Both the position numbers and the translations under genes were made by a program. Shown piece after piece: positions 1-32,662 of a DNA stretch of 32,662 nucleotides. The stretch's first letter is position 1, and each line of letters opens with the position of its first letter. The stretch spans positions 1 to 32,662 of the forward strand of contig JACRNJ010000047.1 in the NCBI GenBank assembly GCA_016219285.1. The letters are read 5' to 3'. Source of the stretch: Deltaproteobacteria bacterium (lineage in GTDB: Bacteria > Desulfobacterota > GWC2-55-46 > UBA9637). The notes below the pieces were generated by a model that had not been told where the DNA came from, did not search any database, and saw only the letters and a program-made list of their open reading frames with translations.

Positions 1-138
1 CATCTCATTTTCCATACGGTCTTCCAGTATTTGCTTGATTGACTCTTTTGCTAATGCCTTAAAATCCCCCTCCCATTGAAAATAATTGACTTCTTTTAAT
101 GCTCGGTTTACATTTCTTACCGTTGCCTTGTGCAACAT
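1..138 (-). CDS. IS256-type transposase, N-terminal part (cut by window edge)
   Basis: Read on the minus strand this is an open frame of 46 codons starting at ATG (138-136) and running off the window. A strong ribosome site AAAGGAGG lies 9 bases upstream (about 155-148). The visible residues include NRALKEV, FQWEGDFKALAKESI and LEDRMENEM. That pattern, an aromatic/acidic stretch then an acidic helix, resembles the start of mutator (IS256-family) transposases, which continue into a DDE catalytic domain not seen here. The six-frame track does not list it because it is truncated. The family call rests on a short, weakly conserved region; the coding call is firmer because of the start and ribosome site. 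Confidence 0.55.
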   Translation of the reverse strand, partial: MLHKATVRNVNRALKEVNYFQWEGDFKALAKESIKQILEDRMENEM

Positions 139-235
139 GGTTGTATTCCTCCTTTGTTTTATTTTGCTGATAATACATGGAGAATACACCCTCTTTTTTT
201 ATGGTTCAATGAATTTACACAGAGAAGTTTACATT
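1..235 (-). mobile_element. Left end of an IS256-like insertion sequence (partial)
   Basis: The truncated transposase plus about 100 bases of upstream DNA. The stretch around 210-235 (TTTACACAGAGAAGTTTACA) resembles terminal repeats seen in IS256-family elements. The exact end cannot be fixed because the other terminus is outside the window. The element would sit just upstream of the F0 operon, so it may shorten or replace that operon's promoter region. Confidence 0.35.
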
Positions 236-286
236 ACCAAAAGGCAAAAAAATATTGACTTAAATTTTAATACATGATAGAAGTAA

Positions 287-523
287 ATGCTTTTTACGGC
301 AACCATGGGCGAAGATAACAATAGGGGTCTCCTTAAAAGGATGTTATGGATGTCGTCTATTGGCACATCCTTGGTAGTTGCTACATTTGTAGGTCTATAT
401 ATAGGTGTTTATCTGGATAGGTTATTTTCTACCAAACCATGGTTTACAATAGTGTTCTTGTTAATTGGCATAGCAGCAGGTTTCAGAAATATCTATGTAT
501 TGATAAAGAGATATGGTTTCTAA
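287..523 (+). CDS. atpZ: AtpZ/AtpQ-type F0F1 ATP synthase accessory protein
   Basis: A 78-residue two-helix membrane protein of the AtpZ family (formerly ATPase gene 1). The diagnostic pattern is visible: GLYIGVYLDRLF followed by a short turn (TKPWF) and a second helix ending GIAAGFRNIY. Members lie at the head of F0 operons and are linked to assembly or to Mg2+/Ca2+ supply for the complex. The gene overlaps atpI by 11 bases, so the two are probably translationally coupled. A second ATG at 305 could be the real start (72 residues); neither start has a good ribosome site. A weak promoter-like pair, TTGACT at 255 and TAGAAG at 278, would put transcription start close to the first ATG, which favours the 305 start. 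Confidence 0.8.
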   Translation: MLFTATMGEDNNRGLLKRMLWMSSIGTSLVVATFVGLYIGVYLDRLFSTKPWFTIVFLLIGIAAGFRNIYVLIKRYGF

Positions 524-914
524 ATCTATTACGGTTAATTTCAATGCGCTCTATCCAATATTTATGAAGGTTGGATTGGGAAATTTAATTGTCTCGGCAA
601 TTGCTTTTATTGTCAGCGCAATGGCAGCTTCTCTCTTCGCGGCTATAAGCGTTCTAATTGGAACCGCCATCGGCATAATAAATCTTTCGATAATGGCTAG
701 GACTGTAAAAAGCGGTTTTTTATTCAGGCCGGAGAAGGCGCATCTGTTTATTATGAAAAGATATTATATAAGGTTTTTTGCAACAATCTTTGTTGTGGGT
801 GTATTGGTTTCAAAAAATCTTGCAAATCCTGTAGGGCTTATAATTGGCTTTAGCATAATAATGTCAGCTACAATGGCATCCGCCATATATCTTGCAAAAA
901 AGGAATTGGTCTGA
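513..914 (+). CDS. atpI: ATP synthase subunit I
   Basis: A 133-residue protein with four predicted membrane helices, typical of the ATP synthase I family. AtpI helps assemble the c-ring. It starts inside atpZ (11-base overlap) and ends one base before the atpB ATG. A basic stretch (ARTVKSGFLFRPEKAHLF) separates the helix pairs. Sequence conservation in this family is low, so the call depends on size, topology and its place between AtpZ and subunit a. Carrying both AtpZ and AtpI in one F0 cluster fits a Desulfobacterota-like arrangement. Confidence 0.75.
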   Translation: MVSKSITVNFNALYPIFMKVGLGNLIVSAIAFIVSAMAASLFAAISVLIGTAIGIINLSIMARTVKSGFLFRPEKAHLFIMKRYYIRFFATIFVVGVLVSKNLANPVGLIIGFSIIMSATMASAIYLAKKELV

Positions 915-915
915 T

Positions 916-1602
916 ATGCATCCAGAGATTATACTCCCTTTGTTTCATTTGCCGGCGCATACCGCTATAATGCTCTATATTATTCTGTGTCTTGGCCTGT
1001 TTGGTTATTTTGTTTCAAGAAGATTAAAGCTAATTCCCAATGGCGTTACCCAAAGTGTTGTAGAACTTCTTGTCGAAGGCATGAAGAATTTGGTAGAAGA
1101 GACCATGGGGCATCACGGCAAGAAATATTTTCCTTTTATTGCGACATTTGGCATATATATTCTTATTTCAAATATCTTAGGCCTGATACCAGGCATGCTT
1201 CCGCCTACAGCAAATCTTAATACCACGGCTGGTCTTGCTGTAATTGTGTTTATAGCTACCCATATAATAGGCATAAAAGAACATGGTTTTAAATACTTAA
1301 AGCATTTTATAGGACCGATTGGAGGACTTCCCGTTATCCTTATGATAGTTATGACCCCATTGATGATATTTGTGGAAACTATCAGCCATTTGGTCAGGCC
1401 TGTTTCCTTGTCGCTGCGTCTTTTTGGAAATATTATGGGACATGAACTTATTGTTGGCGTGCTGCTTCTGTTAATGCCGCTGGCATATCCACTGCTGGCG
1501 CTTTCCACCGCCCTTGGCGTGCTTGTGGCATTTATTCAGGCATTTATATTTTCTTTGCTCAGCATGATGTATATTGGAAGCGCATTGGAAGAGGCGCATT
1601 AA
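916..1602 (+). CDS. atpB: ATP synthase F0 subunit a
   Basis: Subunit a (228 residues) forms the two half-channels that carry H+ or Na+ to the c-ring. The key segment VSLSLRLFGNIMGHELIVG is present; its Arg (residue 168) matches the essential Arg210 of E. coli subunit a, and the following Glu is the usual GHE. The last helix FIQAFIFSLLSMMYIG is also typical. The ORF track starts at 892, but that start lies within atpI. The ATG at 916 is preferred: it gives the usual MHPE-type start and has AGGA at 901-904. A heptad-repeat dyad lies between this gene and atpE. Confidence 0.95.
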   Translation: MHPEIILPLFHLPAHTAIMLYIILCLGLFGYFVSRRLKLIPNGVTQSVVELLVEGMKNLVEETMGHHGKKYFPFIATFGIYILISNILGLIPGMLPPTANLNTTAGLAVIVFIATHIIGIKEHGFKYLKHFIGPIGGLPVILMIVMTPLMIFVETISHLVRPVSLSLRLFGNIMGHELIVGVLLLLMPLAYPLLALSTALGVLVAFIQAFIFSLLSMMYIGSALEEAH

Positions 1603-2041
<439 letters not shown>

Positions 2042-2047
2042 AAGAGA

Positions 2048-2076
2048 GGGGCAGAACAAAGCAATGCCTCTGCCCC
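2048..2076 (+). terminator. Hairpin after atpE, possible terminator
   Basis: GGGGCAGA (2048-2055) pairs with TCTGCCCC (2069-2076) across a 13-base loop, directly after the atpE stop. No clear T-run follows, so it may be an RNA-stabilising hairpin or an imperfect terminator. Confidence 0.4.
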
Positions 2077-2151
2077 ACCCATCTCTCTGCTTAGCTCATT
2101 CATATCATGTTGAGAACCCCTAAAAAGATTTGCCAATATGCTGTCTCAATT

Positions 2152-2182
2152 TTGACTGATGTCAAGGTTTAGCCGGTAATAT
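2152..2182 (+). promoter_or_regulatory. Possible sigma-70 promoter for rpoH-like gene
   Basis: TTGACT (2152-2157) is followed by GGTAAT at 17-base spacing (2175-2180), or TAATAT at 19. The start codon lies about 35 bases downstream with AGGTG as ribosome site. The match is only fair. Confidence 0.35.
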
Positions 2183-2215
2183 TGCCATCATATTTTTACA
2201 TGACAGGTGTGAATT

Positions 2216-3064
2216 ATGACACAGATTGCATTATCAAATTCTATTCAATCATATCTTATTCAGGCAAACAGATTCCCTCTGCTGTCAATGAAAGAGGAGT
2301 TTGAGCTTGCTGTCCGTTTAAGAAAGCAAAATGACCTAGATGCTGCCCATAAACTTATAACCTCAAATCTAAGATTTGTTGTGAAGATTGCAATGGAGTA
2401 CAGGGAGTATGGGTTCAGGCTGGCTGACCTTATACAAGAGGGGAATATCGGGCTTATGAAGGCGGTAAAGAAATTCGACCCTTTCAAAGGCTGCCGCCTT
2501 ATCACTTATGCAGTTTGGTGGATAAGGTCTCATATTCAGGCGTTTATACTAAAGAATTGGAATCTTGTTAATAAAGGCGCTGCCGCCCTTAAAAAGAAAC
2601 TTTTTTATCGTCTTGAGAGTCGCAAGTTACAAGACACAAGTCACAAGTCATCAGACGCAAGGCTTGAAACTGATGCCGGGAATCTGGCTACAGGTGACTG
2701 GGCAAAGGGAGAGAATGCCGAATACCGCGACCTTTCTCTGGACAACCACATATTGTCTGATGAAGGGGAAGAGGGGAATACTTACCTTGACATGCTTCCC
2801 GATACGTCACTTAACCCGGAGGATGCTGTTTTGGTTGTTCAGGAGCAAGGTGTTGTGAAAGATGAGATATTAAATGCCCTCTCAACTCTGAAAAAGAAAG
2901 AACGATATGTCATAGAAAACAGGATGATGAAAGAACCCTCCCTAACTCTGCAGGAGATAGGAGACAGGCTTGGTGTAAGCAGGGAAAGGGTGCGGCAGAT
3001 AGAAAAAGGAGCTGTAACAAAGCTTAAGAATATAAGAAGACTTAAGGTGTTGGCAAATTTATAA
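2216..3064 (+). CDS. rpoH: RpoH-like (sigma-32 family) RNA polymerase sigma factor with altered region 3
   Basis: Sigma factor of 282 residues that directs RNA polymerase to heat-shock or stress promoters. Region 2 is well conserved (residues about 45-125: LRFVVKIAMEY, DLIQEGNIGLMKAVKKFDP, TYAVWWIRSHIQAFILKNW). Region 4 is also intact (about 215-280: LTLQEIGDRLGVSRERVRQIE). Between them, where RpoH normally has the region 3 helix-turn-helix (an ELGV-like segment), the protein instead reads LQDTSHKSSDARLETDAGN and on, then rejoins the family at YRDLSLDNHI. The DNA there (2623-2685) is a run of heptamers. Total length is near the family norm, so the repeat appears to replace region 3 rather than add to it. 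It may still work through regions 2 and 4, or be weakened at extended -10 contacts. Confidence 0.88.
   Translation: MTQIALSNSIQSYLIQANRFPLLSMKEEFELAVRLRKQNDLDAAHKLITSNLRFVVKIAMEYREYGFRLADLIQEGNIGLMKAVKKFDPFKGCRLITYAVWWIRSHIQAFILKNWNLVNKGAAALKKKLFYRLESRKLQDTSHKSSDARLETDAGNLATGDWAKGENAEYRDLSLDNHILSDEGEEGNTYLDMLPDTSLNPEDAVLVVQEQGVVKDEILNALSTLKKKERYVIENRMMKEPSLTLQEIGDRLGVSRERVRQIEKGAVTKLKNIRRLKVLANL
2623..2685 (+). repeat. Heptad repeat run inside rpoH
   Basis: Consecutive 7-mers CAAGTTA, CAAGACA, then CAAGTCA twice, then looser units to about 2685. They stay in frame and encode the part of the sigma factor that should be region 3. The same CA[A/G]-led heptad style recurs in the M56, cusC, cusB and cusA genes. 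Confidence 0.7.
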
Positions 3065-3235
3065 GATTATTCTGCTTAAAAATGTCCGGCCAGTGGCCCT
3101 GTGATCTGGGCGCCATGCGTTGTTCACATGTCTTGTTATTTTATCCCGCCCGATAACATCAATTTTTCTTTACCCTTTCCTGACTTTGGTTAGACTGATA
3201 AAACTTTACCCTGTTGCCCTATAAAAGGATATTAG

Positions 3236-3304
3236 AAAAAAGAAATTGGCAGATGGTTCAGGGAATATGGTATAAGGATAAACGAGATTGTTTTTCAGGA
3301 ATAA
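3236..3304 (+). pseudogene. C-terminal remnant of a GT2 glycosyltransferase
   Basis: This frame reads KKEIGRWFREYGIRINE and continues to a stop at 3302-3304. It matches the end of the intact glycosyltransferase at 7421-8452 (NKEIRQWFKRYGL). A TAG lies directly upstream (3233-3235), so only about 22 codons remain. The remnant is followed 15 bases later by an ElyC start, just as the intact glycosyltransferase is followed by ElyC at 8445. It is therefore part of an old duplicated or deleted gene pair. Confidence 0.6.
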
Positions 3305-3319
3305 ACAAGGATTATCTGC

Positions 3320-3508
3320 ATGGTTTTCATACTGTCAAAGATTATTCTCTTTATCCTTTTGCCACCTGCCAGCCTGATACTCATGATGGCATACGGCATC
3401 ATCTTTTTAAAAAGACACCCTCGTTTTGCCGGAGTTTTGATGATAGCGGGATTCGCGCTCCTCTATTTGTTGAGTATCCGGCCTGCGGCTGATGCTGCAA
3501 CAGGATAA
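3320..3508 (+). pseudogene. N-terminal remnant of an ElyC/DUF218 protein
   Basis: The 62-residue frame has two membrane helices, LLPPASLILMMAYGII and GVLMIAGFALLYLLSIR. These align with the start of the intact ElyC-like protein at 8445 (LLPPAILLLIISFGFLI and LTGFFLFYLLSIR). After LLSIRP the similarity stops, at about 3480, and within about ten bases the DNA changes to a GDP-mannose dehydratase end. The catalytic DUF218 domain is missing, so this is a broken gene, although the short membrane peptide could still be made. Confidence 0.7.
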
Positions 3509-3632
3509 GCAGGATGACTATGTGGTTGCAACCGGAGAGACCCATAGTGTAAGGGGTTTTGTTGAGGCATCATTTAAAGAAATAGGGATTGACATAGAGT
3601 GGTCTGGTATAAACTATTATAAAATCCAATAA
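3492..3632 (+). pseudogene. C-terminal remnant of GDP-mannose 4,6-dehydratase
   Basis: The frame from 3492 reads MLQQDKQDDYVVATGETHSV, then FVEASFKEIGIDIEWSG, and stops at 3630-3632. This is the strongly conserved distal part of Gmd (ATGETHSVREFV, GIDIEW), which makes the precursor of GDP-fucose and GDP-rhamnose. The NAD-binding and catalytic parts are absent. The junction with the ElyC remnant implies that a larger polysaccharide gene block once stood here and was collapsed by deletion. Confidence 0.75.
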
Positions 3633-3676
3633 ACGCAATTGGGCAGATAGATTATTGAAACCGAGGGGGTGTTAAA

Positions 3677-4546
3677 TTGAAAGGCATAATCCTGGCAGGC
3701 GGAAGCGGAACAAGGCTTTATCCTGTAACAAAGAGTGTCTGCAAGCAGCTTTTGCCGATATACGACAAGCCTATGATATATTATCCGCTCTCTGTGTTGA
3801 TGTTTGCAGGGATACGGGATATTCTTATAATATCAACTCCCCAGGACCTGCCGAGATTTAAAGAGATATTTGACAATGGTTCTCATCTGGGTTTGAATTT
3901 TTCATACATAGAGCAGGCCAATCCCAATGGCATAGCAGAGGCATTTATACTGGGGGCTAAGTTTATAGGCAAAGACAATGTATGTCTCATACTTGGAGAC
4001 AACATATTTTATGGTCACGGGCTGGTAGAGCTGCTTAAAAAGGCTGTTCAGGGTGTGGCAGCAGGAGGGGCAACAGTATTTGGCAGTTATGTTAATGACC
4101 CTGAGAGATATGGCGTGGTTGAGTTTGATAAGGATGACAGGGCTATTTCCATAGAGGAAAAACCTAAAAGTCCTAAATCAAATTATGCAGTAACAGGACT
4201 CTATTTCTATGATAATGATGTTATTGATATTGCCGGAAATCTTAAACCTTCCAACAGAGGCGAGCTTGAGATAACGGATGTAAATAGGACGTATTTGAAA
4301 AAGAGGAAGCTCAGGGTTGAACTGTTAGGCAGGGGCTATGCATGGCTTGATACAGGGACGCATGAAAGTCTTCTTGAGGCAGGGGAGTTCATCGCCACCA
4401 TAGAAAAGAGGCAAGGATTAAAGATAGCCTGCATAGAAGAGATTGCATACTCATTGGGATATATAACCAAAGAGAAACTTTTAAAACTGGCGGAACAATT
4501 TAAAAAGAACGGGTATGGACAATATCTTTTAAATATGGTCAAATAA
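3677..4546 (+). CDS. rfbA: Glucose-1-phosphate thymidylyltransferase
   Basis: First enzyme of dTDP-L-rhamnose synthesis: glucose-1-phosphate + dTTP gives dTDP-glucose. The 289-residue length is normal for RmlA. The nucleotide-binding start [15 protein letters not shown] is intact, followed by [17 protein letters not shown] and the metal/sugar site LGDNIFYG. The start is TTG at 3677, with GAGGGGGT ending 6 bases upstream; the next residues KGIILAGG match other RmlA proteins, so this start is sound. It heads a run of rfbA-rfbC-rfbD-rfbB in one direction with short gaps, likely a single operon feeding the glycosyltransferases downstream. Confidence 0.97.
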
Positions 4547-4616
4547 ATTATTTTACCAAACCCCCAAATAGACATTGATTTTACGGCCAAAGATTTTGGC
4601 GAGGTGATGAGCCCTT

Positions 4617-5171
4617 ATGCCTTTTAAATTCGAGAAACTATCTTTACCCTGCTCTCTGCTCATAAAACCTGATGTTTTTAAAGATGAGCGGGGTTTTTTT
4701 ATGGAAACCTATAAGTATTCAGAGTTTGCCAATGCAGGGATAAAAGAATATTTCGCTCAGGATAATTACTCTAACTCTAAACGGCATGTCTTAAGAGGCC
4801 TTCATTTTCAGAAGAACCCTATGGCACAGGGTAAGCTGGTGTATTGTTTAAAAGGAAGAATATTTGATGTTGCAGTTGATATAAGAAGAGGGTCTCATGC
4901 ATATAGCCAGTGGATTGGCCTTGAGCTTTCAGAAGGAAACAGGTTTATGATGTATATACCTCCTGGGTTTGCGCATGGTTTCGTTGTTCTCAGCGAGACT
5001 GCAGAGGTCATATACAAATGCACAGAAGAATATTCTCGTGATAATGAGAGAGGAATCATCTGGAATGACAATGACATAAAGGTCAAATGGCCTGTTGAGA
5101 ATCCAATTCTTTCAGAAAAGGATAAAAGGCTTCCTCTATTAAAAGATGCTGATAACAATTTCTCATATTGA
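4617..5171 (+). CDS. rfbC: dTDP-4-dehydrorhamnose 3,5-epimerase
   Basis: Third enzyme of dTDP-rhamnose synthesis, a cupin-fold epimerase of 184 residues, normal for RmlC. The catalytic His lies in HVLRGLHFQ; the YIPPGFAHGFVVLSE segment and the substrate stretch FDVAVDIRRGSHAYSQW are conserved. GAGGTGA sits 9 bases before the ATG. It ends only a few bases before the rfbD start, so the two are coupled. Confidence 0.96.
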   Translation: MPFKFEKLSLPCSLLIKPDVFKDERGFFMETYKYSEFANAGIKEYFAQDNYSNSKRHVLRGLHFQKNPMAQGKLVYCLKGRIFDVAVDIRRGSHAYSQWIGLELSEGNRFMMYIPPGFAHGFVVLSETAEVIYKCTEEYSRDNERGIIWNDNDIKVKWPVENPILSEKDKRLPLLKDADNNFSY

Positions 5172-5182
5172 TAGGGGCCAAG

Positions 5183-6073
5183 ATGAAGATTCTTATAACA
5201 GGGGCTGACGGTCAGCTTGCAATGGAGTTTCAGAGGTATCTGGAAAAGGCCGATTGTTATCAGGCAACGGCATTGAATAAAGAAAAATTAGACATATCTG
5301 ATTTGAATGCTGTTTCAGAGGCCATTTTACACTCCAAGCCTGACATAGTTTTAAACTGCGCCGCATATAATCAAGTAGATAAGGCTGAAGATGACTGTAA
5401 TGCAGCATTCAAGGTAAATGCCGCCGGAATAAAAAATCTGGCATTCTCCTGTAAGAAAAATGATGCATTGTTAGTCCATTACAGCACAGATTATGTATTT
5501 GATGGGACAAAAGAAGATTTCTATACAGAAGATGATGTCCCAAATCCAATTAATAATTATGGGAAAAGCAAACTTGCTGGCGAGAGATTTTTGATAGAAG
5601 GAACCGACAATTTCCTGTTATTCAGGGTGAGCTGGGTATTTGGGCACGGCAAACAAAATTTTCTTTATAAGCTAACTGAATTGGCAAGGAAAGATAATAA
5701 GCTTAAGATAGTATGCGACCAGGTATCTGTCCCAACCTATACAGGGGATATTGTAATGATTACCATGTTGGCAATAGAAAAGAGGATTAGAGGTTTATAT
5801 CATTTGACCAATAGTGGATATGCTTCAAGGTATGAGGTTGCCAGATATTATTTTGAAAAACTCAAACTTTGCAATTTATTGCTTCCTGTAACTTCAAATC
5901 ATTTTCCTATGACTGCCAAGAGGCCTTATTTTTCCGCTATGTCCAATACTAAAATTTCAGAGGCCGTACACCAGAGGATTCCGGATTGGAAAGATGCTAT
6001 TGACAGATTTGTGAGTGGGGCGCAGAAGCGCTTAAACCCTGAAACAAGTTCAGGCCATGTTCTTAAGGTTTGA
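5183..6073 (+). CDS. rfbD: dTDP-4-dehydrorhamnose reductase
   Basis: Last enzyme of dTDP-L-rhamnose synthesis, an NAD(P)H-dependent SDR. Seen: N-terminal Rossmann motif ILITGADGQLA, the active-site stretch HYSTDYVFDG, and the YGKSKLAGE (Y-x3-K) catalytic pair. The ORF track uses a TTG at 5168; the ATG at 5183, preceded by AGGGG, gives the usual MKILITG start and 296 residues. The C-terminus has about 15 extra residues (RLNPETSSGHV and on) encoded by a small palindrome, CCTGAA-N5-TTCAGG. These look like repeat DNA captured at the end of the gene rather than part of the enzyme. Confidence 0.95.
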   Translation: MKILITGADGQLAMEFQRYLEKADCYQATALNKEKLDISDLNAVSEAILHSKPDIVLNCAAYNQVDKAEDDCNAAFKVNAAGIKNLAFSCKKNDALLVHYSTDYVFDGTKEDFYTEDDVPNPINNYGKSKLAGERFLIEGTDNFLLFRVSWVFGHGKQNFLYKLTELARKDNKLKIVCDQVSVPTYTGDIVMITMLAIEKRIRGLYHLTNSGYASRYEVARYYFEKLKLCNLLLPVTSNHFPMTAKRPYFSAMSNTKISEAVHQRIPDWKDAIDRFVSGAQKRLNPETSSGHVLKV

Positions 6074-6107
6074 GTTGCAAAACCGTAATTCAGGGCTTCA
6101 GCCTTGA
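6038..6107 (+). repeat. Two small palindromes at the rfbD-rfbB junction
   Basis: CCTGAA (6038-6043) and TTCAGG (6049-6054) flank ACAAG inside the rfbD tail. About 35 bases on, TCAGGGCTTCAGCCTTGA (6090-6107) is a near-palindrome like the 20-base palindrome inside the cusC-like gene (18031-18050). Both look like dispersed short repeats. Confidence 0.5.
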
Positions 6108-6113
6108 CAGAGG

Positions 6114-7118
6114 ATGGTTAATGGTGTGAATAAAATTCTTGTTACAGGCGGCGCAGGATTTATAGGAAGCGAGTTTGCGCGTCATGGTGTAAAAAAAGGA
6201 TACAAGATAGTAATTATTGATAAGCTTACCTATGCAGGCGATATTGAGAGAATAAAGGAAGTTGAAAAAGCAATTACTTTTTATAGGGCAGATATAACAG
6301 ATAAAAAATCTGTAGAGCGTATTTTCAAAACAGAAAGGCCTGATGCTGTTATTCACTGGGCAGCAGAAAGCCATGTGGACAGGAGCATACTGGATGCCTC
6401 TCCCTTTTTAGATACCAATGTAAAAGGGACCCAAGTCCTTTTAGAGACTGCGAGGATTTATGGAGTTGAAAAATTTATAAATATATCTACTGATGAGGTT
6501 TATGGTGAACTTGGCGAAGGCGGTCAGTTTTTTGAAACCACTCCACTCAATCCAAATTCGCCCTATTCGGTAAGCAAGGCATCTGCTGACATGTTCGGCA
6601 GGGCATATCACAGGACATACAATCTTCCTGTCATAACAGTAAGGCCGTCTAATAATTACGGCCCATGGCAGTATCCTGAGAAACTTATTCCTGTAGTGAT
6701 ACTAAAGGCATTAAATAATGAAAAGATTCCAGTCTATGGAAAGGGAGAAAATGTGAGGGAGTGGCTGTTTGTATCTGATTGCGCAGATGCGGTGTTTTTA
6801 GTTATGGATAAAGGGGAGGCAGGTGAAATTTATAATGTGGGCAGCGGGGAAGAAAGAAGAAATATAGAAGTGGTTAGGCATATCTTAAAATTATTGGGGA
6901 AATCAGAAGGGTTGATAGAGTTTACAAAAGACAGATTGGGGCATGACTTCAGGTATTCCTTAAATTCAGAGAAGATTAAAAACCAGTATGGCTGGAAAAG
7001 TCATGTATCATTTGATAAGGGCATAGAAGAAACCGTAAGGTGGTATATAGATAATATGGGGTGGGTGAAAGGCAAACTTGCCCATCTGAATAAGTATTGG
7101 GAAGCAGTGTATAAATAA
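6114..7118 (+). CDS. rfbB: dTDP-glucose 4,6-dehydratase
   Basis: Second enzyme of the dTDP-rhamnose path; an extended SDR of 334 residues. Motifs: KILVTGGAGFIGS (NAD binding), HWAAESHVDRSI, the STDEVYGEL segment that carries catalytic acids, and YSVSKASADM (Y-x3-K). The GTG at 6126 (VNKILVTGG) may be the true start, because AGAGG at 6109-6113 abuts the ATG at 6114 and so cannot serve it. It completes the four-gene set here in the order A-C-D-B. The C-terminus is normal. Confidence 0.96.
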   Translation: MVNGVNKILVTGGAGFIGSEFARHGVKKGYKIVIIDKLTYAGDIERIKEVEKAITFYRADITDKKSVERIFKTERPDAVIHWAAESHVDRSILDASPFLDTNVKGTQVLLETARIYGVEKFINISTDEVYGELGEGGQFFETTPLNPNSPYSVSKASADMFGRAYHRTYNLPVITVRPSNNYGPWQYPEKLIPVVILKALNNEKIPVYGKGENVREWLFVSDCADAVFLVMDKGEAGEIYNVGSGEERRNIEVVRHILKLLGKSEGLIEFTKDRLGHDFRYSLNSEKIKNQYGWKSHVSFDKGIEETVRWYIDNMGWVKGKLAHLNKYWEAVYK

Positions 7119-7420
7119 ATATAGGGGTTTGAGCGGAATATCCGCCGCCAGCCCTTTTTTACAGGTGAGCCGTGTAATAATAAATTCCTTGCCGAGGAGA
7201 ACCATGCAGATTGTTGCAAGGTTCTTAAACCCAAAAAATGCAGTTGCATTTTTTGGCAAACGCAATCTTTGGCCAAATACTGTAGTCTGCCGATTTATCG
7301 GCGTATTTTAAAAGCGCCCATAAATGGGCAGGCTACTATACTTAAAACAGTATGCTCCGTTTTGTCCACGAAAAATAAAAATCAAATGCATTTTTCGGGT
7401 CAAGGATTTCACATCCATAT
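7119..7420. other. Gene-free stretch with REPIN-like element and hairpins
   Basis: About 300 bases between rfbB and the next glycosyltransferase. It holds a small GCGGA-ATA-TCCGC hairpin (7133-7145) followed by a T-run near 7155 that may end the rfb transcript, a double-hairpin repeat (7282-7336, listed separately) and a CGAAAAAT/ATTTTTCG hairpin (7369-7397). The ORFs listed here on both strands show no family features and overlap the repeats. Confidence 0.6.
7282..7336. repeat. REPIN-like double hairpin A (GTAG-headed)
   Basis: GTAGTC leads into the hairpin GCCGA-TTTA-TCGGC; after an A/T-rich centre, GCCCA-TAAA-TGGGC is followed by GGCTAC. The right half, reverse-complemented, matches the left half at 19 of 22 bases, and the stem difference (CCGA versus CCCA) is compensated on the other arm. 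This is the layout of a REP doublet: two GTAG-headed palindromes in opposite orientation. A second copy with the same layout is at 23973-24024. Confidence 0.75.
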
Positions 7421-8452
7421 ATGAATGAGACTCTGCCGCTTGTATCTGTTGTCATAGTAAATTGGAACGGTAAAAGGTTTCTTGAAAAAAACCTGTCATC
7501 TATATTCAACCAGACCTATCGAACTTTTGAAGTAATTCTTGTAGATAACGGTTCGAGCGACGGCTCTGTTGAGTTTGTCGCAGAAAATTTTCCAAAAACA
7601 ATTATAATAAAAAATAAAGAGAACACGGGGTTTGCGGCAGCGAATAATCAAGGCATAAAGATTGCAAAAGGCAATTATGTCGCCACTCTGAATAATGACA
7701 CGGAATTAGACAAGGATTGGCTTAAAAATCTTGCAAGTGCGGCAGCGTCCTCTGATGTCCATGTCGGCATGTGGGCGCCAAAAATCCTTTCCCTGCAAGA
7801 TCCAAAACGGATAGACTCGGTAGGCGGTCTTCTCATCTATCGGGATGGGATTGCAAGGGGCAGAGGACGGCTTGAACAAGATAAGGGACAATATGATAAG
7901 GTGGAAGAGATACTTTTCCCAAGCGCATGCAGCGCCCTCTACCGCAAGAACATGCTGGATGAGATTGGCTATTTTGACGAGGATTTTTTTGCCTACTGCG
8001 AAGATACAGACTTGGGGTTAAGGGCCAGGCTTGCCGGGTGGAAGGCCATTTCTGTCCCACATGCCATAACCTTTCATCATTATTCAGGCACAACCGGTAA
8101 ATATTCGCAGACAAAGGCTTTTTTGGTGGAACGAAACCATATGTGGGCAGCGCTAAAGAACTTCCCGGTTACAATGGTTCTTACAATGCCTATTTATACA
8201 TTATGGAGGTGGCTAATCCAGACTATCAATGTAATACACGGGAAAGGCGCCACTTCACACTATGTCAGGAAGATATCGGCAATAAGTATTATTGCAGTCT
8301 TGTTCAATGCCTATGTTGCTGCCGCAAGGAATATTCCATGGATTTTAAAGAAAAGGTGGTATATTCAGAAGAAGAAGGCTGTTTCCAATAAAGAAATAAG
8401 ACAATGGTTCAAGAGATACGGCCTTTCGGCAAGAGGGGTTGTCAATGATTAA
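7421..8452 (+). CDS. GT2 family glycosyltransferase (rhamnosyltransferase-like)
   Basis: A GT-A fold inverting transferase of 343 residues. Seen: N-terminal VSVVIVNWNGKRFLEKNL, VDNGSSDGSVEF, NTGFAAANNQGI and the metal-binding stretch LNNDTELD. The acceptor-side segment is FFAYCEDTDLGLRARLAGW. The C-terminal 100 residues include hydrophobic stretches that may anchor it to the inner membrane. Proteins of this subtype often add rhamnose or similar sugars to surface polysaccharide, which fits its place after the dTDP-rhamnose genes; the sugar is inferred. It overlaps the ElyC start by 8 bases. A decayed copy of its end lies at 3236-3304. Confidence 0.9.
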   Translation: MNETLPLVSVVIVNWNGKRFLEKNLSSIFNQTYRTFEVILVDNGSSDGSVEFVAENFPKTIIIKNKENTGFAAANNQGIKIAKGNYVATLNNDTELDKDWLKNLASAAASSDVHVGMWAPKILSLQDPKRIDSVGGLLIYRDGIARGRGRLEQDKGQYDKVEEILFPSACSALYRKNMLDEIGYFDEDFFAYCEDTDLGLRARLAGWKAISVPHAITFHHYSGTTGKYSQTKAFLVERNHMWAALKNFPVTMVLTMPIYTLWRWLIQTINVIHGKGATSHYVRKISAISIIAVLFNAYVAAARNIPWILKKRWYIQKKKAVSNKEIRQWFKRYGLSARGVVND

Positions 8453-9218
8453 TAGTTTTGTCATATCCAAGATATTTCAGGCTCTTCTTCTGCCGCCTGC
8501 AATACTTTTACTAATAATCAGCTTTGGGTTTCTGATAATCAGGAGACAGCCGCGTATTGGCAGGTGTTTCATTCTGACAGGCTTTTTCCTATTCTATCTT
8601 TTAAGCATTAGATTGGTCTCTGACTTTCTTATACTGCCTTTAGAATCAACTTTTCCGCCTTTTAAAGGCCCTTTATCCATAAATTCTGCAAGCGCTGTTG
8701 TAATTCTTGGAGGCGGTGTAACAGACCTTTCATGGCTTGGTGTCAGTCCACAGCCATCCAGAGCATCTTTATCAAGGCTTATTTATGGGTTAACTCTTTA
8801 CAGACAGATTCCAGGCTCAACCCTTGTTATCTCAGGCGGAAGCGGCGACTTTGAGAAACAAAATATCTCCGAGGCTGATGCAATGAAGGAGTGGGCTATC
8901 GCGCTTGGGGTAGAAGCCAAAAACATAATTGTTGAAAAAAATTCCAGAAATACCTCTGAGAATGCAACGGAAGTAAAAAGAATTATTAAAGACAAAAAAC
9001 CAATCCTTGTTACATCTGCATATCATATGAAAAGAGCTGCAGCCATGTTCAAAAAAACAGGGATGGATGTTACCCCGGCCCCAACAGATTATATAAATGA
9101 GCGCAAGGGTGTATCTTTTTATTCCTTCATTCCCCAAACCAGACATCTTTTAACCTCTACCATGGCGCTCTCAGAGTATATGAGTTTAATTTGGTACAAG
9201 CTTGTTGGCAGAATATAA
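8445..9218 (+). CDS. ElyC/YdcF-like DUF218 envelope protein
   Basis: A 257-residue protein with two N-terminal membrane helices and one DUF218 domain. Typical stretches are AVVILGGGV near 90, LVISGGSGD, EKNSRNTSENA and ILVTSAYHMKRAA. In E. coli, ElyC affects handling of undecaprenyl-phosphate lipid carrier and envelope integrity, which suits a polysaccharide locus. The ORF track begins at a TTG (8439); the ATG at 8445 with GAGGGG just upstream is better. It overlaps the end of the preceding glycosyltransferase, and a truncated paralogue lies at 3320. Confidence 0.88.
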   Translation: MINSFVISKIFQALLLPPAILLLIISFGFLIIRRQPRIGRCFILTGFFLFYLLSIRLVSDFLILPLESTFPPFKGPLSINSASAVVILGGGVTDLSWLGVSPQPSRASLSRLIYGLTLYRQIPGSTLVISGGSGDFEKQNISEADAMKEWAIALGVEAKNIIVEKNSRNTSENATEVKRIIKDKKPILVTSAYHMKRAAAMFKKTGMDVTPAPTDYINERKGVSFYSFIPQTRHLLTSTMALSEYMSLIWYKLVGRI

Positions 9219-9226
9219 ACTGAGCT

Positions 9227-9928
9227 ATGAATAGGGTCTTGGTTATAATTCCAGCCTATAATGAGGCTGAAAGTGTTGAGGGTGTAATTTCCTCTGTAAA
9301 GAAGGAGCTGCCGGATGCCGGCATACTTGTTGTAAATGACGGTTCAACGGATACTACCGGCCATATTGCTAAAAAGCTTGGCGCTACCGTTATAGACCTT
9401 CCATACAATATGGGAATAGGCGCTGCTATGCAGACAGGCTACAAATATGCGGCTAATATGGGTTATGATATAGCTGTCCAGGTAGATGCAGACGGCCAGC
9501 ACCCTCCCGACCAAATAAAGCATCTTATTGGCCCTGCTATGGAAGGAAGGGCAGATATGGTTATAGGCTCCAGATTTCTTGGAACAGGAGAATATCAGCC
9601 GTCGTTGGCAAGAAATATAGGCATAAAGGTTTTTGCAATGGTGGTGTCCATGATAACAGGTCATAGATTGACAGACACAACTTCGGGTTTCAGAGCTGCC
9701 AGTAAAGAGGCTATAAGGTTTTTTACTCAAACCTATCCTGAAGACTATCCAGAGGTAGAGGTGGTTGTTTTGCTTCATAAAGCAGGGTTTCATATCATGG
9801 AAGTTCCTGTAAACATGGAACCCAGGTCGGGCGGAAAATCCTCTATAACGCCTTTACAAGCCATTTATTATATGATAAAGGTTTTACTTGCAGTATTTAT
9901 AGATATGTTAAAAAAGGTTGAAAGGTAA
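9227..9928 (+). CDS. DPM1-like GT2 glycosyltransferase
   Basis: A 233-residue transferase of the dolichol-phosphate-mannose synthase type. Seen: VLVIIPAYNEAESVEGVI, VVNDGSTDTTGHIA, the catalytic VQVDADGQHPPDQI and SGFRAASKEAI. Such proteins transfer a sugar from a nucleotide donor to undecaprenyl phosphate on the inner face of the membrane. There is no C-terminal membrane domain; the partner is probably the DUF2304 protein encoded 5 bases downstream, a pairing that is common. The lipid-linked sugar could then feed the GT-C protein at 10614. Confidence 0.92.
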   Translation: MNRVLVIIPAYNEAESVEGVISSVKKELPDAGILVVNDGSTDTTGHIAKKLGATVIDLPYNMGIGAAMQTGYKYAANMGYDIAVQVDADGQHPPDQIKHLIGPAMEGRADMVIGSRFLGTGEYQPSLARNIGIKVFAMVVSMITGHRLTDTTSGFRAASKEAIRFFTQTYPEDYPEVEVVVLLHKAGFHIMEVPVNMEPRSGGKSSITPLQAIYYMIKVLLAVFIDMLKKVER

Positions 9929-9933
9929 GCACA

Positions 9934-10290
9934 ATGCAGTCTATCCAAATTCTTGCTATCATCTTTAGCATAGGTGTTTTTGTAGGTATTGTAGACCTTA
10001 TAAGGCGCGGGATGCTTAAAGAGCAGTATGCCATCCTATGGTTGATATCCGCCGTCATTTTGTTGGTGCTTTCGGTGTGGAGAGGACTATTGGATAAGAT
10101 TGCCCGTGTTTTAGAAGTTGTATATCCGCCAGCCCTTCTCTTTCTTGTGGCTTTTGTATTCCTTCTCTTGATAGTGCTTCATTTTTCAGTTATTATATCA
10201 GATATCAGCGAGAAAAATAAGAAGATTAGCCAGGAGATTGCAATGCTTAAGACACGGCTTGAGGAAATGAGGAAAGGTGGAAAAAGGTGA
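9934..10290 (+). CDS. DUF2304 membrane protein
   Basis: A 118-residue protein with three hydrophobic helices (IQILAIIFSIGVFVGIV, YAILWLISAVILLVL, ALLFLVAFVFLLLIVL) and a C-terminal coiled-coil-like tail (ISEKNKKISQEIAMLKTRLEE). This matches DUF2304, which usually sits next to DPM1-like transferases as here (5-base gap). It may anchor the transferase or help flip the lipid-linked sugar; the function is not established. Confidence 0.82.
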   Translation: MQSIQILAIIFSIGVFVGIVDLIRRGMLKEQYAILWLISAVILLVLSVWRGLLDKIARVLEVVYPPALLFLVAFVFLLLIVLHFSVIISDISEKNKKISQEIAMLKTRLEEMRKGGKR

Positions 10291-10613
10291 ATCCGGTTAG
10301 AACTATAGTGAACGCATTAAATAAGTTGACATGGTATTAAGAAATCCTAAATCCTAATGTCTAATTTCTAATGAATGTCCAATGACTAAATTTCCAATGT
10401 TTTTTGACATTTGACATTTTATCCTTGACAGATATTCTTCCTGTCAAGGATTTATTAGAAATTAGGATTTAGAAATTAGAAATTTATTGTAGTATCTACT
10501 TATTATTTTTGTCGTTGACTATAATGGGGGCTACATTTATATTTCAATGGCTATAAAGGATAAGGGGACTTATTGTTAAACTACAGAAAACTCCCCAACA
10601 GGAGACTTAGAGG
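10291..10613. other. Gene-free stretch dominated by an inverted heptad repeat
   Basis: No coding frame with family features. Most of it is the large inverted repeat listed at 10343-10488. The last 100 bases are A/T-rich and end in AGGAG, the ribosome site of the next gene. No clear promoter was recognised. Confidence 0.55.
10343..10488. repeat. Large dyad of heptamers around a perfect hairpin
   Basis: Left arm: AATCCTA twice, then ATGTCTA and ATTTCTA. Right arm: ATTAGAA, ATTAGGA, TTTAGAA, ATTAGAA (10454-10481), which is complementary in style. In the middle, TCCTTGACAG (10422-10431) and CTGTCAAGGA (10441-10450) form a perfect 10-bp stem with a 9-base loop. The whole can fold into a long cruciform or RNA hairpin. 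Confidence 0.75.
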
Positions 10614-11903
10614 GTGAGCATAGAAAAGATATTTGAAAGCAGAAGATTTCATGTTGTGGCGGGTTTGCTGATTGCAATATCTGCATTTCTGGTATATTCC
10701 AATACCTTCAATGCCAGCTTCCACTTTGACGATACTACACAGATTGTGGAAAACTACAGCATAAAAAACTTAGGCAATTGGGTTGATATCATAAGAGGAC
10801 ATCGCGGCGTAGCAATGCTGACCTTTGCCATAAACTACGCCATAGGCGGGATGAATGTTGCAGGTTATCATATTGTAAACCTGGCCATACATATTATAAA
10901 CGGCATATTGGTTTATTTTCTGATTTTCTTTACACTTAATCGCATTGACATGGGGACAGATTTGAAATCTGTCCCCAGTAAAGCAAAAAAAATAGCCATC
11001 TATACAGCCATGCTTTTTGCTGTGCACCCTATACAGACACAGGCTGTAACCTACATTGTTCAGAGGATGGAAACACTTGCATCGATGTTTATGCTCATCG
11101 GTCTTTTATTGTTTATAAAAGGCGCAGATGTAACAACGAGGGCGCCTGCAAAGGTTCTGCTTTATGGCGCTGTGGCTATTTCATATGTATCAGGGTTTTA
11201 CTCTAAGGAGGTTGCCATCACACTTCCTGCCATTATATTCCTTTATGATTATTGTTTTTTTGCAAATGGCAGTGTGAGAAAACTTATACCGAGGCTGCCC
11301 ATATATATTATTCTTATTGCAATTTTTGTTTTTTTAGCTGCGCCAACATTCACCGGCCTTCAGGAGACGCCTGGTATCTCAACTGCTTCAGGCGCTTCAG
11401 CAGGCTTTAATGTTCAGAGCATAACACCAAAGGAATATCTGTTTACCCAGTTTAATGTGCTTATCTATTATATTACCCTTCTCTTTGTGCCTATAAATCA
11501 GAATCTGGATTATGACTTCCCTATATCAAAAGGGCTTTTTGAAGTTCCTATGGTAAAACAAGGAACCGTATTAAATTACCCTATTCCGCCAGCCTTTGTA
11601 TCCCTCATTGTCCTTATGGCAATTGTTGGATTTGCTTTATATCTTCTTCTCAAACGGACAACGGATAACGGTCACGGACAACGGTCTTTAATCGCCTTCT
11701 TTATATTGTGGTTTTTTATAATATTGTCTCCAACTTCCAGCTTTGTTCCTATAATAGATGTTATCTTTGAACACCGGCTCTATCTGCCATCGGTGGGCTT
11801 CTTTTTCCTATTCAGCCTAACCTTTGACCAGTTTTTTGAATATCTTGAAAGGAGGACTCCGAACTCAAAAGAGCAAGGTCTTCGAAGTGTCAAAGAGTCT
11901 TAG
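10614..11903 (+). CDS. TMTC-like GT-C membrane glycosyltransferase, lacking TPR tail
   Basis: A 429-residue polytopic protein starting at GTG (AGGAG 9 bases upstream). The N-terminal loop FHFDDTTQIVEN holds the paired Asp typical of GT-C enzymes, and LFAVHPIQTQAVTYIVQRME with LASMFML is the signature of TMTC-type proteins. These normally end in several TPR repeats; here the protein stops soon after the last helices. The final residues (SKEQGLRSVKES) are encoded by repetitive DNA, which suggests the TPR part was lost. Two further repeats are in frame: a 25-base palindrome (10952-10976) and a heptad run (11655-11684). It probably moves a sugar from a lipid carrier to a protein or glycan outside the membrane; the substrate is unknown. 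Confidence 0.8.
   Translation: MSIEKIFESRRFHVVAGLLIAISAFLVYSNTFNASFHFDDTTQIVENYSIKNLGNWVDIIRGHRGVAMLTFAINYAIGGMNVAGYHIVNLAIHIINGILVYFLIFFTLNRIDMGTDLKSVPSKAKKIAIYTAMLFAVHPIQTQAVTYIVQRMETLASMFMLIGLLLFIKGADVTTRAPAKVLLYGAVAISYVSGFYSKEVAITLPAIIFLYDYCFFANGSVRKLIPRLPIYIILIAIFVFLAAPTFTGLQETPGISTASGASAGFNVQSITPKEYLFTQFNVLIYYITLLFVPINQNLDYDFPISKGLFEVPMVKQGTVLNYPIPPAFVSLIVLMAIVGFALYLLLKRTTDNGHGQRSLIAFFILWFFIILSPTSSFVPIIDVIFEHRLYLPSVGFFFLFSLTFDQFFEYLERRTPNSKEQGLRSVKES
10952..10976. repeat. Perfect 25-base palindrome inside the TMTC-like gene
   Basis: GGGGACAGATTT (10952-10963) and its exact complement AAATCTGTCCCC (10965-10976) flank one G. It is in frame and encodes GTDLKSVPS in a loop between helices. 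It looks like a small mobile palindrome captured by the gene. Confidence 0.85.
11655..11684 (+). repeat. Heptad run in the TMTC-like gene
   Basis: Units CGGACAA, CGGATAA, a six-base CGGTCA, then CGGACAA. The run encodes RTTDNGHGQR, a loop between two membrane helices. Confidence 0.65.
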
Positions 11904-11944
11904 AGTCAAAGTTTTTATTCCGATGCTCTGACACTTTGCCACTA

Positions 11945-11973
11945 TTAGCTTTGAGACTTGAGTTAGGTATAAT
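11945..11973 (+). promoter_or_regulatory. Promoter for the ANTAR regulator, possibly leaderless
   Basis: A perfect TATAAT lies at 11968-11973, with a weak -35 (TTAGCT, 11945-11950) at 17-base spacing. The ATG is at 11979, only 5 bases after the -10 box, so transcription would begin at or next to the start codon. No good ribosome site is present, consistent with a leaderless message. Confidence 0.5.
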
Positions 11974-11978
11974 AAAAT

Positions 11979-12593
11979 ATGCAGGCAAAAACGCCCCCGC
12001 TCAAATCGGATATTGAAGGAGCAACCCGTGTCCTGATTGCAGATGATAGTGCGGCAATCAGAAAATATCTTGCATCTCAGCTCGATGTAATGGGTTTTAA
12101 TATTGTCGCTATAGCAACTACAGGTGAAGAGGCAGTTGCCTTTTATGATGAATTTAAACCTGACCTTGTTATCATGGACATTAAAATGCCCAAAATGGAC
12201 GGGATTGAGGCAGCCAGGATTATCACTATCCGCCTGCCGGTTCCAATAATCCTTATAACTGGCCATTCCTCCGGCCCTCTGGTTGAGAGGGCGATAGAAA
12301 GCGGCGTGTTCGCCTATATTCTGAAGCCAATAACAAAGAAGGATCTCCTCCCTGCCATAAGGCTTGCCTTTGCCAGATTTAAGGAATTTACAGCGCTTAA
12401 GACAGAGGTTAGCGGTTTAAAAGATGCAATTGAGACAAGAAAGCTTGTTGAAAGGGCAAAGGGTATACTAATGAAGCGGCTGAATATTCCAGAAGATGAA
12501 GCCTTCAAGCTTCTCCAGAGTCAATCTCAGAAAGAAAATAAAAAGCTAAAAGATATAGCAGAAACTGTTATAACTGCAAGCAAGCTGATATAG
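11979..12593 (+). CDS. Response regulator with receiver and ANTAR domains
   Basis: A 204-residue protein. The receiver domain (about 15-135) has the acidic pair IADDSAA, the phosphorylated Asp67 in LVIMDIKMPKMDG, and the late Lys in YILKPITKKD. A short coiled coil leads to an ANTAR domain (about 145-200: LVERAKGILMKRLNIPEDEAF). ANTAR domains bind paired RNA hairpins and let polymerase read through terminators, as in NasT and AmiR. No histidine kinase gene is nearby, and no target RNA is obvious in this window. The start is fixed by the absence of other usable starts before the receiver domain. Confidence 0.92.
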   Translation: MQAKTPPLKSDIEGATRVLIADDSAAIRKYLASQLDVMGFNIVAIATTGEEAVAFYDEFKPDLVIMDIKMPKMDGIEAARIITIRLPVPIILITGHSSGPLVERAIESGVFAYILKPITKKDLLPAIRLAFARFKEFTALKTEVSGLKDAIETRKLVERAKGILMKRLNIPEDEAFKLLQSQSQKENKKLKDIAETVITASKLI

Positions 12594-12603
12594 CGGTATA
12601 TTT

Positions 12604-12632
12604 TTGACAAATCTGATTTAAGTTGCTACACT
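12604..12632 (+). promoter_or_regulatory. Sigma-70 promoter of the FKBP gene
   Basis: TTGACA (12604-12609), 17 bases, TACACT (12627-12632). Transcription would start near 12639, about 44 bases before the ATG, with AAAGGAGATG as the ribosome site. Confidence 0.6.
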
Positions 12633-12682
12633 GTCGCCCGATAGTGGTTGCCTTTATACACCACTAAAAAAGGAGATGTAAG

Positions 12683-13399
12683 ATGAAGATACTATTGGCA
12701 GCGGCTTTAGGCATTGTGTTTTTGGCGGCTCAGGTAAATGCAGGCGACAACACAGTACTAAAGAATGAAAAAGACAAGATAAGCTATGGCATTGGGCTTA
12801 GTATTGGAAGCAATTTTAAAGGCCAGTCAGTGGATATCAATCCTGATGTCCTTCTAAGAGGTATAAAAGATGCCCTTTCCGGAAGTAAACCTTTAATGAC
12901 AGAGAAGGAGATTCAGGAGATCATGGCTGCCTTTCAAAAGGAAATGACAGCCAAGCAGGCTGAACGGATGAAAGTGCTTGCTGAAAAGAACAAGAAGGAT
13001 GGAGAGGCATTTCTTACGGAAAACAAGAAAAAAGATGGAGTGAAAACCACATCCAGCGGCTTGCAATACAAGATTATCAAGGCAGGCAGCGGCGCAAAGC
13101 CCAAGACAACAGATAGTGTGACAGTCAATTACCGCGGCACCTTAATAGACGGAAAAGAATTTGATAATTCTTATAAACGCGGGGAGCCTGCAACATTTTC
13201 TCTGAATGGTATTATCCCGGGGTGGGTAGAAGCGCTGCAGTTGATGCCAGTCGGCTCAAAATGGCAATTATTCTTGCCGCCCAGCCTTGCATACGGCGAA
13301 CGTGGCACAGGCAGAGAAATAGGCCCAAATACGGCGCTTATTTTTGAGATTGATCTGGTGTCAATTAATTCTGCAACAAAAAGTGAGTCCGGAAAGTAA
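12683..13399 (+). CDS. Secreted FKBP-type peptidyl-prolyl isomerase (Mip/FkpA-like)
   Basis: A 238-residue periplasmic folding helper. Residues 1-20 form a signal peptide (LLAAALGIVFLAAQVNA). The N-terminal dimerisation domain (KISYGIGLSIGSNFKGQ) and a long helix rich in Lys/Glu follow. The FKBP domain occupies about 120-230, with VTVNYRGTLIDGKEFDNSY and GIIPGWVEALQLMPVGSKW. It has its own promoter. The last residues (SATKSESGK) are a short polar tail. Confidence 0.93.
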   Translation: MKILLAAALGIVFLAAQVNAGDNTVLKNEKDKISYGIGLSIGSNFKGQSVDINPDVLLRGIKDALSGSKPLMTEKEIQEIMAAFQKEMTAKQAERMKVLAEKNKKDGEAFLTENKKKDGVKTTSSGLQYKIIKAGSGAKPKTTDSVTVNYRGTLIDGKEFDNSYKRGEPATFSLNGIIPGWVEALQLMPVGSKWQLFLPPSLAYGERGTGREIGPNTALIFEIDLVSINSATKSESGK

Positions 13400-13420
13400 G
13401 ACATCTGTAAACCATAAACC

Positions 13421-13471
13421 GTGTGGGTAGATTTTATGCTTAATCTCAATCTTTTTTAAATCTACCCATGC
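13421..13471. repeat. Long hairpin between FKBP gene and cysS
   Basis: GGGTAGATTT (13425-13434) pairs perfectly with AAATCTACCC (13458-13467), and wobble pairs extend it outward. The loop is 23 bases. No T-run follows, so it is not a standard terminator. cysS begins 13 bases later without a clear ribosome site, so the hairpin may affect cysS expression. Confidence 0.6.
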
Positions 13472-13483
13472 GCACTATACCCC

Positions 13484-14920
13484 ATGCCTTTACTAATCTA
13501 TAATTCTCTCACCCGGCAAAAACAAGAATTTAAACCCATCAAAGCTGGCGAAGTTACCATGTATGTTTGTGGGCCTACTGTCTATGATCTGAGCCATATC
13601 GGTCATGCAAGAAGCGCTGTTGCCTTTGATGTGGTCTATCGCTATCTTAAATACAAAGGTTTTCGTGTCAAATACACAAGAAATTATACAGATATAGATG
13701 ACAAAATAATTAACAGGGCGAATAAAGATGGCGTGGCATGGAATGAAATCTCTGAAAGATATATAAAGGCATTTGATGAGGATATGGCTGCCCTTGGCGT
13801 GGAGCTTCCTAATTTCAGGCCGAAGGCAACAGAGACAATTCAGGAAATGATAGGTGTTATACAGGCATTGATTGATAAGGGCTTTGCATATGTGCTTGAC
13901 GGTGATGTTTATTATTCCGTCAGAAAATTCAACGGCTATGGCAAGCTATCCGGGAAAAACATAGAGGAGCTTGAGGCAGGGGCAAGGGTTGAGGTGGATG
14001 AGAGAAAAGAAGACCCATTGGATTTCGCCCTCTGGAAAAAAAGTAAACATGGCGAACCATGGTGGGATAGCCCCTGGGGCAGAGGCAGGCCTGGCTGGCA
14101 CATAGAATGCTCTGCCATGAGCCAGAAATTTTTGGGTGAGACAATAGACATCCACGGCGGAGGAAAAGATTTAATATTTCCGCACCATGAAAATGAGATA
14201 GCCCAGTCAGAAGGCGCTACTGGAAAGCCTTTTGTAAGATACTGGCTTCACAACGGGTTTGTGAATATTGAAAAGGAAAAGATGAGCAAGTCTCTTGGCA
14301 ATATCCTGGCCATAAGAGATGCGCTAAATAATTATTCTTTTGAAGCCGTGAGATTATTCCTTATTTCAAGCCACTATAGATCTCCTATAGATTACAGCCC
14401 GGATGCCTTAAGAGAGGCAGAGGTTGCCCTTGAAAGATATTACAGAACTTTAGAGAGAATGGAAAAAGACTGGCCTGATGTTGTGAATGCAAAGGTTAAT
14501 GAACAAAGAAAAAAACAACGGATGCAGCGCATAATCAATGCTATGGATGATGATTTCAATACCGCATATGCAGCAGGCTTTATCTTTGAAGAAGTTAATA
14601 CAGCCAATCGTTTGATGGATTCTGCTAAGACGCTTGGCACAAATGAGTTAGAAGAAGCCCTTCCTGTTATTAAAGCCATCTTCAAGGAAGCAGGTTCATT
14701 TCTCGGAGTTTTTCACAGAGGGCCGCAGGAATATTTTGCGGAAAAAAAGGGCAATCTTAAGGTATCGGAGGAGGAGATTGCCAGATTGGTGCTGGAAAGG
14801 AGTGAGGCAAAAAAGGACAAAGACTTTAAAAAAGCTGATGCGATAAGAAAGGAATTAGAGGAGAAGGGTGTTCTCCTTGAAGATACTCCAAAAGGAACGG
14901 TTTGGCGGATGAAGATATAG
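13484..14920 (+). CDS. cysS: Cysteinyl-tRNA synthetase
   Basis: Charges tRNA-Cys. The 478 residues are normal for CysRS. Seen: zinc-binding and substrate stretch MYVCGPTVYDLSHIGHARSA (the HIGH motif), the WHIECSAMS segment and HGGGKDLIFPHHENE with zinc ligands, and the KMSKSLGN loop. The C-terminal anticodon-binding part ends KGTVWRMKI. There is no clear ribosome site before the ATG. The last 30 bases of the gene and the following A/T-rich segment are repeated about 440 bases downstream (see 14890-15382). Confidence 0.97.
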   Translation: MPLLIYNSLTRQKQEFKPIKAGEVTMYVCGPTVYDLSHIGHARSAVAFDVVYRYLKYKGFRVKYTRNYTDIDDKIINRANKDGVAWNEISERYIKAFDEDMAALGVELPNFRPKATETIQEMIGVIQALIDKGFAYVLDGDVYYSVRKFNGYGKLSGKNIEELEAGARVEVDERKEDPLDFALWKKSKHGEPWWDSPWGRGRPGWHIECSAMSQKFLGETIDIHGGGKDLIFPHHENEIAQSEGATGKPFVRYWLHNGFVNIEKEKMSKSLGNILAIRDALNNYSFEAVRLFLISSHYRSPIDYSPDALREAEVALERYYRTLERMEKDWPDVVNAKVNEQRKKQRMQRIINAMDDDFNTAYAAGFIFEEVNTANRLMDSAKTLGTNELEEALPVIKAIFKEAGSFLGVFHRGPQEYFAEKKGNLKVSEEEIARLVLERSEAKKDKDFKKADAIRKELEEKGVLLEDTPKGTVWRMKI

Positions 14921-15382
14921 TCTAAAAAATTTTCCTTGAAAAAACCTGTTGCAATGGTAATGTCAATTCTTATGTGTAAATTCATTCAGAGGGTTATTCT
15001 CCCAGTTGACATTCAAATGATGAAAGACTGCAAATACAATCCTCTCCACGCTCTCCCTATTGGTAAACACCCCTGTAGGACGATAAATCCGGCAAGGTTG
15101 TCCTGCTCACACCTACAGATACTGTAAAAGACAGGCTTGCAGCCTATTATCACTGGAACGACCCTCAGGCGCTGGAACAAGCCCTTATGGTTGCAAAAGA
15201 CCAAAAAGTAAATATAGCAGAGATAAAACGCTGGTCGGCAAAAGAAGGACATAAGGGAAAATGCAAGGTCTTTTTAGATAGGCGAAGTCTCTCATAAACC
15301 CATGCTGTTTTTTCAAATATCATTACAACGAAAAGGAACAGTGTGGCGAATCAAGGTGCATAATTTAAAAAATTTTCCTTGA
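14890..15382. repeat. Direct repeat of the cysS 3' end flanking about 390 bases
   Basis: Positions 14890-14939 (end of cysS plus AAAAAATTTTCCTTGA) recur at 15331-15382 with a 2-base indel and scattered changes; the last 16 bases are identical. The second copy still reads KGTVWRIK, like KGTVWRMK at the end of CysS. Between the copies lies an unrelated gene remnant. The second copy abuts the promoter of the metal island. Confidence 0.65.
15079..15297 (+). pseudogene. Remnant of a nucleotidyltransferase/AbiEii-like protein C-terminus
   Basis: An open frame without a start codon (a TAG precedes it) reads GKVVLLTPTDTVKDRLAAYY, then HWNDPQALEQALMVAKDQ, then EIKRWSAKEG before stopping at 15295-15297. 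The PT[DE]xVxDRLAAxYxWND pattern resembles the C-terminal part of small proteins related to AbiEii-type nucleotidyltransferases, recalled from memory. The N-terminal catalytic part is missing, so it is a decayed gene. Confidence 0.5.
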
Positions 15383-15407
15383 CATTCTACGCTAAGTAGA
15401 ATATATT
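15379..15407 (+). promoter_or_regulatory. Promoter and BlaI-type operator of the metal regulatory genes
   Basis: TTGACA (15379-15384), exactly 17 bases, TATATT (15402-15407): a near-consensus promoter. A perfect inverted repeat, ATTCTAC-GCTAA-GTAGAAT (15384-15402), fills the spacer, so a bound repressor would block polymerase. The half-site resembles MecI/BlaI operators (CTACA/TGTAG). Transcription should begin close to the ATG at 15414, making the blaI message leaderless. The same half-sites occur at 16807-16823. Confidence 0.8.
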
Positions 15408-15413
15408 GGGACT

Positions 15414-15851
15414 ATGTTAACGGTATTGGCAAATAATTTTAGGCTAAAAAAGGCAGGGCTTGGCCGGGCGCTTGGCGACCTTGAGAAGAATATTATGGAT
15501 ATCCTTTGGTTTAGGGGAGAGGCTACCGGCAAAGAGATTTTTTCAGAGGTCAGGCAGTCAAGGGATATTGCCATTACAACGGTTCTTACGGTTCTTGAGA
15601 GGCTTGCCAAGAAGGGGATTGTAAGGAAGAGTAAGGGTGAAAGTGTTTATGTATATGTGCCGGTTTTTACCAAGACAGAGTTTACAGACATGGTTTCTCA
15701 AGAGGTAATGAAGGGTATTATGGATATATCTGCGAGTTCTGCCGTTGCATCACTGGTGGATATCCTTGCGGATACAGACCCGCATGAATTGGACAGGCTT
15801 TCCAAACTTATAGAAAAAAAGAAGAAGGAAATAAGGCAGAAGGCAGGATAA
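15414..15851 (+). CDS. BlaI/CopY-family transcriptional repressor
   Basis: A 145-residue winged-helix repressor. The DNA-binding domain spans about 20-95: LGDLEKNIMDILWFRGEATG, ITTVLTVLERLAKKGIV and KGESVYVYVPV. The C-terminal helices dimerise. BlaI/MecI respond to antibiotics through an M56 membrane protease; CopY responds to copper. Here an M56 gene begins 4 bases downstream and Cu/Ag efflux genes follow, so the signal is probably metal. No Cys-x-Cys tail like that of CopY is present, so release more likely depends on the protease. The ATG is 7 bases from the -10 box with no ribosome site. Confidence 0.9.
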   Translation: MLTVLANNFRLKKAGLGRALGDLEKNIMDILWFRGEATGKEIFSEVRQSRDIAITTVLTVLERLAKKGIVRKSKGESVYVYVPVFTKTEFTDMVSQEVMKGIMDISASSAVASLVDILADTDPHELDRLSKLIEKKKKEIRQKAG

Positions 15852-15855
15852 TGTA

Positions 15856-16788
15856 ATGATTTTATTTATACCAATCATTGTGGCATTGGCTTTGGCATGG
15901 CTTATCTATGCCTTTCCCCAGATGCTTGTATTTACAGCAGCCATGGCAGAATGGTGCCAGAGTCTCTTGCTTCAGTGCCTTGCATATTTATTGATTGTAA
16001 AAATATCTTTTCTGTGGCTGGGTTTTGGTATGGTGGCTGCTGCTTTTATGTATGCTTTTTTAAAGGCGGCCTTTATGCTAATGCGAACACAGAGGCAGAT
16101 TAAAAATCTTCCGCTGGCTGATTATGGCGATATCATGATTATCAGGGATGATAAGCTGAAAACAGCATTTACCCACGGCTTTTTTAATCCAAAGATCTAT
16201 ATATCCAGAGGCCTTATCAATTCTCTTGATAGTTCTGAATTTCAGGCAGTTTATCTGCATGAACTGCATCATAAAAATCGTAAAGACCCGCTAAGACTTT
16301 TTATCTTATCAATTTTAAGAGACGCATTTTTGTATATTCCAATAAGCAGATTTTTTGCAGAGTTTATTCATAGCAAGGCTGAGGCTGCGGCAGATGATGC
16401 GGTAGTTGCTCAGATGAAAGAGCCCCTAAGCCTTGCAGGCGCACTTTTGAAGATTGCAGGGCTTAACAAAGAAGTCAGAAGTCAGGAGTCAGGAGCCAGA
16501 ATTAATGTCATACTGCAACCTGCATCAATCAACGGATTTGGCTCTACAGAGGCAAGGATAAAAAGGCTTATTCAAGAGACAGAGGAGAGGGTCAACCTTC
16601 CTGCGATAAAGACAAGCATAGTAAGCATCTTGATATCAGGATTTTTGGCCATATCCCTCACCATGCCGTTCTATATATCTTTTCCAGCCATAGGGCAATG
16701 CGATACAAGCCACTGTGCTGTTCATATGAATAAACTGGGAAAAGATTGCCAGAGCCATTGCGAGACCTCTCAGAAGCACAACCACTAA
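15856..16788 (+). CDS. M56 (BlaR1-like) membrane metalloprotease with Cys/His-rich tail
   Basis: A 310-residue membrane protein. N-terminal helices lead to a protease domain with the zinc motif HELHH (His135, Glu136, His139) and a downstream acidic ligand stretch EAAADD. A last helix (about 252-277) is followed by some 30 residues with four Cys (282, 287, 298, 302) and five His, ending KHNH. BlaR1 has a large penicillin-binding sensor at this end; here it is replaced by this short tail, which should face outward and could bind Cu or Ag. The partner is the BlaI repressor upstream. A heptad repeat (16471-16498) encodes EVRSQESGA in a loop after the protease motif. Confidence 0.88.
   Translation: MILFIPIIVALALAWLIYAFPQMLVFTAAMAEWCQSLLLQCLAYLLIVKISFLWLGFGMVAAAFMYAFLKAAFMLMRTQRQIKNLPLADYGDIMIIRDDKLKTAFTHGFFNPKIYISRGLINSLDSSEFQAVYLHELHHKNRKDPLRLFILSILRDAFLYIPISRFFAEFIHSKAEAAADDAVVAQMKEPLSLAGALLKIAGLNKEVRSQESGARINVILQPASINGFGSTEARIKRLIQETEERVNLPAIKTSIVSILISGFLAISLTMPFYISFPAIGQCDTSHCAVHMNKLGKDCQSHCETSQKHNH
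16471..16498 (+). repeat. Heptad run in the M56 gene
   Basis: Four 7-mers in a row: GAAGTCA twice, then GGAGTCA and GGAGCCA. They encode part of a cytoplasmic loop. Four heptads are 28 bases, so simple insertion would shift the frame; the present gene is open. Confidence 0.75.
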
Positions 16789-16806
16789 AAATTTTTTGGT
16801 GATATA

Positions 16807-16823
16807 TTCTACAGCATGTAGAA
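16807..16823 (+). promoter_or_regulatory. Second BlaI-type operator, before the efflux operon
   Basis: TTCTAC-AGCAT-GTAGAA is a perfect inverted repeat with the same half-sites and the same 5-base centre as the operator at 15386-15400. It lies 19 bases before the ATG of the next gene. A TATATT at 16803-16808 overlaps its left edge and may be the -10 box. Confidence 0.75.
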
Positions 16824-16842
16824 AAGAAGGGAAGGGTGAAAA

Positions 16843-17247
16843 ATGAAAATGATAAGAATCAGCGCAGTGTTTGGATTGGCGGTTGTTCTTGTGTTTTTCT
16901 GGATGCAGACAGCCTCTGCACAGATGGAACATAGGAGTGCCGGCGAAGCCAAGACAACAGACGGCATAAAGGCTGTATTAAAGGTTACTCCGTCTCAAAA
17001 CATGGTGGACTTGCTGTTGTATGATTTTAAAACCGGCAAGGCTATTACAGAGGCAAAGGTTGCTGTGAAGGTTAAAGGCCCTGACAACAAGGTTCAGGAA
17101 AAAGAGCTTCTTGGAATGCAAATGGGAGAGGAATTTTCCTTTATGAATAGGCTGGACACAGCAAAGAAAGGCAGCTATAGTTTTGCCATTGCTGTTGGGA
17201 TTGGAAAGAAGAATATCAAATTGAATTTTGTGTATGAGGTGAAGTGA
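16843..17247 (+). CDS. Small secreted protein heading the efflux operon (YtkA/FixH-like fold suspected)
   Basis: A 134-residue protein with a signal peptide (residues 1-26, ending ASA-QMEH). The mature part starts with Met/His (QMEHRS) and has alternating strands (AVLKVTPSQNMVDLLLYDF, AKVAVKVKGPDNKVQEKEL, NIKLNFVYEVK) that suggest an Ig-like domain, as in YtkA or FixH-type proteins found near copper genes. The family was not firmly recognised. It follows the second BlaI-type operator and overlaps the cusC-like start (stop TGA shares the A of ATG), so it is in the efflux operon. It might bind metal or help assemble the pump. Confidence 0.7.
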   Translation: MKMIRISAVFGLAVVLVFFWMQTASAQMEHRSAGEAKTTDGIKAVLKVTPSQNMVDLLLYDFKTGKAITEAKVAVKVKGPDNKVQEKELLGMQMGEEFSFMNRLDTAKKGSYSFAIAVGIGKKNIKLNFVYEVK

Positions 17248-18605
17248 TGCAGAAGCAAGAGTCAAGGGTCAAGGCACAGAGGATAATTTCGATTTTCGGT
17301 TTTCGATTTCAGAATTTAAAATCGCAAATCGTAAATCGTAAATCGCAACTCGTTTTGCTGCTTACTGCCTGCTGCTTAATGGTGGGCATAGCCCACCCTA
17401 CTTTTGCTGCGGATACCGTCTCCCTTTCCTCTCTTATTGACGAGGCTAAAAAGAACAACCCTGAAATTCAGGCCTATCAAAAAAGGATAAAGGCAAAAGA
17501 GCATAGGGCAAAAGTGGAGGGTGTTCTTGATGATCCGCAGTTCAAAGTTGAGGTAATGGATATACCGGGAGATAAACCATTTAATCTTGGAGACTCCATG
17601 CAGACCAGATACACCTTGAGTCAGATGTTTCCATTTCCAGGCAAGTTATCTTTAAAGCAAAAAGCAGCTATGAAAGAGGTTTTAATGGCAGCTTCTGAGG
17701 CCGCAAATAAAGAGCTTGAGGTTGTTTCAATGTTAAAACAGGCATATTTTGATTATGCCTATATTCTTGAATCAATAAAAATAACAAAAGAGGTAAAGGA
17801 AATCCTTTCCAAAATGGCGGATATTGCTCAAATAAGGTACTCAACAAATCAGGCCTCTCAGCAGGATGTTATAAAGGCTCATGTTGAGGTTACCATGCTG
17901 CAAAATGAGCTTATTTATCTTGAGGCTGAAAAGAATATTGTTATGGCAAAGCTCAATTCTATTTTGAGCAGAGATGCTGCATCTCCAATCGGAGAACCTG
18001 AAGATATAAAGACATACAGGATGACACTAACTCAAGGCTTAAGCCTTGAGCTGCAAAAAACAGCAATTGAAAAAAGTCCATCGTTAAGGGCAATGGAATA
18101 TGATATTCAGGCAAGGGATGCAGAAATTGAATTAAATAAAAAGAACTATTACCCGGATTTTATGGTTGGTGTTGCGCCGATACAGAGAAATGGCAGATTT
18201 GACACATATGATTTGATGTTTAGTGTGAATATTCCTGTTTGGTGGGGCAAATATGACAATCAGTTTTCAGAGGCAAGGGTGAATCTCGATGTCTTGAAAT
18301 CGAAACTCAAGGCAGAGCAGAATATAAAAATATTTGAGGTAAAAGAGTCTTTTATAAATGTTGAGGCGGCAAAAAGGGTAAGAGATTTATATGAGACAGG
18401 GCTTCTGCCTCAGGCTGAAATTTCTTTTCAATCCGCAATGGTCAATTATCAGACGAGCAGGGTTGATTTTCTTACAGTCCTTGACAGCCAGAGGATGCTT
18501 AAAAAGACAAGGGTTGAATATATAAAATCCATTGTTGAATACAGGAAGAATATTGCCATGCTTGAAAAAGCGGTGGGAGAAGATTTTGAAAACAGTAAGC
18601 AGTAG
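17247..18605 (+). CDS. CusC-like outer membrane efflux channel (TolC family)
   Basis: A 452-residue outer membrane factor of the metal efflux system. The mature part begins near AADTVSLSSLIDEAKKNNPEI; two long helical halves with outer membrane strands follow, e.g. YTLSQMFPFPGK and MFSVNIPVWW. The start is ATG 17247, overlapping the preceding stop. The first 50 codons are almost wholly repeat-derived: heptads at 17256-17283, a 63-bp dyad at 17287-17349, heptads at 17355-17375 and a GTAG-type palindrome at 17381-17401. They still encode a usable export signal (LVLLLTACCLMVG). LTAC resembles a lipobox, and E. coli CusC is a lipoprotein. The last codons also lie in a heptad run. Confidence 0.9.
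   Translation: MQKQESRVKAQRIISIFGFRFQNLKSQIVNRKSQLVLLLTACCLMVGIAHPTFAADTVSLSSLIDEAKKNNPEIQAYQKRIKAKEHRAKVEGVLDDPQFKVEVMDIPGDKPFNLGDSMQTRYTLSQMFPFPGKLSLKQKAAMKEVLMAASEAANKELEVVSMLKQAYFDYAYILESIKITKEVKEILSKMADIAQIRYSTNQASQQDVIKAHVEVTMLQNELIYLEAEKNIVMAKLNSILSRDAASPIGEPEDIKTYRMTLTQGLSLELQKTAIEKSPSLRAMEYDIQARDAEIELNKKNYYPDFMVGVAPIQRNGRFDTYDLMFSVNIPVWWGKYDNQFSEARVNLDVLKSKLKAEQNIKIFEVKESFINVEAAKRVRDLYETGLLPQAEISFQSAMVNYQTSRVDFLTVLDSQRMLKKTRVEYIKSIVEYRKNIAMLEKAVGEDFENSKQ
17287..17349 (+). repeat. 63-bp dyad of nine heptamers in the cusC-like gene
   Basis: Units TTTCGAT, TTTCGGT, TTTCGAT on the left; TCGCAAA, TCGTAAA (twice) and TCGCAAC on the right, which are near-complements. Nine units give 63 bp, or 21 codons, so the insertion is frame-neutral. 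It encodes the basic region before the hydrophobic core of the export signal. Confidence 0.85.
17381..17401 (-). repeat. GTAG-headed palindrome in the cusC-like signal region
   Basis: On the minus strand it reads GTAGGGTGGGC then a 3-base centre and GCCCACC. It matches the palindrome in cusA (21215-21235) at 19 of 21 bases, in the opposite orientation. It encodes VGIAHPT, the end of the signal peptide. Confidence 0.8.
18031..18050. repeat. Perfect 20-base palindrome in the cusC-like gene
   Basis: CTCAAGGCTT followed directly by its complement AAGCCTTGAG. It is in frame and encodes TQGLSLE. It is similar to the imperfect TCAGGGCTTCAGCCTTGA between rfbD and rfbB. Confidence 0.75.
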
Positions 18606-18626
18606 GCAGACAGAGAGGAGAAAAAG

Positions 18627-19919
18627 GTGAAAAGATTTTTGATAGGTCTTTTGTTTTTGTTAATCGGTCTTGCCATCGGCGGTGTCGGAACATGGCTGTA
18701 TATTCAGAAGCCAGAAGTCAGAAGCCAGAAGTCAGAAGAGACAGAGAAAGCAAAAAAGGTCTTATTCTACCGCCATCCCATGAACCCCCGGGTTACATCC
18801 CCTGCTCCTCAAAAAGATGAGATGGGTATGGACTATGTGCCTGTCTATGAAGAAGATAGCGCAGAAACCGAGACGCCCGGCGCTGTAAGGATAAGCCCTG
18901 AAAAGATTCAGAAGATTGGCGTTAAATCAGAAGGGGCTAAGATAAGAAACCTGAAGAGGACAATAAGGACAGTTGGCAGGATTGAGCATGATGAATCAAA
19001 GGTCTTTGTGATTAACACGAAAGTAGGCGGTTGGATTGAAAGGCTCTATGCAAACAGGACTGACCTTATGGTTCACCCCGGTGAAAAACTTCTTGAAATC
19101 TACAGCCCAGAGCTGGTTGCAACGCAGGAGGAATATCTTCTGGCGTTTAAAAATATGGGAAAGTTAAAAGACAATCCATATCCTGAAATAAAAAAGGGCG
19201 CCGAATCCCTTTTGCAGGCGGCAAGGCAGAGGCTTAAATACTGGGATATTACCGAAGAACAGGTAAAAAGGCTTGAAGAAAAGGGAGAGATTACCAGGAC
19301 GATGGCTATCTATGCGGATGTGCACGGCATTGTGACTGAAAAGATGGTCAACCAAGGCATGAAAATAGAGGGCGGCGAAATGTTGTTTAAAATTATAGAC
19401 CATTCCGACGTATGGGTATATGGCGAGGTATATGAATATGAACTTCCGTTTATAAAGCTTGGGCAAAAGGCAAGGATTATCCCATCCTATACGCCAGCAG
19501 AGGTTTATACTGCTGCTATAAGCCACATCTATACTCATTTCGGCAGCGCCAGACATGAGGCAGAGGGGATGATGGAGGAGTCAAGGACTGCAAAGATACG
19601 GTTTGACCTGCCCAACCCTGAACATAAATTGAAGCTGGGAATGTATGTGAATGTTGAACTTGCCATAGATGTTGCAGCAAATGCCTTAACTGTTCCTGAT
19701 TCCGCTGTCATAGACACCGGCGAAAGACAGGTGATCTTTGTAGATAAAGGCGACGGCAGATTTGAACCAAGGGAGGTGACGGTCGGCGCACTGGCAGACG
19801 GCTACTATCAGGTTCTGTCCGGCATAAAAGCAGGAGAGAAGGTTGTCACATCAGCAAATTTTCTAATTGATTCCGAATCCAGTTTCAGGGCAGCCATAAG
19901 CGGAATGAAAGGTCACTAA
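18627..19919 (+). CDS. cusB: CusB-like periplasmic adaptor with heavy-metal-binding domain
   Basis: A 430-residue membrane fusion protein linking pump and outer channel. It starts at GTG (AGAGAGGAG upstream). One N-terminal anchor helix is followed by a heavy-metal-binding domain (YRHPMNPRVTSPAPQKDEMG, MDYVPVY), a Cys-free variant with Met and His ligands as in CusB/SilB. The hairpin, lipoyl and barrel domains follow (VGGWIERLYANRTDLMVHPG, VHGIVTEKMVNQGMKIEGG). The last codons overlap the cusA start. Between the anchor and the metal domain, five heptads (18705-18739) encode QKPEVRSQKSEE; this is a linker, so the insertion is probably tolerated. Confidence 0.94.
   Translation: MKRFLIGLLFLLIGLAIGGVGTWLYIQKPEVRSQKSEETEKAKKVLFYRHPMNPRVTSPAPQKDEMGMDYVPVYEEDSAETETPGAVRISPEKIQKIGVKSEGAKIRNLKRTIRTVGRIEHDESKVFVINTKVGGWIERLYANRTDLMVHPGEKLLEIYSPELVATQEEYLLAFKNMGKLKDNPYPEIKKGAESLLQAARQRLKYWDITEEQVKRLEEKGEITRTMAIYADVHGIVTEKMVNQGMKIEGGEMLFKIIDHSDVWVYGEVYEYELPFIKLGQKARIIPSYTPAEVYTAAISHIYTHFGSARHEAEGMMEESRTAKIRFDLPNPEHKLKLGMYVNVELAIDVAANALTVPDSAVIDTGERQVIFVDKGDGRFEPREVTVGALADGYYQVLSGIKAGEKVVTSANFLIDSESSFRAAISGMKGH
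18705..18739 (+). repeat. Heptad run in cusB
   Basis: CAGAAGC and CAGAAGT alternate for four units and CAGAAGA closes the run (35 bases). It encodes the linker between the membrane anchor and the metal-binding domain. Confidence 0.8.
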
Positions 19920-22900
19920 TGCTAAAAAAAATTATAGAACTTTCCATAAACAATAAACTCATCATAATCCTCTTTACCCTTTTTGCGGCCGGCTGGGGTA
20001 TCTGGGCTGTCTATCGCACACCGCTGGATGCAATCCCGGATTTATCAGATGTTCAGGTTATTATTTATACTGACTATCCCGGGCAGGCGCCGCAGGTTGT
20101 TGAAGACCAGATTACCTATCCGCTCACAACCGCCATGCTCTCAGTGCCAAAATCAAAAGTTGTAAGAGGTTTTTCATTCTTTGGCGTATCATTTATCTAT
20201 ATTATCTTTGAGGACGGCACTGATATCTATTGGGCGAGGAGCAGGGTGCTTGAATATCTGAACTTTGCATCGGGAAAACTTCCCAAAGGTGTAACGCCGT
20301 CTCTTGGCCCTGACGCAACCGGCGTTGGATGGGTCTTTCAATATTCTATAGAAGGCAAAGGTTATAGTCTTGCCGAACTCAGAAGTATTCAGGATTGGTA
20401 TGTCCGTTATCAGCTTACCAAGGTTCCGGGTGTTTCAGAGGTTGCATCCATTGGCGGCTTTGTAAAACAGTATCAGGTGAATATAGACCCCAACAGGCTT
20501 CTCACCCATAACATTGCGCTCAGGGATGTGGTTGACTCAATTAAGATGGGCAATATGGATGTGGGCGGCAGGATTGTGGAATTAACCGAACGGGAGTATA
20601 TGGTCAGGGGTCTTGGCTATATCAAGAATATCCCTGATATAGAAAATATAGTTTTAAAGGTTGACAGAAGCGGGACGCCGATAAGGATAAAGGATGTGGC
20701 AAGGGTTGAACTTGGGCCCGATGAAAGACGTGGTATTGTAGAAAGAGACGGCGAGGGTGAAGTAGTGGGCGGCATTGTTGTGATGCGGTTTGGGCAGAAT
20801 GCCCTTAAAGTCATTGATGATGTAAAGAAAAAGATTGAAGAACTCAAACCAGGCCTTCCTCCGGGTGTTCAAATCATTACAACTTATGACAGAAGCCACT
20901 TAATCCATCGGGCAATTGAAACTCTAAAGGAAAAACTTATAGAAGAATCCATTGTTGTTTCTCTGGTGTGTATTATCTTCCTTCTGCATTTCAGGTCTGC
21001 CCTTGTTGCGATCCTCATGCTTCCTGTAAGCATCCTCATATCATTTATAGTTATGTATTACCTTAAAATCAACGCAAATATCATGAGCCTCGGCGGCATT
21101 GCCATTGCTGTTGGCGCTATGATAGATGGCGCAATTGTGATGATAGAAAATGCGCACAAGCATTTGGAAAGGGCTCAAGGGGTCGAGGGGGCAAGGGGTC
21201 AAGGAAAACAGGATGTAGGGTGGGCTGCGCCCACCGATAGATGGCAGATTATCGCTGATGCTGCAAAAGAGGTCGGCCCTCCGCTCTTCTTTTCCCTTCT
21301 TATCATTACAGTTTCATTTATACCTGTGTTTACGCTTGAGGCGCAGGAGGGCCGTTTGTTCAAGCCGCTAGCATTTACAAAGACATTTGCAATGGCTGCA
21401 TCAGCGCTTTTATCCATAACCCTGGCGCCTGTGCTCATGGGGTTTTTTATAAGAGGCCGTATTATGCCTGAAAAGAAAAATCCAATAACAAGGTTTTTAA
21501 TCTGGATATACAAGCCAATTATAAACCTTGTGCTCAAGGCAAAGCTCATTACCATTTTTATTGCAATTGCTGTGCTTATTGCAACCATATATCCTTTTAA
21601 AAAACTCGGCAGCGAGTTCATGCCAACGCTTTATGAAGGTTCTCTCATGTTCATGACTGCGACGCTTCCGGGTGTATCAAGCACAAAAATAAACGAAATC
21701 CTGCAGACAACAGACAGGATTATAAAATCATTTCCAGAGGTGGAGCAGGTCTTCGGAAAGGTCGGCCGCGCCCAGACAGCAACAGACCCTGCGCCATTAG
21801 AGATGTTTGAGACAACTATAAATTTAAAACCTGAGAGCGAGTGGCGGTCCGGCATGACTGTAGATAAACTTGTTTCTGAGATGAGCAAGGCATTAGAAAT
21901 GCCGGGCATCCCCATCCAGTGGTCAATGCCCATAAAAAACAGGGTTGATATGCTGGCAACAGGCATACGCACGTCTGTCGGTGTAAAGGTTTTTGGAAAG
22001 GATTTAAAGACCATTGAACAACTGGCAGTTGATATTGAAGCAGCATTAAAAATGGTTCCCGGCACAGCCAGCGCTTATGCAGAGAGGATTATCGGCGGAT
22101 ATTATGTTGACGTAAAGATAAAACGCGATGAGGCAGCAAGATATGGACTCAAGGTTGAAGACATCCAGCAGGTTATTATGTCAGCCATCGGAGGGGAAAA
22201 TATAACAACAACAGTGGAAGGCCTGGAGAGATACCCGATAAACGTCAGATACAAAAGAGAGCTTCGGGATAATGTTGATAAGATTGGAAGGGTGCTTATT
22301 CCAACAATGATGAATCAACATATACCTTTATCTCAGGTGGCCGACATAAAACTCAGCAAAGGTGTGGCAGGGATAAAAACAGAAAATGCCCTTTTAAACA
22401 CATGGGTATTTGTGGATGTGCGTGGCAGAGACATTGGCAGCTATGTTCAAGACGCAAAAAAGGCTGTGCTGGAGAATGTCAAGTTTCCTCCTGGCTATTA
22501 TGTTGCATGGAGCGGACAGTATGAATATATGGAAAGGGCGTATGCAAAATTAAAGGTTATTGTGCCGCTAACCCTCGCTATAATATTTTTACTGCTCTAT
22601 TTTAACTTTGGCAATATCACAGAAAGTTTGATTGTCATGCTTTCTTTGCCCTTCTCTCTGGTCGGCGGTATTTGGCTTATGTATATTTTAGGCTATAATA
22701 TGAGTGTGGCTGTGGGCGTCGGGTTTATTGCCCTTGCCGGAGTTGCCGCTGAGACAGGAGTTATAATGCTTATCTATCTGGATAGCGCGTATCAAGAGGC
22801 AAGAGGCAAGAGGCAAGAGGCAAGAGAAGAAATGAGCAAAAAGGATTTATATGATGCGGTGATTGAAGGCGCTGTTGAAAGAGTTAGACCAAAGATGATG

Positions 22901-23077
22901 ACAGTTGTCGCTATAATGGCAGGACTTTTACCTATTATGTGGGGGGCTGGCACAGGTTCAGAGGTTATGAAGCGCATTGCAGCGCCAATGGTGGGAGGCA
23001 TGATTTCATCAACAATATTAACGTTGATTGTTATCCCGGCGATTTACACATTGTGGAAGGAACGAAAGAGCAATTAA
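19919..23077 (+). CDS. cusA: CusA-like Cu(I)/Ag(I) RND efflux pump
   Basis: A 1052-residue inner membrane pump of the heavy-metal RND group. The relay stretch GAMIDGAIVMIENAHKH in helix 4 holds the Asp/Glu needed for H+ coupling. The metal site is intact: Met579, Met629 and Met678 match Met573, Met623 and Met672 of E. coli CusA (local contexts LMFMTATLPG, APLEMFETT, NRVDMLATG), pointing to Cu(I)/Ag(I) rather than Zn/Co. Two loops carry repeat DNA: RAQGVEGARGQGKQDVGWAA at about 421-440, including a GTAG-headed palindrome, and QEARGKRQEAREE at about 959-971 from a 7-bp tandem run. Both lie where E. coli CusA has variable loops. The start overlaps the cusB stop. Confidence 0.96.
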   Translation: MLKKIIELSINNKLIIILFTLFAAGWGIWAVYRTPLDAIPDLSDVQVIIYTDYPGQAPQVVEDQITYPLTTAMLSVPKSKVVRGFSFFGVSFIYIIFEDGTDIYWARSRVLEYLNFASGKLPKGVTPSLGPDATGVGWVFQYSIEGKGYSLAELRSIQDWYVRYQLTKVPGVSEVASIGGFVKQYQVNIDPNRLLTHNIALRDVVDSIKMGNMDVGGRIVELTEREYMVRGLGYIKNIPDIENIVLKVDRSGTPIRIKDVARVELGPDERRGIVERDGEGEVVGGIVVMRFGQNALKVIDDVKKKIEELKPGLPPGVQIITTYDRSHLIHRAIETLKEKLIEESIVVSLVCIIFLLHFRSALVAILMLPVSILISFIVMYYLKINANIMSLGGIAIAVGAMIDGAIVMIENAHKHLERAQGVEGARGQGKQDVGWAAPTDRWQIIADAAKEVGPPLFFSLLIITVSFIPVFTLEAQEGRLFKPLAFTKTFAMAASALLSITLAPVLMGFFIRGRIMPEKKNPITRFLIWIYKPIINLVLKAKLITIFIAIAVLIATIYPFKKLGSEFMPTLYEGSLMFMTATLPGVSSTKINEILQTTDRIIKSFPEVEQVFGKVGRAQTATDPAPLEMFETTINLKPESEWRSGMTVDKLVSEMSKALEMPGIPIQWSMPIKNRVDMLATGIRTSVGVKVFGKDLKTIEQLAVDIEAALKMVPGTASAYAERIIGGYYVDVKIKRDEAARYGLKVEDIQQVIMSAIGGENITTTVEGLERYPINVRYKRELRDNVDKIGRVLIPTMMNQHIPLSQVADIKLSKGVAGIKTENALLNTWVFVDVRGRDIGSYVQDAKKAVLENVKFPPGYYVAWSGQYEYMERAYAKLKVIVPLTLAIIFLLLYFNFGNITESLIVMLSLPFSLVGGIWLMYILGYNMSVAVGVGFIALAGVAAETGVIMLIYLDSAYQEARGKRQEAREEMSKKDLYDAVIEGAVERVRPKMMTVVAIMAGLLPIMWGAGTGSEVMKRIAAPMVGGMISSTILTLIVIPAIYTLWKERKSN
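21215..21235 (+). repeat. GTAG-headed palindrome in cusA
   Basis: GTAGGGTGGGC, a TGC centre shared with the arm, then GCCCACC. Preceded by a G-rich imperfect tandem run (21177-21205). In frame, encoding VGWAAPT in a cytoplasmic loop. Same family as 17381-17401. Confidence 0.8.
22793..22827 (+). repeat. 7-bp tandem repeat in cusA
   Basis: CAAGAGG four times, then CAAGAGA: five units, 35 bases, nearly perfect. Loss or gain of one unit would shift the frame some 85 codons before the end of the pump. Confidence 0.9.
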
Positions 23078-23140
23078 GAATTTAAAATTATGAATTAAGA
23101 AATTAAAAATTCATAATTCGTAATTCCTAATTCATAATTA
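23078..23140. repeat. 63-bp dyad of nine heptamers after cusA
   Basis: Units GAATTTA, AAATTAT, GAATTAA on the left; ATAATTC, GTAATTC, CTAATTC on the right, near-complementary. The element begins a few bases after the cusA stop and could fold into a long hairpin, perhaps marking the end of the efflux transcript or protecting it. Confidence 0.8.
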
Positions 23141-23162
23141 TAAAAGAAAGGAGGTGATACCG

Positions 23163-23531
23163 ATGGGATTTTCAAGAATAGTTATTGCAGTTTTTTTGGC
23201 AGTTTCGCTTATGGCAATGCCTGTATTTGCTGATGAAAAGCACGGTGCAACAAGCGGAGGCATGATGGGCGAACATGGCATGATGGGTGAGGGGATGATG
23301 GGCAGCAAGATGATGGGAGAGCATCACAAGATGATGCAGGATACGATGGGCATGATGAAGGAGATGATGGAGATGATGAAAAATATGTTTCCTGCGCCAG
23401 GCGATGTACAGAAGAAAAGGCTTGACGAAATGATGATGAAGATGGATGGGATGATGAAGATGCACGATGAGATGTTTAAAAAGAAGGAAGAGATGAAGAA
23501 GAAAAAGATGGAAGAAAAGAAGGGGATGTAA
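23163..23531 (+). CDS. Met/His-rich secreted metal-binding protein, copy 1
   Basis: A 122-residue protein with a signal peptide (ending MPVFA-DEKHG). The mature part is built of GMMGEHGMMGE-type units and a long helix with MMKEMMEMMKNM and a Lys/Glu-rich end (KKKEEMKKKK). Such Met/His clusters bind Cu(I) or Ag(I), as in PcoE/SilE-type periplasmic buffers, although no overall family was recognised. The ribosome site AAAGGAGGTGATA is an almost complete match to the 16S rRNA 3' end, predicting high expression. A paralogue with the same ribosome site and trailing DNA lies at 30731-31090. Confidence 0.85.
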   Translation: MGFSRIVIAVFLAVSLMAMPVFADEKHGATSGGMMGEHGMMGEGMMGSKMMGEHHKMMQDTMGMMKEMMEMMKNMFPAPGDVQKKRLDEMMMKMDGMMKMHDEMFKKKEEMKKKKMEEKKGM

Positions 23532-23627
23532 GCGGTTTGCGGGTGGGTGGCCATCCAGCTCAGTTGCCCTCTTTGCCACGATATGCTGTTTGAATGTTAT
23601 TAAATCTTAAAAATTTTTGGAGGCAGT

Positions 23628-23855
23628 ATGGAAATTGTAATGGGTATAGTATTGGCTGTTATGATAATTGGGTTTGTTTCAGGAGGCGGGATGATGGGCG
23701 GGATGATGGGCGGCCACGATAAAGATAAGCAGAAACAGGAGCATGTTATAAAGGACAATGGTCATAAGAAAAGCGACTGTAAGGCAGCCGGAGATGATCA
23801 GAAAGATAACGCTGCAGATAAGGACAATACTAATTGTGAAGAAATAAAAAAATAA
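23628..23855 (+). CDS. Small one-helix protein with Gly/Met stretch, copy 1
   Basis: A 75-residue protein: one N-terminal helix (VMGIVLAVMIIGFVSG), then GGGMMGGMMGGHD, then a very polar Lys/Asp tail with two Cys and two His. TTGGAGG precedes the ATG. Two other genes here (26069 and 27639) have the same plan: helix, Gly/Met/His/Cys patch, charged tail. No named family was recognised. The Met/His patch next to the membrane suggests metal binding at the membrane surface. Confidence 0.72.
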   Translation: MEIVMGIVLAVMIIGFVSGGGMMGGMMGGHDKDKQKQEHVIKDNGHKKSDCKAAGDDQKDNAADKDNTNCEEIKK

Positions 23856-24042
23856 CTATATAAAGGCATTTTTTCAGTATCAACTAACTATCCCTAAACT
23901 CAATTGTTTTCAGGGATGCGCTATATGTGAAACATTCATGAGCCTTTGGCTCTCAAAAGATAATAAAAATCGGTAGTCGCACCCTTTATGGGTGCGTTTG
24001 CGCAGGCATAAAGCCTGCGGCTACCACTATTGGGATTTTCAG
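23856..24042. other. Gap with REPIN-like element before the ICMT-HtrA gene
   Basis: Contains a GAGCC-TTTG-GCTC hairpin (about 23940-23953) and the GTAG double hairpin at 23973-24024. The ORF track begins the next gene at a GTG inside this repeat, which is unlikely to be the true start. Confidence 0.5.
23973..24024. repeat. REPIN-like double hairpin B (GTAG-headed)
   Basis: GTAGTC then CGCACCC-TTTAT-GGGTGCG, a TTTG link, CGCAGGC-ATAAA-GCCTGCG then GCTAC. The two halves are inverted copies; their stems differ (ACCC/GGGT versus AGGC/GCCT) but each remains fully paired. The layout matches element A at 7282-7336. Confidence 0.8.
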
Positions 24043-25731
24043 GTGAAAACGACAATCTATCTTTTATTGGCTTTTACTGTTGCATCTCTGTCTGTTTTCT
24101 ATCTCGGCACGGCAGGTATGGTGGCAGTAATATTTTTCATAATAACAGGATTTGCATTAGTCGGCGCCAGCGCCTTTACTGCTTATTACTCAAAATTATT
24201 GGGTGAAAAAGGCGGCCAGCTCGCTACTATTATTTTAAGGAATCTCCTTGGCATCCCTTTGTGGTTTACAGGCTTTGTCCTCGCATGGCTTGAACCGTCA
24301 CCCTTTCTATTTGATTCCAATATAACATTTAAGCTCATTGGGTTATTCCTGATAATTTTAGGCTCTATCCCCTTTATATGGGGACACATTGAACTTGGCT
24401 GGCGCACGCACATGCCGTCTGTAAAAGATACGCTGGTGCGGCACGGATTATATGCATATGTGCGTCATCCCATATACGCAGGTGGGTTTTTGCTCTTGGC
24501 AGGGCTTGCGCTCCTGAGACCGACATATTCTTTTGTCATCGCATGCGTGTTAGGAGAAGTCTGGCTCATGATTCAGGCAAGGCTTGAGGAGATAGACCTC
24601 CTTCAGCGTATGCCGGATTATCGGGAATATATGAAACAGGTGCCTCGTTTCATACCACGATTTCGCAAGTCCCTGCTAGTATCGGGTATATGGCTATTGT
24701 TGGTATTGTTTTATTCTTCCACAACCACCTATGCCCTTTCTCAGGAAGAAGAGGCAAATATCAAGGTATATGAGGAGATAAGCCCGAGAGTTGTAAACAT
24801 CATAAATACCACTGTCTCGTATGACTTTTTCTTTAATCCCATCCCTCAAAGTGGCGCAGGTTCTGGTTCTCTCATTGATAAGAAAGGGCATATACTTACC
24901 AACTACCATGTGGTGGAAGGTGCACAAAGGCTTGAGGTCACCCTCTTTGACGGTAGTAAATGGGAGGCAAAGTTTGTCGGTGCAGACCCTGGTAATGACT
25001 TGGCAGTCATAAGGATAGATGCCCCTCCTGATAAACTAAAGCCGCTCCCCTTTGGTGATTCTTCAGGATTAAAGGTGGGACAAAAGTTATTGGCTATTGG
25101 CAATCCATTTGGTCTTGAACGGACACTTACTGTTGGGATTGTGAGCTCTCTTGGGAGAACAATGAGGGCTGCTAATGGAAGACTCATGAGGAGGATAATA
25201 CAGACCGATGCGGCTATAAATCCAGGGAATTCAGGAGGCCCACTTTTGGATAGTAATGGCAAGATGATTGGTGTCAATTCTGCCATCATTAGTCCTGTGG
25301 GTGCCAGTGTGGGGATTGGTTTTGCAGTCCCTGTGAATACTGTAAGGAGTGTTGTGTCGCAGTTGATAGAGAAGGGCCGTGTAGCAAGACCATGGCTTGG
25401 CATAACTGGACAGGATATAAACGCTGATATTGCGAGATTATTAAAACTGCCATCAGAAGGAGTTCTCATTGCAGAGATTGTAAATGGCAGTCCTGCAGAT
25501 AAGGCAGGTATCAGAGGAGGTAAAAGGATTGTAAGGACAGGAAACCTCCAGGTAGTTATCGGAGGCGATATGATAGTTGGTATTAGTGGAAAGACTATCA
25601 GGACAATGGATGAGTTAGTAGAGGATATAGAGTCAATGGCAGTAGGGCAGTCTATTGATGTTACTATTATGAGGGGTAGTCAGAGGAAGACTGTCAAGGT
25701 CTATCTCTCGGAGATGCCTCCTGAACAATAA
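24043..25731 (+). CDS. Fusion: ICMT-like membrane methyltransferase + HtrA-type serine protease with PDZ
   Basis: A 562-residue protein from GTG 24043. Residues 1-205 hold about five helices with the isoprenylcysteine/phospholipid methyltransferase signature LYAYVRHPIYAGGFLLLAG and the end EYMKQVPRFIPRF. A further helix (about 208-228, ending TYALSQEE) leads to a trypsin-like domain with His289 (TNYHVVEGA), Asp319 (GNDLAVIRI) and Ser397 (NPGNSGGPLL); the spacing matches DegP/DegS. One PDZ domain ends the protein (about 455-555). The frame is open throughout. The protease should face the periplasm. The fusion is unusual and may link membrane-lipid or protein modification with envelope quality control under metal stress. 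Confidence 0.88.
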   Translation: MKTTIYLLLAFTVASLSVFYLGTAGMVAVIFFIITGFALVGASAFTAYYSKLLGEKGGQLATIILRNLLGIPLWFTGFVLAWLEPSPFLFDSNITFKLIGLFLIILGSIPFIWGHIELGWRTHMPSVKDTLVRHGLYAYVRHPIYAGGFLLLAGLALLRPTYSFVIACVLGEVWLMIQARLEEIDLLQRMPDYREYMKQVPRFIPRFRKSLLVSGIWLLLVLFYSSTTTYALSQEEEANIKVYEEISPRVVNIINTTVSYDFFFNPIPQSGAGSGSLIDKKGHILTNYHVVEGAQRLEVTLFDGSKWEAKFVGADPGNDLAVIRIDAPPDKLKPLPFGDSSGLKVGQKLLAIGNPFGLERTLTVGIVSSLGRTMRAANGRLMRRIIQTDAAINPGNSGGPLLDSNGKMIGVNSAIISPVGASVGIGFAVPVNTVRSVVSQLIEKGRVARPWLGITGQDINADIARLLKLPSEGVLIAEIVNGSPADKAGIRGGKRIVRTGNLQVVIGGDMIVGISGKTIRTMDELVEDIESMAVGQSIDVTIMRGSQRKTVKVYLSEMPPEQ

Positions 25732-25762
25732 TGGCTGATAAATCTTTGTGAGGGTAGATGGA

Positions 25763-25966
25763 ATGGCAAAGGACCCTATATGCGGAATGGATGTTGATGA
25801 GAGGGATGCGCAGTTTATGACCCACATCGGGCATGAGACATTATACTTTTGTTCAAAGGTCTGTCAGGAGAGATTTGAGATAAAGGAAGGTATCATAAAG
25901 GAACCTAAAAAATGGTGGCAGAGGATATTAAAAGAGCCAAAAGAAAAGCCCCCGAAATGCCATTGA
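25763..25966 (+). CDS. YHS-domain metal-binding protein with KCH tail, copy 1
   Basis: A 67-residue protein. The YHS domain (1-42) has KDPICGMDVD and YFCSKVCQERF with three Cys, a fold that binds soft metals and is often found in Cu/Ag ATPases. The second part is a distinct basic tail with two Trp (EPKKWWQRILKEPKEKPPKC) ending in Cys-His. The ATG at 25763 is chosen over the track start (25748) since AGGG lies 8 bases before it. It is about 87% identical to the protein at 29501-29704, tail included. Confidence 0.88.
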   Translation: MAKDPICGMDVDERDAQFMTHIGHETLYFCSKVCQERFEIKEGIIKEPKKWWQRILKEPKEKPPKCH

Positions 25967-26068
25967 CTTTTTTGCAGACAGGTAAAAATATAAAGAATAA
26001 ACCACTATGTTTATTTGAAAAGGAACCATCATGATGAAAAACAGGCCCTGGCATTAACAGGAGGGAAT

Positions 26069-26242
26069 ATGAACTATTCAACACTACTAATCATAATAAT
26101 CTTTGCGCTGGTCATGTTTTTTATGCACCGTGGCGGTGGCGGCATGGGGTGCTGCGGCGGTGGCCACTCTCACAAGGGAAAAAAAGAGCAAGATAGCGAC
26201 GAAAAAGAAGATGAGAAGGAAGGAGGCCATCATCATGGATAA
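26069..26242 (+). CDS. Small one-helix protein with Gly/Cys/His stretch, copy 2
   Basis: A 57-residue protein: helix (TLLIIIIFALVMFFM), then HRGGGGMGCCGGGHSHKG, then an acidic/basic tail ending in a His triplet and Gly. AGGAGGG precedes the ATG at 26069. It overlaps the next gene by 8 bases (ATGGATAA), so translation is coupled to the M50 protease. The CC pair, His pair and terminal His run make metal binding likely. The longer track start (26015) lacks a ribosome site. Confidence 0.72.
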   Translation: MNYSTLLIIIIFALVMFFMHRGGGGMGCCGGGHSHKGKKEQDSDEKEDEKEGGHHHG

Positions 26243-27626
26243 GAAACAGGGTGACAATAAAAAATCAGGAACAACACTTCTTTTCATACTCGGCTGTCTT
26301 CTCCCTTTAATCATCCTTTTTGTTGTTTCCGGGCTTGGTTTCAGCATAAGCCCGTGGGTTTTCATCCTTATACTTTTACTATGCCCGGTTTTCTTATTCT
26401 GGATAATGGGACACGGGGATGAAATGGAAGACGTCGGAGAGTCTGATGGATCGGATGAGATCCAAAAAAAAGAAAAATCTCCTTTTGAAATAGAGAAAGA
26501 CAAGACGCTTGAGGAGATGGCCGAACTTTTTTCATGGGGTGTTTTTTTCGTAAAACGCAAAGAGGTTGCAGGAGATGCTTTTATCTTCGAAGGAAACCTG
26601 AGGGCAAGGCCCGAATCGGCTTTGGACATCTTAAAAGGCCGCTTTAAGGAGAAGTTTGGCAATAGATACCAGCTTCTTTTACAGCAGGATGCGGAAGAAA
26701 GGCCTGTCATAGTTGCCGTCCCTCTAAAAGATGTTGAAACCGGCGATAAAGCAAATAATACATCCAGCCCTTTGATAAACATAATTCTATTCCTTGCTAC
26801 TGTTGTAACGACCACCATTGCAGGGGCTTCGCATTGCGGCGTAAACCTGTTTCTTGAGCCTTCCAAATTTGCGCTCGGTCTTCCTTATGCCTTCGGCATT
26901 ATGGCTATACTCGGCATCCATGATCTCGGCCATTACATATTCGCAAGAAGGCATGGCATAGACACAACGCTTCCGTATTTCATACCAATACCATTCGGCC
27001 TCGGCACATTTGGCGCGGTTATCCGGATGAAGTCCCTTGTAAAAGACAGAAAGGCGCTCTTTGATACAGGCATAGCAGGCCCAATTGCAGGCCTTATTGT
27101 AACAATACCGCTTTTGTATTTAGGGCTTAAATATTCCACTGTTGTCAAAGACGGCAGTCAGGCAGGTGTCAGCCTCTCATCCTCGGTGCTTCTTGCGTTT
27201 ATCTCAAGGCTATCCCTCGGAGATACAGTGGCGGCAAGCCATACAGTAATCCTGCATCCGCTGGCATTTGCAGGATGGCTTGGGCTCATGATTACCGCGC
27301 TCAATCTTCTGCCTATAGGCCAGTTAGACGGCGGACATATAAGCCACGCCCTTTTCGGTAGAACAAAGGCCGGGATTATAGCTTATGTGGCTTTTTTTGC
27401 GATTATCCTCTTGGGGATATTCGTATGGTCAGGTTGGCTCATGTGGGCTATTATAGTGTTTTTCCTGTCAGGCGCAAGAGGGCTTCCGCCTGTAAATGAT
27501 GTTACGGAACTTGACCGCAAAAGGGTTGTAATCGGCACTGTTGCATTTGTTCTGTTATTTCTAATAATGTCGCCCTTGCCGCACGTATTTTACAAGACTC
27601 TTGGACTTCATTGTCCTTATCTTTAA
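26235..27626 (+). CDS. M50 (site-2 protease-like) membrane protein with HDLGH motif
   Basis: A 463-residue polytopic protein. The N-terminal third has two helices and a soluble part (KTLEEMAELFSWGVFFVKRK, FGNRYQLLLQQD) typical of EGY-like S2P relatives. The zinc site reads HDLGH (229-233) where HExGH is expected, so the catalytic Glu is Asp. The second site LLPIGQLDGGH (Asp365) is intact, as is FGLGTFGAVI. The change could lower or abolish proteolysis, or be tolerated. The ATG at 26235 with AAGGAGG upstream overlaps the preceding small gene; the track start at 26103 is too early. Base composition here seems richer in G+C than in neighbouring genes. Confidence 0.88.
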   Translation: MDKKQGDNKKSGTTLLFILGCLLPLIILFVVSGLGFSISPWVFILILLLCPVFLFWIMGHGDEMEDVGESDGSDEIQKKEKSPFEIEKDKTLEEMAELFSWGVFFVKRKEVAGDAFIFEGNLRARPESALDILKGRFKEKFGNRYQLLLQQDAEERPVIVAVPLKDVETGDKANNTSSPLINIILFLATVVTTTIAGASHCGVNLFLEPSKFALGLPYAFGIMAILGIHDLGHYIFARRHGIDTTLPYFIPIPFGLGTFGAVIRMKSLVKDRKALFDTGIAGPIAGLIVTIPLLYLGLKYSTVVKDGSQAGVSLSSSVLLAFISRLSLGDTVAASHTVILHPLAFAGWLGLMITALNLLPIGQLDGGHISHALFGRTKAGIIAYVAFFAIILLGIFVWSGWLMWAIIVFFLSGARGLPPVNDVTELDRKRVVIGTVAFVLLFLIMSPLPHVFYKTLGLHCPYL

Positions 27627-27638
27627 GGAGGTTTATTT

Positions 27639-27869
27639 ATGTCAATAGTCATGGGAGTCATGATAGTGTTTATGGTTGCAGGTTTTTTTGGTTTTGGTAT
27701 GCATCACAGCATGATGGGAGGCCGCGGGAAAGAAGAACAGAAGCAGGAAAAGGTCTTGCATGAACACGACAAAGAGATGTTGTGTCCTGAAGTAGATGGT
27801 CAAGCAGATTGTCCGTCTCATGCCATGCCGGAGAAAGAAAACAAAGGTTACTCATCGGAAGAAAAATAA
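27639..27869 (+). CDS. Small one-helix protein with Met/His stretch, copy 3
   Basis: A 76-residue protein: helix (VMGVMIVFMVAGFFGFG), then MHHSMMGGRGK, then a polar tail with two Cys and several His (EMLCPEVDGQADCPSHAM). AAGGAGG precedes the ATG, 12 bases after the M50 gene. Same plan as 23628 and 26069. The paired Cys-Pro segments may bind metal. Confidence 0.72.
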   Translation: MSIVMGVMIVFMVAGFFGFGMHHSMMGGRGKEEQKQEKVLHEHDKEMLCPEVDGQADCPSHAMPEKENKGYSSEEK

Positions 27870-27927
27870 CAGAGATGATGAAAAGGCATAGCGGCACTAT
27901 AATTAAAAACAGAAAGGAGCTATCCGC

Positions 27928-29040
27928 ATGAACGAACTGACTGAAAAAGAGAAAAGGTTCAGGGTATATCTCGTAGTGCTGGCATTCGCTCTCTTCACCG
28001 TATTCCTTTTCGGCCTGGTCTACCTTGCAACTACTCCCGCGAAAACGCTGACGATGCTATTGTCATTTTCGGGAGGCATTTCCAATATCGTCCTTCCGTG
28101 TACACTTCCCCTCGTTTTTATAATCGTCCCGCTTGCGATGTCCGCAGGCAGCGCAAAGAAAGGCTTGGGCATGGCGGTTCTGTTCGGCGCGGGGCTGACC
28201 ATAACGCTTTCCATATATGGGGCCGCAATAGCGCAGGTCGGGAAATACTTGGGGCTTGATGACGCCACGAGGATTATGTACGGGCTTGCCGGACTTGCGG
28301 CCTTAATATTCGGCCTGAGCGAATTGAAGCTTATAAAGTTTGAATTGCCCACATATATGAGGATGCCGCAGTTCATACAAAAGCAGGGGGATTATGTAAA
28401 GGTTTTCCTCCTTGGGCTGCTGTTGGGAAACGCAGGGGTCGGCTGCCCGAACCCGGTAACCTATATCATCCTTACCTTTGCGGCCACGACAGGCGATTGG
28501 GCGCAGGGGGCGTTATTGATGGCAGTAAACGGAATAGGAAGGGTGGTTCCGTTGCTCTTTTTGACCGTCCTTGGAATATTGGGGGTCAATGCTATTGGCG
28601 GTCTGACGAAAAGAATGGAGGGGATTAGAAAATTTACAGCCTGGGTCCTCGTAGTGCTGGGGGCATTTATTATATTTAACGGAATCTATGGCCATCTGTG
28701 GTATGAAGGAGGAATATTCCATGAAGGCTTGAATTATGCCTTTATGAAAATAGGCGGGAAGATGGTCGGGGAGGCTGACATAGCCATAGGACAGTTTGAA
28801 AAAAAGGTCCCCTATGTCGAGTACGGCGCATGGATGAACCTCGCGATTACTCTTATTGTAGTCTTCTGGTATTGGCTCAAATACCCGGGCTCGCGTAAAG
28901 AGGCGCTGACGGTCTTCATAATATTTCTGGTGTGGGGTCTCATCCTGTTAGATGTAGGTCTTGACGCAATGAAGCTTGCAGGTTTGTCAGAGGGTCTGCC
29001 GGAGGAGATGCTAAAGGCAATGCCATGGATGAAAAAATAA
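27928..29040 (+). CDS. CcdA/DsbD-like thiol-disulfide membrane protein
   Basis: A 370-residue membrane protein with about eight helices. Two Cys are placed as in CcdA/DsbD-beta, which pass electrons across the membrane: Cys58 in IVLPCTLPLVF and Cys173 in GVGCPNPVTYIIL. Such proteins take electrons from a cytoplasmic thioredoxin and reduce an outside partner; copper often damages this path. The thioredoxin-like gene at 29229 could be the partner but is interrupted. The C-terminus adds two helices and ends AMPWMKK. Third codon positions are richer in G/C than in flanking genes, suggesting a separate origin with the M50 gene. Confidence 0.82.
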   Translation: MNELTEKEKRFRVYLVVLAFALFTVFLFGLVYLATTPAKTLTMLLSFSGGISNIVLPCTLPLVFIIVPLAMSAGSAKKGLGMAVLFGAGLTITLSIYGAAIAQVGKYLGLDDATRIMYGLAGLAALIFGLSELKLIKFELPTYMRMPQFIQKQGDYVKVFLLGLLLGNAGVGCPNPVTYIILTFAATTGDWAQGALLMAVNGIGRVVPLLFLTVLGILGVNAIGGLTKRMEGIRKFTAWVLVVLGAFIIFNGIYGHLWYEGGIFHEGLNYAFMKIGGKMVGEADIAIGQFEKKVPYVEYGAWMNLAITLIVVFWYWLKYPGSRKEALTVFIIFLVWGLILLDVGLDAMKLAGLSEGLPEEMLKAMPWMKK

Positions 29041-29080
29041 AGCGGCAGATTAAACCAAACTGAACTGAAAGGGGGGTTTT

Positions 29081-29227
29081 ATGGCAAAGGATCCGGTTTG
29101 CGGTATGGAAGTGGATGAAAAGAAGGCGGCCAAGGTCGTATATAAAGGCAAAACATATTACTTCTGCAACGCTAGTTGCCAGTGGGCTTTTGAAGCCAAT
29201 CCGGAACAGTTTATAAAGGAGGGATAA
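29081..29227 (+). CDS. Short YHS-domain protein
   Basis: A 48-residue protein missed by the ORF track: MAKDPVCGMEVDEKKAAKVV, then TYYFCNASCQWAFEANPEQF. It is a bare YHS domain with three Cys. A GGGGGG-type ribosome site lies before the ATG. It ends one base before the thioredoxin-like gene, so the two are co-translated. Confidence 0.85.
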   Translation: MAKDPVCGMEVDEKKAAKVVYKGKTYYFCNASCQWAFEANPEQFIKEG

Positions 29228-29228
29228 C

Positions 29229-29465
29229 ATGGCTGATGTTCAGATACTTACCACTCCTTCCTGCTCGAGTTGCGCGGTTGTTAAAAGGATGCTCGATAAA
29301 ATGGGCGTGAAATATGAATTGATAGACATTACAGCAAACCCTGAGATACTACAGAAGTATCCCATAATGTCCGCCCCCGGTGTTGTTATAAACGGCAAAC
29401 TCTAATTCATTGGAGTTCCAAGGGAGAAGGAATTAGCTGAAAAGATAAAAGTGTTTAAGGGGTAA
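29229..29465 (+). pseudogene. Thioredoxin/glutaredoxin-like gene with in-frame TAA
   Basis: The frame reads MADVQILTTPSCSSCAVVKR with a CxxC redox site, then the cis-Pro segment SAPGVVINGKL. A TAA (29403-29405) then interrupts codon 59; past it the same frame continues FIGVPREKELAEKIKVFKG to a normal stop. Relatives of this kind usually have a Glu or similar at this point, and GAA to TAA is a single change. The 58-residue product lacks the last strand and helix. It could be a new pseudogene, a suppressed stop or a sequencing error. Absent from the ORF track. Confidence 0.75.
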
Positions 29466-29500
29466 TCCGGTTCCATCGGTAGAATAAAGCGGAGGTGTTT

Positions 29501-29704
29501 ATGGCAAAGGATCCTATATGCGGCATGGATGTAGATGAAAAAGACGCTAAATTTATGACCTACATCGGTCATGAAACATTCTACTTTTGCTCAAAGGTCT
29601 GTCAGGAGAGTTTTGAGGTAAAAGAAGGTCTCAGAGAGGAACCTAAAAAATGGTGGCAGAGGATATTAAAAGAGCCAAAAGAAAAGCCGCCAAAGTGTCA
29701 TTGA
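29501..29704 (+). CDS. YHS-domain metal-binding protein with KCH tail, copy 2
   Basis: A 67-residue protein with the YHS core (KDPICGMDVDEKDAKFMTYI, YFCSKVCQESF) and the same WWQRILKEPKEKPPKCH tail as 25763-25966; 58 of 67 residues agree. GGAGGTG lies just before the ATG at 29501. The pair reflects a duplication inside the island. Conservation of the odd tail in both copies implies it has a function, perhaps passing metal through its terminal Cys-His. Confidence 0.88.
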   Translation: MAKDPICGMDVDEKDAKFMTYIGHETFYFCSKVCQESFEVKEGLREEPKKWWQRILKEPKEKPPKCH

Positions 29705-29738
29705 ATTAAAACTTTTCAATGCAGGTGTGGAGGTGAAT

Positions 29739-30377
29739 ATGCACGGTGAAAACATATCATACGCTTACGGTTTATGGTCTTTGGTTATAATCAATGTTGC
29801 CCTGTTCGCATTTTTTATCTTAAGCTACTTGGCCCCGGTCAGGAAGCGGGAATGGCGTTCAATGGGAGTGACATTAGCCTTCTTTGTCGCCCTGTTTACA
29901 GAGATGTATGGTTTCCCGCTCACCATCTATATCCTTACAGGTGTCCTTGGCAGCAGGTATCCTGCGCTGAATCCATTTTCCCATGCAAGCGGACACCTAT
30001 GGCTTACATTCTTTGGCGGTGGGACTTTGATGATGACAGTCATTCATCTTATAAGCAATGGTTTAACCATTATAGGTTTTGTAATAATGTGGAATAGCTG
30101 GAAATTGATACACGGCGCAAAAGGCGGACTTGTAACAGAAGGGGCGTACGCGTATGTCAGGCATCCTCAGTATTCAGGCCTTTTTCTCATCATGCTCGGC
30201 ATGCTCATCCAGTGGCCGACGATTATAACAGCCCTGATGTTCCCTGTGCTTGTTTTTGTCTATTATCGTCTGTCAAAGAGGGAAGAAGGCGAGATGATTA
30301 AAACATTCGGAGAAGAATATAAACAATACGCAGAAAAGGTTCCGATGTTTATTCCAAGGATTGGGAAAAGGGGGTGA
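29739..30377 (+). CDS. ICMT-like membrane methyltransferase
   Basis: A 212-residue protein with about five helices and the signature AYAYVRHPQYSGLFLIMLGM near 145-165, ending EEYKQYAEKVPMFIPRI. This is the isoprenylcysteine/phospholipid methyltransferase fold that uses S-adenosylmethionine. It resembles the N-terminal domain of the fusion protein at 24043 but stands alone. ATG 29739, after GGAGG at 29729-29733, is preferred over the GTG at 29727. Bacterial members near metal genes are common; their substrate is unknown. The next YHS gene begins 4 bases later. Confidence 0.82.
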   Translation: MHGENISYAYGLWSLVIINVALFAFFILSYLAPVRKREWRSMGVTLAFFVALFTEMYGFPLTIYILTGVLGSRYPALNPFSHASGHLWLTFFGGGTLMMTVIHLISNGLTIIGFVIMWNSWKLIHGAKGGLVTEGAYAYVRHPQYSGLFLIMLGMLIQWPTIITALMFPVLVFVYYRLSKREEGEMIKTFGEEYKQYAEKVPMFIPRIGKRG

Positions 30378-30381
30378 CAAT

Positions 30382-30552
30382 ATGGCAACAGACCCGGTTT
30401 GCAGGATGAGCATAAGCGAAGAAAAGGCGGTTGAAAAGACAGAATACAAAGGGAATACCTACTATTTCTGTGGAAAAGGGTGCAAAGAGAGGTTTGAAAA
30501 AGAACCTGAAAAGTATCTTGTGGGAGAAAAGAAAGACTGGATTAAGGGGTAA
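30382..30552 (+). CDS. YHS-domain protein, fourth copy
   Basis: A 56-residue protein: MATDPVCRMSISEEKAVEKT, then TYYFCGKGCKERFEKEPEKY and a short basic end. It is a YHS domain with Arg in place of the usual Gly after the first Cys. GGGGGTGA precedes the ATG at 30382. It ends this run of metal genes before the second Met-rich protein. Confidence 0.85.
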   Translation: MATDPVCRMSISEEKAVEKTEYKGNTYYFCGKGCKERFEKEPEKYLVGEKKDWIKG

Positions 30553-30730
30553 AAGATAAATGGGATGGCGTAATCTTTGTTTTCGGTGTAGAATGTGCCG
30601 TGAAGATAAGGAAAGGGTAATTGGGCCATGGCATTGCTTCCATGACCTGAGAAGTAACGTTGCCCTTTACTGATAACTAAAACCGTTGGAGATAAGCTTT
30701 AATGCTACCACAAGAAAGGAGGTGATACAG
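30553..30730. other. Gap before second Met-rich gene
   Basis: No gene seen. AAAGGG near 30613 and CCCTTT near 30663 could pair around a loop with further short pairings. A single GTAGAA half-site at about 30590 has no partner, so a third BlaI-type operator is not supported. Confidence 0.4.
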
Positions 30731-31090
30731 GTGAGTATTATAAAAATGGTTGTTTCAGCGTTTGTTTTGGTTTCGCTTGTTACAGTCCCTGCCATGGCAG
30801 ATGAGAAGAAAGGGGAGAAGAACCCATGCGGTATGATGGGCGAACATGGCATGATGGGCGGCAAAATGATGGAGATGAAAGAGCATCATAATATGATGCA
30901 GGATACCATGGGCATGATGAAGGAGATGATGGGGATATTAAAAGGTATGAATCATACTCCAAGTGATGCGCAGAAGAAAAGACTTGATGAGATGATGAAG
31001 AAGATGGACGACATGGTGAAGATGCACGAAGATATGATGAAGAAAAAGGAAGAGATGATGAAGAAAAAGATGGAAAAGAAGGGGATGTAA
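30731..31090 (+). CDS. Met/His-rich secreted metal-binding protein, copy 2
   Basis: A 119-residue protein starting at GTG 30731, right after the same AAAGGAGGTGATA ribosome site as copy 1; the track start at 30686 lies upstream of that site. Signal peptide ends VTVPAMA-DEKKG. The mature part has GMMGEHGMMGGKMM, EHHNMMQDTMGMMKEMMG and a Lys/Met-rich helix. It adds one Cys (NPCGMMG) not present in copy 1. Likely a periplasmic Cu(I)/Ag(I) buffer. A strong terminator follows. Confidence 0.85.
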   Translation: MSIIKMVVSAFVLVSLVTVPAMADEKKGEKNPCGMMGEHGMMGGKMMEMKEHHNMMQDTMGMMKEMMGILKGMNHTPSDAQKKRLDEMMKKMDDMVKMHEDMMKKKEEMMKKKMEKKGM

Positions 31091-31103
31091 GCAGTTTGCG
31101 GGT

Positions 31104-31143
31104 GGGCGGCGGCGAGCATTACGTTCAGCCGCCCTTTATTTTT
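31104..31143 (+). terminator. Rho-independent terminator ending the metal island
   Basis: GGGCGGC (31104-31110) pairs with GCCGCCC (31128-31134) and is followed by TTTATTTTT. The DNA just before it (GTTTGCGGGTGGG) also follows Met-rich copy 1, where the stem has decayed. Confidence 0.85.
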
Positions 31144-31157
31144 GTCGGATTAAAAAA

Positions 31158-31380
31158 TCATTTTAAAGCAGGCTCTATTCCTCTTTGCTTTATCCAACCT
31201 CCTGTGCTACGGCAGACAGGTATGCCGTAGAAAACTCCTCTTGCCCTGTATTTTGTCTTTGTTTCGCTGTCTGCATAGCCTTTGTCTCCAAAAACGGCCT
31301 TTTCTTCTCCATGTAATAGCATGTAATAGTTCTTCCATTTTCACTCTGTCATGGACGCTTGCTGTGCTGGTCTGGACGCT
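31158..31380 (-). pseudogene. IS5-type transposase remnant with 10-bp tandem duplication
   Basis: On the minus strand the DNA reads SVQTSTASVHDRVKMEELLH, then in a shifted frame GEEKAVFGDKGYADSE and RARGVFYGI, ending at a stop at 31160-31158. This matches the DDE region of IS5-family transposases (...NVHD...LLHGEEK.VFGD.GY). The frame change is explained by a tandem duplication of CATGTAATAG (31310-31319 and 31320-31329 on the + strand). The rest of the element is lost. It lies at the downstream border of the metal island. Confidence 0.7.
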
Positions 31381-31431
31381 ATAGCAAAACTCTAATCAAC
31401 ACCTGCTCAATGTACCAACTCAATATACACT

Positions 31432-31460
31432 TTGACACAATCCATTTTGTAAGCTATACT
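31432..31460 (+). promoter_or_regulatory. Strong sigma-70 promoter for the DUF948-YtxH pair
   Basis: TTGACA (31432-31437), 17 bases, TATACT (31455-31460). The ATG lies 18 bases after the -10 box, with AAAGGAGGG as ribosome site, so the leader is short. Confidence 0.8.
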
Positions 31461-31478
31461 TTTTTTAAAGGAGGGAGT

Positions 31479-31856
31479 ATGATATTTGGTATTGCTATTT
31501 CCGAGCTGGCGTTTTTGTTAGTTGCCATAGCATTTTTTCTATTGATAATATATCTTATTCCTACAGTTATTCAACTTCGAAATACTGCTAAGGCAATTGA
31601 AGAATTTTTGCAAAAAGGGAAAGAAGCAATGGAAGGCATAAATTCGTTGGTAAAGAAGGTGAATGGCCATACCGATGATGTCGGCGGGATAGTAAAAAAA
31701 ATTGCAGAGGTAGCGCTTAAGCTTACCCATCTGGCTGATATAATAATAAACCGGCTAAGGGGGCCTATAATAACACTTGCAAGTATTATAGCCGGCATAG
31801 AGTTTGGTTTAAAACATTTCCGAAAGAAGGAGGGTGATAAAGATGTCAGAGAATAA
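31479..31856 (+). CDS. DUF948 membrane protein
   Basis: A 125-residue protein with one N-terminal helix (ISELAFLLVAIAFFLLIIYLI), then an amphipathic stretch (LRNTAKAIEEFLQKGKEAME, VNGHTDDVGGIVKKIAEVA), and a second weak hydrophobic part (ITLASIIAGIEFG) near the end. This is the DUF948 pattern, often paired with YtxH proteins in stress-related operons. The ATG at 31479 directly follows AAAGGAGGG; the track start at 31359 lies before the promoter. It overlaps the next gene by 14 bases. Confidence 0.85.
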   Translation: MIFGIAISELAFLLVAIAFFLLIIYLIPTVIQLRNTAKAIEEFLQKGKEAMEGINSLVKKVNGHTDDVGGIVKKIAEVALKLTHLADIIINRLRGPIITLASIIAGIEFGLKHFRKKEGDKDVRE

Positions 31857-32154
31857 CAACACCTTGAATACAATGTTTGCATTTCTTATTGGAGGGTTTG
31901 TTGGAGCAGGGCTTGCTCTACTTTATGCGCCATCATCAGGAGAAGAGATAAGGAAACGGCTAAGGGAGTATATGGCACGAAGGGAAGATGAATTAAAGCA
32001 ACGTTATGAATCAACAATAGATACTGTGGAAGAAGGCATTGGAAAGGTTAAAGAGATTATTGATGATAGGAAAAATGAGGCTGTGGCGGCTTATCAAGCA
32101 GGTAAAGAGGTCTATCAGAAAGAAAAGGCGCAACACTTAAAGGAAACTGTATAG
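31843..32154 (+). CDS. YtxH-family protein
   Basis: A 103-residue protein with one Gly-rich helix (FAFLIGGFVGAGLALLYAPS) followed by SGEEIRKRLREYM and a long charged coiled coil. This is the YtxH/gas-vesicle-like family, which responds to general stress in several bacteria. AAGGAGGGTGAT precedes the ATG at 31843. It overlaps the DUF948 gene, as is usual for the pair. Confidence 0.88.
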   Translation: MSENNNTLNTMFAFLIGGFVGAGLALLYAPSSGEEIRKRLREYMARREDELKQRYESTIDTVEEGIGKVKEIIDDRKNEAVAAYQAGKEVYQKEKAQHLKETV

Positions 32155-32177
32155 TTTAACCCACATTGATTTTTTGG

Positions 32178-32249
32178 CAAACCTGCCTGTGCGTAGCACG
32201 CAGACAGGTCGCAGGTTTGTAAAATAGCGAGTGTTTCAATCGCTATTTT
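32178..32249. repeat. Two adjacent hairpins before the Wzz gene
   Basis: First: CAAACCTGC (32178-32186) with GCAGGTTTG (32211-32219), the interior also pairing as GCGT/ACGC. Second: AAAATAGCGA (32221-32230) with TCGCTATTTT (32240-32249), a perfect 10-bp stem with a 9-base loop. They may terminate the DUF948-YtxH transcript or be dispersed repeats; CAGACAGGT also occurs in the IS5 remnant. Confidence 0.65.
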
Positions 32250-32278
32250 ACGGGGGAAGAGATATTTAAGGATGGTGT

Positions 32279-32662
32279 ATGGAAGAAAAACAGATGCAGG
32301 AAGATGAAATAAATCTGTTGGATTACTGGATGGTTATATGGAAGCGGAAGGTTTTGATAATCATGCTGACATTTTTAACCGTGCTTTTCACAGCAGTGTA
32401 TTCTTTACGCTTGCCAGAGATATACCAGTCTAAGGCAGTTATTACACCAATAGGTAGCAAAGACTCAGGCGGCGGCGGTTTATCTCTCCTTGCACAATTT
32501 GGCGGCATTCCTGGGATAGCAATCCCTGGTTCGTCATCTGCAGCAGAAATAGTAAATCTTATGAAATCAAATATATTAAGGGAAAAGGTTATTGAAAGAT
32601 ATGAACTCTTGCCAATCTTGTTTTATGAAAGTTGGGATAAAGAAAAAAAGCAGTGGAAGAAA
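32279..32662 (+). CDS. Wzz-type polysaccharide chain-length/export protein (partial)
   Basis: 128 codons from ATG 32279 to the window edge, absent from the ORF track since it has no stop. It reads INLLDYWMVIWKRKVLIIML, then a first membrane helix and SLRLPEIYQSKAVITPIG, the typical start of Wzz/BexC/GumC proteins that control polysaccharide length or copolymerise with the export channel. Residues SGGGGLSLLAQFGGIPGIAI are the expected Gly-rich part. The rest lies beyond the window. It may open another polysaccharide gene block. Confidence 0.9.
   Translation, partial: MEEKQMQEDEINLLDYWMVIWKRKVLIIMLTFLTVLFTAVYSLRLPEIYQSKAVITPIGSKDSGGGGLSLLAQFGGIPGIAIPGSSSAAEIVNLMKSNILREKVIERYELLPILFYESWDKEKKQWKK

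Follow-up and report, generated by a model that had tools for sequence, protein, structure and literature searches.

Heptanucleotide arrays and a REP palindrome as the probable source of a CusC-like signal peptide, and of others, in one bacterial lineage

Signal peptides are known to vary, usually by slow substitution. In the opa genes of Neisseria, a repeat of CTCTT encodes the hydrophobic core of the leader. The copy number of this leader-coding repeat switches expression (PMC3960869). The opa genes are the nearest precedent for the case described here, as they carry a short tandem repeat with a length not divisible by three in signal peptide-coding DNA (PMC3960869); they represent, however, one surface-antigen family with one unit and phase variation by copy number, whereas in the lineage considered here many housekeeping exported proteins and many units are involved, units are swapped between species and no sign of copy-number switching was seen. 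Tandem 7-mers which are over-represented in a genome were reported from cyanobacteria, Beggiatoaceae (TAACTGA), Xanthomonas and Nostoc (GGGAATC); those reports stress intergenic sites, while the arrays of the present lineage are densest in signal peptide DNA and belong to many unit families (PMC4679880, PMC4692102). GTAG-tagged REPs, RAYT transposases and occasional REPs inside ORFs are also known already (PMC3733652). Selfish or tandem DNA turned into a part of proteins is exemplified by the Rickettsia palindromic elements and by the tandem repeats of Borgs. Borg repeat proteins are likewise enriched in signal peptide-bearing proteins (PMC9879509), but their in-gene units have lengths divisible by three and give rise to disordered regions, whereas here 7-base units make the signal peptide itself. 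Turnover of signal peptides with retention of function is known from animal GDF/BMP genes (PMC2717928). Among the open papers searched, none reported a lineage with housekeeping signal peptides repeatedly rebuilt from repeat DNA.

The window, i.e., the whole stretch of 32,662 nucleotides which was analysed, corresponds to contig C84 in a draft genome of 2.28 Mb; among its named relatives, the nearest are MAGs from groundwater or aquifers which carry the label Deltaproteobacteria. One of its genes (Table 1) encodes a protein of 452 amino acids with a match to PF02321 (7.2e-42), and is followed by a CusB-like (PF16576) and a CusA-like gene (PF00873); by this combination of an OEP domain with CusB- and CusA-like genes in an efflux operon it meets the criterion for an OEP/CusC efflux channel. 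Its ATG start codon, with GTG at 17244 as an alternative, overlaps the stop codon of the upstream gene. Ahead of the efflux genes, region 15414-17247 holds a pair of BlaI-type repressor (PF03965) and M56 peptidase, and a 134-aa protein without Pfam match. Two small Met/His-rich proteins (MMGEHGMMG...) with N-terminal hydrophobic segments are encoded near the operon (23154-23531 and 30686-31090); these are possible metal binders.

Table 1. Positions of the CusC-like gene, its signal peptide blocks and further repeats in the window
Feature	Position	Strand	Remark
CusC-like (OEP) gene	17247..18605	+	452 aa
Start context TGAAGTGATG after GAGG	17240..17249	+	ATG at 17247
Heptad array CAAGAGTCAAGGGTCAAGG, AGTCAAG-type	17256..17274	+	encodes polar n-terminal residues
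Imperfect heptad dyad, ~62 bp	17287..17348	+	encodes FGFRF..NLKSQIVNRKSQ, predicted basic n-region
TGCTGCTTACTGCC-type hydrophobic heptads	17356..17381	+	predicted h-region LLLTACCL
GTAG-tagged REP palindrome GGTGGGCATAGCCCACC (17381-17397), then CTAC	17381..17400	-	encodes predicted c-region MVGIAHPT
Predicted cleavage zone TFA/AD and start of conserved mature part (TVSLSSLIDEAKKNNPEI)	17402..17416	+	
CusB heptad array, AGAAGCC-type	18705..18738	+	just after membrane anchor (KPEVRSQKSEE)
Second REP palindrome copy	21219..21235		within CusA coding region
CAAGAGG heptad array (QEARGKRQEARE)	22793..22826	+	within CusA

The 168 nt which separate the start codon from the mature protein were found to be filled with heptads, a heptad dyad, hydrophobic repeats and a palindrome, as had been stated in a preliminary description of this DNA, which considered the export signal to be almost wholly repeat DNA. 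The dyad, given there as 63 bp, is present, but imperfect and rather of about 62 bp; 22 of the 29 positions of its arms (17287-17315, TTTCGAT; 17320-17348, AAATCGY) are complementary, and the dyad itself consists of heptad arrays (TTTCGAT, 17287-17309; AAATCGY, 17319-17352). What had been listed as a second block of heptads also exists, but in this gene it is a degenerate two-copy repeat of 14 nt (TGCTGCTTACTG / TGCTGCTTAATG, two heptads per unit) and the weakest block when taken alone; in sister copies this third heptad block, as it is when the dyad is counted, is clean. The 76 nt of array observed in the CusC segment were never reached in 2000 codon-order shuffles, and only four of these contained any array. 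Besides the 181-bp segment itself, the genome contains 66 partial matches to it, and the dyad occurs dispersed in the genome. The predicted parts of the peptide, NRKSQ (basic), LVLLLTACCLMVGIA (hydrophobic) and PTFA before AD, meet the sequence criteria for a Sec signal peptide; a crude rule flags LTAC as a lipobox and alternative site, but the orthologues favour type I cleavage at xFA.

The end of the signal had been ascribed to a GTAG palindrome, and this could be confirmed: the core is present in 45 exact genomic copies, some of them paired, versus none for the reversed pattern, and CTAC at 17397-17400 is GTAG on the minus strand. Two copies (C71:24060 and 24656) flank a Y1_Tnp/RAYT gene (C71:24235-24600). 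The CusC palindrome, GTAG-ended, of high copy number and associated with a RAYT (Y1_Tnp), thus meets the criteria for GTAG REPs, which are palindromes of 20-40 bp. It resembles the described REP/RAYT systems in being GTAG-tagged, multi-copy, sometimes paired and Y1_Tnp-flanking, but differs in that it supplies the c-region of a signal peptide, and the local heptads and dyads are not REPs. The arrangement at G000:C71:24060-24672, a Y1_Tnp gene between two GGTGGGCNNNGCCCACC palindromes, is a REPtron-like unit. The REP-encoded VGIAHPT is common to the OEP orthologues of G005 and G006 (L024, L023) and missing in G001-G003 of the own genus; thus, either the REP was inserted long ago, or the gene passed from one lineage to another.

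Start-to-mature DNA was compared among relatives for five exported families (OEP, TolB, LolA, LptA, CcmH), which were picked because the present genome carries arrays there. Arrays were found in 30 of 35 signal peptides from the own family (39% of signal peptide nucleotides), in 6 of 11 from the sister family (27%) and in 1 of 68 from other families of the class (0.3%). For own and sister family together (f1 and f2, i.e., same family and same order) the count was 36/46, and without the own genome, which had determined the choice of genes, 31/41 (p=2e-17). Mature DNA just downstream contained 0-0.5% array. The LptA signal peptides contain AAGAGGC in the own genome, TTTCGAT among others in G004, AGGCGAT in G002, GGTTATA in G001, GGCTATG in G005 and G006, GGCTCAT in G003 and CAAGGGT in G010, and the mature N-terminus is conserved despite the change of unit. 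OEP orthologues of G002, G003, G006 and G010 have GGTGAAGTGATG or a close variant as start context; the OEP signal peptides end with xFA/xTA before (A/D/Q/S)(D/E), and the mature N-terminus is common. The arrays therefore sit between two fixed points. Distant families possess ordinary, repeat-free signal peptides, e.g., MRTIIGIFSILLILIFSSLASLPAFSEE. The preliminary description had suggested that a secretion signal was replaced by repeats, which would have been refuted by N-terminal residues shared with orthologues or by a conserved signal elsewhere. Neither was found in the orthologue alignment: N-terminal residues differ, and near orthologues mostly contain different mixes of repeats. Since repeats differ while start context and mature N-terminus are kept, the suggestion is supported, and, as far as sequence comparison can tell, replacement by repeats appears to extend far beyond the single CusC gene.

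Period-7 arrays were counted in 712 kb (31%) of the own genome, with genes called by a simple dicodon caller and signal peptides by a home-made rule. There were 27 arrays per 100 kb, compared to 9.5 in G006 (another genus of the own family) and none in 400 kb of G027 (another family of the class). Periods other than 7 yielded nothing comparable in the own genome, except for multiples of 7. A low-complexity artefact of Leu-rich codons was ruled out by codon-order shuffling and by the other periods. Enrichment in signal peptide DNA was clear: density per 100 kb was 253 there, 86 in intergenic DNA (a threefold difference, p=1e-6), 6.6 in the first 60 codons of non-signal-peptide genes and 12 in the remainder of these genes; coverage was about 9-9.8% in signal peptide DNA, 2.8% in intergenic DNA and 0.03% in codon-order-shuffled signal peptide DNA. 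The arrays average about 31-36 nt and are imperfect (lag-7 identity about 0.92). Among 23 genes with an N-terminal array, 20 encode envelope proteins, 18 of which were recognized by the Pfam family of the mature part; the families are LptA, Cu-oxidase, thioredoxin-like, BamA (Omp85, five POTRA), OEP, GNA1162-like lipoprotein, FlgA, SCO1, LolA, Vgb, CcmH, PQQ lipoprotein, PilW and CusB. TolB is a further case, from outside the sampled stretches. Arrays can themselves create signal peptide calls, but the mature-domain families and the orthologues argue against circularity. The heptad dyad of the CusC segment is also carried, in frame, by the cytosolic proteins PheT, Ddl, CobB-like and CbiD (L019, L018, L009, L008), located in PheT between the tRNA-binding and B3/4 domains and in the CobB/CobQ-like protein between CbiA and GATase_3; hence insertion appears to be general, with retention depending on chemistry. 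The heptad pattern TACTGCY, without regard to location in signal peptides, is distributed patchily over 34 of 297 genomes of the phylum, and tandem TACTGCY heptads occur in scattered other families (G106, G141, G069, G286, G230, G321); thus, similar heptads exist outside the order.

Comparison with the sister species G004 comprised 21 orthologous pairs with a signal peptide in at least one species. Arrays were present in G004 in all 11 pairs which are array-bearing in the own genome, and in none of the 10 others (p = 1/352,716). Replacement specific to the species was evident: signal peptide identity in the 11 array pairs was at most 0.47 in seven, near 0.6 in two and 0.88-0.94 in two, with mature identities of 76-96% in the former seven. 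In several of the array signal peptides, the initial codons and the region around the cleavage site are retained. The arrays of CcmH and of the PQQ lipoprotein, which are the two conserved ones, are of equal length in both species. From this comparison it follows that the array slot is inherited and its content replaced.

An alignment (A2) of 11 signal peptides at the DNA level, nine from the own genome and two from G004, revealed a common composite cassette of ~105 nt, which consists of the dyad, the junction AAATCxCAAATCxTTTTxCTGCTT and hydrophobic heptads, with divergence at the mature parts. Carriers include CusC, a TPR lipoprotein, TolB, a virginiamycin-lyase-like protein, thioredoxin, an M23 peptidase, CcmH and the LptA of G004; judged by this alignment, the cassette is common to about ten unrelated exported proteins. 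A deletion of exactly 21 nt (three heptads) was seen in one copy, and a one-base deletion together with a one-base insertion, which offset each other, in another. A profile search gave matches in 11/11 genomes of f1 and f2 and in 0/15 others. It could be speculated, although we would not quite expect it, that the composite repeat acts as a portable signal peptide cassette made up of outer heptads, dyad and hydrophobic heptads, which is indifferent to frame and is copied from one gene into other, unrelated ones as a finished export tag. The export signals of the whole order, including those of BamA, LptA, LolA and TolB, would then be exchangeable modules subject to shuffling.

As 7 leaves a remainder of 1 upon division by 3, a tandem heptad spells one cyclic heptapeptide whichever of the three frames is read. 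Purine-rich heptads yield basic or polar peptides (GCAAGAG, ARGKRQE; AAATCGC, KSQIANR) and pyrimidine-rich ones hydrophobic peptides (CTCTTGC, LLPLASC; TTACTGC, LLLTAYC), so that a basic heptad followed by a hydrophobic one makes an n-region and an h-region. In the array signal peptides the purine content was 63% in the n-region and 29% in the h-region. Hydrophobic heptads were present in 19/32 signal peptide arrays versus 9/105 intergenic arrays, and their sense to antisense ratio was 13:6 in signal peptides versus 1:14 in the bodies of non-signal-peptide genes (p=4e-4); such a bias in type and orientation is as expected if selection retains the chemistry of n- and h-regions. Neighbouring arrays were inverted in 12/45 cases, versus 11% of random pairs. 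Gene-specific hairpin pairing of n- and h-arms was considered and found to be weak only (self 11.0, cross-gene 9.5, p=0.06; controls 6.9). Signal peptides need chemistry rather than sequence, and repeat inserts would therefore be kept. Inserts may overwrite signal peptide DNA, while first codons and cleavage site tend to stay; modules would be copied or recombined out of a pool in the genome, with local slippage in addition. Recombination between dispersed copies, RAYT-like mobilisation and slippage are the candidate routes, all of which are inferred. The earlier view that the repeat sequence merely happens to work holds in part: hydrophobic-heptad enrichment and orientation bias are not random, and export function is itself inferred, no expression or secretion data being at hand. 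We consider it likely that the CusC-like protein possesses a Sec signal peptide derived almost wholly from dispersed repeat modules, and that many other signal peptides of this lineage, with heptad arrays, dyads of heptads and REP palindromes repeatedly overwriting their DNA, have arisen in this way.

Heptads could, on the other hand, arise or insert everywhere by slippage and simply survive in unconstrained signal peptides, without selection as modules and without copying. Arrays are frequent between genes and also in linkers between domains of cytosolic enzymes, and their presence inside cytosolic proteins implies that tolerance alone explains part of the pattern; the turnover in animals (PMC2717928) is compatible with this, and among the long SSRs of many bacteria heptads form the most frequent class, for which polymerase slippage was proposed (PMC4679880, PMC4692102). 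As a full explanation it appears unlikely, although it deserves serious consideration, in view of the threefold density over intergenic DNA, the preponderance of hydrophobic heptads in signal peptides, the cassette common to unrelated genes and the persistence of array-bearing genes in the sister species. Contingency loci, in which out-of-frame heptads switch exported proteins on and off by slipped-strand mispairing like CTCTT in opa, would agree with a unit not divisible by three within the leader-coding region (PMC3960869). This appears improbable for short, imperfect arrays in the housekeeping genes BamA, LptA, LolA and TolB, particularly as species differ in the unit itself and not in how often one unit is repeated, and as array length is unchanged in the two conserved cases.

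Two further explanations were weighed. The dyad could act as a regulatory hairpin at the beginning of the mRNA, with the peptide being secondary; the segment folds at -53.5 kcal/mol versus -45.2 for shuffles, but the z-score (-2.1) is modest, an Rfam search gave no match, OEP orthologues such as L022 and L027 lack the dyad, and the same dyad is found within coding regions of unrelated enzymes, which leaves little room for such an element. Most improbable of all appears an artefact of start assignment, i.e., a true start further downstream and repeats in 5' untranslated or intergenic DNA which are read through by chance. Intergenic DNA does often carry heptads, and for at least one ORF of the sample (gene 6 of L064) the start appears to be misplaced; yet the Shine-Dalgarno-like GAGG and the start context are kept across OEP orthologues with differing repeats, a start at ATG 17379 would reduce the signal to MVGIAHPTFA, which lacks both charge and h-region, and in most array genes the only hydrophobic stretch is the repeat-encoded one.

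If the preferred reading, i.e., signal peptides made from repeat modules, is followed, N-termini in such genomes are easily misannotated, and caution is advisable. Both in this uncultivated bacterium and among its close relatives, an essential export label, also of usually essential proteins, seems to have been rewritten repeatedly from repeat DNA. The lineage provides dozens of natural signal peptide replacements in orthologous housekeeping proteins, with the origin of the substitute still readable in the DNA. With it, one can test directly how small the information content of an export signal may be, and in what way non-coding repeats turn into essential parts of proteins.
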